From positions 1 through 64,000 of the forward strand of contig CAMAQH010000010.1 in the NCBI GenBank assembly GCA_945860295.1: a stretch of 64,000 nucleotides of DNA, in the 5' to 3' direction. Positions within the stretch are counted from its first letter, which is position 1; each line of letters begins with the position of its first letter. Made by a program: the position numbers and the translations under genes. Under the pieces are notes generated by a model. That model made no database searches and was not told the origin of the DNA. It saw only the letters and a list, made by a program, of their open reading frames with translations. The DNA is from Prosthecobacter debontii. GTDB taxonomy: Bacteria > Verrucomicrobiota > Verrucomicrobiia > Verrucomicrobiales > Verrucomicrobiaceae. Shown here one piece after another: positions 1 through 64,000 of this stretch.

Positions 1-102
1 GAACTCTTCTGCGAGCTGGGGCACCGTTTTACCAAGATTGAAGAGATCAATGATCTGCGCTTTGAAATCACTGCTGTAACGTTTTCGGAGGGTTGTTTTC
101 AT
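1..102 (-). CDS. IS3-family transposase OrfA, N-terminal fragment
   Basis: The first 34 codons of a transposase, cut by the window edge. The protein starts MKTTLRKRYSSDFKAQII and continues into LFNLGKTVPQLAEEF. This is the typical beginning of the helix-turn-helix OrfA subunit of IS3-family elements: a basic start, a (Y/F)SxxFKxxII helix, then a G-K-T/S turn leading to a DNA-recognition helix. OrfA normally binds the element ends and is joined to OrfB by programmed frameshifting. The ATG is at 100-102. Whether the gene is intact cannot be seen. Confidence 0.75.
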   Translation of the reverse strand, partial: MKTTLRKRYSSDFKAQIIDLFNLGKTVPQLAEEF

Positions 103-133
103 GCTGCTTATTCCCTTATCTCCTGGTCCAACA
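1..133 (-). mobile_element. Edge of an IS3-family insertion sequence (partial)
   Basis: The first bases hold the start of a transposase OrfA on the minus strand, about 30 bp inside a plausible element end. Read on the minus strand, the sequence beginning at 133 starts TGTTGGACC, which fits the 5'-TG ends of IS3-family elements with the orfA ATG a few tens of bases inside. The other end lies beyond the window, so neither target-site duplication nor full inverted repeats can be checked. The exact boundary is inferred. Confidence 0.5.
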
Positions 134-338
134 TTCTAGCGCACCTCAATTTGAGGTCGTTGAGTGATGAAAGACGAAGAGTGGGTGGGAAAGTCTCGTC
201 TGCTGCTCGAAAGCTGATCCAAATGCCATGCAGGATCCTGGGCAAGAGATTCTGAATTTCTAGAATTTCGCCATTTGAATCGCCTGACCAAGTTCTCCCG
301 CCATTTGAATCAGCGGACGCCCATATTTTTAGATCCCC
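103..338. other. Non-coding gap between the IS edge and the first resident gene
   Basis: No supported gene. A small hairpin lies at 143-157 (ACCTCAA, 1-nt loop, TTGAGGT). A 13-base direct repeat CGCCATTTGAATC occurs at 269-281 and again at 299-311. On the minus strand the two copies sit in a short open stretch reading IQMAGELGQAIQMAKF before a stop, with an in-frame stop just upstream. This may be the tail of a decayed mobile-element gene, but it is too short to assign. Confidence 0.4.
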
Positions 339-3300
339 TTAATTCGGATAGATCGTCACTCGGCCGCTGGTCATCGGCGATGTGGTTGCGTTGGCTGGCG
401 GGCCTGTGATGCTTGGCAGCAGGAAGTAACCGGTGGCCATGCCTGCAGCAGGCAGTAGAACGCCGTTGAAGTTCACGGGCCGGGAGATCATCGGCAGCGC
501 TGCGTTGAATGGGTTGAAGTCCTTCAGCGTCATCAAGCCAGTAAAGGTGCCTTTGGCCACGTCGATTCGGGTCAGTTTCATCTGCACGGGGCTCAACCAA
601 TCCGCGGTGGCTGCGAATACGGCACTCACCGTGAATGCCTGGCTCAGGTCGCTATTCTGATTCACGCTTTCAATGTCACCTCCACTGAAGGCGAGCAAAA
701 CACCTCCGGTAGGGCTGGCGATACTTGCCGCCATTGAGGCGGAATAACCGCCCCCAGTGGCCGAAAGAGTGGTTTCGAAGCCCGCCGCATAGGCTCGCAC
801 TGAGGCCGCCTGCGGCTTTTTCAACCAGTGCGGTGATCCTGAGATGTTGCGGCCGGTGTCAATATTGAAGCTTTGGTTGAGCGATCCTTTGTTGGCATAA
901 AGCAGGGCAAACAAAGGCACGTCACCAGTCGCCCAGAGTGTGGCGCTGACCGGAGCGATCACCGTGCCATCCGCTAGTTGGCCAGAATAGGTCACCGCCC
1001 CCGCAGGACTCACCGTGAAGATCAGGAATCCATCGCCCTGCACATAGCCTGAGTTGTCCCCAAGAGACGTGGTGTAGCTGCCTTGGTAGATGCTCGCCGG
1101 ATTCTTGGCAGTATTCCAGACGTGTTTACTGCCGGTGAGTGCTGCGCTCACCGGTTCAGGTCCCGGCAGAGTCACATCACCAGAGATCAAATCAGTGGAG
1201 CCCGAGTTCATGTTGACCGTCAAAACCACGCTGGGCTTACCGCTGCGCGTGATCGTGGCTTTGAAAATAGCGTGATCAGGATCCGGGGCCAGAGGATCGA
1301 CTGCTGTGTTCAGCCTGCCAGTGAATGCATGGCTACCAGTGCCGAGCTTCAGCGTGCCAGTCACGCCTCCCGTGGCAGTCACACTCATGGCCATCAGGCC
1401 GCCGAGTTTATCGGTGAGCAACTCATTGTCTTCAATAGTAGCAGAGTAATTGCCTGCCAGTGAGGTCGGGAAAGGCAGCACGGTGATGTCGAATGAAATG
1501 GGATTTGAGTTACCAATCACATTCTTGGCCAGCACAGTGAGGGTGTAGGTGCCTGGTGTTGTCGGCAAGCCACTGATTCTACCGGTGAGATTTGAAAGCG
1601 TGAGCCCCTTGGGCATGACACCAGAGACCGTGTAGGTCACGGGGCCATTTAAGGTTGGGATGGCTAGGTCGTAACTGGCGCTGATGGCTGCATTTGGGAT
1701 CACCAAAGGGGCGCTAAGGACGGGGGGCAGCAGAATACCGGTTTGTGTGACGAGGTGCGTCTTGCCACCAATAATGACTGTGCCAGTGCGGGGGGCTTTC
1801 GTCGGATTCGGCGCAGGGATTAAACGTAGTTGAGTGGCGTCAGCCACGGGCGTCTCGACACTCAGCCAAGGAATAGATTCGATCACCATCCATGGTGCAT
1901 TTGCTGTCACCGAAAGATCATACGGTGGGCTGTCAGCAGGGATGGTAACATTGCTGCCCAGAGTACAATCAGCCAGGGTAAGAGTCACAGTAGCTGTGCT
2001 TTTGCCGCCAAATGCATCCACCGCGCTATATGTGAAACTGCCACCAGTAAAGCTTGCAGTGGGCGTGAATACCAGATCTGCTCCCACCTTGGCTATGCTA
2101 CCAACCGTCTTGCCGGGCTGAGTGAAATCTGGCGCGATGCTCAGTGGATCACCATCAGGATCACTATCATTGGTGACCGCGCGGATGACCACCTTCGCTG
2201 AGGGTAATGCTAGGATATCATCATCTTGAGCCACGGGCACTCGGTTAGGGGTGGTAAAGGTCAAGTTCGTGCCATTGGCGGAACCCAAGCTGCTGTCAGC
2301 GCGCACGCGGAAGTTGTATTTGGTGTGTGGCAATAGATTTGAAAGTGCCGCACTCACGTTGGTGGCCACGTTCCCAGTCACCGTAGCAGGCATGGCAGCC
2401 ACACTGCTGCCATAGCTGGTCGTCGGCCCGTAATCGAAGAACACAGCCCGCTCCAAGTTATTGGCTTTCACGATGCCGTTGAGGGTAGCTCCAGCAAAGG
2501 TGATGCCGCTGGCGACAGACGTTGTCACGCTGGGTGAATTCGCAGCCACACCCGTGGCGATGAGAGTGATGTCGTAAGAGGCCTCATCTTCATCATTACT
2601 GGCGATGCGAAGAACCGCCGTTTTCAGACCGCTGGTCAGTCCCGCCACCTTCACCGTGAAGCTCGTGCTACCACCCGGCACGATCGGCGATGTAGGCAAA
2701 CTCAGCAACGTAAACTTCGCTTGGTCCGCCCCGCCTTTGGTGATGTTTAGATTCGTGAGAATTCCCGTCCCCGTGTTCTTGATCGTAAAGCTTTCGGTGA
2801 CCGAACTACCAATCCCTACATTACCAAAATCAAAGAAGCCACCGTCGGCAATGGTGGCACCCTGCATTTGTTCCACACTGATTTCAGGTGCTAATCCCTC
2901 GCCGGTAAGCTGTATGTCGAATGGATTTTTCGTCCCTGTCACGTTACTGGTGATGTGAATCCCGGCGCTACGCACACCCGCTCCAGTAGGTGAAAAAGTA
3001 ACAGTAAAGGTGGCAGAACCTGCGCCTACAGGGATGCTCGTAGCGCTAAGCAAACTCACGCTAAAGTCGGAGGCATGGGGCCCGTCCTTGATCACCGCGA
3101 GGCCATTAAGTGCGGCGTTACCACGGTTGGTAATGGTGAAAGTGATAGTTGCGCCAGTCATACCCAATGACTCTCTTTCAAGAGTGATACTACCGACGTC
3201 ATCGATAAGGGGTACTCCTAGCACTTGTTCAACTTTGATTTCAGGTAAGAAAATTGGGTCGCGGGTGTCTAGGTTGCTGTTTGAGGAATCTGCGCTGGTG

Positions 3301-3371
3301 TTTAAGGCATGCACTGGTTCTTCAGAACTAAAAAAGACTGCGATTAGCAACAGCAGGTAATTATGTTTCAT
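339..3371 (-). CDS. Large secreted beta-sandwich protein with choice-of-anchor D domains
   Basis: A 1010-residue exported protein with no recognisable catalytic domain. A signal peptide covers about residues 1-22 (MKHNYLLLLIAVFFSSEEPVHA). Two choice-of-anchor D (ASPM/SPD-2/Hydin-like) modules follow at about 45-158 and 160-272; each begins with a similar EI(K/S)VEQ motif and carries the F-x-I-x-N-x-G signature. Next come a fibronectin-III-like segment (about 280-375), a cadherin-like segment with NDSDPDGDPLSI (about 385-470), a BACON-like segment, and a putative Ig (He_PIG) segment with LTGRISGLPTTPGTYTLTV. The last 350 residues are beta-rich and resemble tails of other verrucomicrobial secreted proteins. 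No PEP-CTERM or LPXTG anchor is visible. A surface or matrix role is inferred. The ATG at 3369-3371 fits the signal peptide. Confidence 0.8.
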   Translation of the reverse strand: MKHNYLLLLIAVFFSSEEPVHALNTSADSSNSNLDTRDPIFLPEIKVEQVLGVPLIDDVGSITLERESLGMTGATITFTITNRGNAALNGLAVIKDGPHASDFSVSLLSATSIPVGAGSATFTVTFSPTGAGVRSAGIHITSNVTGTKNPFDIQLTGEGLAPEISVEQMQGATIADGGFFDFGNVGIGSSVTESFTIKNTGTGILTNLNITKGGADQAKFTLLSLPTSPIVPGGSTSFTVKVAGLTSGLKTAVLRIASNDEDEASYDITLIATGVAANSPSVTTSVASGITFAGATLNGIVKANNLERAVFFDYGPTTSYGSSVAAMPATVTGNVATNVSAALSNLLPHTKYNFRVRADSSLGSANGTNLTFTTPNRVPVAQDDDILALPSAKVVIRAVTNDSDPDGDPLSIAPDFTQPGKTVGSIAKVGADLVFTPTASFTGGSFTYSAVDAFGGKSTATVTLTLADCTLGSNVTIPADSPPYDLSVTANAPWMVIESIPWLSVETPVADATQLRLIPAPNPTKAPRTGTVIIGGKTHLVTQTGILLPPVLSAPLVIPNAAISASYDLAIPTLNGPVTYTVSGVMPKGLTLSNLTGRISGLPTTPGTYTLTVLAKNVIGNSNPISFDITVLPFPTSLAGNYSATIEDNELLTDKLGGLMAMSVTATGGVTGTLKLGTGSHAFTGRLNTAVDPLAPDPDHAIFKATITRSGKPSVVLTVNMNSGSTDLISGDVTLPGPEPVSAALTGSKHVWNTAKNPASIYQGSYTTSLGDNSGYVQGDGFLIFTVSPAGAVTYSGQLADGTVIAPVSATLWATGDVPLFALLYANKGSLNQSFNIDTGRNISGSPHWLKKPQAASVRAYAAGFETTLSATGGGYSASMAASIASPTGGVLLAFSGGDIESVNQNSDLSQAFTVSAVFAATADWLSPVQMKLTRIDVAKGTFTGLMTLKDFNPFNAALPMISRPVNFNGVLLPAAGMATGYFLLPSITGPPANATTSPMTSGRVTIYPN

Positions 3372-3437
3372 TTTTGAACTCTGAAAAGACGATGATTTGA
3401 TATTGTGAATAGCTCGACGTTAACGTTTGCAAAAAAA

Positions 3438-4634
3438 TTATTCAATTTGCTGCGGAACTGAACTGCGGGCAGGGCGAAAACCGATGTTATTGTAGCCGTT
3501 TGCGCCACTTGGCGCGCCACCATTGCGGTCCACGGTGCGGCAGGTGAACGCGTAGGTACCCCAAGCGCCACCCCGGACCACCCTGGGCGAGCCCGAAGCA
3601 GGTCCTCTAGTATCACTGAGCCCATCAGTATAGTATGAATCTAAATACCAGTCCCAGCACCTTTCCATTATATTACCAGCCATGTCATAAAGACCATAAC
3701 CATTGGCTGCAAAGCTGCCGACAGGTGAAGCGCCTCTGCCATAAGTCGGGGCATCTCCTCTGGTCGGACTTACGTCGTAGATATACGTAATAGAGTTGGC
3801 GCTACTAAAATAATTCGCTTGACTATGAGAGATTGTATCTCCCCACGGAAAACGCTGACCACTCACTCCACCACGCGCTGCTTTTTCCCACTCCGCTTCC
3901 GTTGGCAGTCGGTAACCTGAGGCGCTCCAATTACAGACCACGGCATCGCTGTCACCTGTCTTGTAGGTCACGCTCGATACGGTGTAGCAAGGTGTAAGCC
4001 CTTCCTTCTGGCTGCGTGCATTGCACCACTTTACCATGTCATACCAGGAGATGCTATGCACTGGATGGTTCGCTGCTTTACCTGCACCTGCTTGAATGTC
4101 GGTGTAACCATTGTCCAGTCCCCAAGTCCGCACCTCACTCCACAATGCTCTTGTCACTTCGTAATTGGCCATGTAAAAGGCGCTGATATAAACTGAAACC
4201 GGTGGTGCATTTGTATCCGCATCGCCACTTGTCCGACCCATGGTAAAGCTCCCCTCAGGAATCAATTCCATTCCAGTAAAACCATCATCTGCCGTGATCC
4301 GGTAGCGCATGGTGGTGCTGAGCAAATTGTTCCAGTTCGTGCCAGCATTCCACACAATGGCGCGGCCACTACCAGGGGGGATTCCTGCCCCAATTTGCCC
4401 AGTGGCGGAAGTTGCGGGCACCGTCCAAGTTGACCCTGCATCCGAGGAGATTTGCAGCGTCACGTAGAGTTCTGCGGAATCCGTATCCGCCAAATCATAG
4501 GTGATATCCACTAATTTAGTGCCCGCACGTTGCACGCCGAGGACGTTCGACACGACGGGGGCAGTCTGGCTCAGCGCAGGGCTTGCAGTGAATACCAGAA
4601 CTAGCGCAATGGCGAATACTTGGAACGTTTTCAT
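3438..4634 (-). CDS. Secreted SUMF1/formylglycine-generating-enzyme-like protein
   Basis: The start is set at the ATG at 4632-4634, which gives an immediate signal peptide (MKTFQVFAIALVLVFTASPALS); an in-frame TTG ten codons upstream is less likely. After an N-terminal beta segment, a SUMF1-type fold begins at MELIPEGSFTMG. It runs through YEVTRALWSEV, WYDMVKWCNA, YRLPTEAEWEKAARGG, DMAGNIMERCWDWY and RVVRGGAW to the terminal GFRPAR. All are family hallmarks. In true formylglycine-generating enzymes two active-site cysteines follow RxxxGGS; here the first position appears to be Thr (GGAWGTYAFTCR), leaving only one Cys. It is therefore probably a non-FGE member, of the kind used as ligand-binding or cell-surface domains. 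It lies downstream of, and codirectional with, no other near gene except 339-3371 after a 66-bp gap. Confidence 0.8.
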   Translation of the reverse strand: MKTFQVFAIALVLVFTASPALSQTAPVVSNVLGVQRAGTKLVDITYDLADTDSAELYVTLQISSDAGSTWTVPATSATGQIGAGIPPGSGRAIVWNAGTNWNNLLSTTMRYRITADDGFTGMELIPEGSFTMGRTSGDADTNAPPVSVYISAFYMANYEVTRALWSEVRTWGLDNGYTDIQAGAGKAANHPVHSISWYDMVKWCNARSQKEGLTPCYTVSSVTYKTGDSDAVVCNWSASGYRLPTEAEWEKAARGGVSGQRFPWGDTISHSQANYFSSANSITYIYDVSPTRGDAPTYGRGASPVGSFAANGYGLYDMAGNIMERCWDWYLDSYYTDGLSDTRGPASGSPRVVRGGAWGTYAFTCRTVDRNGGAPSGANGYNNIGFRPARSSVPQQIE

Positions 4635-5051
4635 CGGAGTGATAAGTGGTGAAGTGACGTTCAAAGCGCATCATTAAGCAATTAAAGCTTTCAGAGGTGA
4701 TGTCGCTGATCTGTTATGGTTTAGCAGAATCAGTGACAAGAGAGCTATTCATCAAATTCTAAACGCGCGAAGTTGAGATTAAGACTAGCCACAAGTATTC
4801 CCCAAGCCGTGGGGAGCGTAGCAGGGGTCAGGCGATCATATGGCAAGATTACAGTTTTTTGAACTCTGTGATGCACCTGATGCGTGTCAGAAGCCCTAGC
4901 CTTGCCCTCTTTCGCAGGCCCTCTCGCTGGCTGAGTGGCTGGTGGTGCTGAGTTGTTGGTGCCGATTAGGAAGGCTCACGGCATCCTCTACACTGACGCT
5001 GAAATTGCAGATGAAGGCATGGATCAGGCATGACTGGTGCAGAGGCATCGC
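4635..5051. other. Intergenic gap of about 420 bp, nothing recognised
   Basis: The gap separates the SUMF1-like gene from the 3' end of the next minus-strand gene. It would hold the promoter of the SUMF1-like gene near 4640-4750, where the sequence is AT-richer. A CCCCAAGCCGTGGGG mini-hairpin is present near 4801-4815. No ORF, RNA gene or convincing terminator is seen. Confidence 0.4.
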
Positions 5052-6602
5052 TCAGGGCAGGACGGGCAGCTCATAGCAAACCGCTTCGCGGTCATTGCGC
5101 ACGATCAGGTATCTACCAGCCAGCACCGGGTGATTCCAAGTCTTGCTGCTCAGCGCTTCGATCTTGCCCAGCTCTGTGAAGCCATCAGGCTTTGCGGCAC
5201 AGAGATGCACAGGGCCACTTTCGTTTTGGATGATGACCAGATCATCTGCGAGCAAAGACTGCCCGGAAGCAAAGCGACCCTCTTTCCACAAGCGCTCACC
5301 CGTGGCGAGATCGAGGCAAGCGAGCCGACCATCATCAAGCCCATACAGATGACCGCCATGCACAGCGGGGCTGTTGAACTGGGTCTTCATCTTCATGCTG
5401 CTCCAGACTTCTGTAGCGCTCAGTTTGCCAGCAGATTCCGCTTTGATCTGAAGCATCTGGCAGCCTATGCCATAGCCAGCGGCGATGAAGACACGATCAG
5501 CACCGACGATCACCGGCTGGGAGGCCTTCGGCCATTTATCCCCACCCCACACATGATCCAACAGCACGGCGCCAGTGGCCGGATCATAGCCGGTCAAAGA
5601 GCGCGCGTTGTTGCACAAAACGAGGCGCTTGCCCGCCAAAGTAGCCAGCATTGGTGAAGCATAGCTGGCCTGATCGTCCCCGGCTTTCCACAGCGGTGCG
5701 CCCGTCTCACGCTGATAAGCAAACAGCACCGGTCCCTTGGGATTGCCGCCCGTCACGATCACCTTGTCATCCACAATCAGAGGTGAAGCACTGACACCCC
5801 ACTCAATGTTAGTCAGCTTGTTTTCAGTCAGCACGGCGCGCTGCCAGATCGGCTTCCCCGTCGTGGCATCCAGACAATTCAGCAGGCCTGTGGCACCATA
5901 AGCATACACGCGGCCTTCATGCACCGTCGGCGTCGCGCGCGGGCCATCACCGCCCTGCCATTGAGAGAAATGCGCCTTGTCAGCATGAGCCCAGAGGAGC
6001 TCACCCGTGAAGAGATCGTAGCATGTGACGAGTTCTTCTTCACCACGCTGCTCCTGAGTGTAAGCGCGGCCCTTCACCACCGCATAGGCCGACCAACCTG
6101 CGCCGACGGCTTGCCGCCACAGCTCCTTTGGCGCAGTCGTTTTCCAGTCGTGTGCCAGCTTCACTCCAGGCGCCACACCATCACGATTCGGGCCAAAGAA
6201 CTGCGCCACATCAGCTGCCTGGGAGAGTCGCGGATCATCACTCATTGGCGCTGATGATTCAGCCCTGATCGGAGCCATGACAGGCCGGTTTGAGTGGGAC
6301 CATTTCCAGACAAAATTCGGCAGGCCCGTGCCATCCAGCGTGCCATCCACACGCAGCGCCGCCTTTAGCCCGAAGGAGATCAGTGCCACCGCAGCGACCC
6401 CGAGCAATCGCGTCCGTCCCGAGAAGCGCTTGGTGAAAACAAACCAGATCAGATTCAGCAGCAGCGCCAGCAGCGGAATGCCCGCAGTCAGCCAGCCTTT
6501 GAGATTGCGCTCAAACTCCGGCAACCAGCGCAGATACGCGACCCCAGCGACTGCCAGAGTCAGGGAAATGATAGGAAACAGCGGCGGTCGGAGCTTGGTC
6601 AT
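5052..6602 (-). CDS. Membrane-anchored PQQ-like beta-propeller protein
   Basis: 516 residues from the ATG at 6600-6602; a TTG 25 codons upstream is rejected because the ATG places the first membrane helix directly after a short basic start. Three hydrophobic segments lie near residues 8-25, 38-58 and 66-84. A periplasmic linker and a PQQ-type quinoprotein-like beta-propeller follow. Propeller blades are seen as repeats such as YDLFTGELLWAH, LDATTGKPIWQRA, YQRETGAPLWKAG, YDPATGAVLLD and LDLATGERLWKEG. No dehydrogenase active-site residues are recognisable, so it is probably a binding or scaffold protein of the kind called PQQ-binding-like in Planctomycetes and Verrucomicrobia. It is transcribed divergently from the M16 peptidase across about 130 bp. 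Confidence 0.8.
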   Translation of the reverse strand: MTKLRPPLFPIISLTLAVAGVAYLRWLPEFERNLKGWLTAGIPLLALLLNLIWFVFTKRFSGRTRLLGVAAVALISFGLKAALRVDGTLDGTGLPNFVWKWSHSNRPVMAPIRAESSAPMSDDPRLSQAADVAQFFGPNRDGVAPGVKLAHDWKTTAPKELWRQAVGAGWSAYAVVKGRAYTQEQRGEEELVTCYDLFTGELLWAHADKAHFSQWQGGDGPRATPTVHEGRVYAYGATGLLNCLDATTGKPIWQRAVLTENKLTNIEWGVSASPLIVDDKVIVTGGNPKGPVLFAYQRETGAPLWKAGDDQASYASPMLATLAGKRLVLCNNARSLTGYDPATGAVLLDHVWGGDKWPKASQPVIVGADRVFIAAGYGIGCQMLQIKAESAGKLSATEVWSSMKMKTQFNSPAVHGGHLYGLDDGRLACLDLATGERLWKEGRFASGQSLLADDLVIIQNESGPVHLCAAKPDGFTELGKIEALSSKTWNHPVLAGRYLIVRNDREAVCYELPVLP

Positions 6603-6730
6603 GAGGACCACAGAAGCATCACATAAGCCGATGCCACAAGAAAGGATTCCGGCACATTCTTGAGCGTGTGGAAGCAAAGAACCAAGATTTTCTCGACAGT
6701 TCGCGCTCCCGCTACGTTCTTTAAGTTCAC

Positions 6731-9541
6731 ATGAAGAACCTGCTCAGCGCCGCTCTCTGCTTTCTCACCCTCTCTGTTTCTCACGCTCAATGGCCCCAAG
6801 ATGCCAGTGATCTGAAGGCTGACCCTAAGGCCAGCTTTGGCACTTTAGAGAATGGCCTGAAGTATGTGATCCTGCCTAATGAGGAGCCGCCGGGACGCGC
6901 GAGCATCCGAATTTATATGGATGTGGGGTCGCTGATGGAAGAGGACGATCAACAGGGCATGGCGCATTACCTGGAGCACATGGCCTTCAATGGCAGCCGC
7001 CACTTCCCCGGCGGCGAGATGGTGGAGTACTTCCAGCGTCTGGGCATGGGTTTCGGGGCGGATACGAATGCGCACACGTCCTTCAAAGAAACGGTGTACA
7101 TGCTGGAACTGCCGAAGGTGGAGTCGAAGCTGATCGCTGAAGGCATGCAGCTTTTCCGGGATTACCTGGATGGCATGGCCCTGGGTGAAAAGGAGATCGA
7201 TAAGGAGCGAGGCATCATCCTGAGTGAGAAGCTGAGCCGCGACTCGATCGAGTACCGGACGATGCTGGAAGGCTACAAGTTTGCGATGCCGGACTCACTG
7301 CTGCCAAAGCGCCTGCCGATCGGCACGGAGGAGACGATCAAGTCGATGCAGCGCCCACGCTTTGCGGAGTTTTACAAGAAGTGGTACAGCTCAAAGCGGG
7401 CGACGATCGTGGCGGTGGGTGACTTCAAAGATGTGGCTTCAGTGAAAGCGGAGATCGAGAAGAACTTTGCCGATGTGAAGGCACCTGCGACTGACATTCC
7501 TGATCCGAGTTTGGGCAAGATCACGACAGGCCGCGGCATCATCGCCAAGCTGCATACGGAGACGGAAGCGAAGGCGGTGGACATCAGTGTCGAGCTGCTG
7601 CGCCCAGCCAAGAACATGCCGGACACGGCGGCAAATCGTCGTGAGAAAATGGTGCGCGATCTGGCGGATGCGATGCTGAATCTGCGCCTGTCAGAACTGG
7701 CGAAGGCGGAGAAGACGCCGATCCTGAGCAGTGAGGCTTACAGCTATGAGTACCTAGAGTTTGTCGAGGTGGTGGGCATCATGGCTCAATGTGCGCCAGA
7801 TCAATGGGAGCGTGCTTTGACGCTGATCGAGACGGAAGTGCGCCGGGCCGTGCAGCATAGTTTTACGGAGGCTGAGTTTGAGGAAGCGAAGGCCTCTCTG
7901 CTCAAGTCGGTGGAACTGCGGGCAGCCCAAGCAGATAGCCGGAAGTCACGCGATCTGGCGAGTGGTCTGGTGAGCATTTTGGCCTCGAAGAAAGTGATCA
8001 CTCACCCGACAGATGATCTGGCGCGAGTGAAAGCGGCGCTGGCTGGATTGAACATGGAGGACTGTCACAAGGCCCTGACGGCGAGCTGGAAGAGTGAGGA
8101 CATCCAAATCTTTGTCGGTGGCAATTTGAAGCTCGAAGGTGATGCCTCGGCGAAGATAATCGCCACCTATCGTGACAGCCAGAAGCAGCCAGTGGCCGCA
8201 CCGGCGAAGAAACAGACGGCCGCTTTTGCTTATGCGAGCGTGGGTGAGGCGGGCAAGATCGCCTCCCAGACGGAAGTGAGGGAACTGGGGATCACTCAAG
8301 CGGTGTTTGCCAACAACGTGCGCCTGAACATCAAGCCGACGCCGTTTGAAAAGGGCACGGTGCGCGTGGGAATCAACTTCGGCGGTGGTAAGCTGACAGC
8401 TCCACTCGACAAGCCCGGCCTAATCGCTTTTGCCCAAAGTGCGTTTATTTTAGGCGGTCTGAAAGCGCACAGCGCGGATGACCTCAGGCAGTTATTCGCC
8501 AGCAAGACGGTGGGCATGGACTTTGTCGCGGGTGATGAAGCTTTCCTACTGAGCGGTCGCACCACACCGGGTGATTTGGATGCGCAACTTCAACTACTAA
8601 CAGCCTTTCTCACCGCACCTGGCTACCGCGAAGAAGCCGAGCGGCAGTTCCGCAAGAATCTCGATCCGATGTATGTGCAACTGGCGCACACGGCTGAGGG
8701 GATCATGGCTGATAAGGTGGTGTCCTTCATGCACAGTGGCGATCCGCGCTTTGGCTTCCCAACCAATGATGAGATGCAGAAGCGTAGCCTCGTGGAATTG
8801 GCAGACTGGTTGAATGCACCGCTGGCTGAAGATTTCATGGAGGTTTCCATCGTCGGTGATGTTCAGGTGCCAGCGGTGCTGGAAGCTGTGGCTGAAACAC
8901 TGGGTGCGCTGCCAAAACGTGCCTCGGAGAAACCTGCGTATGCGAAAGAACGCGCCGTGCCTTTCCCGAAAGGTCCGAGCACGAAAGACATCACTTTTGA
9001 CACGGAGATCCCGAAAGCCATCTCAGCTCTCTATTGGCCAACAGGCGATATGAGCGACATCAAGAGAACGCGTCGTTTGAGCCTGCTCGCAGCGATCCTC
9101 GATGACCGTCTGCGTGTGAAGGTGCGTGAAGAACTCGGCGAGACCTACAGCCCGGCCTGCTACCATGTGGCGAGCGACACATTCACTGATTACGGCTACA
9201 TGACAGCGATGATCGAATGCAAGCCTGAGCAGGCTGAGTCTCTCTCGGTGCTGGTGACCAAGATCGCGGCTGAACTTTCGATTGGGCCGATCACTGATGA
9301 CGAGTTTGAGCGTGCCAAGAAGCCAATCCTGACGCAGATCGACCAGATGCGCCGTGATAACCGTTACTGGGGACAGAATGTGGTGCGCAACTGCCAGGAA
9401 CACCCGGAGCGCATCGAGTGGTCGAAGAACTTGGTGAGCGACTTTGATGGCGTGACCAAAGAAGAGGCGCAAGCATTGGCGAAGCAATTCCTGGGAAAAG
9501 ATCACGCAGTCGCAGTCAAGGTGCTACCCAACAAGAAATAG
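6731..9541 (+). CDS. Secreted M16-family zinc metallopeptidase (pitrilysin/insulinase-like)
   Basis: 936 residues with a signal peptide (MKNLLSAALCFLTLSVSHA). The inverted zinc motif HxxEH is at H79-Y-L-E82-H83, followed by MAFNGSRHFPGGEMVEYFQRLG. The distal Glu ligand is expected about 75 residues on, near KERGIILSEKLSRDS. The length fits the two-lobed form, with an active N-terminal M16 half and an inactive C-terminal half; the second half has LRVKVREELGETYSP, the substrate-binding R/Y region of M16C domains. It presumably degrades oligopeptides or misfolded peptides in the periplasm. It stands alone: the upstream neighbour is divergent and the next gene starts 110 bp downstream. Confidence 0.92.
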   Translation: MKNLLSAALCFLTLSVSHAQWPQDASDLKADPKASFGTLENGLKYVILPNEEPPGRASIRIYMDVGSLMEEDDQQGMAHYLEHMAFNGSRHFPGGEMVEYFQRLGMGFGADTNAHTSFKETVYMLELPKVESKLIAEGMQLFRDYLDGMALGEKEIDKERGIILSEKLSRDSIEYRTMLEGYKFAMPDSLLPKRLPIGTEETIKSMQRPRFAEFYKKWYSSKRATIVAVGDFKDVASVKAEIEKNFADVKAPATDIPDPSLGKITTGRGIIAKLHTETEAKAVDISVELLRPAKNMPDTAANRREKMVRDLADAMLNLRLSELAKAEKTPILSSEAYSYEYLEFVEVVGIMAQCAPDQWERALTLIETEVRRAVQHSFTEAEFEEAKASLLKSVELRAAQADSRKSRDLASGLVSILASKKVITHPTDDLARVKAALAGLNMEDCHKALTASWKSEDIQIFVGGNLKLEGDASAKIIATYRDSQKQPVAAPAKKQTAAFAYASVGEAGKIASQTEVRELGITQAVFANNVRLNIKPTPFEKGTVRVGINFGGGKLTAPLDKPGLIAFAQSAFILGGLKAHSADDLRQLFASKTVGMDFVAGDEAFLLSGRTTPGDLDAQLQLLTAFLTAPGYREEAERQFRKNLDPMYVQLAHTAEGIMADKVVSFMHSGDPRFGFPTNDEMQKRSLVELADWLNAPLAEDFMEVSIVGDVQVPAVLEAVAETLGALPKRASEKPAYAKERAVPFPKGPSTKDITFDTEIPKAISALYWPTGDMSDIKRTRRLSLLAAILDDRLRVKVREELGETYSPACYHVASDTFTDYGYMTAMIECKPEQAESLSVLVTKIAAELSIGPITDDEFERAKKPILTQIDQMRRDNRYWGQNVVRNCQEHPERIEWSKNLVSDFDGVTKEEAQALAKQFLGKDHAVAVKVLPNKK

Positions 9542-9651
9542 AAGACCTGCCAGCGATGGCGAATGCTTTAATCTGTGCTTTCCCACTTCCAATGTGGAGC
9601 TGACCACGTTTAGACTAATGAGGTTACCTCTCACCACCTCCTTTTACCATC

Positions 9652-10611
9652 GTGATCCATCATCTATCCGCACTCGAAGGTGCTCTCTGGGGCCAATTCA
9701 TTGGAGATGCTGCGGCTTTGGGAACGCACTGGATCTATGATCTGAATGAGCTCGCCGCTAAATTCCCCGGCGGGATCGATGGATTTGAGACACCGAAAAA
9801 GGGCCACTATCACGAGGGTAAAGTTTCAGGTGATCAAACGCAGTATGGTGATGTGGCTCTACTGCTTCTGGAATCCGTCGCCGCCTGTGGCGAGTTTCGG
9901 GAATCGGACTTTGGCATCCGCTTTGAGGACCACTTCACCAGTCCTATTTGCAAGAGCTACAAAGACCACGCGACCCGTGAGACTTTGGCCAATCTCCTGC
10001 TTCAGCCAGGGAACTACCAAAACGGAGCCGACGATAATCAACTGGCGACGGTGACGCGACTGGCACCGGTGGTTGTATTTTATCATGATCGCCCTTCAGC
10101 AAAGCACTTGGATGCGATTCGACGGCTCACTTTAGTCACGCAAAATCACCCAACGGCGCTGGCCTGTTCTGCCGCTCATGCCGTATTGCTGAATAGCCTT
10201 ATAGGCGGCACGCCATTCCGAGATGCCTTTGAAGCGACGCGTAAAGCCGCTGACGTGAGCTGTGATGGCTCCGATTATTTCGAGTTTGCCCACATGCTGC
10301 GTGAGATGGATGTGGTCACGGCGACGGGTCGCTTTGGTCAAAGCTGCCCGCTGCCAGAGAGCTTTCCCTCAGCCCTGCATGCAGCGTGGTTTCATCATGA
10401 TGATTTTGCCACGGCTATCCTCAACACAATCCGTGCTGGTGGCGACAATGCGGGGCGCGCTTCCATGGTCGGCGCCTGGCTCGGAGCTGCTCACGGACTG
10501 CAAGGAATCCCAGGTGAGTGGCTACTGAAATTGCGCCACCGCGAGCGCATCCAGTCGGCCATCAGTCAGCTCATGGCGAAGATAAAAGCGGTCACTCCCG
10601 AGTGCCCATGA
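9652..10611 (+). CDS. ADP-ribosylglycohydrolase family protein
   Basis: 319 residues starting with GTG (MIHHLSALEGALWGQFIGDAAALGTHWIYD). The ALxGxxxGDAxG-like start and a late GGDNAGRASMVGAWLGAAHG motif (Gly-Asp-Asn with following small residues) are the metal-binding signatures of the ADP-ribosylglycohydrolase/DraG fold. These enzymes remove ADP-ribose from Arg side chains, or hydrolyse other ADP-ribose adducts, using two Mg ions; the substrate here is unknown. No ADP-ribosyltransferase lies nearby, so a DraT-DraG switch is not supported. Its 3' end overlaps the convergent CBS-domain gene by 20 bp. Confidence 0.85.
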   Translation: MIHHLSALEGALWGQFIGDAAALGTHWIYDLNELAAKFPGGIDGFETPKKGHYHEGKVSGDQTQYGDVALLLLESVAACGEFRESDFGIRFEDHFTSPICKSYKDHATRETLANLLLQPGNYQNGADDNQLATVTRLAPVVVFYHDRPSAKHLDAIRRLTLVTQNHPTALACSAAHAVLLNSLIGGTPFRDAFEATRKAADVSCDGSDYFEFAHMLREMDVVTATGRFGQSCPLPESFPSALHAAWFHHDDFATAILNTIRAGGDNAGRASMVGAWLGAAHGLQGIPGEWLLKLRHRERIQSAISQLMAKIKAVTPECP

Positions 10612-11530
10612 GCCGCCGGAGCAGGTCTTCTTCGTGCAGGATGCCGGAGGGCTGCTGATTGGCATCGAGCACGAGGCAGAGACTGCGGCCTCGTTTGCGC
10701 ATTCGTTGCAGAGATTGCAGCGCGCTATCCTGCTCATGCACACTGTCGAGCGTGCGCATGTGCTGTCGGACGAGCCGATCTGCGGGCATGTCCTTCCCCA
10801 AAGTGGAGAGGTCGATCACACCGACGAAACTACCCTGATCACCGATCACGGGCAGTGTGCTGATGCAGTTTTCGCGGGCTAAAATCAGAGCGCTACTGAG
10901 CGGTAAATCTGGAGCCAAGGCGACGCTACGAGTAAGCAGGCGCATGACATCGCCGGCATGAAGTAGGCGGTAGTCCAGCACCTGATGGATCAAGCGTGCG
11001 GCACCGGATGAGAGCTGATTTTGATGCTCCAAAGTGCGTGTCTGATGGCGCAAATCATCACGACCTGCCGATTGATTCGGCACAGAAGTCGTATCTGCCG
11101 AATGAGCACGAGCCATGAGCCGGAATAAAGGACGGAAGAGTCCGATGATCAGCACCAGCGGAAACAGGGCACGGATAGTTCGAAAGGGATAGCGTCGGAA
11201 GAGCTTCTTTGGCAGGACCTCTAACCCGATGAGGAAGATGGGCAGCGCCACGGCAAAGGCGGCGAGATAACCCCAGCCGCCAGAAACACGCACCAGCTTC
11301 CAGGCGATGATGAGAAAGGCGGCGAGATTGGTAATGTGATTGGCCACCGTGATCGCGCCAAGCAGGGCGTCGCGGTCCTCTACCAGGGGCAGCAAACGCG
11401 CAGCACGGCGGTCGCCCGAGCTTGCGGCATGGCGCACGCGCACTCGACTCACAGCGAGCACAGCACTCTCCAGCCCTGACAAAGCGAATGACAGAGCGAG
11501 GAAAAGGAGCAGTAGGATGATCCAACTCAT
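10592..11530 (-). CDS. CNNM (DUF21)-CBS membrane protein
   Basis: 312 residues. The N-terminal DUF21/CNNM membrane region has hydrophobic helices near residues 1-25, 60-80, 88-108 and 115-135 and the family's small-residue motif LSGLESAVLAVSRVRVRHA. Two degenerate CBS motifs follow at about 185-305 (MRLLTRSVALAPDLPLSSAL, then LPVIGDQGSFVGVIDL, and LCLVLDANQQPSGILHEEDLLRRL). There is no CorC/HlyC C-terminal domain, so it is shorter than its upstream partner. CNNM proteins are linked to Mg2+ homeostasis. The start ATG overlaps the stop of the upstream CNNM gene by 4 bp (ATGA), indicating translational coupling and probable co-function. Confidence 0.85.
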   Translation of the reverse strand: MSWIILLLLFLALSFALSGLESAVLAVSRVRVRHAASSGDRRAARLLPLVEDRDALLGAITVANHITNLAAFLIIAWKLVRVSGGWGYLAAFAVALPIFLIGLEVLPKKLFRRYPFRTIRALFPLVLIIGLFRPLFRLMARAHSADTTSVPNQSAGRDDLRHQTRTLEHQNQLSSGAARLIHQVLDYRLLHAGDVMRLLTRSVALAPDLPLSSALILARENCISTLPVIGDQGSFVGVIDLSTLGKDMPADRLVRQHMRTLDSVHEQDSALQSLQRMRKRGRSLCLVLDANQQPSGILHEEDLLRRLMGTRE

Positions 11531-12795
11531 ACTTCCTCCGCCTCCTCTTCTTTGGTTAGCGGACGACTCAACCTTAACTCGACCTGCTGGATTCGGGCGC
11601 GAACGACTCGACGCACTTTAATCTCGGCACCTTCGACCTGGATGCGCTCACCCGCCTTGGGCACATGGCCGAGTTGATTGAAGACAAAACCGCCAATGGT
11701 GTCGATACCACCTGCGGGTAGAGGCAGCTCTAATTCACGCGACACGTCATCCAGACGCGTGCCGCCATCGAGCAAGTAACGACCACCGCCCAGCTCACGA
11801 ATTTCTCCCGCCTCACCCTGCCACGGCGCGGCCTCGTAGAGCAGCCAGTCGGCGATTTCCTCCTGACTCACCATGCCTTCTAGCCCGCCATATTCATCAA
11901 CGATGAGCACGGGCCGGACGGAGTTTTGCAGGTGTTTTTCAAGTGCATCCAACACGGGCATTGTCTCTGGCACAAAGGCCACCAATTCACGCATAGCCTG
12001 CCAGGTCGGCCTGCCAGCAAGCTTCCAAGCGACGGTATCAATCACGCCAACCACCGCGTCAGGTGTCTCACCATAAATCACCACCCAGCGACTGGCTGAC
12101 TGCTCCAAAACGATGGCTGATTTGGCGGGGCCATCCTCGGCACTCATCAGCGTCAGATCAACGCGCGGCACCATGCAGTCACGCACGGTCAGTCGCTCAA
12201 TGTCCAATGCCTCACGGATGATGGAGGCCTCCGCGCTGTCGAGCAGGCCCTGCTCCTCACGCATTTCCACCAACGTCTCAAATTCATCTCGGGTGATCGG
12301 CACCCGCATTTTCACACGGCCAGACACCAGTCGGCGGATCAGGGCATCTGTCGCGCGATCAGCCAGCGTGACCATGGGATCAAGCACCGAGCGCAGGGGA
12401 TTCAGCAGACGCAGACTGCCAAGGAGCACGGTCGAGGGCGAGTAGGCGGCGAGAAATTTTGGCAGCACATCTCCCAACAGAACGGTCGTCATGAACAGAA
12501 TCGGCGCCGTGAGCCAAGGGTTCCAACCCATCAATTTGAAAGGACCCGACACCAGATGCAATCCCAGCGCTGCGAGCGCGAGATTCAGCGTCGCGGAAAG
12601 GAGCAAGGTGCGGTGCAATTGAGCGAAAGGGTTCGCGGTGATACTTCGCAGCTTTCGTGCCACGCTGCCCTCACCCGCTTGCTCTAGTTGCTCTTCCAAA
12701 TCACGCGCTGTGTGGATGGCCGTCTCCGTGGCAGAGATCACTGCCAGCAACAAAAGAAGCGCGATGTAGATGAGTCCAGAGACGAGAAGAAGCAC
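11527..12795 (-). CDS. Hemolysin C/CorC-type CNNM-CBS transporter-like protein
   Basis: 422 residues from a GTG start (MLLLVSGLIYIALLLLLAVISATETAIHTA). Order of parts: DUF21/CNNM membrane domain with four hydrophobic segments (about 1-140), a linker with FETLVEMREEQGLLDSAEASII typical of HlyC/CorC proteins, a CBS pair (about 205-325; VRDCMVPRVDLTLM and LIVDEYGGLEGMVSQEEI), and a CorC_HlyC domain (about 335-410) with GTRLDDVSRELEL and TIGGFVFNQLGHVPKAGE. The family is associated with divalent-cation (Mg2+/Co2+) efflux or resistance; the older name hemolysin is misleading. It is the first gene of a two-gene unit with the overlapping smaller CNNM protein. Confidence 0.9.
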   Translation of the reverse strand: MLLLVSGLIYIALLLLLAVISATETAIHTARDLEEQLEQAGEGSVARKLRSITANPFAQLHRTLLLSATLNLALAALGLHLVSGPFKLMGWNPWLTAPILFMTTVLLGDVLPKFLAAYSPSTVLLGSLRLLNPLRSVLDPMVTLADRATDALIRRLVSGRVKMRVPITRDEFETLVEMREEQGLLDSAEASIIREALDIERLTVRDCMVPRVDLTLMSAEDGPAKSAIVLEQSASRWVVIYGETPDAVVGVIDTVAWKLAGRPTWQAMRELVAFVPETMPVLDALEKHLQNSVRPVLIVDEYGGLEGMVSQEEIADWLLYEAAPWQGEAGEIRELGGGRYLLDGGTRLDDVSRELELPLPAGGIDTIGGFVFNQLGHVPKAGERIQVEGAEIKVRRVVRARIQQVELRLSRPLTKEEEAEEV

Positions 12796-12861
12796 GGGCC
12801 GAAGTGTTCCGAAGGGTCAAGTCGGGGTCAAGCCATGAATCGTGATCATAAACTGCTGCGC

Positions 12862-15800
12862 TCAAGGATTGATCAGCGACTCCAGATCACTTTCCTGCAA
12901 GCCACTCATGAGCGGAGATTGATCGTCGATGGAGGCCTCAACTAAACCGCGCTTTTTGGCCTGAAGAGCAAGGATTCGCTCCTCCACCGTGCCCCGCATC
13001 GCAAGGCGGTAGGCGGTGACGACGCGCTGCTGGCCGATTCGGTGGGCACGGTCGATGGCCTGGGACTCGACGGCAGGGTTCCACCATGGGTCCAGAAGGA
13101 TGACGTGGTCGGCGGCGGTCAGGTTGAGACCATAGCCGCCAGCTTTGAGACTGATGAGGAAAACGCGCCGCTCGGGCTGGGTTTGGAAGGCCTTCACCTG
13201 CGCCTCACGATCCTGACTGCTACCATCTAAATAGGCATAAGTAACCTGGCGGGCATCAAGCGCCTCGCGGACGAGTTTCAAGAATTGGACGAACTGGCTA
13301 AAGATGAGCACTTTGCCGCCCCCCTCCAAAATAGACTCCAGGCGCTCAAGTAGCATAGGCCACTTGCCAGACAGGTCATCCTGATCAAGTCCGCCGAGGG
13401 TGTCTTTTTGCAGACCTGTCAGGCGGAGATCACAGCAGACCTGGCGCAGGCGGAGAAGAACGGTGAACATGGTCATCTTAGCACCACCCTGGCCAGAGCG
13501 CTTGCGGGCGGCTTTGATTTCCTCCCGCCCCTCTTCCAGTAGACGGCGGTACACCTCGGCCTGAGCTGGGGAAGGGTCACACCAGAGGACTTGCTCGATC
13601 TTCTCGGGCAGATCCTTGAGCACCTCACGCTTGGTGCGACGAAGGAAATAGGGGCGCAGAAGCTTCTTCAAACGCTCGCTCGCCGCCATTCCAGCCAGAG
13701 TGTCCATGCCGCCGTGAATTGGTAACTCGAAGCGTTCTTTGAAGTTGTCCCGACTGCCCAGATACCCCGGTAAAACGAAGTGGTAAATGGACCACAAGTC
13801 TCGCGTGCTGTTCTCCACAGGCGTCCCAGTGAGAGCCAAGCGGGACTTCGCCGTGAGCTCTCGAAGCGCCTTAGCTGCATCAGTATCGGCGTTACGGATG
13901 TAACTAGCTTCATCAAGAAGGATCAAGGACCAAGACTGCTTCTTTAAGGCTACCAAATCCCTGACAACCAACTGATAAGTGGTGATGATCACATCGTAAT
14001 CCTGAAGGCGACCCAGCAGTTCCGTGCGATTTGATCCCTGGGAAATCGCCACTCGTAATTCAGGAGCGAAACGCTCAAGTTCTGCTCGCCAGTTACCAGT
14101 CAAAGACTTGGGGCAGGCAATCAGAACCGGCAGACGATCCTCTTTTTTCGTCCGAATGAGAAGCATGCTAAGCAGAGCAATGCTCTGCACCGTTTTGCCC
14201 AAGCCCATTTCATCACCCAGAAGTCCACCGCGCCCGGACAGTGCAAGTGAGGCCATCCAGCGAACGCCAAGCAATTGATAAGGCCTGAGCCGTGCACCTA
14301 GATTCCCCAGTTCAGCCAACACCACGGCCTCGTCAGGCAGATCGGTTTTCTCATCTTCGCCCGCACCCAAAAAGTAGCCCGCATGGAGATTGCTGATTCG
14401 AGCGCCATCAGGGGTGAGTTGGAGAGGAACATCTCGCAATGTGTCCTCAAATTCCTCCACGCTCTGGAGGTCAAGCGTGTAACGCTTGCCGTTTTTCCCC
14501 TGAACCGAACGCTGGCCTGAACGCACCAATCGAAGCACCTCAGAGCGCGGTAAACTGAAGCCATCCGGAGCCTCGTAACCGAACTCCATCGCCAACCAGT
14601 CGGAACCCGAACTACCGGTAAATCCTTCCTCGGGGCGCTGCCGAACCTGAGGAACAATGCGAGCCACACCACGAGTTGCCGCCAACCAGCGCTCCCCCTC
14701 AATCACCGTGACATGCTTCTTTAAACGAACTAAATCAGAGGCATAAAATCTTAGCACCGCCTCCACTCCAGAGAGCCTCATTGGCGTTACTTTAGTAACT
14801 AAATTTACCCCGTCTATAGATTTAAATCCAAGACCCTTCAAAAAGGCAAAAAGACGGAATTCTTTATCCACGTTATGAGTGTAATAAACACCTTTTGATT
14901 GCTTATCCTCAATAGGATATAGTTTTTCAAGTGATTTCACATCAGGGTTTTCCACAACTGGCCATCTCAGACCCTGATGTAGAGCAATTATCGTTACATC
15001 TATTGACTGCATTGAACCGTCCACAAGCAGCTCAAATTCGCAGGGAACGGGAGCCACGTGGAAGTTTTCCAGCGCTGCGCCATGAAACTCAATTTGAAAC
15101 GCATCCGTAACGCTTTCACGATTCGCAATGAACCAGCGCAGCGGGCGAACACACGGAAGCTCTGCCACCAATCGTTGCAGATCGAAGGGCATTTGAGGCA
15201 GACGAAAAAGCGTGCCCGTCTCCCGGCAGCACCACCAGCTAGTTGACTGATTTTTGACCAACGGCCCCTGCCCCACTGCATCCAACTGAAACTTAATCTC
15301 ACCCACACTGCTGGAAGACTCGACCCTCAAAGGCAAACGCACGGGATCAGCCGCCACAGAAATCGACTGACCTCCACCTGACGGCTTGCCGGCCACCAAT
15401 CGTGGGTGATCCGCTGCGCTCTCTAAAAATTCCGAAAATAACGGCCCCGGTAAAGACAGCGGCGCGCTCTGCCCGAGAACCCCTTTTTCAGCAAGCCAGG
15501 CCGCCAGTAGAGATTCCTCACCCTCGGCGCTTGGTAAGAATCGCACATAAACCCCGACAGGCTCCCGCAAGCCACCCGTGAGTATTCCCTCTGGCATATA
15601 GACGCTGTATTCACCCCCCATCCGTAGAGATTGACGTTTCACTTGTAACGCTCCAGCGTGGGCGGTCACAGCGCGATGTGAATCTACAGATCGAGTGGTC
15701 AAACCACCCTTAGCAGTCGGAGCTGCCCCACTCCGCGCCTTGAGGTGAACCAAAGCCACCGAGAGAGAGTGCTCACAAATTAGACCGCGACGTGCCGAGG

Positions 15801-16044
15801 TACAGGTGCAAAGATTATCCACATCCTTGGGAGATCGAATCAGCAATCCACAGGCGAATTTCATTTTTCCATGACCCGCTAGGCCCCTAAGCCGCCCAGC
15901 CTCAGTCGCCTGAACCGAGACCAATCCAGCATCAACCAGCCCACGCGCCGCCTTCAAAGCCTGCCAGCCGCCGATTTCTCCAAGCCATTTTTCAGTGATT
16001 TCCATTTCTTTCTGGCGCTTATCATTGTTCCAGTTCAAAGTCAT
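12862..16044 (-). CDS. SNF2-family DEAD/DEAH-type helicase with N-terminal SWIM zinc finger
   Basis: Up to 1060 residues. A SWIM zinc finger is visible at C79-x-C81 and C90-x-H92. A long middle region with DUF3670/bacterial SNF2-type character precedes the motor. The Walker A box is GDEMGLGKT, motif II reads LILLDEASYIRN (DEAS rather than the usual DEAQ/DEAH), motif III is LALTGTPVEN, and the second RecA lobe carries ISLKAGGYGLNLTAADHVILLDPWWNP and QAIDRAHRIGQ. Such proteins are ATP-driven DNA translocases that remodel protein-DNA complexes. The ATG at 16042-16044 leaves only 16 bp to the divergent parA start; an internal ATG at 16003-16005 (MEITEKWLGEIGG) would leave about 55 bp and is a credible alternative. 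Confidence 0.92.
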   Translation of the reverse strand: MTLNWNNDKRQKEMEITEKWLGEIGGWQALKAARGLVDAGLVSVQATEAGRLRGLAGHGKMKFACGLLIRSPKDVDNLCTCTSARRGLICEHSLSVALVHLKARSGAAPTAKGGLTTRSVDSHRAVTAHAGALQVKRQSLRMGGEYSVYMPEGILTGGLREPVGVYVRFLPSAEGEESLLAAWLAEKGVLGQSAPLSLPGPLFSEFLESAADHPRLVAGKPSGGGQSISVAADPVRLPLRVESSSSVGEIKFQLDAVGQGPLVKNQSTSWWCCRETGTLFRLPQMPFDLQRLVAELPCVRPLRWFIANRESVTDAFQIEFHGAALENFHVAPVPCEFELLVDGSMQSIDVTIIALHQGLRWPVVENPDVKSLEKLYPIEDKQSKGVYYTHNVDKEFRLFAFLKGLGFKSIDGVNLVTKVTPMRLSGVEAVLRFYASDLVRLKKHVTVIEGERWLAATRGVARIVPQVRQRPEEGFTGSSGSDWLAMEFGYEAPDGFSLPRSEVLRLVRSGQRSVQGKNGKRYTLDLQSVEEFEDTLRDVPLQLTPDGARISNLHAGYFLGAGEDEKTDLPDEAVVLAELGNLGARLRPYQLLGVRWMASLALSGRGGLLGDEMGLGKTVQSIALLSMLLIRTKKEDRLPVLIACPKSLTGNWRAELERFAPELRVAISQGSNRTELLGRLQDYDVIITTYQLVVRDLVALKKQSWSLILLDEASYIRNADTDAAKALRELTAKSRLALTGTPVENSTRDLWSIYHFVLPGYLGSRDNFKERFELPIHGGMDTLAGMAASERLKKLLRPYFLRRTKREVLKDLPEKIEQVLWCDPSPAQAEVYRRLLEEGREEIKAARKRSGQGGAKMTMFTVLLRLRQVCCDLRLTGLQKDTLGGLDQDDLSGKWPMLLERLESILEGGGKVLIFSQFVQFLKLVREALDARQVTYAYLDGSSQDREAQVKAFQTQPERRVFLISLKAGGYGLNLTAADHVILLDPWWNPAVESQAIDRAHRIGQQRVVTAYRLAMRGTVEERILALQAKKRGLVEASIDDQSPLMSGLQESDLESLINP

Positions 16045-16060
16045 GCGCTAAGGGTCATAT

Positions 16061-16834
16061 ATGCGGATAGTTGCGATCACCAATCAAAAAGGCGGTGTTG
16101 GAAAAACCACCACGGCAATCAATCTGGCTGCGTGCCTAGCACAACGCGGTATGCGCGTGCTGCTCATCGACCTCGACCCACAGGCAAATGCCACGAGTGG
16201 CCTTGGCTTAGCGCAGGAAGATGGAGGCAGCCTCTATCCGGCTCTTGTTCTCGGCACCGACCCTCACACGGCCATCCGCAGCACGCGCTTGCCCAATTTA
16301 TCCATCATCCGATCCCACCAGGAACTGGCTGGCTGCGAGATCGAACTCGCCCAGAGCGGCAACCATCTGGCTCGCCTGCGTGAAGTCCTACATCCGCTTC
16401 GTGAGTCAGGTCATTTCGACTATATCCTTCTCGATTGCCCACCGTCACTTGGCGTTCTCATGACCTCAGCCCTGGCTGCCGCAGACGAACTCCTGGTGCC
16501 TCTTCAGTGTGAGTACTTTGGTCTCGAAGGCCTATCTAAAATCGTCCAAGTTGTGCAGCAGATTCGCGATTGCGGAGCCAATCCCAACCTGCTCCTAGAA
16601 GGCATCATCATGACGATGTATGATTCGCGCGCTAATCTATCCCAGCAGGTTGTCAGCGATGTGAAGAATTACTTCGCCGAAATCATCTATAACACGATTA
16701 TTCCGCGCACTGTCCGTTTGGGCGAAGCCCCGAGTTTTGGGAAATCCATCATCGAGTATGAACCAAATGGACGTGGAGCCACGGCCTACCGCGCCTTAGC
16801 TGAGGAGTTCCTGGCTCGCCGCATGGCGAAATAA
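16061..16834 (+). CDS. parA: ParA/Soj-family chromosome-partitioning ATPase
   Basis: 257 residues beginning MRIVAITNQKGGVGKTTTAIN, with the deviant Walker A box K10-GGVGK15-T. Further motifs are VLLIDLDPQANAT (Walker A'), YILLDCPPSLGVLM (Walker B) and the NTIIPRTVRLGEAPSFGKSI stretch typical of chromosomal ParA/Soj. ParA dimerises with ATP on DNA and is normally stimulated by ParB. No parB or parS cluster is seen nearby: upstream is the divergent SNF2 gene and downstream a small membrane protein. It is therefore a solitary parA, or its parB lies elsewhere. Confidence 0.92.
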   Translation: MRIVAITNQKGGVGKTTTAINLAACLAQRGMRVLLIDLDPQANATSGLGLAQEDGGSLYPALVLGTDPHTAIRSTRLPNLSIIRSHQELAGCEIELAQSGNHLARLREVLHPLRESGHFDYILLDCPPSLGVLMTSALAAADELLVPLQCEYFGLEGLSKIVQVVQQIRDCGANPNLLLEGIIMTMYDSRANLSQQVVSDVKNYFAEIIYNTIIPRTVRLGEAPSFGKSIIEYEPNGRGATAYRALAEEFLARRMAK

Positions 16835-16976
16835 GCTCGAGGTGTCTGCGCGAGCATCTGAGCGGATTGCTACCTCCATGTCAGATACTCCTATGAACAG
16901 TATATTAAAAATGTTACGGTTTTATTGATAATTAACTTGGAAGATTGAGTTTATTCTCCTACTCTCCATATTAACC

Positions 16977-17444
16977 ATGACACGCTCCCACTCTCCTGTG
17001 CTTTTCCTGGATCAGTCAACCACCACTTCGCGGCGCCCGCATGTCCGCATTCATTTTTTTGATTACGTCTTTTTAACCCTGTCTCTCATCGTCATTTGCG
17101 GTGGTTGTCTCTTTGTTATGGACCTTGCTTCGGCCCACAGTTCTGGCCAAGAGTCTCCTATGATGCAGATGCTGAACAATATCGGCAGTGCGATTCCCGC
17201 CTTGATGCATGGCATCGCCAAATACGCTCTACTCTTCCTCGCTAGCGTTTTGAACTCGGCGCTGATTGTCGGTCTCGTCTATGGCCTGCGCGCTCTGGAT
17301 AGCAAAGTCAGCCGTGGCCCGCGTCGCCAATATCCAATGTTCATGAATCTGCCACGACCAAGTTCACAAAACGTGCGAGGCAGAAAAGCAGCGATGCGCG
17401 TTCGTGAAACGGTTCCGTTCCTGCTTTCTCCGGTTTTCCGGTAA
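16977..17444 (+). CDS. Small membrane protein with two predicted helices, unknown function
   Basis: 155 residues that I do not recognise. Two hydrophobic segments lie near residues 28-50 (YVFLTLSLIVICGGCLFVM) and 82-106 (ALLFLASVLNSALIVGLVYGL), with a loop between them and a basic tail rich in Arg and Pro. The gap upstream (16835-16976) is unusually AT-rich and may carry its promoter. It follows parA codirectionally by 142 bp and ends 4 bp before the convergent DUF1080-fusion gene, where AACGG-TTCA-CCGTT (17443-17456) could form a weak shared hairpin. Confidence 0.6.
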   Translation: MTRSHSPVLFLDQSTTTSRRPHVRIHFFDYVFLTLSLIVICGGCLFVMDLASAHSSGQESPMMQMLNNIGSAIPALMHGIAKYALLFLASVLNSALIVGLVYGLRALDSKVSRGPRRQYPMFMNLPRPSSQNVRGRKAAMRVRETVPFLLSPVFR

Positions 17445-17448
17445 CGGT

Positions 17449-20400
17449 TCACCGTTTTAATTCGGACTCGGTCCAGAAACCCACCCGGTCTGCTACTGCG
17501 TTACGAACTTGTTTCACATCATCCGTCTTCACCGCTCTTGATTGATTGCCAAAGTTGGCACGCACGTAACTCAGAACGTCAGCCATCTGCTCGTCATTCA
17601 GACCCATCGGAGGCATCGGGATCGCTGCGAGTTGTTTAAATTCCACGCCGTTCACCGTGATAGGCCCCTGGAGACCGTGAAGCACTATTTTGATCAACCG
17701 CTCAGGATCACCTTTCACCCAATCGCTCTCGGCCATACTTGGGTAAATGCCAGGCAACCCCTTCCCTTCCGGTTGGTGGCAGTTCAGACACAGCGCATCA
17801 TAGACAATCTTACCCGGATGCGCGACCGCCGGCGCGGCGCTGGCGATCTTCTTCACATAGTCGGCCTGCGCCGTTTTGCCGCCAAAGCTGAGCCTTGCCA
17901 AAACTGGCTGCCAGTGGGGCTGCAAAGCGCGCACAGCCTGACGTAGTGAGTAGTCGATGAATTTATCCATCGGATGATCGAGCACCTGCACAGCAATCTC
18001 GACCGTTTCAGGTTTTGACACACGAGCGCTAGCGACCACCGCTTCGAGCCTCACACGCGGCTGATCGTCTTGAGCAGCCTTGGCCAAAAGCGTGAGTGTG
18101 TCTGGCAAGCGATCCCCCCAGGCTCCGACGACACGCGCACCGTAAGCGCGCACCCGCCCTTCTTTCGCAGCGAGCAGACGCTTCAGCAGCGTCGAGTTTA
18201 CGATCTGATGAGATTCATAGACACCGCACACCTCCATGAGCAGTCGCTCATCATCGTTCTTGGCAATGAAGGCGTCACAGGCACTGATCACATCGTTAGT
18301 TGGGCCATCAAACAGCAGACGCTTGACCTGGTAGCGTGTCCAGCGCTCTGGGGAGCGGAGCTGCTCCAGCAACTCGGCAGGCTTCATGTCAGCGAGCTTC
18401 GGCTGCTTCACGCTGGCACGGCCTTTCGCCGTGATACGCCAGACTCGGCCATGACTGCGATCACGACGCGGGTCCGCATAGCTCGCCTGATAGTGACCGA
18501 TCACAGGATTAAACCAGTCGCACAGATACATCGCGCCGTCCGGCCCCACACTCACATCCACCGGGCGAAACGAGGTATCGCTGGAGGTCACCAACTTAGG
18601 CAACTGCGTCGTCTTGAAGCCTGAGCCATCATCTTCAAAACGATGCAGCTCCACCACGCTGCCAAAGTAACCACCAATCAGCGCACAACCCTGAATATTA
18701 TCTGGAAGCGCCTTCGTGCCGATGATTTCCAGTGAGTTCGTCTTCGGGTTCGAGTCAAACAACGCGCCTGTTGGGTGATACTCATCCGGATCCTTCATCG
18801 CGATCAGACCCGGCGTGCTGAAGTAACCCACAGGCCGATCTCCACTCTTGTGGAAGACTTGATTGTAGTCATCAAAGGCCACACCCCAACAGTTGTGCCC
18901 AGCCTTGCCGCCATTGAAGAAACCCTCCATCTTTTGAGTGCGCGTGTTAAAGCGCCACACCCCCGCTTTTTCCAGCACCGCCAGACCATGGGCCGTCTCC
19001 ACTCGCGAGAAAGCATGAAGTCCCTGCGTGAACCAAAGCGTGCCATCAGGACCATGACAGATCGAGTTCACGAGCTGATGCGTGTCACCGATTCCAAATC
19101 CAGAAAACAGCACTCGCTTCACGTCTGCCTTGCCGTCGCCGTTCGTGTCCTTCAGATGCAGAAGCTGATCAAAATCACAAACATACACGCCGCCATCACC
19201 CGGCTCTACGCCCTGCACCATCGTCAGACCTTCTGCAAAGCGTGTACTCTTATCAGCCTTCCCATCACCATCCGTGTCTTCGAGGACAAGGATGAAATCA
19301 CTCGGCTTCACGCCCGGCAATGCTTGCGGATAAGTCGGTGAGCAGGCCACATACAAGCGTCCACGTTCATCCCAGGAAAACTGCGTTGGCTTGGCCACAC
19401 CTTGCTCTTCTGAGGCGAAAAGATTCATCTCATAACCCTCTGCCACGGTGAAAGCCGCCATCTGCTGCTCGGGAGATAGGACTGATGGGAGTGACGCGAC
19501 AGATGCGGCTGCTGGAGCGATGACAGGCTCTACCCTGCCCTTCGCTAGCGCATGAATGCGCGCATCCATCTTTGCGATCAGCGGCTTATGGCTTTCAAAA
19601 CTCTCACGCAGCGACGGCGCATCCACACTCGGCTTGCCAAACATCTGTGTCACACGGTCCCCGTACACAAACGACCAGTTCGCCGGGCGCCAGCAGTCGA
19701 ACCACAAACGGTTCTTTTCCACGATGGCTTCCTTCATCGCCGTGAGATCATCCGCCTCGCTAGCTGACACACCAAGCTGTGCCGCGATCAGCCGCGCCAC
19801 CACGCGCAGGCCTTCTTCATTCAAATGCAGCCCGTTGTCCGTTAGACGTGGCTCATCCTTACCGCGTTTCGACAGCGGCGTGAAGAGATCGACAAAGATT
19901 GCACCGCGCTGCTTCGCCACCTCACGCACCGCATTCGCATATGCCGCCACATCTTCATTCCGCTTCGTCAGATCCGGCGCGTGTGACGCCACAGGTTTCG
20001 CAAAAGGCATCGGCGAAATCAGCACGAGCCTTGGCGTGCGTCCACGAAACTGATCCAGCAGACGATGGTAAGCCGATGCGAACTCAGCCAGCCGCGCCTT
20101 ACCATCAAAGGCCTCCACCTGACCAAACTGCGCCATCACCATGCCCGCACCCGTCGCATCGAGCTGCGATTTCCAGTCACCAAAGTTCAGGTCACGCCAC
20201 TGCTCATACACCGTGTCACCTTCCCAGGCCATGCTGCGAAAGCGCGGCTGTTTGTCAGCGAGCGCATGAGTCAGCACCGCCTCAAGCTCACCCGATTTTT
20301 GTTCACGCACCAGATTCGTCTGCCCCGTCATCACGATCACCTCATTCGCTGACACCTCGAATTTTCCATCCTTGAAAGGCACCATCACAGTCGTCGCCGA

Positions 20401-21066
20401 ATCAGGCTCACCAAACCGGCTTTGGATCTCCTTTGGCCCCGGCACGAGTGCATCCGGCAGTTCCTCGATCACGATATTTCGGAAGGCAATCTCCGCCTTG
20501 CACTTGCCATGGATTTGCAGAGCGATGTTGCCCTTCATCGCGATGCCCGGCTCGCGCTCCGTATAGTCCACCGTGCGCACGCCATTCACTCTGATCTGGA
20601 TACGCTGATCCTCCACCAGGATCTCATGCGTGTTCCACTCACCGGGCTTTTCCGCGCTCTTGATCAGCTCCTCCACAGGCTTCGCCAGCATCGTCTTGCG
20701 CCGTGACTCATCATACAAACAGCCGCTGTAGCCCGCACCGATGTCCGCCTGGTAGCCAAACATTTCGTTCGGCGGTTCCTTGATCCGCACACTGCGAAAC
20801 TGCACACCACCATTCACAAACCCCTCCGTGCCCGCCAGTTTGTACTCCAGCTTCAGACGGAAGTTTCGATACGGCTTCTTAGTCGCCAGGAATTCATTCT
20901 GCGAATTCCCCTCCAGCGAACCGCCCATAATCACCCCATCAACGATGCGCCAGACCTTTGTCGTCTCCCCTTCCCAACCGTTAAAAGTCTTGCCATCAAA
21001 CAGTGGCACAGGGGCAGCAGTGACCGTGGAAACAAGCAGCAAAGAATAGAAAAGAGACTTCATCAT
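17449..21066 (-). CDS. Multidomain DUF1080 / SGNH / PVC-type haem-binding / cytochrome c fusion protein
   Basis: About 1205 residues from the ATG at 21064-21066 (a GTG four codons upstream is less likely), with a signal peptide (MKSLFYSLLLVSTVTAA). Domains in order: DUF1080/3-keto-disaccharide hydrolase beta-sandwich (about 20-205, FDGKTFNGWEGE); an SGNH/GDSL-like region (about 215-440, DNGLHLNEEGLRVVARLI); a PVC-type haem/membrane-bound dehydrogenase beta-propeller (about 530-890, with GLTMVQGVEPGDGGVYVCD and VDVSVGPDGAMYLCDW); a HEAT-like helical stretch (about 900-1080); and a C-terminal cytochrome c with LCLNCHQPEGKG as CxxCH and a late Met in PMPPMGLND. Probably a periplasmic carbohydrate-active electron-transfer protein; the substrate is unknown. 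Confidence 0.9.
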   Translation of the reverse strand: MMKSLFYSLLLVSTVTAAPVPLFDGKTFNGWEGETTKVWRIVDGVIMGGSLEGNSQNEFLATKKPYRNFRLKLEYKLAGTEGFVNGGVQFRSVRIKEPPNEMFGYQADIGAGYSGCLYDESRRKTMLAKPVEELIKSAEKPGEWNTHEILVEDQRIQIRVNGVRTVDYTEREPGIAMKGNIALQIHGKCKAEIAFRNIVIEELPDALVPGPKEIQSRFGEPDSATTVMVPFKDGKFEVSANEVIVMTGQTNLVREQKSGELEAVLTHALADKQPRFRSMAWEGDTVYEQWRDLNFGDWKSQLDATGAGMVMAQFGQVEAFDGKARLAEFASAYHRLLDQFRGRTPRLVLISPMPFAKPVASHAPDLTKRNEDVAAYANAVREVAKQRGAIFVDLFTPLSKRGKDEPRLTDNGLHLNEEGLRVVARLIAAQLGVSASEADDLTAMKEAIVEKNRLWFDCWRPANWSFVYGDRVTQMFGKPSVDAPSLRESFESHKPLIAKMDARIHALAKGRVEPVIAPAAASVASLPSVLSPEQQMAAFTVAEGYEMNLFASEEQGVAKPTQFSWDERGRLYVACSPTYPQALPGVKPSDFILVLEDTDGDGKADKSTRFAEGLTMVQGVEPGDGGVYVCDFDQLLHLKDTNGDGKADVKRVLFSGFGIGDTHQLVNSICHGPDGTLWFTQGLHAFSRVETAHGLAVLEKAGVWRFNTRTQKMEGFFNGGKAGHNCWGVAFDDYNQVFHKSGDRPVGYFSTPGLIAMKDPDEYHPTGALFDSNPKTNSLEIIGTKALPDNIQGCALIGGYFGSVVELHRFEDDGSGFKTTQLPKLVTSSDTSFRPVDVSVGPDGAMYLCDWFNPVIGHYQASYADPRRDRSHGRVWRITAKGRASVKQPKLADMKPAELLEQLRSPERWTRYQVKRLLFDGPTNDVISACDAFIAKNDDERLLMEVCGVYESHQIVNSTLLKRLLAAKEGRVRAYGARVVGAWGDRLPDTLTLLAKAAQDDQPRVRLEAVVASARVSKPETVEIAVQVLDHPMDKFIDYSLRQAVRALQPHWQPVLARLSFGGKTAQADYVKKIASAAPAVAHPGKIVYDALCLNCHQPEGKGLPGIYPSMAESDWVKGDPERLIKIVLHGLQGPITVNGVEFKQLAAIPMPPMGLNDEQMADVLSYVRANFGNQSRAVKTDDVKQVRNAVADRVGFWTESELKR

Positions 21067-21251
21067 ATAGGGTAGCACTCAACGTAGCTGACCAAAGATT
21101 TTCACCAACGAGTTTTCTATTATCCAGCATGTCCATCTTCTGCACCCTACCCATATTTTAGTCATTCGACACAGAGTCCTCAGTCGACACGCAAACCTAG
21201 TCCTAGCCCATGTGGCTCAAGAATGGCTCACTGACGCTTCGCGATATTCCT

Positions 21252-21962
21252 TTAACTGATCAGCAGTAGCCGCACGGGATCAGCGAGCTGCGTCTCTGGC
21301 GCGCGGTGGATGCAGGGGGGCACGGGGCTGCCGGGGTAATCGGTGGCAATGCGCCAGAGATTGCTTAAACCAAAGCTGAATGGCTGCGCCTGTGGCAGGG
21401 CGGCGTAGTGCAGGTCGTAGCAGTTTTCATTCAAGTACACCTGGAAATCAGTGTCATCTTTGCCGCCGTAGAGCCTCAGGAGTTCGGCACGAGTTTCGGG
21501 GATGTCCACACGCCGCTGCGCTTGATCATTGCGCAGTCCTTCACTCACAGCCCCGTGGTAAGTACAAAGCCAAGTGTCAGCCTGCACGGTGGCGCTATCG
21601 ACATGGAAGGATAAGACATCTGTGGCCACTGGACCTGGTTCTTCATCGCGCGGATAACCGTTGATGCAGTTCAGCACGGGATCGAGGTCGTGCTCACGGA
21701 GCAGTCGCTGGTCGGCTAAAAGTATCTCGACGGCGACTCGACCCGCTGCGCTCACGGGCAGGGCCTGAAGTCGCTCATCATCCAGAGTGGTGATCCCCTG
21801 CTCTGCTGCCAGAAGCTCCACCACTTCAGCAAAATCACCCGCCAGCGTGCGCGGCCAGCAGAGGGCATTCACGCCGTCTGCGAAAGGTGTCGTGATGAGT
21901 TCATGGAAGCTGCTCACCCGCCTGATGCGCGGGTAGTCGAGGGGCAGGCTGAGCGGCGTCAT
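21252..21962 (-). CDS. DUF1826-like protein
   Basis: 236 residues, cytosolic by appearance. The arrangement with a central HVDSATVQADTWLCTYHGAVSEGLRNDQ segment and a C-terminal PPCIHRAPETQLADPVRLLLIS resembles the DUF1826 family (HVD...LCTYxGPGTxW... and HRxP...RLLLTLD). The fit is by memory of motifs only. Function is unknown; some DUF1826 genes occur near zinc-homeostasis genes. It lies 25 bp downstream of the aldehyde dehydrogenase gene on the same strand and is probably co-transcribed with it. Confidence 0.55.
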   Translation of the reverse strand: MTPLSLPLDYPRIRRVSSFHELITTPFADGVNALCWPRTLAGDFAEVVELLAAEQGITTLDDERLQALPVSAAGRVAVEILLADQRLLREHDLDPVLNCINGYPRDEEPGPVATDVLSFHVDSATVQADTWLCTYHGAVSEGLRNDQAQRRVDIPETRAELLRLYGGKDDTDFQVYLNENCYDLHYAALPQAQPFSFGLSNLWRIATDYPGSPVPPCIHRAPETQLADPVRLLLIS

Positions 21963-21987
21963 GCGCTAGGCAAACAAAAGGCGCAAC

Positions 21988-23577
21988 TCACACGGCAGCG
22001 CGCGTCAGCGTGCTATCGACGAGGCGCATGGCACCAGCGTTGTTGGCATTTTGTAGCGGAGCGGGCAGGCAATCATCTGGGAAGCCCTGATAACAAACCG
22101 GACGAACGAAGCGGTAGATGCTGCCCGTGCCGATGCTGGTGAAGAAGCTGTGGCTGGCCGCTGGATAAGGGCCGCCATGATGCATCGATGCGCATGGCTC
22201 AATGCCTGTGCCGAAGCCATTGAAGATGATGCGGCCTGCCTTGCGCTCCAGCACGCGGACGAGTGCTGCGTATTCGCGCAAATCTTCGGTTGTGCCGTGA
22301 ATGGCGGCGGTGAGTTGGCCTTCGAGACCGCGCGCAAAGGTGAGCATTTCCTCCAGCGAATCCGCAGCAGCGACGATAGAACAGGGACCAAAGACCTCGC
22401 GCTGGAGTTCTTCATTCGACTCCAGGACATCGAGCGTGGTGGTGAAGATGCGGCAGGCAGCTTGAGAAGCTTCGTTGTTAGGCTCAGCAGCGGATTGCCC
22501 GGCAAGTTTGAGTCCCTCAATCGTGCTCCACACGGCGGTGCCGGCTTCAAATGTTTCGCAGATACCACGGTGCAGCATGGTCTGTGGCGCGACCTTTTGA
22601 GCACCCTCACCTGCGCTATGAATGAAGGTGTTGAGGTCCGCACCTTTGATACCAAGCACGACGGCTGGATTTGTGCAAAACTGCCCCACGCCCATGGTCA
22701 CTGCTCCGATGTAGCCTTCGGCAATTTTAGCGGCGCGCTCCTTCAATGCGCCGGGCAGAAGGAAGACCGGATTGATGGAGCCCATCTCGCCATAGAACGG
22801 GATCGGATGCGGACGCGCGGCAGCGACATCCATCATGGCACGACCACCTTTGAGCGAGCCTGTGAAAGCCACGGCCTGAGTCAGCGGATGCTTCACCAGC
22901 TCAGTGCCGATGTCATGACAGCGGCCATGCAGCATGGAGAAGCAACCATCTGGCAGACCCGCTTTACGCAGAGCATTGAAGACGGCTCGGGAAAGCATTT
23001 CACAAGTGCCGGGGTGTGCCTGATGCGCTTTCACCACGACTGGGCAGCCTGAAGCCAGCGCGCTAACCGTGTCAGTGCCGACCACGCCGATGGCGAAAGG
23101 AAAATTACTCGCACCAAAGACGACCACAGGGCCGATTGGCAGCAAGACGCGGCGAACATCTGGCTTCGGCGCGGGTACACGATCTGGGAGAGGTAGGTCG
23201 ATACTCATCTGCGCCCACGAACCCTCACGGATCAGCGCGGCAAACATCTTGCACTGACCGATAGCGCGACCGCGCTCGCCAGTGAGACGAGCCATGGGCA
23301 ATGCCGTTTCCTGATGGGCACGCTCAAGCAAGGCATCACCCAACGCCATGATTTCATCCGCCAGATGATCGAGCAAAGCGGCGCGAGTTTCAGCCGAGGC
23401 CATGCGCAACGAATCAAAAGCACCGTCAGCGGCTTGCAGAGCTTCATCTGCCAGATCAGCCGTGGCTTCACCAAAGAAGGGTTCCAGCTTTTGATTCGTC
23501 GTCGGATTCATGGCCTGAAATGGCGCGTGATCGGCGGCGGCTTCGCGACCTGCGATGAGATGATGTCCGGTGAGCAT
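21988..23577 (-). CDS. NADP-type aldehyde dehydrogenase, alpha-ketoglutarate-semialdehyde dehydrogenase-like
   Basis: 529 residues from the ATG at 23575-23577 (MLTGHHLIAGRE); the longer GTG-started frame adds an unconvincing leader. The sequence follows the KGSADH/2,5-dioxovalerate dehydrogenase branch of the ALDH superfamily: GERGRAIGQCKMFAALIREGSW, PIGPVVVFGASNFPFAIGVVG, VVKAHQAHPGTCE and GSLKGGRAM. The general-base Glu is in GEMGSINPVF and the catalytic Cys in GQFCTNPAVVLG. The family oxidises 2-oxoglutarate semialdehyde to 2-oxoglutarate at the end of sugar-acid or hydroxyproline breakdown. It faces a divergent MFS transporter, suggesting a shared sugar-acid or dicarboxylate pathway; this link is inferred. 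Confidence 0.9.
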   Translation of the reverse strand: MLTGHHLIAGREAAADHAPFQAMNPTTNQKLEPFFGEATADLADEALQAADGAFDSLRMASAETRAALLDHLADEIMALGDALLERAHQETALPMARLTGERGRAIGQCKMFAALIREGSWAQMSIDLPLPDRVPAPKPDVRRVLLPIGPVVVFGASNFPFAIGVVGTDTVSALASGCPVVVKAHQAHPGTCEMLSRAVFNALRKAGLPDGCFSMLHGRCHDIGTELVKHPLTQAVAFTGSLKGGRAMMDVAAARPHPIPFYGEMGSINPVFLLPGALKERAAKIAEGYIGAVTMGVGQFCTNPAVVLGIKGADLNTFIHSAGEGAQKVAPQTMLHRGICETFEAGTAVWSTIEGLKLAGQSAAEPNNEASQAACRIFTTTLDVLESNEELQREVFGPCSIVAAADSLEEMLTFARGLEGQLTAAIHGTTEDLREYAALVRVLERKAGRIIFNGFGTGIEPCASMHHGGPYPAASHSFFTSIGTGSIYRFVRPVCYQGFPDDCLPAPLQNANNAGAMRLVDSTLTRAAV

Positions 23578-23684
23578 AAGAGTGGAAAAGAAGGGTTTAA
23601 ACGGGCGTGAGTGGTAGAGGCAAAAGCCGAAGGCGTCCACTGCGTCTTCAGTGTGCGGACACGATGGTAGATCATGGCCAGAGT

Positions 23685-23760
23685 TACAGGATTACACGAT
23701 TCACAGGATGAGCAGGATTTTTTCAGACCTGTCAATCCTGCCAATCATGTTAATTCTGTA
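23685..23760. repeat. Imperfect inverted-repeat intergenic element
   Basis: Two arms of about 31 bases face each other across a short T-rich spacer: the left arm starts TACAGGATTACACGATTCA and the right arm, read in reverse complement, TACAGAATTAACATGATTG. Both contain repeated CAGGATT units. The structure lies between the divergent aldehyde dehydrogenase and MFS genes. It resembles dispersed palindromic intergenic elements (REP/MITE-like) but no second copy with this core is seen in the window. Confidence 0.6.
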
Positions 23761-23849
23761 GCAATCAAGTTCAGCCATTCGCTATTTCCCCTTCCCTTCT
23801 TAGCGAGCCTCTGAATAATCCGCGCCGCGCTCTGCGTTCTTTCCCGCTC

Positions 23850-25403
23850 ATGTCCACACCTGCTACTTCTCCATCCCCTGCCGCACGTCGCGGTTACATC
23901 GCCGCCCTCGTCGCCGCCTTTCTTGGCTGGCTCTTTGATGGATTTGAAATGGGGCTTTTCCCACTGATCGGCAAGCCGGCTTTGCAGGATCTGTTGCCGG
24001 ACGCGACACCGCTAGTGCAGGGGCAATGGTTCACGGTCATCATCGCCGTCTTCCTCGTCGGTGCAGCCACGGGCGGTGTGCTATTCGGTTGGTTAGGAGA
24101 TAGGATCGGGCGCGTGAAAGCCATGGCATTAGCCATCTTCACCTTTGCCATTTTCACTGGGCTATGTGCCTTTGTCACAGAAGCTTGGCAGTTCGCGGGA
24201 CTGCGCTTCATCGCCTCACTCGGCATGGGTGGCGAGTGGTCACTGGGTGTGGCATTGGTGAATGAACTGTGGGCAGGTCGCAACCGCGCCTGGATCGCTG
24301 GCATGATAGGTGCAGCATCAAACATTGGCTTCCTGCTCACGGGCATTCTCAGCCTCAAGCTGAATGCCTCCATCGAATCCGTGACTGGGATGCTGGGCAG
24401 TCTGGGCTTGAGCCAAAGCACGGCTGACTTCCTGCTGCACAATCGTGCATGGCGATTCATCGCGGTCAGCGGCGCGCTGCCTGCACTGATCAATTTCTTC
24501 ATCCTCATCTTCGTGCCCGAATCCCATAAGTGGGAGGAAGAGAAGGCTTCTGGCAAGACCTCGCACTGGGCCACTTGGGATCTGCTGGGCGTGCTGCTCG
24601 CAGCCACGGTGGCCATGGTCATCATCTATGTATGGTCGCCGATGACGACGATCAGTGCGCCTATCGCAGGCGTGATCACCGTCGTGGGTTTAGTCATCGC
24701 CATGTGGGGCTATCTGCATCCCGTGCGGCAATACATGAGTCGTTTTGCGGCTACGCAAAAGACGGACTCGGGTGAGCACAAAGCGGTGCTTCGTAATCTA
24801 GTCATCGGCGCAGGACTGGCCTCCGTGGCTCTGCTCGGCACCTGGGGTTCCGTGCAGCAAGCGGCGAAGTGGTCCAGCGGTCTTCTGCCAAAAGGCAGCA
24901 CGATCCCGATCATCGAATACACCGTCATCGCCACCGCTCTGGGTGCAATCCTGATCTCACTCATCACGCCTCTCATTGCCGACAAACTGGGACGCCGCTT
25001 CACCTATACTTTGCTCTGCGCGCTCAGCCTCGGCGGAGCCATCGCCTTCTTCCAGACCAATCACCCCTTTGCTGATGGCACCATTTCCACTTGGTTCTAT
25101 ATCAGTGCGTTCCTGCTCGGCGGACTCACCGCGTCTTTCTATGGCTTCTTCCCGCTCTACTTTCCTGAGCTGTTCCCGACAAGTGTCCGCGCCACAGGCC
25201 AGGGTTTCTGCTTCAACTTCGGTCGCCTCGTTGCAGCCATTGGGGCGCTACAGCTGGCCAACCTGACCCGGCTATTCGCCGGCGATAACCTCACGCAGTT
25301 CCAGATGGAATCGAACGCCTACTCAGTCCTGTCATGCATCTACCTCGTGGGGATGGTGCTAATCTGGTTTGCACCTGAAACCAAGGGCCGTGCTCTAAGC
25401 TGA
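23850..25403 (+). CDS. Major facilitator superfamily transporter (sugar/organic-acid type)
   Basis: 517 residues with about 12 hydrophobic segments. The loop 2-3 signature GWLGDRIGRVKAM and the family-typical FIASLGMGGEWSLGVALVNELW place it near the metabolite:H+ symporter/sialate-type MFS carriers. The C-terminal half has the matching ADKLGRRFTYTLL and FPTSVRATGQGFCFNFGRLVAA, followed by APETKGRALS. It also carries a longer insert between helices 6 and 7 than most MFS proteins. The substrate cannot be read from sequence; the divergent KGSADH gene suggests a sugar acid or dicarboxylate. Confidence 0.88.
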   Translation: MSTPATSPSPAARRGYIAALVAAFLGWLFDGFEMGLFPLIGKPALQDLLPDATPLVQGQWFTVIIAVFLVGAATGGVLFGWLGDRIGRVKAMALAIFTFAIFTGLCAFVTEAWQFAGLRFIASLGMGGEWSLGVALVNELWAGRNRAWIAGMIGAASNIGFLLTGILSLKLNASIESVTGMLGSLGLSQSTADFLLHNRAWRFIAVSGALPALINFFILIFVPESHKWEEEKASGKTSHWATWDLLGVLLAATVAMVIIYVWSPMTTISAPIAGVITVVGLVIAMWGYLHPVRQYMSRFAATQKTDSGEHKAVLRNLVIGAGLASVALLGTWGSVQQAAKWSSGLLPKGSTIPIIEYTVIATALGAILISLITPLIADKLGRRFTYTLLCALSLGGAIAFFQTNHPFADGTISTWFYISAFLLGGLTASFYGFFPLYFPELFPTSVRATGQGFCFNFGRLVAAIGALQLANLTRLFAGDNLTQFQMESNAYSVLSCIYLVGMVLIWFAPETKGRALS

Positions 25404-25579
25404 GGTCTTTGATCCGCGTATCAGAATCCCATTTGCCTTCGGTTGTGCAGCCCTGAGCTGTTTTAAAATCCATCGAAACGTGTGGTTCCACACCGGGCGT
25501 CCTTGCAAAGCCCTGCTTGCCGTACAAAATCGCCCGCTTACTTCAGCCGCCTCCATTTCTCTTTCCCCAATCCACTGCC

Positions 25580-28500
25580 ATGCCCAAGAAACTCGCCACC
25601 GCCTCCACGATCCGCCCCATCAAAAAACTGATGGTCGCGAACCGCTCTGAAATCGCCATTCGCGTCATGCGTGCGGCCACTGAGCTGGGTTTGAAAACGG
25701 TGGGAATCTACGCGGCAGAGGACCGCTTTTGCCCGCATCGCTTCAAGGCGGACGAGGCCTACGAGCTGAACAAGGCCAAGGGGCCGCTCGGGGCCTATCT
25801 CGACATTGAGGGCATCGTCGCCATCGCGAAAGAGAAAGGCGTGGACGCCATCCATCCGGGTTACGGATTCCTCAGCGAGAACCCAGCTTTCGCTCAAGCT
25901 TGCGCAGACGCTGGCATCATCTTCATCGGACCCGAAGCGAAAATTCTCGACATGATGGGCGACAAGACCGCCGCGCGAAACATCGCCCGCAAGCTCAAGG
26001 TCTCCATCCTCGAAGGTACGGACGAGCCGGTCAGTGATCGCAAAGAAGCCATCACTGCTGCGAAGAAGATCGGCTTTCCCCTGATCATTAAAGCAGCCTT
26101 CGGCGGCGGCGGTCGTGGGATGCGCGTCGTGCGTGAAGCGAAGGATTTGGAGAAGCTGCTCGATGAAGCGCAGACAGAAGCGCTGCGCTCCTTTGGCAAT
26201 GGCGCGGTGTTTTTGGAAAAGTTCGTCGGCAAGGCGAAGCACATCGAAGTACAGATCCTCGCCGACAAACACGGCACTGTGCTGCATTTGCATGAGCGCG
26301 ACTGCTCCGTGCAACGCCGCCATCAAAAGGTGATCGAGCAGGCGCCAAGCTATGGCGTGAAGCAGAGTGTCATCGACGGCCTGTGTGATGCGGCCGTGAA
26401 GCTGGCGCGTGAGGTGAACTACACGCACGCCGGGACCGTCGAGTTCCTCGTCGATCATGAGACGGGCGAGTGGTTCTTCATCGAGATGAATCCACGTATC
26501 CAAGTCGAGCATACCGTGACGGAAGAGATCACCGGCATCGATATCGTGCGCAGTCAGATCCTCATAGCGCAGGGTTATCAGATGCATGAAGAGCCGCTCG
26601 GACTGCCACCCCAGGAGAAGATTGAGAAGAGTGGTTTCGCCATCCAATGCCGTATTACCACGGAAGATCCCGAGAACGGCTTCACGCCCGACTTTGGCAA
26701 GATCCTCAACTACCGCAGCCCCGGCGGTTTCGGCGTTCGCCTCGACGGAGCGATGGGCGCGACCAACTCTGTCATCACGCCTTATTATGACTCCATGCTG
26801 GTGAAGATGACCGTCTTTGCACGAACTTATCAGCAGGCACTTGATCGCATGGATCGTGGTCTGCGTGAGTTCCGTATTCGCGGTGTGAAGACCAACATCC
26901 CGTTCCTCATGAACGTGGTGCATCATGAGGAGTTCAAAGCTGGTCAGGCCACCACGCGCTTCATCGACAACAACCCAGACTTGCTCAAGTTCGTCGCCCG
27001 CAAAGACCGCGCCACCAAGCTGCTGAACTACCTGGCCGACACCATCGTTAACGGTAACCCATTCGCCAAAGGTCACCAGATCAGCAAGGCATTCACCGCA
27101 CCGCCGATTCCGAAATGGGATCACCGCATCGCACCCGCGAATGGCACCAAGCAGCTACTCACCGAGATGGGGCCTGAGAAGTTCTGCAAAGACTGGATCG
27201 CCAAACAGAAAAAGCTTCTGATCACCGACACCACCATGCGTGACGCGCATCAGTCACTGTTAGCCACACGCATGAGAACCTTTGACATGACCACCGTGGC
27301 AGATGCCGTGGCGCGTCGCACGCCGGATCTGTTCTCATTGGAAATGTGGGGCGGTGCCACCTTCGATGTCACCATGCGCTTCCTCCGTGAAGACCCGTGG
27401 GCGCGGCTACGCGACATCCGCACCCGAGTGCCGAACATTCTTTTGCAGATGCTCTTCCGTGGCAGCAATGCCGTCGGTTACACAAACTACCCCGACAACG
27501 TGGTGAAGGGCTTCATCAAACATGCCGCCGAGAACGGCATGGACATCTTCCGCATCTTTGATTCGCTGAACTACCTACCGAACCTCACCGCCGCCATGCA
27601 GGCTGTGCGTGAAGATACGAAGTCCATCTGCGAAGGCACTCTCTGCTACACCGGCGACATCCTCGATCCGAAGCGCGACAAGTATGACCTCAAGTACTAC
27701 GTCCGCCTCGCCAAAGAGCTGGAGAAGATGGGCGCGCACATGCTCTGCATCAAAGATATGGCCGGCCTCGTGCGTCCCTTTGCTGCGAAGAAGCTCGTCA
27801 AAGCGCTCAAAGATGAAGTCGGCATACCGATTCACTTTCACACGCATGACACCAGCGGCCTGAACGCAGCCAGCATCATCGAAGCCGCCATCGCCGGTGT
27901 CGATGTCGCCGATGCCGCCATCGCATCCATGTCCGGCGGCACCAGCCAGCCGAACTTGAACTCCATCGTCGCCGCCATGCAGAACACTCCGCGCGATACC
28001 GGGCTTGATGTCGAGGCGCTGCAGGAGTTCAGCGACTACTGGGCCGCCGTGCGTGCCTTTTATAAACCCTTCGATACCAGCGAACCTTATGGCACCGCCG
28101 AAGTCTATCTCCACGAGATGCCCGGCGGCCAGTACACCAATCTCAAAGAGCAGGCCATCGGCATGGGACTCGGACCGCGCTGGCCGGAGATCGCCCACGC
28201 TTACGCTGAGGTGAACCAGCTCTGCGGCGACATCGTCAAAGTCACGCCATCCAGCAAAGTCGTCGGCGACCTCGCCATCGAGTGCGTCGCCCGTGGCGTG
28301 AAGCCTGGCGACATCTTCCAGCTCACCGGTACCAAGTGGAGCAAGGATGTCACCAGCATGTTTGAAGGCTGGTTAGGCGAACCCTTCTACGGCATGGAGC
28401 CTCAAAAAGCTGCAAACAGCCGCAAGAAGTGGAACGCCCTAGCTGACGCCATCGTCGGCAAAGGTGGCAAGCGCATCAAAGGCCGCCCCGGCACCCACGC

Positions 28501-29095
28501 TGCCAAGATCAAACTCAACGACGTGCGCGCCGAGCTGGAGCAGAAGCTCAAGAAAAAGCCCACCGAAGACGATGTCTGGAGCTACCTCATGTATCCCGAC
28601 GTCTTCCTGAAGTTCGCCGACTTTCGAAAGACCTATGGTGACATCGCCGCCCTGCCCACGCCCGCCTATTACTACGGCCTGCGTGACAAGGAGGAGATCA
28701 ACGTCACGCTTGAAGAAGGCAAGACCCTCTTCATCCGCCTGCTCAACATGACCGAACCTGACGCCGCCGGGCAGCAGACCGCCATCTTCGAACTCAATGG
28801 CTTCCCACGTCACACCACCGTGACCAACAAGTCACTCGCCGTGAACGCCGTCAGTAAAGTCAAAGCCGACCCTGCTGATCCAATGCAAGTCGGCGCCCCC
28901 ATGCCCGGCATGGTCGCCAGCATTGCTGTCACCATCGGCCAAAAGGTCAAAGAAGGCGAAACCCTCGTCACTCTCGAAGCCATGAAAATGTTCGCCGCCA
29001 TCAGCGCCCCCGCCTCCGGCACCGTCCAAGAGATCTGCATCAAGATCGGCGACAACGTCGAGAGCAAGGACTTGCTGGTGAGGCTGGGTAAGTGA
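25580..29095 (+). CDS. pyc: Pyruvate carboxylase
   Basis: 1171 residues from the ATG at 25580 (an upstream TTG would add 21 residues and is not needed). The enzyme converts pyruvate, bicarbonate and ATP to oxaloacetate. Biotin carboxylase occupies about residues 14-480 (LMVANRSEIAIRVMRAA, IHPGYGFLSENPAFA, the ATP-grasp glycine loop AFGGGGRGMRVV, FFIEMNPRIQVEHTVTEE). The carboxyltransferase TIM barrel is at about 550-820 (DTTMRDAHQSLLATR, LEMWGGATFDV, IHFHTHDTSG). It is followed by the PYC/OADA domain and a biotinyl domain with the biotinylated K1136 in EAMKM. It is the single-chain form, replenishing the TCA cycle. No pyc-linked regulator is visible. Confidence 0.97.
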   Translation: MPKKLATASTIRPIKKLMVANRSEIAIRVMRAATELGLKTVGIYAAEDRFCPHRFKADEAYELNKAKGPLGAYLDIEGIVAIAKEKGVDAIHPGYGFLSENPAFAQACADAGIIFIGPEAKILDMMGDKTAARNIARKLKVSILEGTDEPVSDRKEAITAAKKIGFPLIIKAAFGGGGRGMRVVREAKDLEKLLDEAQTEALRSFGNGAVFLEKFVGKAKHIEVQILADKHGTVLHLHERDCSVQRRHQKVIEQAPSYGVKQSVIDGLCDAAVKLAREVNYTHAGTVEFLVDHETGEWFFIEMNPRIQVEHTVTEEITGIDIVRSQILIAQGYQMHEEPLGLPPQEKIEKSGFAIQCRITTEDPENGFTPDFGKILNYRSPGGFGVRLDGAMGATNSVITPYYDSMLVKMTVFARTYQQALDRMDRGLREFRIRGVKTNIPFLMNVVHHEEFKAGQATTRFIDNNPDLLKFVARKDRATKLLNYLADTIVNGNPFAKGHQISKAFTAPPIPKWDHRIAPANGTKQLLTEMGPEKFCKDWIAKQKKLLITDTTMRDAHQSLLATRMRTFDMTTVADAVARRTPDLFSLEMWGGATFDVTMRFLREDPWARLRDIRTRVPNILLQMLFRGSNAVGYTNYPDNVVKGFIKHAAENGMDIFRIFDSLNYLPNLTAAMQAVREDTKSICEGTLCYTGDILDPKRDKYDLKYYVRLAKELEKMGAHMLCIKDMAGLVRPFAAKKLVKALKDEVGIPIHFHTHDTSGLNAASIIEAAIAGVDVADAAIASMSGGTSQPNLNSIVAAMQNTPRDTGLDVEALQEFSDYWAAVRAFYKPFDTSEPYGTAEVYLHEMPGGQYTNLKEQAIGMGLGPRWPEIAHAYAEVNQLCGDIVKVTPSSKVVGDLAIECVARGVKPGDIFQLTGTKWSKDVTSMFEGWLGEPFYGMEPQKAANSRKKWNALADAIVGKGGKRIKGRPGTHAAKIKLNDVRAELEQKLKKKPTEDDVWSYLMYPDVFLKFADFRKTYGDIAALPTPAYYYGLRDKEEINVTLEEGKTLFIRLLNMTEPDAAGQQTAIFELNGFPRHTTVTNKSLAVNAVSKVKADPADPMQVGAPMPGMVASIAVTIGQKVKEGETLVTLEAMKMFAAISAPASGTVQEICIKIGDNVESKDLLVRLGK

Positions 29096-29422
29096 GGCCC
29101 TGTTGACGAGGGCACTATTGGCCAGACCTTTGTTTCTAATCAGCATGAACCGGTATCTCGATGAGCGCAGAGTGTTGGCTGGCATTTCAGCCTTTATGGC
29201 TTCTTGCCAGCATTAACATGGGGTAAATAGTGATTTCCAGGTCACAGCTCACTTTACTTCCTGCCAGTGACTCCTCAGTGACAGGTTCATCATACAAACC
29301 CTGAAGCAAGGTCAAAGGCAGATCCATGTGACGGACTTGGAAGGCGCGAGATAGATCGTCGGATCACTCCATATACTGGTCATGAGCATATCTCGATAGT
29401 CTCGATCCATGATCTCAAACGA
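29096..29422. other. Intergenic gap with one weak open frame
   Basis: About 330 bp without a supported gene. On the minus strand 29187-29327 holds a 46-codon frame from an ATG (MDLPLTLLQGLYDEPVTEES), extending upstream for ten more codons without a start. The composition looks protein-like, so it may be a relic or an unannotated small gene, but there is no independent support. Confidence 0.3.
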
Positions 29423-29698
29423 CTACCCCGTTCCAAGCTTAACCATAAGACGGGCATGAAACTGTTTGTCGTTCAGTTCAAGGCTGAGGATGTAGGTACT
29501 GACATTTGTCAGCGTGGCCGCGAACCGAGCCTCCTCGGTTCCTTGGGCGGGATGAAACTGCAGCGTGAATCTAAGCCAACGGGAAAGACCTTCAGTCGTG
29601 TTTAGAGCCGTGTGGTCCAAGAAATTAGGCCGACACACCGCCAAAAAAAAGACAAGGCAAATGCCGAAGATAAGAAAGCAAACGTTGATAGTCTTCAT
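29423..29698 (-). CDS. Possible small exported protein, unknown function
   Basis: 91 residues with one N-terminal hydrophobic helix (INVCFLIFGICLVFFLAVC) that could be a signal anchor, or a lipoprotein signal ending at Cys22. The rest, RFTLQFHPAQGTEEARFAATLTNVSTYILSLELNDKQF, has the alternation of a beta-sandwich. The ATG is at 29696-29698. No close neighbours on the strand. I do not recognise a family; it may be a real small membrane or envelope protein. Confidence 0.45.
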   Translation of the reverse strand: MKTINVCFLIFGICLVFFLAVCRPNFLDHTALNTTEGLSRWLRFTLQFHPAQGTEEARFAATLTNVSTYILSLELNDKQFHARLMVKLGTG

Positions 29699-30454
29699 AG
29701 CATTGGCGAACCTGATTCAGGTCCGCGCAACCGCGTATAAACAAAATCCCCTATGCCACAGAGAGGATGATTTCGGCAAGATCGAAAGTGTCTGACATAA
29801 GTAATAAAAGCGTGCGCCGACGGCAAAGAAACCGCTCAGGCGGGTACAAGCCCAACGAGCTTTCGTCATGCAGCCTAGGCATGCCAATGCCTAGGGCGAG
29901 GTTCCCATAGAGCGCGGAATTGATGACGCAGCAGGTCGATGACACCCAGCGCCCGTTCTATTCGCTCCAGCGTCTTCAAGCCGAAGACGTGGGTACGAAG
30001 GCCACGCCGCGTCGATCTCCACCCGCCACCTGCGATCGAGATGCTGCGGATTTGGAAATCCGCGCTCCGACCTTATCGCTTAGCCGCCGTCTTTGATTCC
30101 CGTTCTGAGAGAAGGACCGCCGTGAAGCATTCTTGGTCGCATTGAACAGAACCTCACCATCTCCCAAGCCTTCGGGCCAGCCTGCGATCACCGTTTACTC
30201 GGTGGTTCGCAAGAGCTTCTCCGAAGCGCGGCGCAAAGCATTGCGAACGCAGGGCGTGATGACGATGCAGCAGGTGTGGGCCAATCAGGCGACGATGAAT
30301 TCGTGCCATGAACGACTTCGTAACGGACGCAGGCCTTTGGATGAATGCGGATGCATTGAAGAAGCCGAGCAGACAGAACCCGCGCCAAATCCTGATCTTT
30401 TCAGCCACCAGCGACAAAATGCTAAAGCGCAGTGATACGAGTTTAGCCTTTAGC
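29699..30454. other. Gene-poor region with hairpins, probably decayed or repetitive DNA
   Basis: No credible gene over 750 bp, although several short frames overlap on both strands. Two perfect short inverted repeats are present: CCTAGGCAT-GCCA-ATGCCTAGG at 29874-29895 and GCGGATTT-GG-AAATCCGC at 30046-30063. The competing minus-strand frames in 30154-30477 and 29976-30191 read through each other with frame changes, as in a decayed gene or a dispersed non-coding repeat. The identity is not resolved. Confidence 0.35.
29874..29895. repeat. Perfect 9-bp inverted repeat
   Basis: CCTAGGCAT, 4-base loop GCCA, ATGCCTAGG. It lies in a gene-poor region. No T-run follows on either strand, so it does not look like a simple intrinsic terminator. 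Confidence 0.6.
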
Positions 30455-31726
30455 TCACCACGCTGCGCCCACTTCACTGCGCTTGATTGGCTTTAATGCA
30501 GTAATCTTGGGCACGCTTGATTCGATGCCTGGGGTGCTGGAAATACCCAGTGCTTTGCCGGAGAAGATATTGCCTTTCCAGGTGATGCCATCGAGCGCGC
30601 ACTTAGCTTGGATGAGGGTGTGATTGGGCGCTGAAATATGATTGCCACTGATCACGGTTTCCACGGGCGGCAGGCTACCTTTCTTGTCTTCGCTGAAGCC
30701 TATGAAGAGAGTGTGCGCGCAGTTCACGAAGGTGTTGTTTTCAACCAACGCGCGCTTCACCTGGAAGTAACCGTTGGCAGGTGAGTTCGGGATGCCGAGC
30801 ATAAAACAGATGCCGGAGCGAGTTTCATCACCTGTGAGATTTTCGAGATAGTTGCCACGTACGAGGTGATCCTCACCGATGAGGCGGATGCCGCCGGTGC
30901 CGTTCATTTCATTGCCGATGAAGACGTTCTTTTCGACGGTACAGCCGTTACCATGACGCAGGGTGATGGTGCCACTGACTTCGCTGAAGGTGTTCTCGCG
31001 GTAGATGTTACCGCAGGATTTATTGGAGATGCATTCGGCTTCGCCATTGCACTTCTCAAAGAGGTTGTGCTCGACGAGGCACCCGGCCTTGAGCATGGAG
31101 GTCTTGCTGTCTCCGACACGGATGGTTTCACCGCCGTTCTTGCCGAGTTTTTCACGCGGGCCAAAGTAGTTGTGATCAATCTGATGGTGCCCGTCTCCCT
31201 CTAGATCGAGCCAGACGGCAAAGGTGGTGCCCTTCCCTGTCTTGCCCTGGAAGCTGCAATGATCCACGCGATGCCCAACGCCATAAAGTCCAAGCCAGCG
31301 GCAGTCCTGCGCGCCTGCTGGCGGCAGAGCGCTGATCACGGCGCAGTGGGTCATGCGGCAGTGTTGGGCGAGATTTTTTGAGTCCTCGCGAAACAAGATC
31401 AGATCACTCTCGCTCGTGTCAGGATCTTTAAAAAGCAGTCCTTCAACCACGAGATGCTCACCGCCGATGCGCAGCGAACTCTTGCCAGTGATCACCGTCT
31501 TGCCAGGAACTGCCGCCTTCAGGGTGATCGGCGCGTCCTTCGTGCCCTTCCCCGTGAAAAGGATTTCTGCATCACGCCATTCACCTTTACGGAGGATGAG
31601 ATTATCTCCGGGCTGCGCGGCACTGATCGCTGCGGTTAAAGCCGCTGCATTGGCGATAGAAACATCCCTCGCCTGAGCGGTGAAGGACAGAAAGGTCGCA
31701 AGGAAAAGGGCGATGGGTGAACGCAT
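30455..31726 (-). CDS. Polysaccharide lyase family 6-type protein (alginate lyase/chondroitinase B-like)
   Basis: 423 residues with a signal peptide (MRSPIALFLATFLSFTAQA). The body is a right-handed beta-helix typical of PL6: AAQPGDNLILRKGEW, APITLKAAVPGKTVITG, HRVDHCSFQGKTGKG, HHQIDHNYFGPR, NGGETIRVGDS, CLVEHNLFEKCNGEAECISNKSCGN, and GTITLRHGNGCTVEKNVFIGN. The Lys in ISNKS and the Arg in LRHGN match the positions of the catalytic base and acid in PL6 enzymes (Lys250 and Arg271 in chondroitinase B). It would cleave a uronate-containing polysaccharide outside the cytoplasm. Polymer specificity, alginate versus dermatan-type, cannot be told. No SusCD-like or transporter genes adjoin it. Confidence 0.88.
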   Translation of the reverse strand: MRSPIALFLATFLSFTAQARDVSIANAAALTAAISAAQPGDNLILRKGEWRDAEILFTGKGTKDAPITLKAAVPGKTVITGKSSLRIGGEHLVVEGLLFKDPDTSESDLILFREDSKNLAQHCRMTHCAVISALPPAGAQDCRWLGLYGVGHRVDHCSFQGKTGKGTTFAVWLDLEGDGHHQIDHNYFGPREKLGKNGGETIRVGDSKTSMLKAGCLVEHNLFEKCNGEAECISNKSCGNIYRENTFSEVSGTITLRHGNGCTVEKNVFIGNEMNGTGGIRLIGEDHLVRGNYLENLTGDETRSGICFMLGIPNSPANGYFQVKRALVENNTFVNCAHTLFIGFSEDKKGSLPPVETVISGNHISAPNHTLIQAKCALDGITWKGNIFSGKALGISSTPGIESSVPKITALKPIKRSEVGAAW

Positions 31727-31763
31727 GAGGGCGAATAAAACAGTGATGTTTTTGACTTCTCTC

Positions 31764-32645
31764 TCACAAAGCTAAATGGCCGAGCGCGAGCAGGCCGTAG
31801 TAAGTGTATTCGGGATCGAGAGTGTCGTCCGTCCAGTTACCATGAAAGCCACCAGCGGCACTCCAGAGCGAATCGATGAAGTCGAGGCAGGGCTCTTTCA
31901 CTTGGGCAATGGCAATGGTGTTATTTGACAGGGCGTGCAGCGCCACGGCGGTGGAAAGCAGATCAGGAATCGGCGCTCCAGGAATGGCTAAAAAGCCGCC
32001 GACTGGCAGGCATTGACGAACGAGCCACTCAACACTCGCAGGCGGCGGAGGCATCTGCATGTGACGGTAGAGAGAAAGCATGGCCGAAGTGGCCGTGGTA
32101 GAGCCGAGTTTCAGTCCCGGCTCGTTTGACCAAGCACCATCCGGCGTCTCCAGACTGTCCATGCAGCGAGCGATCGCCAATGCGTCTGGCGGCAACATGC
32201 CGAGATCCTGGTAAGCACCCCAAGCGATTAGGCAGCCATACGCGCTGCCGCTCTTCCTGCCCGGTGACTGGTGATAACCGCCGTCAGGCGTGCGGTAGTT
32301 TTCAATACGTGCCGCCAAAGCACTGCCCTGCTCCGCTGTCAGTCCGCCACCCAGCCCAGCCCAGCAGCGCGCAAGGCAGCAGAGGTGAACAAAATCTAGC
32401 ACATCACCATCACCATACTTAGTCAGCCATGATCGCATGACTTCCTGTGGCAAAGGCTGCTGTAAAGCCATGAGTCCCTCGATACCAAAGACGCTGTAGT
32501 AGAGATCAGGTTTGTCTGCCCGATCCATAAAGCCGCCATCAGGGTGCAGGCGCGTCTTCAAAAAGTCGACCACGAGCGCGGAGGAGTCACCTAGCATCTT
32601 CGGCGCGAGGCGCGCGACTTGGAGCATTTCGAGACGAAAAGACAT
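31764..32645 (-). CDS. Prenyltransferase/squalene-oxidase-repeat protein
   Basis: 293 residues built from about five to six alpha-alpha repeats of the prenyltransferase/squalene cyclase (alpha/alpha toroid) type, each with a turn like TPDGGYHQSPGRKSGSAYGCLIAWG, TPDGAWSNEPGLKLGSTTATSAML, and SAAGGFHGNWTDDTLDPEYTYYGLLALGHL. It resembles the beta subunit of protein geranylgeranyl/farnesyl transferases and short bacterial cyclase-like proteins. The terpene-cyclase DxDD motif is not visible, so cyclase activity is doubtful. The zinc-ligand pattern of protein prenyltransferases is also not clear. It lies 33 bp downstream of the E2 gene on the same strand and is probably co-transcribed. Confidence 0.75.
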   Translation of the reverse strand: MSFRLEMLQVARLAPKMLGDSSALVVDFLKTRLHPDGGFMDRADKPDLYYSVFGIEGLMALQQPLPQEVMRSWLTKYGDGDVLDFVHLCCLARCWAGLGGGLTAEQGSALAARIENYRTPDGGYHQSPGRKSGSAYGCLIAWGAYQDLGMLPPDALAIARCMDSLETPDGAWSNEPGLKLGSTTATSAMLSLYRHMQMPPPPASVEWLVRQCLPVGGFLAIPGAPIPDLLSTAVALHALSNNTIAIAQVKEPCLDFIDSLWSAAGGFHGNWTDDTLDPEYTYYGLLALGHLAL

Positions 32646-32678
32646 GACGCTTAGAACAGAAAGAGAGTGCGTCGTGGA

Positions 32679-33905
32679 CTAGAGCTTCTCAGGCTCCTGC
32701 AAAAGATTCGCCACACGAGCCAGCAAGCGCCCAGCACCGCCGCCATCGAGGATGCGGTGGTCAAAACTCAGCGTCAGCTCAGCCTCCGTCACTGGGATGA
32801 ATTGGTTCACCTCTTCACTCCAATGCGGCACCTTGCTACCAGCGCCGAGTCCGAGCACGAGATTCTGCTCAGGCAGAGGGATCGGCGTGGCCCAGACGAT
32901 GCCAAAGGTGCCAAAATTCGTCACCGTGGCGATGCCTGGGCGCTTTGAGTCATGTGGCAGTCGGCGTGAGCGCGCCTGCTCGACGAGCTTGTTATAAATG
33001 GGGACCATCTTCATCAACGGCGTCTTATCTACCTCACGCAGCACTGGCACGATCACTCCATCATCCACCTCCACCGCAAAACCAATGTCGATGGCAAGCG
33101 GATGCACGATACGATTACCAATGAGTCTTCCCGCGACCGCCGTGTTCTCTGCTAAAGCGAGAGCCAGTGCGCGGATAATGTAGAGAGCAGGTCCGGCTTT
33201 GGGGTCCGTGCGGCGGCGGTGCGCTAGCAGCGCGTCAAGCATCACAGGGCTGCCCACCGTCGCCAGTGGGCGGCTCCAACTACGACGCATGGAGTCAGCC
33301 ACAGCGATCCGCATCGGCGAAGCAGGTGTCATGCGATGCTGCTCCAGACTGCGCAGGAAGTTTTCAAAATCCTCCACCGTCACACGGCCACCTGCGCCCG
33401 TGCCAGCGATGCCTGCAAGGTCAGAGGTATTCAGCCCGAGTTCCGTCATGCGCGCCCGCATCCGTGGGGAGATGTAGCTCGCACCCGTAGCTCCCGCAGG
33501 GACCGGCAGACCGCCGACCACAGGCTCTACTTTGGGCTGATACGAGCTGATGTTATCCTCCTCACTGAAATGAAAATGCAGGGAGTCTGAGCTTGCCTTC
33601 GACTCAGTGGCCACATGCGCAGTTTTTAGCGGTTCGTTGAAGCCGAGTTGAAGAGCATCCTCGTCTGTAATTTCAAAGCTGGCCAAATTTGATCCCACCG
33701 CATAGCTCGTTTGCACCTTGCCGACGATTTGAATCAAGCGACCCGCACAGGGGGAACTCACCGCCATCGTCGCCTTATTTGTCTCCACCTCAAAGAGGTC
33801 CGCCCCAGCTTCGATCTGTGCCCCAGGCTCCACCAGGATACGCACTAGAGTCGCCTCGGCGATGGACTCGCCAAGCTGGGGCATGAGGATCGGAATGGTC
33901 GGCAT
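32679..33905 (-). CDS. 2-oxo acid dehydrogenase E2 (dihydrolipoamide acyltransferase)
   Basis: 408 residues. The N-terminal lipoyl domain covers about 1-80, with the lipoylated K44 in EVETNKATMAV. A peripheral subunit-binding (E3-binding) domain is at about 140-185 (YISPRMRARMTELGLNTSDLAGIAGTGAGGRVTVEDF). The acyltransferase core follows, with DHRILDGGGAGRLL carrying the catalytic His/Asp of the HxxxDG motif near the C-terminus. It transfers an acyl group from E1-linked thiamine to CoA. The usual E1 and E3 genes are absent from the neighbourhood, so the acyl specificity (pyruvate, 2-oxoglutarate or branched-chain) is unknown. The downstream neighbour is the prenyltransferase-repeat gene. Confidence 0.9.
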   Translation of the reverse strand: MPTIPILMPQLGESIAEATLVRILVEPGAQIEAGADLFEVETNKATMAVSSPCAGRLIQIVGKVQTSYAVGSNLASFEITDEDALQLGFNEPLKTAHVATESKASSDSLHFHFSEEDNISSYQPKVEPVVGGLPVPAGATGASYISPRMRARMTELGLNTSDLAGIAGTGAGGRVTVEDFENFLRSLEQHRMTPASPMRIAVADSMRRSWSRPLATVGSPVMLDALLAHRRRTDPKAGPALYIIRALALALAENTAVAGRLIGNRIVHPLAIDIGFAVEVDDGVIVPVLREVDKTPLMKMVPIYNKLVEQARSRRLPHDSKRPGIATVTNFGTFGIVWATPIPLPEQNLVLGLGAGSKVPHWSEEVNQFIPVTEAELTLSFDHRILDGGGAGRLLARVANLLQEPEKL

Positions 33906-34178
33906 GGTAAAAAACGAAGAGACTCATGAGTGACGGCTGACACGCACCGAGTCAACCATGCTCTCCGTCATACTTCACTCACGACTCAGGTATGAACCAC
34001 ATGTCTAGAATGATTATCCTGACCAAGTGGAAGACGCTCAGATCATGTGGATTGGACTTCAGTTAGCTTTCTTGGAAGCCACGTTACACAGAAGCGGCGG
34101 ACTGAAGCATGCCTCACAATTGACGAGCGAAAACTGGAAGATGTAGAGCGTAGTTACTGCAGACACGGTCATTCTCCC

Positions 34179-35615
34179 ATGCACTCTTCTCTGCTTCAAA
34201 ACACCCGACGCCATTTCTTCAGCCAATGCGGTATGGGGATCGGCGGCGTTGCGCTGGCGTCGATGATGGCGGAACGTGGACTAAACGCAGCGAGCGCGGC
34301 GGCAGGAGCACCGGGTGTGATGCTGAAAGGTCATCACCCAGCGAAGGCAAAGAATGTGATCTTCTTATTCATGGCGGGCGGGCCGTCGCAGTTGGAGTTG
34401 TTTGATTATAAACCGAAGCTGCAAGAACTGAACGGTCAGCCGATTCCGCAGAGCTACATTGAGGGGAAGCGATTTGCCTTCATGGGCACGAGCCACAGTG
34501 TGAAACTGCTGGGCGCGCGGCGTGAGTTTAAGCAGCACGGACAAAGCGGCGCGTGGGTCAGTGATCTGCTGCCGCACACAGCGGGCATTGTGGATGACAT
34601 CAGCATCGTCACCACCTGCCAGACGAGCCTGTTCAATCATGCTCCGGCAAAGCTGTTCATGAACACCGGCAGCGGTCAGTTTGGGCGGCCCTCCATGGGT
34701 GCCTGGGCGACCTACGGCATCGGAAGTGAGTCGAGTGATCTGCCCGGCTTTGTTGTGCTGCAAAGCGGTCCACGCGGTCCGCGTGGCGGCGCGGTGAACT
34801 GGGGCAGCGGCTTCCTGCCCACCACTTATCAGGGCGTGCCGCTGCGCAGCCAGGGTGAACCAATCCTGAATCTAAGCACGCCAGCAAGCGTGGACTCGCG
34901 CAGCCAACGGCGAGTGATCGACGCGGTGCGTGATTTGAATTTGAAGCGTCTCGTCGAGACCGGCGACGATGAAATCCAGACACGCATCAACGCCTATGAG
35001 ATGGCGTATCGGATGCAAAGCAGCGCGCCTGAACTGATCGACATTCAGGGCGAATCGAAGTCCACGCTCGACCTCTATGGCGTGGACCCGGCGAAGCCTA
35101 GCTTCGCCCGCAATTGTTTGTTAGCACGCCGGCTCGTGGAGCGCGGTGTACGCTTTGTGCAGCTCTATCATTCGAGCTGGGACAGCCACGGCGGCAAAGG
35201 CGAGACGCTGGAAGATGATTTTCCCAAGGTGGTGCATGAGGTCGATCAGGCCTGTGCCGCGCTGATCCGCGATTTGAAATCACGCGGCCTGCTGGAAGAG
35301 ACGCTGGTGGTCTGGGGCGGCGAGTTTGGCCGCACGCCGATGGGTGAGAGCCGTGACAAGACGGGCCGCAATCACCACATCGACGCCTTCACCATGTGGT
35401 TCGCCGGTGGCGGTGTGAAAGCTGGGCAGACGTATGGAAAAACCGACGAGCTAGGTTTCGATGGAGTCGAGAACAAAGCCCATGTGCATGACATCCACGC
35501 CACGATCCTGCATCTGATGGGACTGGAGCACGAGAAGCTGACCTTCCGCTTCCAAGGCCGAGATTTCCGCCTGACGGATGTGCATGGAAAGATCATGCAC
35601 GGGCTGCTGGCTTGA
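34179..35615 (+). CDS. Tat-exported DUF1501 (sulfatase-like) protein
   Basis: 478 residues from the ATG at 34179; the GTG 44 codons upstream gives an unlikely leader. A twin-arginine signal is seen as TRRHFFSQCGMGIGGVALASMM. The rest follows the DUF1501 family, a branch of the alkaline-phosphatase/sulfatase fold abundant in PVC bacteria: NVIFLFMAGGPSQLELFDYKPKL, GAWVSDLLPHTAGIVDDISIV, NHAPAKLFMNTGS, WDSHGGKGETLEDDFPKVVHEVDQA, VVWGGEFGRTPMGE, and GRNHHIDAFTMWFAGGGVKAG. The catalytic role is undefined. In relatives it is usually paired with a DUF1549/DUF1553 cytochrome gene; no partner is present here. Its stop codon abuts the stop of the convergent next gene. Confidence 0.92.
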   Translation: MHSSLLQNTRRHFFSQCGMGIGGVALASMMAERGLNAASAAAGAPGVMLKGHHPAKAKNVIFLFMAGGPSQLELFDYKPKLQELNGQPIPQSYIEGKRFAFMGTSHSVKLLGARREFKQHGQSGAWVSDLLPHTAGIVDDISIVTTCQTSLFNHAPAKLFMNTGSGQFGRPSMGAWATYGIGSESSDLPGFVVLQSGPRGPRGGAVNWGSGFLPTTYQGVPLRSQGEPILNLSTPASVDSRSQRRVIDAVRDLNLKRLVETGDDEIQTRINAYEMAYRMQSSAPELIDIQGESKSTLDLYGVDPAKPSFARNCLLARRLVERGVRFVQLYHSSWDSHGGKGETLEDDFPKVVHEVDQACAALIRDLKSRGLLEETLVVWGGEFGRTPMGESRDKTGRNHHIDAFTMWFAGGGVKAGQTYGKTDELGFDGVENKAHVHDIHATILHLMGLEHEKLTFRFQGRDFRLTDVHGKIMHGLLA

Positions 35616-37247
35616 TCACTTGGCGAAGTGAATCGCCTTGTAGCAGCGATGCTCCAGCAGCGATGACTTTAAGCCGAGCACTTCAGGCCGCACGAGCGTC
35701 GGGCGTACATACCAGTAGATGGGGAGCACGGGCAGTTCATCGAGCAGCAGCGTCTCCGCTTCGGTGAGCAGAGCCAGTCGCTTCTTGGTATCGCCCTCTC
35801 GAAGAGAGCCCTCCAGCAGTAAATCGTAGCGTGGGTTATTCCAACCCGTTTGGTTATTGCCATCGCCGCTCTGCCAGAGGCTGAGGAAAGTAAATGGATC
35901 AAGGAAGTCACCGACCCAGCCTGCACGACTGACCTGATAGTCGAGGCGCTTTTGGGAGTCGAGATACACGCTCCAGTCCTGATTGAGCACGCCGACTTCG
36001 ATATGCAGATACTTCTTCCACATCTCCTGAATAGCCTCTGCGATGGTGCGGTGGGATTCGAGCGTGTTGATGAGAATCTCAAATTTAGGAAAACCTTTAC
36101 CATCGGGAAAGCCGGCCTCGGCCAGCAACTTGCGCGCTCCCTCAGGATCAAAGCGCAGGATGTTCGGTGCCTCATAGCCCTCGCCAGCACCCGGCGGTGT
36201 AAAGCCGGTCGTGGGCTTCTGCCCGGCACGCAGGACATTTCGGATCAGTCCGGCACGATCAATCGCCATCGCCAGAGCCTGACGCACCAGTTTGTTATTC
36301 ATCGGCGGCCTCGTGGTATTGATGCGGTAAAAGTAAGTGCTAAGCAGGGCATTCTCATGAAACACCTCGGGGTGCTTTTCCCGATACTCTGGTATTTGGG
36401 AAAGAGGCACCTGCTCCGACACATGGATCTGACCATCGCGGAAAGCGCGCTCTTCCGTGGCATCACTGACGATGGGCAGGAAGACGATCCCATTGAGCTT
36501 AACTGTGGCAGCGTCCCAGTACTCAGAATTACGCTCGACGGTGATGGAGTGCGTGTAGCGCCACTCCTTGAGCTTGAAGGGGCCGTTGCCGACCGTGTTC
36601 CCCACGCGTGTCCACTTGGTATCACGATCCGTCATCTTGCCGAAACGCTCGATCACATGACGTGGCACGGGATACCACGAATAGTGCTTCAGCATGGATG
36701 GAAAATACGGCGCGGGTCCATTCAGTGTGATGCGCAGCGTGTGGTCATCCAGCGCCTTCACGCCGACTTGGCTGAAGTCGGTGAGCGTGCCTTCATTGAA
36801 CTCACGCGCCTTGACCATGGGGTAAAGCATCTGCGCATACTCAGCGAGCAACAGAGGCGAAAGGATGCGCTGATACGACCAGACAAAATCATGCGCCGTG
36901 AGCGGCGTGCCATCACTCCAGCGCGCCTCCTTGCGGAGATGAAATGTCCAGGTGGTGAAGTCGTTCGTGTCCCAGTGTGTGGAGACTCCGGGGCCGTTGG
37001 CATCGGGGTTTTCCACCGTCGTCGCGACGAGTCCTTCATTGAGCGCATCAAAGAGATGGTGCTCAGGAACTCCCGTCGCGATTTGCAGGTCCATCGTGGC
37101 AGGCTCCGCGCCATTGCCCATGATCAAAATGCCATTCTCACGAGCCAGCTCGATCCGTGTCGGACGCAGCGAACGCGACTGATGAAACCAAGTGAGTCCG
37201 CCAAATAAAAGGCAAAGAATGAAGGCACGCGTGATCCAAGCTGACAT
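35616..37247 (-). CDS. Peptide/oligopeptide ABC transporter substrate-binding protein
   Basis: 543 residues from the ATG at 37245-37247 (a TTG 12 codons upstream is less likely). An N-terminal hydrophobic segment (ITRAFILCLLFGGLTWF) acts as signal or anchor and has no lipobox Cys. The SBP family 5 (OppA/DppA) fold shows as GAEPATMDLQIATGVPEHHLFDALNEGLV, WTFHLRKEARWSDGTPLTAHDFVWSYQRILSP, VGNGPFKLKEW, and QALAMAIDRAGLIRNVLRAGQKPTTGFTPPG. It binds peptides for an ABC importer. No permease or ATPase genes lie nearby. It is convergent with the DUF1501 gene, and the two stop codons are adjacent. Confidence 0.92.
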   Translation of the reverse strand: MSAWITRAFILCLLFGGLTWFHQSRSLRPTRIELARENGILIMGNGAEPATMDLQIATGVPEHHLFDALNEGLVATTVENPDANGPGVSTHWDTNDFTTWTFHLRKEARWSDGTPLTAHDFVWSYQRILSPLLLAEYAQMLYPMVKAREFNEGTLTDFSQVGVKALDDHTLRITLNGPAPYFPSMLKHYSWYPVPRHVIERFGKMTDRDTKWTRVGNTVGNGPFKLKEWRYTHSITVERNSEYWDAATVKLNGIVFLPIVSDATEERAFRDGQIHVSEQVPLSQIPEYREKHPEVFHENALLSTYFYRINTTRPPMNNKLVRQALAMAIDRAGLIRNVLRAGQKPTTGFTPPGAGEGYEAPNILRFDPEGARKLLAEAGFPDGKGFPKFEILINTLESHRTIAEAIQEMWKKYLHIEVGVLNQDWSVYLDSQKRLDYQVSRAGWVGDFLDPFTFLSLWQSGDGNNQTGWNNPRYDLLLEGSLREGDTKKRLALLTEAETLLLDELPVLPIYWYVRPTLVRPEVLGLKSSLLEHRCYKAIHFAK

Positions 37248-37292
37248 GGCGAGGAGGGTGAGGTCCGCACCATGGCTTGTCAATGCTCAGCG

Positions 37293-37703
37293 CTATTCCT
37301 TAACGGCCTTGGATAGCGTGATCACGCCGTCAGCGCCTTTCGGCCAAGCTGCGCCCTGCTTGATCCAGTCATAGATTAGGTTCACGTCCTTGTCGGCAAT
37401 GCGATGTCCGTTCGGCGGCATGGCCTTCGGGTTCTTCGGCGGCATCTTGAGTACCATGTAGAGAGCGCTACTGTCTGGCTTGCCCGGCAAGATCACGGGA
37501 CCATTGACGCGCTTCTTGAAGGCCATGGCGCGGTTCTCCAAATTCAATTCACCGAAGAGCGCGCCAGCGTGGTGGCAGTTCACGCACTTCGAGGTGAGCA
37601 GTGGCTTCACTTGCGTTGCGAAGTCCACTTTAGCTTCCTCAGTGGCAGCGTGGACAGTGCGGAAACTTAGAATGCCGAGGAGAAGTGTGTGAGAGATTTT
37701 CAT
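37293..37703 (-). CDS. Small planctomycete-type c-type cytochrome
   Basis: 136 residues from the ATG at 37701-37703, which gives a signal peptide (MKISHTLLLGILSFRTVHA); the longer frame upstream is not credible. VDFATQVKPLLTSKCVNCHHAGALFGELNLEN contains a single haem site CVNCH in the PSCyt1 arrangement (F-x-x-x-V-x-P-I/L-L-x-x-x-C-x-x-C-H). The later MPPKNPKAMPPNGHRIADKDVNLIYDWIKQGA supplies a candidate axial Met. It would carry electrons in the periplasm. In relatives this domain is often fused to DUF1549/1553; here it stands alone, upstream of the solute-binding protein by 45 bp. Confidence 0.88.
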   Translation of the reverse strand: MKISHTLLLGILSFRTVHAATEEAKVDFATQVKPLLTSKCVNCHHAGALFGELNLENRAMAFKKRVNGPVILPGKPDSSALYMVLKMPPKNPKAMPPNGHRIADKDVNLIYDWIKQGAAWPKGADGVITLSKAVKE

Positions 37704-37830
37704 GAGGTTGGTTTCTGTGAAGAGCATGATCAATGCAGCTCTGAGATGCTGTCCTGAACTTGCCTTTGCCTGCGCGTCTATTGAGGTGCTTGATGTGTGT
37801 TTTAGACAATTATGACGTTCTTTGTCGATC

Positions 37831-39006
37831 ATGAAACGCCGCCCATTCCTCGCTGCCCTGCCACTTGCCTTTGCCTCTCTGCAAGCCGCTGATAAATCAT
37901 CCAGACTACGTGTGGCAGTGATCGGGCACACGGGTCGCGGTAACTACGGCCATGGCCTGGACACCATGTGGCTACGCATTCCTGAAACCGAAATCGTAGC
38001 TGTCGCCGATACCGATGCCAAAGGACTCGAGGGCGCGCAAAAGAAGCTGTCGGTGAGCCGTGGCTTTGCCGACTACCATCAGATGCTCACGGAGATGAAG
38101 CCGGACATCATCGCTGTCGGCCCGCGTCATCTCGATCAGCATCGCGACATGATCATGGCAGCCGTGAAGGCCGGAGCGCGTGGCATCTATGTGGAGAAAC
38201 CTTTCTGCCGCAGCCTAGAGGAGGCGGATGAAATCATCGCCGCCTGTGACAAGGCGGGCACGAAGCTGGCGGTCGCACATCGCAATCGTCAGCATCCCGT
38301 GCTGCCAGTCATCGCCAAATTGATCGAGGAAGGCCTGATCGGTCGTGTGCTTGAGATGCGCGGGCGCGGCAAGGAAGATCCCCGTGGTGGCTCGCTGGAT
38401 CTCTGGGTGCTAGGCGGTCATGTGATGAACCTGGCCTGCTTCTTCGGTGGCGATCCCGTTTCATGCAGCGCCAGCGTGCTGCAAGAAGGCAAGCTCGTGA
38501 CCAGAGAGCATGTGAAGGAAGGTGACGAAGGCATCGGCCCGCTCGCTGGCAACGAAGTTCATGCCCGTTATGAGCTGAGCAAGGGCATGCAGTTGTTCTT
38601 TGATTCGATCCAGGGTGCCGGTGTTAAAGAGGCAGCCTTTGGTCTGCAAATCATCGGCACCAAGGGCATCATCGACTTCCGTGCCGACACCGAGCCGCTC
38701 GCCCATCTACTGCCGGGCAGTCCTTTCCGTCCCGTCGTCGAGCCTCGCACCTGGGTGCCGATCACCACCGGAGGTGTCGGCAAGCCAGAGCCCATCAAAG
38801 ATCTAGGCAAACTGGTTTCCAGTCACGAAGTCGCCGGACGCGATCTCATCGCCGCCATGCAAGAGAACCGCGCCCCGCTTTGCGATGCCGAGCAGGGCCG
38901 TCAGACCATCGAGTTGATTAGCGCCATCTTTGAATCTCATCGTCTCAACGGGCAACGTGTGACCTTCCCGATGAAGACGCGCGTGAATCCGCTCTCTCTG
39001 CTATGA
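37831..39006 (+). CDS. Gfo/Idh/MocA-family oxidoreductase, exported type
   Basis: 391 residues from the ATG at 37831 (a TTG three codons upstream is also open). An Arg-Arg start with a hydrophobic run (MKRRPFLAALPLAFASLQA) suggests Tat-type or other export. The Rossmann fold starts at LRVAVIGHTGRGNYGHGLD, with VAVADTD as the nucleotide-discriminating strand and the family catalytic stretch GIYVEKPFCRSLEEADEII (EKP). Activity is NAD(P)-dependent oxidation or isomerisation of a sugar or sugar derivative; the substrate is unknown. Its stop overlaps the start of the NagA-like gene (ATGA), pointing to an amino-sugar-related job. Confidence 0.9.
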   Translation: MKRRPFLAALPLAFASLQAADKSSRLRVAVIGHTGRGNYGHGLDTMWLRIPETEIVAVADTDAKGLEGAQKKLSVSRGFADYHQMLTEMKPDIIAVGPRHLDQHRDMIMAAVKAGARGIYVEKPFCRSLEEADEIIAACDKAGTKLAVAHRNRQHPVLPVIAKLIEEGLIGRVLEMRGRGKEDPRGGSLDLWVLGGHVMNLACFFGGDPVSCSASVLQEGKLVTREHVKEGDEGIGPLAGNEVHARYELSKGMQLFFDSIQGAGVKEAAFGLQIIGTKGIIDFRADTEPLAHLLPGSPFRPVVEPRTWVPITTGGVGKPEPIKDLGKLVSSHEVAGRDLIAAMQENRAPLCDAEQGRQTIELISAIFESHRLNGQRVTFPMKTRVNPLSLL

Positions 39007-40199
39007 CCCCACCACCCGCCCTTATCATCGAGAACGGCACGATCATTCTGCCGGATCGACTCATCGAGAAGGCTAGTCTTATCTGCGAAGGCGGTCGAAT
39101 CACCGCACTTGGTAAACGCGTGAAACGCCCTCTGGACGCGCAGATCATCGACGCGCGTGGCAGCTACATCAGTCCCGGATTCATCGACATTCATGTTCAC
39201 GGCGGAGCGGGAGCGGACTTCATGGATGGCAGTGCCGAAGCGGTGCGCACAGCTTTGAAAGCCCATGCCCGGCATGGCACCACGAGCATCTTTCCCACCA
39301 CGACCACAGGCAGCCCGGAACAGATCACCGCGATGCTCTCCACCTGCCGCGAGGTGCGTGATTCATGGGAGCCCGAGCAAGGTGCGCGCATCGCAGGTGT
39401 GCATGTCTATGGCCCCTATTTCGCCGAGGACAAAGTCGGCTGTCACTCCCAGTCAGGCCGCCGCGAGCCGAGTGCGGAGGAATATGCCGCTTGGTTCCGC
39501 GATGACCTCGTTCGCATCGCCACGTGTGCTGCGGAGTTGCCGGGAGCACTCGATTTCTATCGTGCTGCAAAGAAGAAACGCTGCCTCATCACCTGCGGAC
39601 ACTCGAATGCCAACTGGGCAGAGATGGCGCAGGCCTTTCGCGCCGGAATGCGGCATGTCGATCACTTCTGGTGCGCGATGAGCAGCGTCGTTTCATTACG
39701 CAATCGCTTTGGCACGCCCATGCAGGCCAGCATGGAGCAGTTCGTGCTCGCCACGGCAGATATGAGCACGGAAGTCATCGCCGATGGCCTCCACCTCTCG
39801 CCAGAGCTTCTCGACTTCGCCTTTCGCATGAAAGGAGCAGCACGACTTTGTCTCGTGACCGATAGCAATCGCGCGCTCGACATGCCGCCCGGTCGCTATC
39901 GTTTTGGCTCGGCCAAAGATGGCTCATGGTTTGAGAGTGATGGTCTGGTTGGCCGCTCAGGTGGCAGCCTCGCCAGTGCCATCGTTGGTATGGATCACAT
40001 GATGAGACACATGCACCGCAGCACCTCAGCCGCGTTGCCTGAATCTGTCCGCATGGCCAGCCTCACTCCGGCGGAGCGCACCGGCATTGCCAGTCAGACA
40101 GGCAGTTTGGAGATTGGCAAACGAGCGGACGTGCTGGTGCTCAGTAAGCGGTTGGAAGTGAAGCGCACCATCATCGGCGGTGTCGAGGTGGTGTGCTGA
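39003..40199 (+). CDS. N-acetylglucosamine-6-phosphate deacetylase-like amidohydrolase
   Basis: 398 residues of the NagA branch of the amidohydrolase superfamily. The HxH pair is H64/H66 in GFIDIHVHGGAGADFMDG. Further hallmarks are HGTTSIFPTTTT, CGHSNA (H200), HVDHFWCAMSS (H221), VIADGLHLSPELL and VTDSN with the catalytic Asp at D287. In canonical NagA a Glu in the (L)EGP(F/W) motif ligates the metal; here the equivalent stretch is GVHVYGPYFAED with Tyr136 at that place. Deacetylation of an N-acetyl sugar phosphate is the default inference, but the metal site is altered. It is translationally coupled to the upstream oxidoreductase by a 4-bp overlap. Confidence 0.85.
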   Translation: MTPPPALIIENGTIILPDRLIEKASLICEGGRITALGKRVKRPLDAQIIDARGSYISPGFIDIHVHGGAGADFMDGSAEAVRTALKAHARHGTTSIFPTTTTGSPEQITAMLSTCREVRDSWEPEQGARIAGVHVYGPYFAEDKVGCHSQSGRREPSAEEYAAWFRDDLVRIATCAAELPGALDFYRAAKKKRCLITCGHSNANWAEMAQAFRAGMRHVDHFWCAMSSVVSLRNRFGTPMQASMEQFVLATADMSTEVIADGLHLSPELLDFAFRMKGAARLCLVTDSNRALDMPPGRYRFGSAKDGSWFESDGLVGRSGGSLASAIVGMDHMMRHMHRSTSAALPESVRMASLTPAERTGIASQTGSLEIGKRADVLVLSKRLEVKRTIIGGVEVVC

Positions 40200-40451
40200 T
40201 TACTCACCGCGCTTCTTTTCACTCCGCAGCGAGTCTTTGAGACTGATGAAATCGGACAGCAGGAAGATCACCGTGAAGAAGGCCAGGATGACCTCCATCA
40301 TCGTCACGATTTTCGCCGGGATGCTCTGTGGTGTCACGTCACCAAAGCCGAAGAAGGAGAAGTTCAGAACGCTGAAGAAGAAGCACTCGAACAGGATCTC
40401 CGCCTGATTCCAGAACTCCTGAAAGGCGCTGAAGCTGCTCTTGAAGTCAGC
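40200..40451 (-). pseudogene. 5'-truncated potassium-channel (Ion_trans_2) gene relic
   Basis: An open stretch of 83 codons on the minus strand, bounded upstream by an in-frame TAA at 40452-40454 and lacking any usable ATG, GTG or TTG before the pore. It reads FKSSFSAFQEFWNQAEILF, then a pore loop FFFSVLNFSFFGFGDVTPQS, then a second membrane helix VILAFFTVIFLLSDFISL and a basic tail ending in RSEKKRGE. GFGD is in the place of the usual TVGYGD selectivity filter. A first transmembrane helix, required in two-TM channels, is missing. The stop codon directly abuts the stop of the NagA-like gene. It is probably a broken remnant of a small ligand-independent K+ channel. Confidence 0.65.
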
Positions 40452-40470
40452 TTACCCCACAAAAACTAAC

Positions 40471-40494
40471 AGGGCGGACCACTCGGTCCGCCCT
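40471..40494. terminator. Strong intrinsic terminator hairpin
   Basis: A perfect 10-bp stem AGGGCGGACC/GGTCCGCCCT with a 4-base loop. On the minus strand it is followed by GTTAGTTTTT and on the plus strand by GAAGTTTT, so it could work in both directions: for the minus-strand PH-domain gene and for the plus-strand NagA-like unit. Confidence 0.75.
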
Positions 40495-40682
40495 GAAGTT
40501 TTCGAAGGATGCCAACAGCCAAGAAGGTCAACCCACTATCTGAAAGTCTCGGTCAGGTGCCCCTTGGGCGCTTCCCTTACCTGCGAGCAATGTGCCACAG
40601 CCGCGAAACGATGTGTCAGCCACCGGTAAGTGAGTTGTAAGGCGTTTGTCAGATGACAAAAAAGGCAGCGAATGATCTCCGC

Positions 40683-41147
40683 TCAGGCCTTGGAATTTTG
40701 TATCCGCAACTCCGCGATCAAGGCTGCCGGATCGGCGACGCTGAGCATGAGCGTGTAGCCTTCGGTCGTCGGGATGCGCACGATGCGTGTGCGGTCGGTG
40801 ACGTAGATCAGTGCTTTCGTTCCGTTGCGTAGTTTGAACCATCCAGCGGAGTAACCAGGCAGTCCGGTGCCCATGGTGCGCCATTTCGGCTGGTGATCTT
40901 TGTCGGTGTTGAGGTTGGTGACCACCGCCTCGTCGAGTTTAAGCAATTTGAGCGGGATCAGGCGACCATAGAGATCGCCTCGGAGATGCAGGCCTTCCCG
41001 TGAGACGGTGAACGTGGCATGCTGCATGGACCAAGCCAGCCAGATCATCAGCACAAGGACGCTCACCAACACGAGACTGATGATGGCAAAGAACCACAGC
41101 GACTTGCTCGCGGCGGGGATCATAGGAAAGACGGTGGTGGGGGACAT
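40683..41147 (-). CDS. Membrane-anchored bacterial PH-domain protein
   Basis: 154 residues. One hydrophobic segment lies near residues 17-40 (LWFFAIISLVLVSVLVLMIWLAW). It is followed by a small beta-rich domain: HATFTVSREGLHLRGDLYGRLIPLKLLKL, KWRTMGTGLPGYSAGWFKLRNGTKALIYVTDRTRIVRIPTTEGYTLMLSVADPAALI. The pattern of a short strand pair, RIPL, GYxxGWFKL and a final phrase ending in DPxxLI is that of bacterial PH-like (bPH_10/DUF3093-like) domains. Function is unknown. It lies just downstream (41 bp) of the SRPBCC membrane-protein gene and is likely co-transcribed with it. Confidence 0.7.
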   Translation of the reverse strand: MSPTTVFPMIPAASKSLWFFAIISLVLVSVLVLMIWLAWSMQHATFTVSREGLHLRGDLYGRLIPLKLLKLDEAVVTNLNTDKDHQPKWRTMGTGLPGYSAGWFKLRNGTKALIYVTDRTRIVRIPTTEGYTLMLSVADPAALIAELRIQNSKA

Positions 41148-41187
41148 GTGGAAGAATGACGAAATCCGAATGAAGAATGACGAATGG

Positions 41188-42180
41188 CTACTTGTTGGAG
41201 GAAGTATTTGGCGATGATTTTTCAGCCAGTGCTTTGATGTGGGTCAGTACTCTTTGGTGTATCTGTGAAACGGCATGGCGTGTCACAGGAGCCCAGTACC
41301 ACTGAGGCCAAAGGTCGTGGAGGAACCAACTTGTGCCTTCGATGCGCGTTCTGCCGCCCGGAAGAGCAAACAAGACAAACCGGCCACGCTTCGCTTTAAA
41401 GTAACCTTCAAGGTGTGGCGCTTCGACTTGGCCAAAGGGATTACTTTCAACCATGGTTGGAGGCGTTTCGAGAACATCGAACTCCAGCCTTTTCCCAGGT
41501 TCCCATGCGGTGACGACTTCAGGCATGGTACCAGTGGAAACAATGCAGCGTCTGGTGGCACCCACTCCCGCTCCGTCGATCTCAGAGGCGATGGGATAGG
41601 CAACGCCGCTGGCTAGCCATCCAGTGGGAGGCACCTCAATCGGCGGGAAAGAAGGGATGAACTTCCATACGATTTCAGGCGGCCTATTAACCTCTATGAC
41701 AGTGGTGTGTTCGAGCAGAGGTGGAAATGGCGGAGAAGACGCCTCCCATTTCATCGCGAGTGGCAGACAGAGAATGGCGATGCAGTGAAATTGATTCCGC
41801 CGAGCACTGCGCCGAATCAGCGCCTGGATGGTCCATGCAATCAAGATGCCTATCAAAGTCATTCCTGACACCAGCACCGCTGCCATGAGAATGCAGACGA
41901 ATCCTTCGATCTTGCAAAAGAGCAACCAACCCGCAGTGAGTACCAAACAGGCAAGCGTGAGCAATAACATCCCGCCCCAGTTCCACTCACGACCATGCTG
42001 ATAGAGAAAAGAAATCAGCAAGCCGATCACCACAGGCACGCCAATGAAGAGAGTGTAGCCATAGTGACGGAAACCATCTGTCGCATACGCAACAGCCATC
42101 GCGGCCATTGTCGATACAATGAAACAGATTAGCCATTCGCCGAGCGGCTTGGGTGATCGGAGACCTGGTTGGCTTGTCAT
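41188..42180 (-). CDS. Membrane protein with C-terminal SRPBCC-like domain
   Basis: 330 residues. The N-terminal half holds about five hydrophobic helices (residues 15-35, 42-60, 70-88, 90-120 and 132-148). The C-terminal half, from about 160, resembles an SRPBCC/polyketide-cyclase START-like domain: HTTVIEVNRPPEIVWKFIPSFPPIEVPPTGWLASG, GVGATRRCIVSTGTMPEVVTAWEPGKRLEFDV, RTRIEGTSWFLHDLWPQWYWAPVTRHAVSQIHQRVL. This order (membrane region plus lipid- or hydrophobic-ligand-binding fold) is known in some PVC and Bacteroidota proteins of unknown role. The start ATG is at 42178-42180, directly against an inverted repeat. Confidence 0.7.
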   Translation of the reverse strand: MTSQPGLRSPKPLGEWLICFIVSTMAAMAVAYATDGFRHYGYTLFIGVPVVIGLLISFLYQHGREWNWGGMLLLTLACLVLTAGWLLFCKIEGFVCILMAAVLVSGMTLIGILIAWTIQALIRRSARRNQFHCIAILCLPLAMKWEASSPPFPPLLEHTTVIEVNRPPEIVWKFIPSFPPIEVPPTGWLASGVAYPIASEIDGAGVGATRRCIVSTGTMPEVVTAWEPGKRLEFDVLETPPTMVESNPFGQVEAPHLEGYFKAKRGRFVLFALPGGRTRIEGTSWFLHDLWPQWYWAPVTRHAVSQIHQRVLTHIKALAEKSSPNTSSNK

Positions 42181-42218
42181 AAAATGTCTCTAATTAGAGC
42201 CTGATTAGAGACATTTTA
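42180..42218. promoter_or_regulatory. 15-bp AT-rich inverted repeat at the start of the SRPBCC gene
   Basis: TAAAATGTCTCTAAT and ATTAGAGACATTTTA are perfectly complementary across a 9-base spacer. The left arm touches the start codon of the minus-strand SRPBCC gene and the right arm lies about 70 bp downstream of the aconitase stop. It could be an operator, a terminator of the aconitase transcript, or both. ATTAGAG also repeats directly inside it (42193-42199 and 42204-42210). Confidence 0.65.
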
Positions 42219-42288
42219 GATAGATGGGCAAGCTCCCCGTGCTTTTGAACTTCAATGAAGGGATGCGGGTGAGGGTACCCGCGCTCCA

Positions 42289-45090
42289 TCACGCATTCGC
42301 ACGCAAAATCTGCGCGAGCACATACGGCAGGATGCCGCCGGCGCGGTAGTAGTCGATTTCGACGGGGGTGTCGATGCGGACGATGACGGGGATGTCGAGG
42401 GTGCTGCCGTCGGCATTGTGGACGCGGAGGGTGGCTTCGCTCATGGGCTTGAAGTCGTTGGACAGGCCGAGGAGGTCGAAGGTGGCGTCGCTGAGATCCT
42501 TCACTTGGTCGTAGTCGGCCTTGTTCTTGAAGTTGCAGGGCAGGACGCCCATGCCGACGAGGTTGCTGCGATGGATGCGCTCGAAGGACTTCGTGATCAC
42601 GGCTTTGACGCCGAGAAGACGGGTGCCTTTGGCGGCCCAGTCACGACTGCTACCCATGCCGTAGTCTTCACCGCCGAGGATGATGCTTGGCGTGCCGACG
42701 GCTTTGTAGGCCTCCGCAGCGTCGTAGATGCTCATCTCAGTTCCTGCGGGCTGGAGGAGTGTGTCACCGCCTTCTTTGCCGCCGAGCATGAGGTTCTTGA
42801 TGCGGACGTTGGCAAAGGTGCCGCGCGTCATGACGAGGTCGTTACCACGGCGACTTCCAAAGCTGTTGAAGTCGGCCTGCGTAACGCCGTTTTCGAGGAG
42901 GAAGCGGCCTGCGGGGCTGTTCTTCTTGATGGCACCAGCGGGGCTGATGTGATCGGTGGTGACGCTGTCGCCAAAGATGCCGAGCGGTCGTGCTCCGATG
43001 ATCTCGGTGATGTCACCGGGGGTCATGCTGAAGTCAGCGAAGAACGGCGGATGCTGGATGTAGGTGGACTTGCCATCCCACTCGAAGACTTCGCCAATGC
43101 CACCTTGGATCTCGTTCCACTTCGGATTCTGCGAAGCGAAATCGGTGTAGAGTTTGCGGAAGACATCGGGTGAAAGTGCTGACTCCATGGCGTCGCGTAC
43201 TTCTTTGAGTGTGGGCCAGACGTCTTTCAAATAGACGCCGCTGCCGACGACGAGTTCGTCTTTGCTCAAATCAATATCGACGGTGCCAGCGATGGCGTAG
43301 GCGACGACGAGCGGTGGGCTCATGAGGAAGTTTGCCTTGATGCTCTGATGCACACGAGCTTCAAAGTTGCGGTTCCCGGAAAGCACGCTGGCAGCGACGA
43401 TGTCCTCGCTCTTCACGACGTCTTCGATGCCTGGATCAAGAGGCCCGCTGTTGCCGATGCAGGTGGTGCAGCCATAACCAACAGTCTGGAATCCGAGCGT
43501 GTCGAGTTCGACCTGAAGGCCTGTTTTTGTGAGGTAATCTGTCACGACGCGGCTACCTGGGCCGAGGCTGGTTTTGACGGAAGGCTTGACGGTGAGGCCG
43601 AGCGCGTTGGCTTTCTTGGCGAGAAGGCCAGCAGCGAGCATGACGCTCGGATTGCTAGTGTTCGTGCAGCTCGTGATGGCGGCGATGAGGACGCTGCCGT
43701 GGGTGATGACATCTTTTTCTCCACCGCGACTGTCCACGGTGACTTCCCAGAGCGGATAGCCGAGGTCGCTGCTAGGCAGTGTGACGACGCCTTCGTCAGC
43801 TCCGAGCGTGGCGGCAAAGGCGGATCGGTCGGACTCGCCATCAATGCTCGGCGGGAGGTCGAGTTGATCGCTACTGCCGACTTCTTTGATCTTGCCGTAG
43901 CCTTGCGGAACGGGCTTTGAAAGTGTGTCGTTCCAGGAGTCTTTGAGCGCGGCGACGGTGATGCGATCCTGTGGGCGCTTCGGGCCAGCCACGCTGGGTT
44001 CTACGGCGGCGAGGTCGAGCGCGAGTTCGCTGCTGTAGTCGATCTCTCCCTGTTGTGGGATGCCATAGAGGCCCTGTGCGGTGTAGTAGGCTTTGAAGGT
44101 AGCGCACAATTCCTCGCTGCGGCCCGTGCCGCGCAGATAGGCGACGCTTTCGTCATCGATGGGGAAGAAGCCCATCGTGGCACCATACTCAGGGGCCATG
44201 TTAGCAATCGTGGCACGGTCAGGCAGCGGCAGGCTCACGGCACCTGGGCCATAAAATTCGACGAACTTACCGACAACGCCAAACTTGCGCAGCATCTGCG
44301 TGCAATGCAGTGCCAGATCGGTAGCGGTGACGCCTTCTTTGAGTGAGCCAGTGAGGCAGACACCGACGACTTCCGGCACGAGGAAAGTCACAGGCTGACC
44401 GAGCATGCCCGCTTCAGCTTCGATCCCGCCGACACCCCAACCAACGACGCCGAGACCATTGATCATGGTCGTGTGCGAGTCAGTGCCGACTAGTGAATCC
44501 GGGTAATACACGCCATCTTTTTCGAGCACGCCTTTGGCCAGATATTCGAGGTTTACCTGATGCACGATGCCAATGCCTGGAGGCACGACCTTGAATGTAT
44601 CAAAGGCTTGCTCGCCCCATTTGAGGAACTGGTAACGCTCCTTGTTACGCTCAAACTCAAGCGCGAGGTTTTGGTTCAGCGCGTTCTGTGTTCCCGCGAA
44701 ATCAACCTGCACACTGTGATCGACCACAAGATCCACGGGCACCAGCGGCTCGACTATTTTCGGATTGCCGCCGAGTTCCTTCACCTTCGTGCGCATGGCG
44801 GCCAGATCGACCAGCAGCGGCACGCCTGTGAAATCCTGGAGCACAATGCGGGCGACGGTGAATGGGATCTCATACTCACCGGGTGATTTTGCATTCCAGT
44901 TGGCGAGATTTTTGACATCAGTGTCAGTGACCTTTTTGCCGTCCAGATTGCGCAGCAGGGATTCGAGCACGATGCGGATCGAAACGGGCAGGCGCGAGAT
45001 TTTGCCAATGCCTGCTTTTTCGAGTTCGGGCAGGGAGTAGAATTTGCCAATGGAGCCGGAGCCGGTGGTGAAGGTCTGAGGGGTATTCAT
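42289..45090 (-). CDS. acnA: Aconitate hydratase (AcnA type)
   Basis: 933 residues from the ATG at 45088-45090 ([25 protein letters not shown]); an upstream in-frame GTG is less likely. It isomerises citrate to isocitrate in the TCA cycle. Aconitase A hallmarks: [55 protein letters not shown], the Cys of [11 protein letters not shown] and the pair in [13 protein letters not shown] that hold the 4Fe-4S cluster, [10 protein letters not shown], and the swivelling domain [23 protein letters not shown] with [16 protein letters not shown]. The length fits the AcnA/IRP1 branch. An AcnB is not seen in the window. Confidence 0.97.
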
Positions 45091-45201
45091 GAGAGCGTAA
45101 AGCGCGGAAGGGAATAGCGAGCGTAGCACGATTGACACCAATTTTTTCACGTTTCCGAGGATACGCCCTGCCTTTGTGAGTGTCACGACTCCAGCCTGAT
45201 C

Positions 45202-45231
45202 AAAAAGGGCGCATTCGAAAACGAATGCGCC
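45202..45231 (-). terminator. Intrinsic terminator for the minus strand
   Basis: A perfect 10-bp stem GGCGCATTCG/CGAATGCGCC with a 4-base loop. On the minus strand it is followed by CTTTTTG. It sits about 20 bp after the stop of the small zinc-ribbon-like gene, matching its 3' end and supporting that gene. Confidence 0.8.
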
Positions 45232-45253
45232 TCACTTTGAGGAAAGACTCTCT

Positions 45254-45445
45254 TCATTCGGTCATTTTCACGACCCGATACCAAGAAACTTTGCCACAGG
45301 CAGGGCTGCCCCCGATATCCCAGATGGAGCGCTGATGGTCGCAGTCACGGCAGACCATCCATTGACGGGAATCGGCCTCCATGCTGCGTGCCCATGAAGC
45401 AGGAAAAAACCAAGTGAAGAACTTTTGGATCGGACTCACACACAC
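45254..45445 (-). CDS. Small zinc-ribbon-like conserved protein
   Basis: 63 residues, starting at the ATG at 45443-45445. The layout FFPASWARSMEADSRQWMVCRDCDHQRSIWDIGG...CGKVSWYRV resembles a family of short bacterial proteins with SMEAESRxWMVxCxCGHERSxWxxGG and a second CPxCG(K/R) knuckle. The first pair is C-x-x-C (CRDC) but the second knuckle has only one Cys (PACGK), so metal binding is uncertain. A good terminator follows directly. It lies 44 bp downstream of the DUF3313-like lipoprotein gene on the same strand. An internal Met at residue 22 is an alternative start. Confidence 0.6.
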   Translation of the reverse strand: MCVSPIQKFFTWFFPASWARSMEADSRQWMVCRDCDHQRSIWDIGGSPACGKVSWYRVVKMTE

Positions 45446-45489
45446 ATTCCACCCAAAGAATTACTGCATGGGCGAGCCTCAAATGACCA

Positions 45490-46263
45490 CTACCAAAGCT
45501 TGAATGTCGCAGGTGGGCCGTCTTTGACAGGAACTTTGCCCTGAGTGCGAATGACTGCCTCGATTTGCATGGCCCATTCCCGCACAGCCTTACGGAAGAA
45601 GCTGTAATTCGTGTAGTCGTGGTAATAGAAAATGATGCCAGAACGATTTTGCTCGGCATCGGCAAACTCATAAAGCGTCTGCTTGGTGCCTTCATCCCGC
45701 AGTCGGCCCTCAATGGCCATATTGCCCTTGAGTTTCGTGGACATCATGGTCTCAGCCCCCGGCCAAAGGAGGATATTAATGCCCTTACGCATGAGTCCGC
45801 CCGAAATAGGATTGGGATTGAGCTCCACGATATTAAGTTCGAGCACTAGCGTGCTCTTGTCTGTTACATCGACCACTAGATGTCGAGGCTCTCCTACATG
45901 ATGATCGAATGCATGCTTGATCTCGCTTTCGAGATAACTAGCCAGCTTATGGGCGTTTTTTTGACGTGATTTCTCGCGTATCTCGATTTTTGAAAGCGTG
46001 CGAGTCATCGGGCGCAGATGGTTCATGGTGACGGGAGCGATCTGGATGCGAGTTCGCTTTGCTACCTCTACCCAAACCTTGTCATCAGGGTTCTTCCACT
46101 CACATAAAAAAGGTGAGACGGCAGCGTCGGTTTTTTTCATCTCCGAGCCATGCTGGAGAAAGGGCGAGGGCTCAGCAGGAAAGGCTTTGATCAGCCTCTG
46201 CGCCGAGCGGCAGGACGTGAAGGTGCAGGCAATGAAGACTATGAGAAGGAGCTGGCCAGACAT
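45490..46263 (-). CDS. DUF3313-like lipoprotein
   Basis: 257 residues from the ATG at 46261-46263 (MSGQLLLIVFIACTFTSC), which exposes a lipobox FTSC with Cys18; the 17-codon longer frame spoils the signal. The mature part matches the DUF3313 pattern: LVVDVTDKSTLVLELNIVELNPNPISGG, then GNMAIEGRLRDEGTKQTLYEFADAEQ, and a final REWAMQIEAVI. DUF3313 proteins are envelope lipoproteins of unknown function. The next gene upstream (46323) ends 59 bp away. Confidence 0.75.
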   Translation of the reverse strand: MSGQLLLIVFIACTFTSCRSAQRLIKAFPAEPSPFLQHGSEMKKTDAAVSPFLCEWKNPDDKVWVEVAKRTRIQIAPVTMNHLRPMTRTLSKIEIREKSRQKNAHKLASYLESEIKHAFDHHVGEPRHLVVDVTDKSTLVLELNIVELNPNPISGGLMRKGINILLWPGAETMMSTKLKGNMAIEGRLRDEGTKQTLYEFADAEQNRSGIIFYYHDYTNYSFFRKAVREWAMQIEAVIRTQGKVPVKDGPPATFKLW

Positions 46264-46322
46264 CGGAAAAAATATCGAGTCTAGTTCGCGGAGATCATTC
46301 AGATCGGCAATCAAAAATCATG

Positions 46323-47978
46323 TCACTGTCCCTGCCTAGCGAGCTTGGCCGAAAGGAGGTAATTACGACGGAAAGCATCTCCCAATTGACGTGCGAGTTG
46401 CGTCTCGGCCACCTTATCACGGGAACGGATGACTTTATTGATGTCACCGAGCGTGGTGTCGTAGCGAACACGATTGAGATCATGGAATATCTCGACAGCA
46501 CGGGGTGAAAAATCTGACTGCACCAGTCGCTTCCAGGCCAGTCGTTGCTCCTCGTGCGTGTCCACGCATAGCACGCGAATCAAAAAACGAATGGCGCTGA
46601 AAGCTGGTCCCGTCCATTCAGGATGATAGACGAAGGCCTTGGCTTTTTCATAAGGCATCTCGGCACCATCACTCATGAGTGCCGTAAGCTCAGGTGTATA
46701 AAAATCACGACGCACTGGCAGCCGCCGCAGTGCACCTTTTTCAGGGCCACCCAGCGTGCCTCTGCGAAAGCCCCAGAGTCGCTGCCCGGGATCACTGAGC
46801 ACATACTCCATGAAGGCTGTGGCCAACTCTGGATCAGGCGCACCACGCAGCATGGCGATGGGATCGACGCTGATTGATGTGCCTCCGATAGGCATGATGA
46901 AACCCACGCGTGAGGTGCCATCCGCCTGACGTAGCGCCTCCTCCGTCGAGCGCCCGTAGAAGTCGATGCACATGCCCGCTGCCGCGTCACCACGCATCAC
47001 ATCCAGCGGGATCTTGGTGGAGGTATCGCTGTAGTAGCGCGAGTTCGCACTGATACGCTGGATCAAACTTAAGCCCTCAACCCAACCCTGCCGAATGCCC
47101 ACAGCTTCAATCGCTTCCGGCTTCAGCGCTCCAGGTGCCTGCGTAAGTCGCGCGATGTTTTCCTGAATCGCCTGCTGGATGAGCATTTCAAAAGCCTTGG
47201 TCACAGAACTGCTGCGACCCGGATCTGCCAATGCAACCATGCCTTGCAATCGTGGATCAGCCAGATCACGCCATTGATTAGGATCTTTTTTGATGCCGAG
47301 ACGACGTAGCACATCGCGATTAAAGACAATGCCAAAACTCGACAGGCAAGTGCCACACCAGCGATCCTGAGGGTCACGAAATGGCTCACCACTGGTCTTT
47401 TCAGGGATAACAGCCTCCGTGAACCAGTCCGGGTGACGCTGGCGAATTTCCTTCAAGCCCGTGCCCGTTTTCGACTGCGCCACGAGCGTACCGACCTCTG
47501 ACTGAATCTGAAAATCAAACCCGCCACCACCAAAGAAAAGATCGAGTCCAATACCCACATTGGAACCCAAAAACTCAACCCGCGCAGGATCAGTCGCTAG
47601 CGCTTTAGGATTGAGACAACTCAGAGCGACCTCTGCCGTCCATGGCTTCCCCCGCGTCCGCGTCCAGTGATGTTGAAAAGCAGCGGTAAACTCCGATTTA
47701 AGCATCATCGCGATCTCTGACGTGCCACCCGGAACACGCCAGTCGATGAAGACCGTCTCTCCTGTCCTCGCCTTCCAATGCCGTGCAAAACCACGACCAA
47801 ACTCATCTCGAATACGTTCATGGTGCGGCGTCACAATCACCAGTCGGCGGTCATAATGCGCAGGTACAGCCGTATCTTTCGGCTTGAGCAAAAAGGGCCC
47901 CACTAGCGTGATCAGCATCGCCATAGCGACACCGACCTCTTTGCGCCATTGCGCGAGCCAGATAAACAGAAACTTCAT
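46323..47978 (-). CDS. Extracellular solute-binding protein (iron-type, family 1)
   Basis: 551 residues. It has an N-terminal hydrophobic anchor (VGVAMAMLITLVGPFLL, about 16-32) followed by the start of a periplasmic-binding fold (RRLVIVTPHHERIRDEFGRGFARHWKARTGETVFIDWRVPGGTSEI). Other family hallmarks: VEFLGSNVGIGLDLFFGGGGFDF, GTCLSSFGIVFNRDVLRRLG, DLADPRLQGMVALADPGRSSSVTKAFEM, and the late DAAAGMCIDFYGRSTEEALRQ and SVDPIAMLRGAPDPELATAFMEYVLSDPGQRLWG. Members feed Fe3+ or other substrates to an ABC importer, but no permease or ATPase gene is adjacent. It is unusually long because of a C-terminal helical extension of about 100 residues. It is probably membrane-anchored rather than free. Confidence 0.88.
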   Translation of the reverse strand: MKFLFIWLAQWRKEVGVAMAMLITLVGPFLLKPKDTAVPAHYDRRLVIVTPHHERIRDEFGRGFARHWKARTGETVFIDWRVPGGTSEIAMMLKSEFTAAFQHHWTRTRGKPWTAEVALSCLNPKALATDPARVEFLGSNVGIGLDLFFGGGGFDFQIQSEVGTLVAQSKTGTGLKEIRQRHPDWFTEAVIPEKTSGEPFRDPQDRWCGTCLSSFGIVFNRDVLRRLGIKKDPNQWRDLADPRLQGMVALADPGRSSSVTKAFEMLIQQAIQENIARLTQAPGALKPEAIEAVGIRQGWVEGLSLIQRISANSRYYSDTSTKIPLDVMRGDAAAGMCIDFYGRSTEEALRQADGTSRVGFIMPIGGTSISVDPIAMLRGAPDPELATAFMEYVLSDPGQRLWGFRRGTLGGPEKGALRRLPVRRDFYTPELTALMSDGAEMPYEKAKAFVYHPEWTGPAFSAIRFLIRVLCVDTHEEQRLAWKRLVQSDFSPRAVEIFHDLNRVRYDTTLGDINKVIRSRDKVAETQLARQLGDAFRRNYLLSAKLARQGQ

Positions 47979-48068
47979 AGACCGTCTTCATCCAAGCGGC
48001 AGCTAGAGAAACAGGCAAGGACTGCTTTGCGCGAAGGTCCTTTCTTTACAACTCTCTGAGGATGAGAA

Positions 48069-48154
48069 TGGTGGGTAGGGCTGGGTTCGAACCAGCGTAG
48101 GCGTAAGCCAGAAGATTTACAGTCTTCCCCCTTTAACCGCTCGGGCACCTACCC
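48069..48154 (-). tRNA. tRNA-Tyr (GTA)
   Basis: On the minus strand GGGTAGG ... CCTACCC form the acceptor stem (5' at 48154, 3' stem at 48073-48079). The anticodon loop reads CTGTAAA with GTA, the long variable arm is a class II type, the T-loop is GGTTCGAACC, the discriminator is A (48072), and CCA is encoded at 48069-48071. Length is 86 nt with CCA. Confidence 0.93.
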
Positions 48155-48279
48155 ATTCCCATCCTTTCAGAAGGGCCGCGACACTGGCTAGTGCAGGCAC
48201 TCTTTGCAAGGAGCTTTTACTGCTTCATTCACTTTGTTTTTATTCACGCCGTGAATGAACTGAAAACGCTCCACATTTA

Positions 48280-49335
48280 TCAGCCAATCCGACGCTGACG
48301 CCGATGCATCTGCATGATGGCTTTCGGACGGCTGCCATGCAGGACCTTGAATCCGTGGGCTTCGATCACTAGGCGGGAGGTTTCAAAGGCCTCACTCATC
48401 GCGTTCTCATATGGCAGGTGTTTATTGGCAACGAGCCACAGATCACCGGTGGAGCGCAGACCACGAGCAGCAGCGCCGATGAATTTCAAACCCAACATCG
48501 GATCGGCATCACGACCATCATGAAAGGGCGGGTTCATGACGATGACGTCATAACAGGCTTTACCGAGTCCAGCGGTGACATCGGACCAATGCAGTCGCGG
48601 CCGAACATGGCTGGGGACGAGACCGAGATTCCGGCGTGCGCACTCGATACCGATGGAGTCGGCTTCGTAGCAATCGAGGCTGCGAAGGTTCGGGCAACTG
48701 CGCAGGAGGTGATCGCTGAGGAAGCCCCAGCTACAGCCAAGGTCGGCGGCGGAACCGCTGAGCGTGGCAGGGAGTTGCTCGGTGAGGAGCTTGGAGCCAG
48801 CGTCGATTTCATCCCAATGGAAGAGGCCTGGGCAGGACCAGAAGCGGCCATCGAGGATGCGACGGAGCGCGGCCCCTTCACGCCAAGCGTCGAGCTTGTC
48901 AGTCTTCCACGGTTTGTTTTTGGTAGCCCAAAAAACTCGGCTGTGATGCTTCGACACACTTTGCACGCCACCACAAATTTCGGCGAGCTGCTGCTCGGTG
49001 CGTTTGGCGCCCCAGTCATTGTGAAGGGCGACGATCAGGGCGCCACCATCAGCCAGCAGATCATGCGCTTTGGCGATGTCTGCCAAGATAGTATCACGCT
49101 GGCGCTCGGGCAGCAGTAAGATGGTCTCAAAGGTGCCAGTGATTTCGCGCGTCGGCTTCAATCCTGCGGCGTCTAGCGCGACGGCGCGGGGCTTCCATGT
49201 CTGCTCGCAGGTCAGTCGGTCAGCGAAGCGTGCGAGCAGTTCCCCAGGTTGAGCGTGGAGGAAGAGGACCCTGCCTGTCTGCCCGAGTTCAGGTTGGGTT
49301 TCAAGGACAAAGGAGAGTGCGTCGAGAGCGTGCAA
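48280..49335 (-). CDS. RsmC/RlmG-like class I rRNA methyltransferase
   Basis: 351 residues from a TTG start; no ATG lies before the catalytic domain, so the start is uncertain. The first half is a degenerate SAM-fold (LLADGGALIVALHNDWGAKRTEQQLAEICGG), the second the active one: AADLGCSWGFLSDHLL (SAM-binding motif I), LRSLDCYEADSIGIECARRNL (motif II) and DVIVMNPPFHDGRDADPMLGLKFIGAAARGL (the NPPF N-methyltransferase motif, typical of guanine N2 methylation). It most resembles 16S rRNA (guanine-1207-N2) methyltransferase RsmC. It lies 32 bp downstream of the Ldh gene. Confidence 0.85.
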   Translation of the reverse strand: MHALDALSFVLETQPELGQTGRVLFLHAQPGELLARFADRLTCEQTWKPRAVALDAAGLKPTREITGTFETILLLPERQRDTILADIAKAHDLLADGGALIVALHNDWGAKRTEQQLAEICGGVQSVSKHHSRVFWATKNKPWKTDKLDAWREGAALRRILDGRFWSCPGLFHWDEIDAGSKLLTEQLPATLSGSAADLGCSWGFLSDHLLRSCPNLRSLDCYEADSIGIECARRNLGLVPSHVRPRLHWSDVTAGLGKACYDVIVMNPPFHDGRDADPMLGLKFIGAAARGLRSTGDLWLVANKHLPYENAMSEAFETSRLVIEAHGFKVLHGSRPKAIMQMHRRQRRIG

Positions 49336-49367
49336 AGAGGGCGAGAGAAGAGGGATTTAGCGTGAAA

Positions 49368-50492
49368 TTATGGCACGTCGTAGGTGCCGAGAGCGGCGGT
49401 ATCAAAGCGGGCACCGACGACTTCATCAGCGATCTCATTGAGTGCCTCGACCTCAGCGGTGGTGAAGAGTAGTCCACCAGCTTTTTCAGTGTGCGCGGCG
49501 TTTTGCGCCTCAGGCTGGCCAGGAAGCATGCAGCCTTCATTGCCATGGCCGAGGATGTCGCCGATCACGGCCTTCATGTTCTCGGCAAAAGTGCGACCTT
49601 TGGCGAACATGCCACTGCTGATGGCATCAGGATGGATGACTTGGAAGTAGAAGCTGCTCGTGCGTTTTTCATTTGCAGGGAAAGGCTGACTCTTGATGTC
49701 TGGATGCGCGCCGCCACCACGTAGGGTTGGCAGTGATCCGCCAATCATTGCGCCCATGACTTCGATGAGCAAAGAAAGGCCGTAACCTTTGTGCGCGCCG
49801 AAAGGCAGTAGCCAAGCGGCTTCATTCGCATCGGTGGTCGGCTTGCCAGCAGCATCCACCGCAGCACCTGGAGGCAGCGGTTTGCCTTCACGCTTCAAAA
49901 CTTGCACGCGGCCCATAGCCACGGTGCTGGTCGCCCAGTCGATCACGATTGGAAATCCGCAGGCGTCTTGTGTTGGCAGACCCCATGAATGTGGGTTGGT
50001 GCCAAGCACCGGAAATTTGCCACCAAAGGGCACGACCTCGCCGAGTGTTGAAGTGCAGTTGGTGTAGGCGATGTAGCCTTTCTTCGCGGCATCCATCACA
50101 TAGCCACCGCCCCAGAGATAGTGGAAGGCATTGTCCACACTCACCTGACCAATGCCGTATTTGTCCGCCATCTCCATGCAGCGCTCCATGGCGAGGAAAG
50201 CCACGCTTTGGCCGAGCTTCAAATTGCCATCCCAGGCCTCGCTCGCAGCGAATTTCTTGTCGATCACCTTGATGTCGGCACCCGGCTTGCAGCCACCTGT
50301 AGCACTGCCAAAGAGGTGATCGAGATGCAGCGCCTTGATCGCATTGTGCGTGCGGATGCCATGCGCGCTGGCCATCTCGCAGAAGCGTGCCGCGTCCTCA
50401 GCCTCGGCAGCCGTGTAGCCGCGATGCAGATAAGCAGCGCGGACGAGATCATTGTGAGCAGTGGTGGGGACGATGTGGTAGCTGGTGGCCAT
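49368..50492 (-). CDS. Ldh_2/malate-L-lactate dehydrogenase-family oxidoreductase
   Basis: 374 residues of the NAD(P)-dependent Ldh_2 family (MDH/LDH type II; includes malate, L-sulfolactate and ureidoglycolate dehydrogenases). Hallmarks: CEMASAHGIRTHNAIKAL (the catalytic S-H-G-x-x-x-H), NLKLGQSVAFLAMERCMEMADKYGIGQVSVDNAFHYLWGGGYV, YTNCTSTLGEVVPFGGKFPVLGTNP, FPIVIDWATSTVAMGRVQ and LLPFGAHKGYGLSLLIEVMGAMIGGS. The substrate cannot be assigned. It lies upstream of the RsmC-like gene on the same strand (32-bp gap). Confidence 0.92.
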   Translation of the reverse strand: MATSYHIVPTTAHNDLVRAAYLHRGYTAAEAEDAARFCEMASAHGIRTHNAIKALHLDHLFGSATGGCKPGADIKVIDKKFAASEAWDGNLKLGQSVAFLAMERCMEMADKYGIGQVSVDNAFHYLWGGGYVMDAAKKGYIAYTNCTSTLGEVVPFGGKFPVLGTNPHSWGLPTQDACGFPIVIDWATSTVAMGRVQVLKREGKPLPPGAAVDAAGKPTTDANEAAWLLPFGAHKGYGLSLLIEVMGAMIGGSLPTLRGGGAHPDIKSQPFPANEKRTSSFYFQVIHPDAISSGMFAKGRTFAENMKAVIGDILGHGNEGCMLPGQPEAQNAAHTEKAGGLLFTTAEVEALNEIADEVVGARFDTAALGTYDVP

Positions 50493-50576
50493 AGCAGTTA
50501 GGGTCGCTTGATTGACGCAGAAATGCTCCGATTGCCAGCGGGAAGTTCAACCGTTGCTGCAAACACGTTCCTGAGA

Positions 50577-51065
50577 CTAGAGTATTCCTTCATGCTCCAG
50601 CAACCAGCGTTTGCGATCCACACCGCCTGCATAACCGGTAAGCAGGCCAGAACTGCCGATGACGCGATGACAGGGAATGATGATCGAGATCGGATTCCGG
50701 CCGATGGCGACCCCGAGGGCTCGGACGGCATTCGGTGCGTCGATCTGCTCGGCGAGTTGACCATAGGTGAGTGTTTCGCCTTTGGGGATGTTTTTGAGCG
50801 CCTGCCAGACTTTCTTTTGAAACTCGGTACCGATGATGAGGTCGAGCTTCGGCATGGCTCCCCTACCCTTGCCACTAAAGTAACTGGTGAGCCAAGTGCG
50901 CGCTCCATCAAATCGTGCGCCGTCATATCGCAGCCAAGTGCTGGAGTCAGTGGGCCAGTGCTTTTGTGCCGCAAAGTAAAGACCACTGAGACCTCGATCA
51001 GTGGCTGTAAGCGTTATGATGCCGAGCGGTGACGTGACTTCGGTGAAGTGGAGGGGTGGTTTCAT
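50577..51065 (-). CDS. ogt: Methylated-DNA--protein-cysteine methyltransferase
   Basis: 162 residues. It repairs O6-alkylguanine by transferring the alkyl group to its own Cys132 in the [12 protein letters not shown] motif. The preceding [27 protein letters not shown] and [12 protein letters not shown] are the Ogt/Ada-C DNA-binding helix and active-site loop, and the tail [16 protein letters not shown] completes the family. It has no N-terminal Ada domain. It is divergent from the ABC-F gene, whose true start lies 136 bp away. Confidence 0.93.
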
Positions 51066-51200
51066 GGAATCTTTACAGTTCGATCTCTAGGTCTCTGCAT
51101 CATGACGCTTTTAATCCTCTGTGCTCTGCCTTTTTCAGCGATCAATGTGGTGACTCGACAGTCGGCATTTCAGCGCCACTGTGCGCGCTCGTTTCCCCCC

Positions 51201-53066
51201 ATGCTCTCTGTTTCCAACGCCAGTAAAACTTACGCAGGCCGCACGCTTTTTAGCGGCGTCTCGTTTCATATCAACCGCGGTGAAAAGATCGGTCTGATCG
51301 GTCCCAATGGCGCGGGCAAGTCCACGCTCTTCTCCCTGCTGCTGCGTGAGACGACGCCAGATGAGGGGCAGGTGACGATGGAAAAGGGGCTTGATTTCGG
51401 CTTCCTTCCGCAGGAAAGCGCGCCGGTGGATGACATGACGGTGCTCGAGCTAGCGACCAGTCATGTTCATGAGCACAGCGCCTGGGAGGCGGAGCCAAAG
51501 GCCAAGCGCATCCTCAAAGGACTAGCTTTTCGTGAGAGCGACTTTGACCGCAATGCACGCACGCTTAGCGGTGGCTGGGTCATGCGTGCTCATCTTGCGC
51601 GACTGCTGGTGCAGGAGCCTGATTTACTGCTGCTGGATGAACCGACGAACCATCTCGATCTTGAATCCCTCATCTGGTTTCAGGAATATCTAGAAAGCTA
51701 CCAGGGAGCCATTCTCATGATCTCGCATGACCGTGAATTTCTCAATGCGCTGACGGGTGCCATCTTGGAAATCGGTCGTGGTAAAGTGACGCGCTACCGT
51801 GGCAACTACGACGACTACCTGCGTGAGAAAGCCGCACGCGAGGACCAGCTCCAAGGGGCCTATGACAATCAGCAGCGCGAGATCGCGAAGATGCAGCAAT
51901 GGGCGGACCGCTTCAAAGCCAAGGCCAACTTTGCCTCACGCGCCCAGGACAAACTGAAGATGATCGGGCGCATGGAAAAAGTGGATGCTCCAGTTGCAGC
52001 AGCAAAGACCGTGAAGTTCCGCTTTCCTCAGCCGCCGCGCAGTGGGCAGCGCGTCATGGCGCTGAAGGCGCTCGACTTCGCCTATGGTGAGACGCCGGTT
52101 TATCAGGGACTTGATTTCGAAATCGAACGCGGTCAGCGCATCGTACTCGTCGGGCCAAATGGCGCGGGTAAATCGACGCTGCTCAAACTGCTGGCCGGCG
52201 CGCTCAAACCGCAGGGCGGCAAGTATGAACTAGGACACAATGTGAAGCTCGGCTACTTCGCCCAATATCGTGGAGACGTACTAAATATGAAGCACACCGT
52301 TCTTCAATCCGCCATGGATCTGCCGAGTCGGCCTGGTGAAAACCTCTGCCGCACACTGCTCGGCTCCTTCCTGTTTCACGGTGATGATGTTTTCAAGACA
52401 GTTGGCATTCTCAGCGGGGGTGAAAAGTCACGCCTCGCGCTCGTCCGACTGCTGCTCGACCCACCGAACCTGCTGCTTATGGACGAGCCGACGACGCATC
52501 TGGACATGGGCAGCATTGATGCCCTGATCAACGCGCTCGAAGACTATGAGGGCACGCTCGTGTTCATCAGCCATGACGTTCACTTCATCCGTGCCATGGC
52601 CAAGACGGTCATCCACATCGCCACGGGTGTGATCACATCTTATGCCGGGGATTATCAATACTTCCTGGACAAGACCAAGGCCACCTCAGCCCGCCATGCG
52701 CTCACCGCCAGCCTAACGAACAGTCAGCCGACCACATGGGAATCAAAGCCAGCCAACAACACGCCGTCAAACGTGCCAGCGAAGTCGAAGGAGCAGCGCC
52801 GTCAGGAGGCTGATGCCCGAAACTCGCGCAGCAAAGGGCGCAAGGACGTGGAGCAAAAGATATCTAAGATCGAGACCGAACTGGCGGCCATGGACAAGCG
52901 CAAGCATGAGATCGTGGTCCTGCTCCAAGACAGCGCAACGTATGCCGACCCAGTGCAGTTCCGCGCTCTGAGTGCCGAGTTGGAGAAGCTCGAGCCAACC
53001 ATCGCCAAGCAGACCTCAGCCTGGGAAAAAGCCACCGAAGAACTCGAAGCTATGCCCGCCGCATAA
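51201..53066 (+). CDS. ABC-F family ATPase (Uup/EttA-like)
   Basis: 621 residues from the ATG at 51201 (MLSVSNASKTYAGRTLFSGVSF); the longer frame from 51048 would add a hydrophobic leader that is wrong for a soluble ABC-F protein. Two ABC domains: Walker A GPNGAGKST in both, signature LSGGW in the first and LSGGEKSRLALVR in the second, Walker B LLLDEPTNHLD and LLMDEPTTHLD. A linker with AREDQLQGAYDNQQREIAKMQQW separates them, and a C-terminal coiled coil (about 555-620) resembles Uup. ABC-F proteins act at the ribosome or on DNA, not in membrane transport. The target is not determinable here. Confidence 0.93.
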   Translation: MLSVSNASKTYAGRTLFSGVSFHINRGEKIGLIGPNGAGKSTLFSLLLRETTPDEGQVTMEKGLDFGFLPQESAPVDDMTVLELATSHVHEHSAWEAEPKAKRILKGLAFRESDFDRNARTLSGGWVMRAHLARLLVQEPDLLLLDEPTNHLDLESLIWFQEYLESYQGAILMISHDREFLNALTGAILEIGRGKVTRYRGNYDDYLREKAAREDQLQGAYDNQQREIAKMQQWADRFKAKANFASRAQDKLKMIGRMEKVDAPVAAAKTVKFRFPQPPRSGQRVMALKALDFAYGETPVYQGLDFEIERGQRIVLVGPNGAGKSTLLKLLAGALKPQGGKYELGHNVKLGYFAQYRGDVLNMKHTVLQSAMDLPSRPGENLCRTLLGSFLFHGDDVFKTVGILSGGEKSRLALVRLLLDPPNLLLMDEPTTHLDMGSIDALINALEDYEGTLVFISHDVHFIRAMAKTVIHIATGVITSYAGDYQYFLDKTKATSARHALTASLTNSQPTTWESKPANNTPSNVPAKSKEQRRQEADARNSRSKGRKDVEQKISKIETELAAMDKRKHEIVVLLQDSATYADPVQFRALSAELEKLEPTIAKQTSAWEKATEELEAMPAA

Positions 53067-53150
53067 GCCGCGTTTCTATCAGGTTCGTCACTTGACATGT
53101 AGCACCCTCCGTCTTCAGACTCCGCGTGTCTCACTAACCTCTCTCAACCT

Positions 53151-53780
53151 ATGATCTCCCTGCAAAAGTTTTTCGGCAAAACGGATGTCTTCTATGACCT
53201 GCTCGAAGCCAGCGCCGAAGAGGCTAGACTCAGCGTTCAAGCCCTGACTACGCTGCTTTCTCAATCGGCAAATGATCGTTCTTTGGAGACCTTCATTCTC
53301 TCACGCCGCAAGGACAAGCAGATCACAGAAAAGATCGATGAAGCCCTCTGCCGCACTTTTGTCAGCGACCTGGAGCGTGAGGATGTCGAGGCTTTGGCAA
53401 ACGCCATTTATAAGATCCCCAAGACAGTCGAAAAAATTGCCGAGCGCATCATCATCGCTCCCGATCGCGTGCAGGGGGTCAATTTCTCAAAGCACCTCAA
53501 GATGATGCAGGAGGCCGCAGACACGGTCATCATCATCGTCCAGGAGTTGCGCAAAAAGCTCCACTTAGAGAAGGTCAAAGACCATAACGCCAAGCTTCAA
53601 TTCATCGAGGGAGAGGCTGACAAGCTCATGCTCGAAATGTTGGGTGATCTTTATTCCGGCAAGCATGAGTGCGTCTCCGTCATTTACCTGAAGGATCTCT
53701 ACGATCTCATGGAAAAGGTGTATGACCGCTGTCGAGATGCTGGCAATGTCGTCTCTCACATCGTTCTCAAATATTCCTGA
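53151..53780 (+). CDS. DUF47/PhoU-like phosphate transport regulator
   Basis: 209 residues, all helical, of the DUF47 (PhoU-related) family: FFGKTDVFYDLLEASAEEARLSVQAL near the start, ILSRRKDKQITEKIDEALCRTFVSDLEREDVEALANAIYKIPKTVEKIAERI in the middle (the typical E/D-rich PhoU-like bundle), and a late YLKDLYDLMEKVYDRCRDAGNVVSHIVLK. It is always found beside low-affinity phosphate carriers, as here: the PiT gene follows after 9 bp. It is thought to modulate the carrier. Cytosolic. Confidence 0.92.
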   Translation: MISLQKFFGKTDVFYDLLEASAEEARLSVQALTTLLSQSANDRSLETFILSRRKDKQITEKIDEALCRTFVSDLEREDVEALANAIYKIPKTVEKIAERIIIAPDRVQGVNFSKHLKMMQEAADTVIIIVQELRKKLHLEKVKDHNAKLQFIEGEADKLMLEMLGDLYSGKHECVSVIYLKDLYDLMEKVYDRCRDAGNVVSHIVLKYS

Positions 53781-53789
53781 GCACCGCGT

Positions 53790-54902
53790 ATGACCTCCGC
53801 TCTGCTCCTCCTTTTCGTGGTGCTGCTGGTGGTGCTAGCCTTTGAGTACATCAACGGCTTTCACGACACCGCAAACGCCATCGCCACCGTAGTCTCCACC
53901 AAGGTGCTGACTCCGCGTCAGGCACTCCTGCTCGCTTCTGGCACCAACCTCATCGGGGCCTTTTGCGGTCAGGCCGTGGCCAAGACCATGCACAGCGGAC
54001 TGATCGATGACAAAGTCGTCGCGATCACCTCACTCACCATTCTTTGCGCTATGTTGGGAGCCATCGTTTGGAATCTAATTACCTGGTGGTTCGGCATGCC
54101 GTCCAGCTCCAGTCACGCCTTGATTGGCGGACTTGTCGGAGCCGCCATGGCCTCCGCTCCAGGCGCGTGGAACTGGCATGTGCTCATCTGGTCGCGCCAC
54201 AAAATCGATTCCAAGACAGGCCTGGCCACGGCTGACATGGAGGGCATTTTTCATAAGGTCGTCGTGCCGATGATTTCCTCACCCATTCTTGGCTTCAGCA
54301 TTGGCTTCATCCTCATGGGCATCCTGTTTTTCCTAATTCGGAATTGGCGGCCTAACACAGTGAATTCTTTCTTTGGCAAGATGCAGATCGTGAGCGCTGG
54401 CTACATGGGATTTGGTCATGGCATGGCAGATGCCCAGAAGACGATGGGTATCATCATGCTCACTCTCTTTGCCTCGACCAAAGCAGGCGAACTCGATCAT
54501 CTCCCTACTTGGCTACACTTCCTGCAAGTCCCAGATAAAAGCGCCAGCATCCCCCTCTGGATCATGCTCACCTGCGCCCTCACCATGGCCGCCGGGACCT
54601 ATGCAGGCGGCTGGCGCATCATCAAGACTCTCGGCCACAAGATGGTCAAAATGAAACCCGTCCACGGCTTCGCGGCTGAGACGACAGCAGCCACGATTCT
54701 AGCCGTCACCGGAGCCATGGGTATGCCAGTGAGCACCACTCACACCATCACCACTAGCATCATGGGTGTCGGTGCTGCACGCCGCTGGAACGCCATCGAG
54801 TGGAGCCTTGTCGAGCGCATCGTTTGGGCCTGGGTCATGACCATCCCAGCCACCGCCATCATGGCGTATGTGTTTTACAAGCTACTATCTTTGTTTGCTT
54901 AG
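53790..54902 (+). CDS. PiT-family inorganic phosphate transporter
   Basis: 370 residues with about ten hydrophobic segments. The duplicated PiT signature is seen as EYINGFHDTANAIATVVSTKVL near residues 22-43 and as MGFGHGMADAQKTMGIIMLTL in the second half, with PSSSSHALIGGLVGAA and MPVSTTHTITTSIMGVGA as the conserved P-S-(S/T)-x-x-H elements. It imports phosphate (as metal phosphate) using the proton or sodium gradient. It is in an operon with the DUF47 gene. In the second repeat, Met (GHGMADAQ) replaces the usual Asn. Confidence 0.95.
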   Translation: MTSALLLLFVVLLVVLAFEYINGFHDTANAIATVVSTKVLTPRQALLLASGTNLIGAFCGQAVAKTMHSGLIDDKVVAITSLTILCAMLGAIVWNLITWWFGMPSSSSHALIGGLVGAAMASAPGAWNWHVLIWSRHKIDSKTGLATADMEGIFHKVVVPMISSPILGFSIGFILMGILFFLIRNWRPNTVNSFFGKMQIVSAGYMGFGHGMADAQKTMGIIMLTLFASTKAGELDHLPTWLHFLQVPDKSASIPLWIMLTCALTMAAGTYAGGWRIIKTLGHKMVKMKPVHGFAAETTAATILAVTGAMGMPVSTTHTITTSIMGVGAARRWNAIEWSLVERIVWAWVMTIPATAIMAYVFYKLLSLFA

Positions 54903-54962
54903 CCTCTGCTCAAATCCGCACTTGCCCAGACTGCCTCGCCATGCGAAAGCATGATTCGCGAA

Positions 54963-55034
54963 GCGCCCGTATTTCAACGGATAGAATGGTGGTCTCCGAA
55001 GCCGCATATCCAGGTTCGATTCCTGGCGGGCGCA
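54963..55034 (+). tRNA. tRNA-Arg (CCG)
   Basis: Acceptor stem GCGCCCG (54963-54969)/CGGGCGC (55027-55033), anticodon stem GTGGT/GCCGC around the loop CTCCGAA giving CCG, T-arm CCAGGTTCGATTCCTGG, discriminator A. CCA is not encoded. It sits between the phosphate transporter and the MoeB-rhodanese gene. Confidence 0.92.
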
Positions 55035-55094
55035 CGCAGCTAATGATGGGAACTGCCAGCGGCAGGATAACAGCAGACGTAAGCTTGCCCATTC

Positions 55095-56258
55095 ATGCAG
55101 CCCACGCTCCACTCGACAGACAACATGCCCGACCTCTCTCCTGCTGAACTGCAACGCTACGCCCGCCATCTGGCGATGCCAGAATTCGGTACGGAAGGGC
55201 AACGCAAGCTTAAAGCTGCGCGCGTGCTCTGCATCGGCGCGGGTGGGCTAGGTTCACCAATCACTATGTATCTGGCTGCCGCAGGCGTCGGCTGTCTCGG
55301 CTTAGTGGACCCTGATGTGGTGGAGGTTTCTAATTTGCAGCGCCAGCTCCTCTTTGGTCAGAGCGCTATCGGTCGCCCAAAGCTGGAAGCTGCGCGTGAG
55401 CGGTTGCTGGATATCAATCCGCATCTCAAGGTCGAAACGTATGCTGAGAGATTCACTGGCGCCAATGCCATGCGCATCGCTGCAAACTACGATGTCATCA
55501 TTGATGGTACAGACAACTTCCCCACACGCTACCTATCTAATGATGTGGCCGTTTGGCTAAAGAAACCCAATGTCTATGGCAGCATTCTGCGCTTTGAGGG
55601 ACAGGTGGGCGTCTTCGCTCCGCATCTCGGGGCACCCTGTTACCGCTGCATGTCACCCCAGCCGCCGAAGCCAGGTTTAGTGCCGAGCTGTGCAGAGGGC
55701 GGAGTGCTCGGCGTGCTACCAGGCATCATCGGAACCATGCAGGCGCTTGAGGCGATCAAACTCATCACAGGCATCGGCCAACCTCTCCTGGGTAAGCTGC
55801 TGCACGTTGACACGCTCAGTCTGCGCTTCCGCACTTTCACTCTGCGTCGCGATCCCGAGTGCCCCGTGTGCAGCGACCATCCGACGATCACCGAACCCAT
55901 CGACTACGAAGGCTTTTGTGGCATCACGCCAGCACCCACCGTGCCAACGATTAGCGTCCAAAATTTGCATCAACTCAGACTGCGTGGCGACCCACACTTC
56001 CTGCTCGATGTACGCGAGCCTGATGAATACAACACGGCACGCATTCAAGGCTCACAGCACATTCCACTGGCTCAAATCGCGGCCCGCTCAGTCGAAATCC
56101 CGCGTGATGTTCCCGTCTATGTTCATTGCAAACTCGGGGGTCGCAGCGCTAAAGCCGTTGCCACATTACAAGCACTCGGCTACGCGAATGTGACCAACGT
56201 TGCCGGGGGCATCACCGCATGGTCAGAGACGATAGATGCCAGCGTGCCAAGGTATTAA
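55095..56258 (+). CDS. MoeB/ThiF-family adenylyltransferase with C-terminal rhodanese domain
   Basis: 387 residues (an ATG at 55125, MPDLSPAELQRYARHL, is a close alternative start). The E1-like domain (about 10-255) has LCIGAGGLGSPITMYLAAAG for ATP binding, GLVDPDVVEVSNLQRQLLF, and DVIIDGTDNFPTRYLSNDV. Two CxxC zinc pairs are seen (CYRCM and CPVC). The rhodanese domain (about 285-385) carries the catalytic Cys in VHCKLGGRSAK. It activates the C-terminal glycine of a small sulfur-carrier protein (MoaD/ThiS/CysO-like) and can pass sulfur to it. No carrier gene is next to it. It ends 4 bp into the convergent SET gene. Confidence 0.93.
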   Translation: MQPTLHSTDNMPDLSPAELQRYARHLAMPEFGTEGQRKLKAARVLCIGAGGLGSPITMYLAAAGVGCLGLVDPDVVEVSNLQRQLLFGQSAIGRPKLEAARERLLDINPHLKVETYAERFTGANAMRIAANYDVIIDGTDNFPTRYLSNDVAVWLKKPNVYGSILRFEGQVGVFAPHLGAPCYRCMSPQPPKPGLVPSCAEGGVLGVLPGIIGTMQALEAIKLITGIGQPLLGKLLHVDTLSLRFRTFTLRRDPECPVCSDHPTITEPIDYEGFCGITPAPTVPTISVQNLHQLRLRGDPHFLLDVREPDEYNTARIQGSQHIPLAQIAARSVEIPRDVPVYVHCKLGGRSAKAVATLQALGYANVTNVAGGITAWSETIDASVPRY

Positions 56259-56863
56259 ACCGCCTTTCGCGCCTTCTTCGCCGGAGATTTTTTTACCGGA
56301 GCCAGAGCACGCAATTCCTTCTTCAGCGCACGCGCTCTCTTTTCCAGCTCAGCGATCTTCTCCTGACGCTGTGCGCGTTTCTTCAGAATACTGCGCAACT
56401 TTGGCCAATGCTGCTTGTCAACAATGTAGCCCACGCAATCAGCCTGTCCGCAGCGACAAGGGTGATCCTCCCAGGTATCCAGATCAAAACCATAATTGTA
56501 AGTTAGCTCTTCACCCTTTTTGATCTCGCGAGTCGAGTAGATCCAGATGCGACCCCGCATGATGTAGGACTCACAATTGCCGCTACAAGAGTGATTCATC
56601 AAGCGGGCAGGATTACCAGGATAGCCGCCGTCAATGTCATGCTTTTGGTTCAGCGTGAAAATATAAACAGCAGCACCGCCAGTCTTCTTGGCCCTCTCCT
56701 CTAATTCGAGACCACGGCGCGTGCTTTCCTTCTTTGTGATCTTTTCTCCGACATACTCGATGATCGGCGCGTCATTAGGAATGTCCAAGCGAGCGAAGAG
56801 ACCGCGATTGTGGATCGATGAACCGCGAACGGCCCAGTATTTGGGTGCAGGAGCAGAGGGCAT
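56255..56863 (-). CDS. SET-domain protein-lysine methyltransferase with basic C-terminal tail
   Basis: 202 residues. A compact SET domain: KYWAVRGSSIHNRGLFARLDIPNDAPIIEYVGEKI at the start, RLMNHSCSGNC with the NHSC motif at 90-93, and GEELTYNYGFD (ELxYxY) at 118-127. A post-SET zinc motif C136-x-C138-x4-C143 follows. The catalytic Tyr and SAM-binding residues are thus present. The last 45 residues are a highly basic, alanine/lysine-rich tail (KKSPAKKARKAV) like those of histone H1-like proteins. It should methylate lysines on a protein; the target is unknown. Such bacterial SET proteins are thought to have been acquired from, or exchanged with, eukaryotes. It is cytosolic and monocistronic. 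Confidence 0.9.
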   Translation of the reverse strand: MPSAPAPKYWAVRGSSIHNRGLFARLDIPNDAPIIEYVGEKITKKESTRRGLELEERAKKTGGAAVYIFTLNQKHDIDGGYPGNPARLMNHSCSGNCESYIMRGRIWIYSTREIKKGEELTYNYGFDLDTWEDHPCRCGQADCVGYIVDKQHWPKLRSILKKRAQRQEKIAELEKRARALKKELRALAPVKKSPAKKARKAV

Positions 56864-57037
56864 GAGGGGATAGAGAGCGGATGTGATGCCGTCTCTAGGA
56901 CTAAAGTCAAGACAGGCTCATTTTTATCAGCACCAGAGCTTTGCTCAGTGCTTGACCCGACCATAAAGCCTGCGCCAGAATCGGCACTCCTTTCCAAGAC
57001 TTCCAGACTAACACCCCACTCACTTGTACTTTATTTT

Positions 57038-58264
57038 ATGAGCCGAAAAATACGTTATGGCATGATCGGCGGCGGACGTGGCGCCTTCATCGGCGGCGTT
57101 CATCGCATCGCAGCAGCAATCGACCAGCAGACAGAACTTGTCTGCGGTGCCTTCTCCTCCAATCCGCAGAAGTCCAAGGACAGCGGCGCTGATTTCTTCC
57201 TGCCTGCTGACCGCTGTTACGGAAACTTCGAGGAAATGATCAAGGCTGAAGCGGCACTGCCAGCGGACAAGCGTATGGATTTTGTTTCCATCGTCACTCC
57301 GAATCACATGCACTTCCCTGCGGCCAAGCTCGCGCTGGAAAGCGGCTTCCATGTGCTATCCGACAAGCCCGCCACCTTCAATCTCGCGCAGGCCAAAGAA
57401 CTCGCGGGTATCGTGAAAGCGTCCGGCAAACTCTACGGCGTCACTTATAACTACACGGGCTACCCGCTGATGCGCCAAGCCCGCCAGATGATCGAGCAAG
57501 GCAAGCTGGGAGAGATCCGCAAAGTAGTCGTCGAATATCCGCAGGGCTGGCTCGCCACGATGCTGGAAAACACTGGCCAGAAGCAGGCCTCCTGGCGCGT
57601 CGATCCAGCGATCTGCGGAGCCGCTGGTTGCATGGGCGACATCGGGACACACGCCATCAACTTGGCCGAATACGTCACCGGTTTGCACATCAAGGAACTC
57701 GCGGCTGACCTCACCATCTTCCTCGGCACAGAAGGCCGTCGTCTTGAAGATGATGGCAACGTGCTGCTGCGCTTCACCAATGGTGCCAAAGGTGTCTTAC
57801 ACTCCAGCCAGATTAGTGTCGGCTGTGAAAATAATCTCAGCCTCCGCGTCTATGGTGAACTGGGCGGCATCGAGTGGCATCAGCGCGATCCAAATACCAT
57901 GTTCGTCTCATCGCTCGACCAGCCGATGCAGGTCTATCGCACCAGCATGGGCTACCTCGGCAGCGCCGCTGCTGCCGCGAGCCGCACACCCGCTGGTCAT
58001 CCCGAAGGCTACCTGGAAGGCTTCGCGAACATCTACCGCAACTTCACCAACCATATCCGCGCCGTCGAAGCAGGAACCGCGCCGAACCCACTCGACATGG
58101 ACTACCCAACGATCGAGGAAGGCGTAGCCGGCATGGCCTTCATCGAAGCCGTCGTCGCTTCCTCTGCCAAAAATGCCGCTTGGACACCACTCGATTACAC
58201 GCCGAGCGAACGAGCCAAGTATGGCGATGCGACGCTGAATTCAGATCGCGGCGGACTCGGCTGA
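57038..58264 (+). CDS. Gfo/Idh/MocA-family oxidoreductase
   Basis: 408 residues from the ATG at 57038 (MSRKIRYGMIGGGRGAFIGGVHRIAAAID); the longer upstream frame is not needed. The Rossmann start is GMIGGGRGAFIGG; VSIVTPNHMHFPAAKLALESGFHVLSDKPATFNLAQAKEL has the EKP-like KP motif (SDKP). AAGCMGDIGTHAINLAEYVTGLHIKELAADLT is the catalytic-region signature GDIGxHxxxL. It is a cytosolic NAD(P)-dependent sugar or inositol dehydrogenase-like enzyme. Unlike the copy at 37831 it has no export signal. The substrate is unknown. A hairpin follows at 58330-58359. Confidence 0.9.
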   Translation: MSRKIRYGMIGGGRGAFIGGVHRIAAAIDQQTELVCGAFSSNPQKSKDSGADFFLPADRCYGNFEEMIKAEAALPADKRMDFVSIVTPNHMHFPAAKLALESGFHVLSDKPATFNLAQAKELAGIVKASGKLYGVTYNYTGYPLMRQARQMIEQGKLGEIRKVVVEYPQGWLATMLENTGQKQASWRVDPAICGAAGCMGDIGTHAINLAEYVTGLHIKELAADLTIFLGTEGRRLEDDGNVLLRFTNGAKGVLHSSQISVGCENNLSLRVYGELGGIEWHQRDPNTMFVSSLDQPMQVYRTSMGYLGSAAAAASRTPAGHPEGYLEGFANIYRNFTNHIRAVEAGTAPNPLDMDYPTIEEGVAGMAFIEAVVASSAKNAAWTPLDYTPSERAKYGDATLNSDRGGLG

Positions 58265-58329
58265 TACGACGATTCAGGTCGATCCCGAAAAAATAACCTC
58301 GGGATCAATTCTCTTCGACACATCACAAC

Positions 58330-58359
58330 GAACAGCGTGCCTTCCCAGGCTCGCTGTTC
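58330..58359 (+). terminator. Probable intrinsic terminator
   Basis: Stem GAACAGCGTGCC / GGCTCGCTGTTC (12 bp, one mismatch) with loop TTCCCA, followed by TCGTTT. It lies about 65 bp after the oxidoreductase stop and before the next plus-strand gene. A second weaker hairpin, GATCCCGA/TCGGGATC at 58281-58306, precedes it. Confidence 0.6.
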
Positions 58360-58376
58360 TCGTTTAGAGTCACTTC

Positions 58377-58760
58377 ATGAAGCCACCACCACTGCCCCTG
58401 ACTCTTGGTTCACGCCTTGCGCGGATAGGTCTTTGGCTGCAACTGGCACCACTTTTCGGTATTGCCGATACCCTGCGGCAGATGTGGAAAGCTTTTCAGC
58501 CCGCGCTCGCCGAGCTGAACCGACATGGGAGCACCGATCCCTTCTCCATGACCCGAGTCATGGGTGATGTGATCAAAGTCTCAGTCACTAGCTCCATGAT
58601 CGGCACCGTCATCAGCTTAATCGGTGCCGCCCTGATCTTCACCGCCTATTTCAAATACCAGCACCGCCCGCGCTGGGCCACCGGGTTCCTCATTGCCTTC
58701 GTCATTCTGGGTATCATGAGCCTCCTGTTTGCATCCATCCCGATACCAAAGCTGACGTGA
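58377..58760 (+). CDS. Small membrane protein, unknown function
   Basis: 127 residues with an amphipathic N-terminal segment and two clear membrane helices, near residues 70-95 (VSVTSSMIGTVISLIGAALIFTAYF) and 101-120 (WATGFLIAFVILGIMSLLFA). The region GIADTLRQMWKAFQPALAELNRHGSTDPFSMTRVMGDVIKVSVTSSMIGTVISLIG has the flavour of MotA/TolQ/ExbB-type channel proteins, but the protein is too short to be one. I do not recognise a family. The start ATG is 18 bp after the hairpin at 58330-58359. Confidence 0.6.
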   Translation: MKPPPLPLTLGSRLARIGLWLQLAPLFGIADTLRQMWKAFQPALAELNRHGSTDPFSMTRVMGDVIKVSVTSSMIGTVISLIGAALIFTAYFKYQHRPRWATGFLIAFVILGIMSLLFASIPIPKLT

Positions 58761-58826
58761 GTCTGGCCGATAGTTTTATTAGCGCAGGGCGTTTGATTGA
58801 GCCACCTCATTCCTCACCGCTCAATC

Positions 58827-60197
58827 ATGCGCCGCTTCATCCTTCCACTGCTCGTCCTTACTTTCGGAGTCACCTCCCTTGCCTTCAGCCAACCCATCAA
58901 AGCCACACCCAAACCTGCGGGTCTCGGTTTGCAGGATGGCGACCGAGTCATCTTCATCGGTGACTCGATCACTCATCAGTGCCTCTACACTCAGTATGTG
59001 GAGGACTTCTTCTACACTCGCTACCCAAAACTGCGCATTCACTTCCGCAATGCAGGCGTCAGTGGTGATCGCGCGGCGGATGCTCTGAATCGTTTTGATG
59101 ACGACATCGCCTCATTCAAACCCACCGTCGCCACAATCCTACTCGGCATGAACGACGGAGCCTATCAGGACTTCTTACCTGAGATTTTCAAAGCTTATGA
59201 ACGCGACATGACCGCGCTGCTAGATCGACTGGATGCACTCAAGGTGAGCGTGTTTCTCATGAGCCCGACCATGTTTGATCATCAGGCCTTTGAGCAGATG
59301 GTGGCCAAAGACCCGGCGCGTGGAAAGAACAAGAACCCGGCGAACTACAACGCCGTGCTCGCTTATTTCGGCAAGTGGGGACAAGAGGTCGCACGCAAGC
59401 GCGGCTATGGCTTTATCGACATGTATGGACCGCTGAACAAACTCACGACTGAAGGCCGTGCCAAGGACCCGAGCTTCACCCTGATCGCCGATGCCATCCA
59501 TCCAGGTGGAGACGGACAGTTTGTCATGGCCTACTCTATGATTGATGCCTTTGGTGAACCTGGAGGCGCGTGGAACCTCATGGCCACAACTGATGGCGGC
59601 ACCTGGAAAGTCACCACCAGCGCAGGCAGCAAAACCACGGTCACTGGCGGTGAAGCTGGCAAATCTCTCACACTCACCCTCCAGCCCAAATGTCTGCCCT
59701 GGGCCGTGCTGGATGAAGCCAAGATCGGTGCCACACTCACTGCAGCCGGACACCGCAAAAGCGGCGAAGTACTGACCATCAACGGCCTGCTGCCAGGGCG
59801 CTACGATGTCCTGGAAGACAGCCAGATCGTCGGCACCTGGGACCACATCACTCTGGGCAAAAAGATCGAACTCCAAGCCGATCCAGAGTCCGTCACCCTT
59901 CATCAGGCACAGCAAGTCATCGCTCTGAACAAAAAGCGCAATGATGAAGCCATCCGCCCCCTGCGTGACCTCTATGGTAAGCGCAAAGGCATGCTGCGTG
60001 GAGACAAGGCCGCGTTTGAAACCTGGTGGAATGGCGAAGGCAAAACCAAAGAAGTTCAGCTACTCAAGAAAGCCGAAGCCATGGAAGATGAGATCTATAA
60101 GATCAATCAGCCTGCCGAAGTGAAGCTCGAAGTGCGACCATCCTCCGCACCGGGCCCCGTGAAAGCCAAGACTGCCGCAAAGAGGAAGGCTGCATAA
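58827..60197 (+). CDS. Secreted SGNH/GDSL-type hydrolase
   Basis: 456 residues from the ATG at 58827 (MRRFILPLLVLTFGVTSLAFS as signal peptide); an upstream TTG frame is unlikely. SGNH blocks: I, DRVIFIGDSITHQCLYTQYVEDFF with the catalytic Ser; II, RNAGVSGDRAADALNR with Gly; III, LLGMNDGAYQDF with Asn; V, ADAIHPGGDGQFVMAY with Asp/His. After the 250-residue esterase domain comes a C-terminal beta/linker region and a helical end rich in Lys, Glu and Ala (AKTAAKRKAA). Likely an exported carbohydrate esterase; the substrate is not evident. No sugar-related neighbours. Confidence 0.92.
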   Translation: MRRFILPLLVLTFGVTSLAFSQPIKATPKPAGLGLQDGDRVIFIGDSITHQCLYTQYVEDFFYTRYPKLRIHFRNAGVSGDRAADALNRFDDDIASFKPTVATILLGMNDGAYQDFLPEIFKAYERDMTALLDRLDALKVSVFLMSPTMFDHQAFEQMVAKDPARGKNKNPANYNAVLAYFGKWGQEVARKRGYGFIDMYGPLNKLTTEGRAKDPSFTLIADAIHPGGDGQFVMAYSMIDAFGEPGGAWNLMATTDGGTWKVTTSAGSKTTVTGGEAGKSLTLTLQPKCLPWAVLDEAKIGATLTAAGHRKSGEVLTINGLLPGRYDVLEDSQIVGTWDHITLGKKIELQADPESVTLHQAQQVIALNKKRNDEAIRPLRDLYGKRKGMLRGDKAAFETWWNGEGKTKEVQLLKKAEAMEDEIYKINQPAEVKLEVRPSSAPGPVKAKTAAKRKAA

Positions 60198-60205
60198 GAC
60201 TAAAC

Positions 60206-60307
60206 TTTTGAACAGGAGGAACCAGAGGCATGACGTCATTAGAACTGCGCCAGACATTCGAGTGCATACCTGTCCTCTATTTTCTCTGTTACCTCCTGTC
60301 AAAAAAA
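60206..60307. repeat. Imperfect inverted-repeat intergenic element
   Basis: The left arm starts TTTTGAACAGGAGGAACCAG and the right arm reads, in reverse complement, TTTTGACAGGAGGTAACAGA. The spacer of about 50 bases includes the palindrome TGACGTCA at 60231-60238. It lies between the SGNH and Nudix genes. It is similar in style, not in sequence, to the element at 23685-23760, and it is a candidate dispersed palindromic element. A terminator role for the SGNH gene is possible. Confidence 0.55.
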
Positions 60308-60358
60308 CTGATCTATTTGAATCGGCATTCATCAGCAACGACGGGCAACTTTTAAACC

Positions 60359-60940
60359 ATGTCTGACTCCACCCATGAAACGAATCCTTGGACCACACTA
60401 AGCACTCGCGAGACGTACTCGAATCCATGGATTCGGTTGCGGGAAGATGCGGTGATTAATCCGAGCGGTCGCGCTGGGATTTATGGGGTGGTGGAATACA
60501 AGAACCGTGCCGTTGGTGTGGTGCCAATTGATGAGAATGGCTTCACTTGGCTGGTGGGGCAGTGGCGCTACTGCCATGAGAGCTATCAGTGGGAGATCTG
60601 CGAGGGTGGCTGCCCGCCGGGGGAGGCGCCTGAGGAGTGCGCCCGACGTGAGTTGCTGGAAGAGACGGGCATCTGCGCGGCGATCATCGAACCGCTGCTC
60701 ATGGGGGTGCAGCTTTCAAACTCGACCACGAATGAAGTGTGCGATCTATTCGTGGCTCGTGGTCTGACTTTTGGTGAGGCTGCACCGGAAGAAACCGAGA
60801 AGCTAAAAGTGAAGCGTCTGCCTTTGAGCGAGGCAATTGCGATGGCCTTGGATGGTCGTATTCAAGACAGTCCGAGCGTGCTGGCGCTGCTGCGACTGGC
60901 GCTTTTGCCTGAGTTTAGAGAACATCTCAGGGGCGTGTGA
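60359..60940 (+). CDS. Nudix hydrolase (ADP-ribose pyrophosphatase-like)
   Basis: 193 residues. The Nudix box runs from G83 to I105: G-x5-E89-x7-R97-E98-x2-E101-E102-x-G104-I105, and binds Mg2+ for hydrolysis of a nucleoside diphosphate linked to X. The flanks VVEYKNRAVGVVPIDENGFTWLVGQWRYCHESYQWEICEGG (upstream) and a late loop with VARGLTFGEAAPEETEKLKVKRLPLSEAI match the ADP-ribose/NDP-sugar hydrolase (NudF-like) branch. Cytosolic. Its 3' end overlaps the convergent large secreted-protein gene by 14 bp. Confidence 0.93.
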   Translation: MSDSTHETNPWTTLSTRETYSNPWIRLREDAVINPSGRAGIYGVVEYKNRAVGVVPIDENGFTWLVGQWRYCHESYQWEICEGGCPPGEAPEECARRELLEETGICAAIIEPLLMGVQLSNSTTNEVCDLFVARGLTFGEAAPEETEKLKVKRLPLSEAIAMALDGRIQDSPSVLALLRLALLPEFREHLRGV

Positions 60941-63900
60941 CACGCAAGCGCATGAAGCGTTTGGCAACTCCGCCGATGGCGGTGTTATCACGAACCACCA
61001 GCGTCGTACTCGTATTCGTTTCGACCGTGGTGCCAGCAGCGGTCCATGACAGTGGGTTGGTCATGTCGTTGGTGACTTCGACACTGAAGGTCACATCTGT
61101 CGCGGCTGGATTTTTGGTGATGGTGTAGCGCAGATAACGACTGCCGACGATCTGCTCGGCATCCATGACCATGTTTGCTGATGGAACGTTGGTCGCGTTT
61201 GGCGTCAGGCCGAGGGCATACTCGACGAGATTGCTGACGCCATCAAAGTCAGAATCAGCTCCTTCAGCCGCCGAGCCAGTCGTGCTCACGGAGCCGAAAT
61301 TCTGCTGCCACCAAGTCTGACCAGGCGTGCCAGTGACTGTGACGACAAAGCTCGTGCTGGTCGTCGTGCTGCCATCGTTAACTTCCAGCGTCAGTGTTGA
61401 AGTGCCCACTTGGTCAGTCGCTGGAGTCACTAAGACGGTGCGGAAAAGACCGGTGCCATTCACGGTGATGTTGATGACGGGAATCAATGAGGGATTGGAG
61501 GAGGTCTTGGTGATCGTCAGTGCGGCAGCCGCTGTTTCGATGTCTCCTAGATTTAAAGGCTGTGCGGCGGTCACGGTATTGAGCGGCACGCTTTGATTTG
61601 TCAGCGCACTGATCGTCGGCGCATCATTCACGCCAGTCACGGTCAGCACATAGGTGTCACTCGCACTCAGCTCACCATCCGTGACGGTGAGCGTGATCGT
61701 TGCGGCGCCAGTTTGATTCAAAGCTGGCGTGAGGATTACGGTTCGACTCGACCCACTGCCGCCGAGTGTGATGTTCGCGTTTGGCAGCAGCAGGGCATTG
61801 GAAGAACTGACGCTCACAGGCAATGATGCGGCATTGGTTTCCGAGTCGCCAACGGTGAAGGCGATGGCACTTGTGGCGCTGTCTTCACTGATTTCAGTGT
61901 CGATGACGTTGCTTATCGTCGGAGCCATGTTTGGCAGACTGCTTGAGGGGGCAATGAAATTGATGCCGGGAGCTGTGGGCAGCATCACGGTGGCAGGAAT
62001 CGCCTCACGCGAGATGCCGGGGCCAGCCCAAGCGACGGAGACGTGATCGCCACCGTCTCCTTCTTGCTGCTGTGATTCAATCCAGTAAACCTTGCCAGCG
62101 ACGAGTGGGATGGTGGCGGATTTTTGCGAGTCATTTTGGTCCCAGGATTGGTAATTAGTCCAGCCGTTCACCGCCGCGATTTGCACCTTATTCGCCTGAT
62201 AGCCATCAGTGCTGAGATAGAGCCTGCAATCATCATCACCGGCGAGCCAGAAGGTGTAGTCGCCAGTCACCTGCGGTTTGAGAAATGAGGTGAGTCGGCG
62301 TGAATATTGGTATCCGACTCCCTTAACCGTGGTGAGCAGATTTAGCCTGCCCGAGTAGCTCGTGCCGGTCCAATCCTGATTCCAAAAGGCCGTGGTGCCG
62401 GGCCAACGCTGCTCAACCACAGCCTGCGTGCCGGGATTGCAAATGACGTTGATGACGCCATCACCTGTGGAACCCAGATTGTCTGTGGCACGCACGATGA
62501 GCTGTATGCCACCCGGATTCGGCAAGCCGGCAGGCAAAGAAAGCGTGAGATGCCCGCTGGCATTGATGGCGAAGATGCTGCCTGCATTACCGGAAACAAT
62601 GGACCAATTCGCAATGGTACGTCCTGCGGCAGGTGTGGCGATGGCAGTGGTGATCACGGTGCCGATGGCCTGCGCTGAGGATGCCGTAACAAATTGCGTG
62701 TCCACCACGGGTGTCGCTGCATCGATCAGCATGATCGTGTGTGTCGAGGGTGTCGAAAGCACCGCGCCGACGGGGTTTGAAATCGCGATGATCAGGCTCT
62801 CCGGTAGCTCTCCGAGAACGTCCGCCAGCAGCGTCAGCGGAATCTCTTTCATCTGCTCACCCGTGGCAAAGGTGAGCGTGCCAGGTGTGAAGCTGTAGTC
62901 GCTGCCATTCGTCGCCGTGCCCGAGGCTGTGTAATCGACGGTGATCGGCGTGAAGCCAGCCGGGCGATCCAGGATTACCTGAAGCAGAGGTTCCGTGCCA
63001 TCCGTCTCCTGTCGCGTCGTGGCTGAGGTCGCGAGCCTGAACGTGCGCGGTGAGGTGTTGGGTGCAGTCATGATGATGGGCACACGCGTGAAGCCTGGCC
63101 CCTCCCAAGCGACAGATACATGGTCGCTGCCGCTGCCTTCTTGATGCTGAACTTCCATGTAATACGACTGACCAGCGACGAGCGTGATGCTGGCTGACTT
63201 TTGGGAAGTTGCTGCATCCCAGTTCTGAAAGCCGGTCGAACCCGTAAGCGTGGCGATTTGCGCTTTGCTCGCTGCGGTCGAGTTCGTGCTCAAGTAGAGA
63301 CGCGAGGCATCATCCGAAGCGATCCAGAAGGTGTAGGCTCCTGAAGTGGGTGCGATAATCTGACCCGTAAGACGACGCGAGAAATTGTCTGTTACATTCT
63401 GAGCCGATGTGAAGCCGCCGAGAGTCGCTGTGTAGTTTGGAGTGACTGTATTCCAGGTGTTGTTGGTATAGACGGTGCCTGTGTTCCAGCGCTCTTCAGT
63501 TACCAGCGCGGGGATGATGTCATCATAGATCAAAATCGTTTCCTGATTACGACCCGCTGTAAGTGCTGCGTTAAAGGGAACAGTTAATTGCAGGATCGTC
63601 GTCTCAGAGCCCTCACTCACGCCATCATTCTTGATGCGAATGCGAATGTTTTGCGAGGTCATGCCAGGAAGGAAAGTTAGCGTGCCGGTTGGAATCGAAG
63701 CATTGCCATTGGCCGCATCGACAAAGGCCCAGTCAGTGTCATCGCCCGCTGCATTACCGCCTGCGCTGCTGTAGTTCACCGTGATCGTATTCGCCGAGAC
63801 TGCGGAAAGTTGTACAGGCAGGTCACGATACTCGCCGAGCGCACTTGGTTGCTCACTCGTCACCAGCGATGCCTGCTGGAATCCCACCGTGATTGGTGGC

Positions 63901-64000
63901 GACTCATTATCAGTGATTTCAAAGGTGGCCGATGCTGGCCGATCTGGACCGTAGCCCGTGCCAGGGAGCACCGTGAGCGTCACCGTCTCAGTACCTTCGA
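60927..64000 (-). CDS. Very large secreted protein with Calx-beta and PA14 domains (5' end outside window)
   Basis: At least 1024 residues; the frame continues past the window edge (its codons at 63984-64000 read EGTET), so the true start and any signal peptide are not seen. Domains in order: Calx-beta (about 1-145, TFEITDNESPPITV and EGSETTILQLTV), PA14 (about 160-310, SGAYTFWIASDDASRLYLS), Calx-beta (about 320-420), cadherin-like, a second PA14 (about 530-680, TGDYTFWLAGDDDCRLYLS), then two Ig/cadherin-like repeats (TPALNQTGAATITLTVTDGE; TPATDQVGTSTLTLEVNDGS). The end has a DSDFDGVSNLVEYALGLTP calcium-binding-like turn. It is probably an adhesin or matrix glycan-binding protein; no catalytic domain is seen. 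Confidence 0.85.
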   Translation of the reverse strand, partial: EGTETVTLTVLPGTGYGPDRPASATFEITDNESPPITVGFQQASLVTSEQPSALGEYRDLPVQLSAVSANTITVNYSSAGGNAAGDDTDWAFVDAANGNASIPTGTLTFLPGMTSQNIRIRIKNDGVSEGSETTILQLTVPFNAALTAGRNQETILIYDDIIPALVTEERWNTGTVYTNNTWNTVTPNYTATLGGFTSAQNVTDNFSRRLTGQIIAPTSGAYTFWIASDDASRLYLSTNSTAASKAQIATLTGSTGFQNWDAATSQKSASITLVAGQSYYMEVQHQEGSGSDHVSVAWEGPGFTRVPIIMTAPNTSPRTFRLATSATTRQETDGTEPLLQVILDRPAGFTPITVDYTASGTATNGSDYSFTPGTLTFATGEQMKEIPLTLLADVLGELPESLIIAISNPVGAVLSTPSTHTIMLIDAATPVVDTQFVTASSAQAIGTVITTAIATPAAGRTIANWSIVSGNAGSIFAINASGHLTLSLPAGLPNPGGIQLIVRATDNLGSTGDGVINVICNPGTQAVVEQRWPGTTAFWNQDWTGTSYSGRLNLLTTVKGVGYQYSRRLTSFLKPQVTGDYTFWLAGDDDCRLYLSTDGYQANKVQIAAVNGWTNYQSWDQNDSQKSATIPLVAGKVYWIESQQQEGDGGDHVSVAWAGPGISREAIPATVMLPTAPGINFIAPSSSLPNMAPTISNVIDTEISEDSATSAIAFTVGDSETNAASLPVSVSSSNALLLPNANITLGGSGSSRTVILTPALNQTGAATITLTVTDGELSASDTYVLTVTGVNDAPTISALTNQSVPLNTVTAAQPLNLGDIETAAAALTITKTSSNPSLIPVINITVNGTGLFRTVLVTPATDQVGTSTLTLEVNDGSTTTSTSFVVTVTGTPGQTWWQQNFGSVSTTGSAAEGADSDFDGVSNLVEYALGLTPNATNVPSANMVMDAEQIVGSRYLRYTITKNPAATDVTFSVEVTNDMTNPLSWTAAGTTVETNTSTTLVVRDNTAIGGVAKRFMRLRVTRP

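Follow-up and report, generated by a model that had tools for sequence, protein, structure and literature searches.

Locus and gene identity

The window, i.e., the whole stretch of DNA that was analyzed, comprises 64,000 nt of Prosthecobacter debontii (GCA_945860295.1, CAMAQH010000010.1, positions 1 to 64,000, forward strand). The genes and residues discussed here are listed below. Row counts refer to a residue table with 56 Tyr-type and 112 Glu-type rows, which are distinguished by the residue at site 136.

37831..39006, + strand: Gfo/Idh/MocA oxidoreductase with a Tat-like start, MKRRPFLAALP (PF01408, 61 bits; 4-base overlap with the deacetylase gene)
39003..40199, + strand: Tyr-type NagA-like (CE9-fold) amidohydrolase, 398 aa (ATG start; TIGR00221, 238.8 bits; pLDDT 96.3; 2vhl, Z 56.6)
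39192..39200, + strand: HxH, His64 and His66 (56/56 Tyr-type rows)
39408..39410, + strand: Tyr136, where NagA has a Glu shared by the two metals, E131 in E. coli and E122 in M. smegmatis (alignments)
39444..39446, + strand: His148, equivalent of E. coli His143 (56/56 Tyr-type, 33/112 Glu-type rows)
39600..39602, + strand: His200, equivalent of the metal ligand His195 (168/168 rows)
39660..39662, + strand: Asp220, acidic in Tyr-type only, adjoining the metal ligand His221 (row counts)
39663..39665, + strand: His221, equivalent of the metal ligand His216 (168/168 rows)
39672..39674, + strand: Cys224, in place of the phosphate-holding Asn, E. coli N219 and M. smegmatis N212 (56/56 Tyr-type, 2/112 Glu-type rows)
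39699..39701, + strand: Arg233, carried by a short insertion and a possible counterpart of the phosphate-binding Arg227 (56/56 Tyr-type rows)
39861..39863, + strand: Asp287, catalytic Asp, E. coli D273 (54/54 readable Tyr-type rows, two of the 56 being unreadable; 112/112 Glu-type rows)

The deacetylase gene lies at the position given in the original prediction, and the HxH pair, later His residues and catalytic Asp described there can be read directly in the protein. The corresponding motifs are DIHVHG (H64, H66), VHVYGPYF (Y136), GHSN (H200), DHFWCAM (H221), ADGLH (H264) and VTDSNRA (D287). The gene is under purifying selection: a simple Nei-Gojobori count on 8 pairs gave dN/dS values of 0.03-0.20 (dS was >1 in two pairs, the highest-value pair among them). 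The score against TIGR00221, the NCBI NagA equivalog, lies above the cut-off of 225.65, a point against divergence; four other Tyr-type members fall on both sides of it (236.7, 218.6, 211.6 and 206.0). The predicted structure (pLDDT 96.3) matches the two-domain NagA fold, best with 2vhl (TM 0.91, Z 56.6, rmsd 1.6 over 381 residues); in the fold search with this model, NagA structures reached Z 48.4-56.6 and the next family 29.5.

The upstream oxidoreductase likely starts at ATG 37831 rather than at the listed TTG 37822. Its Rossmann domain was recognized by PF01408 (cut-off 24), PF02894, for the C-terminal domain, scored marginally below its cut-off (22.4 versus 22.9), and none of the NCBIfam dehydrogenase models exceeded its own cut-off. 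The oxidoreductase had been described as exported-type, with its stop overlapped by 4 bp by the deacetylase gene. The protein does look Tat-exported, its Tat-like start recurring in 13/13 orthologues compared by eye, and the overlap is confirmed: an ATGA junction is read at 39003-39006, where the oxidoreductase end (39006) passes the deacetylase ATG (39003). The same junction was seen by eye in 12/13 of the compared loci.

Active site and distribution of Tyr-type proteins

The substitution of Tyr for a metal-ligating Glu was borne out by alignment with solved NagAs and with orthologues. Tyr136 aligns with the Glu of (L)EGP in 2vhl, 7nut, 3egj, 1ymy and 2p53 (the five alignments listed, of ten distinct NagA chain sequences), and a hand count along the 1ymy line gives E131 as its E. 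coli counterpart; in the window protein, this Glu is absent as a metal ligand and Tyr136 stands instead. In M. smegmatis NagA, Glu122 serves the metal site together with His ligands, of which the HxH residues are buried M1 (alpha-site) ligands, and Asn212 binds the substrate phosphate (PMC6016474, partial text). E131 and N219 are among the most conserved NagA residues (PMC12409433, partial text).

Several other positions distinguish Tyr-type from Glu-type proteins. Position 220 is Asp in 55 and Glu in 1 of the 56 Tyr-type rows, acidic in 0/112 Glu-type rows, and again acidic in 9/9 additional Tyr-type loci; this Thr to Asp change beside the beta-6 His is linked to the Glu to Tyr change. His218 is nearly fixed in the Tyr-type clade (55/56). 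At position 224, the 112 Glu-type rows have 68 Asn, 42 Ser and 2 Cys, so the loss of Asn is weak as a single feature. A Tyr136-Cys224 cross-link was considered but seems unlikely, given the position of Cys224 at the phosphate end. The Arg233 column contains Arg in 1/112 and a gap in 108/112 Glu-type rows, and Arg233 may correspond to R227, which in NagA contacts the phosphate across the dimer, with the spacing off by one residue.

Tyr occupies site 136 in 24/24 family orthologues read (another, L025, is a fragment that lacks the site) and in 9/9 further loci that had been collected without any sequence pattern, where the linked residues recur as well. In a cross-phylum scan, the best 80 of 431 relatives had Tyr in 30 and Glu in 49 cases, with one unreadable. 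The patterns for these 80 were DHFWCAM and GF[IV]D[IV]HVH, the former of which biases the scan towards rows with Asp220 and Cys224; rows from the protein search are free of this bias. The residue table omits L118 and L123 (partial or frameshifted; L118 is Tyr in the scan), the fragment L025, L001 (= P0001), L002 (present as L231E), L003 (not NagA), L208 (short; Glu at the site) and L217 (a copy of L107), and it counts some genomes twice, e.g., L090 and L017.

Tyr-type proteins form one clade (SH-aLRT 99), present in several phyla. The clade appears in the first, unmasked tree of a thinned set of 73 rows, and also when ten trait columns are masked (a tree that omits L040, L057, L164 and L168, which have long branches, as well as L023, L024, L107, L005-L014 and thinned Glu-type rows). 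Since the trees indicate a single origin, the linked changes amount to one evolutionary observation, not 56. The proposal of a changed metal site is upheld at the sequence level, with Tyr marking a multi-phylum clade that has other fixed active-site changes. A near Glu-type relative from an Acidobacteriia MAG, L121, resembles Tyr-type proteins at His148, Cys224, Arg233, Arg235 and Pro239 but differs in retaining Glu136 and Thr220; thus, Tyr136 and Asp220 seem to have arisen on the same branch.

These patterns raise the possibility that the carboxylate has simply moved, with Asp220 replacing Glu from another strand end, the usual two-metal or beta-site center and chemistry preserved, and only the substrate pocket changed. 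The original prediction had named an alternative acidic metal-site residue as a finding that would count against it, and Asp220 is a candidate for one; if it supplied the missing carboxylate, the site would be less strange. Its restriction to Tyr-type rows, its apparent origin together with Tyr136 and its location at the barrel rim, directly after strand 218-219 of the predicted model, are all consistent with this role. On the other hand, a residue adjoining an inward-facing ligand often points away, and Asp220 might pair with His218 instead. We regard a moved carboxylate as possible, though rather unlikely.

Gene neighborhoods and Glu-type relatives

The oxidoreductase lies directly upstream of the deacetylase at 15 loci, including the window, and 2.7 kb upstream at one more. 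No orthologue was detected by tblastn (1e-10) at 41 other Tyr-type loci, a count in which L091, L098 and L102 have <1.2 kb of upstream sequence, L090 (a repeat of L017/L077) is counted once, and L025 (cut by a contig end) and L121 (Glu-type) are excluded. Profile matching did pick up a different Gfo/Idh-type protein at L095 and L100, at a distance of 3-5 kb. The suggested coupling of the two genes therefore stands for the closest relatives, where adjacency and the ATGA junction recur, and fails beyond them. The pairing is a local arrangement that says little about the reason for Tyr, and the oxidoreductase was rejected as its explanation.

Within the lineage of the window, the two proteins might still constitute one two-step pathway, as the shared junctions and adjacency would suggest. 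Besides the 41 loci without the partner, this is countered by the Tat-like start on the oxidoreductase and the lack of a visible signal on the deacetylase, which would place the two in different compartments, and by other lineages in which a sulfatase, an RmlA-type gene or a GDP-mannose dehydratase adjoins the deacetylase. A joint pathway is accordingly judged unlikely.

No common neighborhood was found across Tyr-type loci. A sulfatase adjoins the deacetylase at 4 loci (L076, L082, L094 and L093), which carries little weight because sulfatases are very common in these bacteria; an RmlA-type neighbor occurs in 3 genomes and a GDP-mannose dehydratase in 1. Small genes upstream at L103, L104, L108, L111, L113 and L123 had been considered NagB candidates by size, and this assignment was rejected: those at L104 and L113, as well as L243, are nucleotidyl transferases (L104 and L250 are the same genome), and for those at L103, L108, L111 and L123 the call was made on the initial residues only. 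As neighbors vary by lineage, they provide no pathway that would indicate the substrate.

Glu-type relatives of NagA were also present in 26 of the 28 Tyr-type genomes examined; in the other two, G462 and G465, none was found. In the family of the window, a short Glu-type protein occurs in 50/50 genomes (in some as fragments) and the Tyr-type protein in 29/50. The window genome itself has a second, Glu-type NagA-like gene, G000:C38 (302 aa), which was absent from the original prediction; it scores 172 bits with TIGR00221, below the cut-off, and lies near ROK kinase and SIS genes. The only NagB-family gene found in this genome (258 bits versus a cut-off of 236.9) is on another contig, and a tblastn search of the window with the ROK kinase and the SIS gene of this genome gave no homologue of either, in agreement with the earlier statement that no sugar-phosphate kinase or NagB is near the deacetylase. 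Nor did the ROK kinase match any of 60 Tyr-type loci at 1e-20. The Tyr-type enzyme is a paralogue, kept nearly always beside a Glu-type relative.

These observations bear on whether the protein is an ordinary GlcNAc-6-P deacetylase, a second NagA copy that tolerates Tyr. Its fold and TIGR00221 score are those of NagA, and the catalytic Asp, His ligands, His148 and candidate phosphate Arg are retained; moreover, in G462 and G465 the Tyr-type protein could be the only NagA. Nevertheless, 56/56 rows have lost two residues that rank among the highly conserved positions noted above, the Glu common to both metals and the Asn that binds phosphate, nearly all genomes examined have a Glu-type relative, and in the window genome it is this relative that lies near the ROK kinase. 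An ordinary NagA is thus quite improbable. The proposal of a substrate other than GlcNAc-6-P gains indirect support from the lost phosphate Asn and from the Glu-type relative, ROK kinase, SIS protein and NagB of the same genome, and to that extent it stands. Finally, a non-catalytic, regulatory or sugar-binding relic, suggested by the loss of a key metal ligand, is very improbable given HxH, His200 and His221 in 56/56 rows, Asp287 in every readable row and the purifying selection on the gene.

Proposed function and comparison with known systems

Overall, we favor the view, with a probability of about two in three, that the Tyr-type proteins are a distinct branch of the NagA/CE9 fold, i.e., diverged N-acyl-sugar deacylases with a rebuilt metal site. 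Functional divergence from NagA, taken separately, is likely. The branch would have had a single origin from a Glu-type NagA and been retained as a paralogue. The protein would be catalytically active, as a deacylase that depends on metal. Loss of the shared Glu would most likely leave the catalytic metal mainly in the half of the site formed by HxH and Asp287; a single metal centered there is a tentative proposal to which we give somewhat less than even odds. E. coli NagA lacks HxH, and its metal site consists of Glu, His and His, so the Tyr-type metal would occupy the opposite half. Water would still be activated by Asp287, and Tyr136 may be a weak ligand or an oxyanion or second-shell group. 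The enzyme probably acts on a different N-acylated sugar, still anionic given the retention of Arg233, His148 and Ala225 and encountered in glycan breakdown or glycan building, rather than on the main GlcNAc-6-phosphate flux. A bolder version, a new amidohydrolase metal-site subtype in which Tyr136, aided by Asp220, holds the metal as a tyrosinate inside a NagA barrel (possibly with an Fe(III)-like colored center) and a housekeeping deacetylase was thereby redirected to a different N-acylated sugar in planctomycete and verrucomicrobial glycan metabolism, is unlikely.

Because the window protein exceeds the TIGR00221 cut-off, automated annotation would call it NagA, although every Tyr-type row read departs from NagA at both the metal and the phosphate site, and pathway reconstructions in the carrier groups would then assign GlcNAc-6-P deacetylation to it. 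As a separate Tyr-for-Glu branch of the deacetylase family, it probably has another job than this name implies. If the metal site has truly been rebuilt around Tyr, these proteins are a natural experiment on the exchange of a ligand common to both metals within a well-studied enzyme fold, with Tyr136, Asp220 and the near Glu-type L121 as a comparison forming a clear test set. The titles and abstract openings of the papers listed contained no account of a Tyr-type NagA; the literature covered was mostly outside subscription, so one may already have been published.

Compared with NagA/CE9 enzymes (B. subtilis 2vhl, E. coli 1ymy/2p53, M. smegmatis 6fv3/6fv4 and human AMDHD2 7nut), Tyr-type proteins have the same fold, the two later His residues, the catalytic Asp and the equivalents of His143 and His251, and their HxH is as in B. 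subtilis and mycobacterial NagA. They differ at the shared Glu (here Tyr), at the phosphate Asn (here Cys) and at the Thr next to the beta-6 His (here Asp), and they have the short Arg233 insertion. G000:C38 belongs to the same NagA family, but it has QxN for HxH and keeps the Glu (IEGP), so that the half-site retained by Tyr-type proteins is missing from it. A superfamily precedent for another residue in place of this Glu is provided by subtype V amidohydrolases, i.e., D-aminoacylases and the GlcNAc1A deacetylase OngB, which has a large insertion domain; these enzymes use Cys in the role of the CE9 Glu, in a Cys/His/His site, and act on other substrates (PMC12017989, partial text). The window protein does not have such a site: its residue in the place of the Glu is Tyr, and its Cys224 falls at the phosphate position, three residues past His221. 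In the fold search, the N-acyl-D-glutamate deacylase 3gip ranked low, with Z 26.7. Whereas subtype V enzymes employ Cys, Tyr-type proteins place Tyr in the position of Glu, and do so within NagA's own fold.

A NagA scaffold with Tyr at the metal site

The gene in question encodes a putative deacetylase, whose own residue numbers are used throughout:

39003-40199, + strand: Tyr-type NagA-like ORF, 398 aa, start codon ATG

The protein is built on the NagA scaffold. A profile search gave 238.8 bits against TIGR00221 (nagA; cut-off 225.65), and its ten top-scoring solved chains were all NagA. The structure predicted from alignment A2 (49 rows, i.e., 38 Tyr and 11 Glu) had a pLDDT of 96.3 and a pTM of 0.94; in fold comparison, this model matched NagA structures with Z scores of 48.4-56.6 and the next family, dihydroorotase, with 29.5. 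No signal peptide was seen when the deacetylase sequence was judged by eye.

The original prediction that Tyr replaces the metal-ligand Glu (E131 in Escherichia coli NagA) is right. In five printed alignments with solved NagAs, Tyr136 is opposite the Glu of EGP, Cys224 opposite the Asn of HL[YF]NAM, and Asp220 opposite the Thr preceding a metal His. Tyr also occupies the site in 24/24 orthologues read in the window's family (L025 is a fragment lacking the site), so the trait proves more marked and more widespread than was visible at first reading. Because the metal-ligand Glu and the phosphate-site Asn were tested and both are absent, the protein is not classed as NagA; it very probably works by NagA-like chemistry.

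The Tyr-type branch and its Glu-type paralogues

Alignment A1 was used for a cross-phylum scan of 84,980 species genomes. Among the best 80 of 431 relatives, 30 had Tyr (L090-L119) and 49 Glu, and the position was unreadable in one (L123). Tyr-type titles included Verrucomicrobiaceae, Opitutaceae, Pirellulales, other Planctomycetota, Acidobacteria, a Gemmataceae and a Poribacteria MAG, although individual names may be wrong because these genomes are MAGs. The distribution is sparse: when 383 genomes were sampled from the window's phylum, Tyr-type-level matches occurred in three, all within its family, and the next best match was Glu-type (38% identity). The phylum of L110, a Tyr-type locus, yielded eight matches at 1e-75 or better in 294 sampled genomes; three were already known, and the five new ones all read Tyr. 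Two quick trees, built without bootstrap, each placed the Tyr-type rows on one side of a single branch with SH-aLRT 99 (37 such rows in a 73-row tree; 43 in a 117-row tree with ten trait columns masked). Within this clade, rows titled as different phyla are intermingled, which would mean inter-phylum transfer or wrongly binned MAGs.

Within the window's family, the Tyr type (1e-60 or better) occurs in 29 of 50 genomes; all 50 have a short Glu-type NagA relative, which in some is present as fragments. Twenty-eight Tyr-type genomes, that of the window among them, were examined: 26 also carry a Glu-type copy, and none was found in the other two, G462 and G465. The copy in the window's genome (G000) is in the following region:

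L231:8796-13191, contig 38: region with the Glu-type NagA relative (302 aa, QxN in place of HxH, IEGP)

The relative lies upstream of a ROK kinase gene, which is located about 1.8 kb beyond it, past an SDR-like gene (by eye), and overlaps a SIS-domain gene. A NagB-type protein is encoded on contig 3 (NF002557, 753.5 bits, cut-off 384; TIGR00502, 258, cut-off 236.9). The components of a GlcNAc-6-P route are therefore present without the window gene, a paralogue rather than the housekeeping enzyme. A second Tyr-type copy (56-58% identity) stands in another neighborhood in three genomes of the same genus as the window (L062:7971-9197, L063:8013-9200, L064:3487-4674); a fourth, known from a search listing alone, is G443, where there is one in-frame TGA.

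Other residues change with Tyr136. Across 168 aligned rows (56 Tyr-type and 112 Glu-type), position 220 was Asp in 55 and Glu in 1 of the Tyr-type rows versus Thr in 104, Ser in 6 and Val in 2 of the Glu-type rows, and Cys224 occurred in 56/56 versus 2/112; the scan pattern DHFWCAM favored Asp220 and Cys224, a bias from which rows obtained by protein searches were free. Arg233 (56/56 versus 1/112) and His148 (56/56 versus 33/112) followed the same division. His64, His66, His200 and His221 were each present in 56/56 Tyr-type rows, and Asp287 in all 54 readable there; nine further Tyr-type loci had the same residue set. L121, a near Glu-type relative from an Acidobacteriia MAG, resembles the Tyr type in His148, Cys224, Arg233, Arg235 and Pro239, but retains Glu136 and Thr220. 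From this residue set, Tyr136 and Asp220 seem to have arrived together, later than the pocket change, a reading that is suggestive only, because it concerns one event.

Gene neighborhoods

The original prediction also drew on pairing with an upstream Gfo/Idh/MocA oxidoreductase (PF01408). The pairing stands at 15 loci, where this gene is immediately upstream (window, L004, L006-L015, L023, L024, L118); by eye, the ATGA junction is kept in 12 and a Tat-like start in all of the 13 compared. At one locus (L005/L066) the gene is 2.7 kb upstream. No orthologue was found at 41 other Tyr-type loci, of which nine (L016-L022, L033, L034) form a group from the same family as the window; L095 and L100 have a different Gfo/Idh-type protein 3-5 kb away. 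The argument from this neighbor is thus weak. As listed, the oxidoreductase ORF (37822-39006, +) and a PSCyt1-type ORF (37293-37931, -), which lie on opposite strands, overlap at their starts; each probably begins at an internal codon, ATG 37831 in the case of the oxidoreductase. A second Gfo/Idh/MocA-like protein, by its first residues, is encoded 17 kb downstream (56948-58264, +).

In other lineages, a sulfatase gene lies 6-52 bp upstream (L076, L094, L082) or 12 bp downstream (L093) of the Tyr-type gene. An RmlA-type nucleotidyl transferase is upstream in G462 (L104/L250), L113 and L243, and a GDP-mannose dehydratase in L245. In Planctomycetota-titled G462 (L250:4333-9710), the Tyr-type gene follows the transferase after a 2-base gap and overlaps by 4 bases an epimerase/dehydratase gene, whose homologue in L243 lies about 0.6 kb beyond the Tyr-type gene. 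Sugar or glycan chemistry is a loose common theme, and many other neighbors (helicases, DUF7133, TIR proteins) have no such link. Also close by in G462 is a UDP-glucose-dehydrogenase-like gene (by eye). An Rrf2-type regulator gene (L110:7387-7986) overlaps the Tyr-type start by 4 bases, and an Rrf2-like gene (by eye; L242:7700-8149) is directly downstream on the opposite strand.

Proposed chemistry and comparison with known enzymes

As in NagA, Asp287 would activate a metal-bound water for attack on an N-acyl group. In the absence of the shared Glu, the most likely metal ligands would be His64, His66 and Asp287, and perhaps also His200; alternatively, Asp220 might restore the carboxylate. The presence of Arg233, His148 and Ala225 points to continued binding of an anionic substrate group. 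Alpha-mononuclear amidohydrolases are a known class, and subtype V members have Cys/His/His sites and other substrates (PMC12017989).

According to PMC6016474, GlcNAc-6-sulfate is accepted by the NagA enzymes of M. marinum and M. smegmatis, at a Km 7-fold higher; sulfated and nucleotide-linked amino sugars are therefore candidate substrates. The paper also describes, in M. smegmatis NagA, a buried metal bound by His56, His58, Glu122 and Asp267, a second metal bound by His188, Glu122 and His209, and substrate phosphate bound by Asn212. In M. marinum NagA, a variant with QxN in place of HxH was still active, its Km being 7-fold higher, and no activity was detected for an AxA variant; QxN occurs in E. 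coli and V. cholerae NagA, and one metal is the natural state of the E. coli enzyme (PMC6016474). Glu122 is common to both metals, and with Tyr136 in its place the window protein therefore lacks the sole residue serving both. It keeps the HxH half of the site, whereas E. coli NagA lacks that half.
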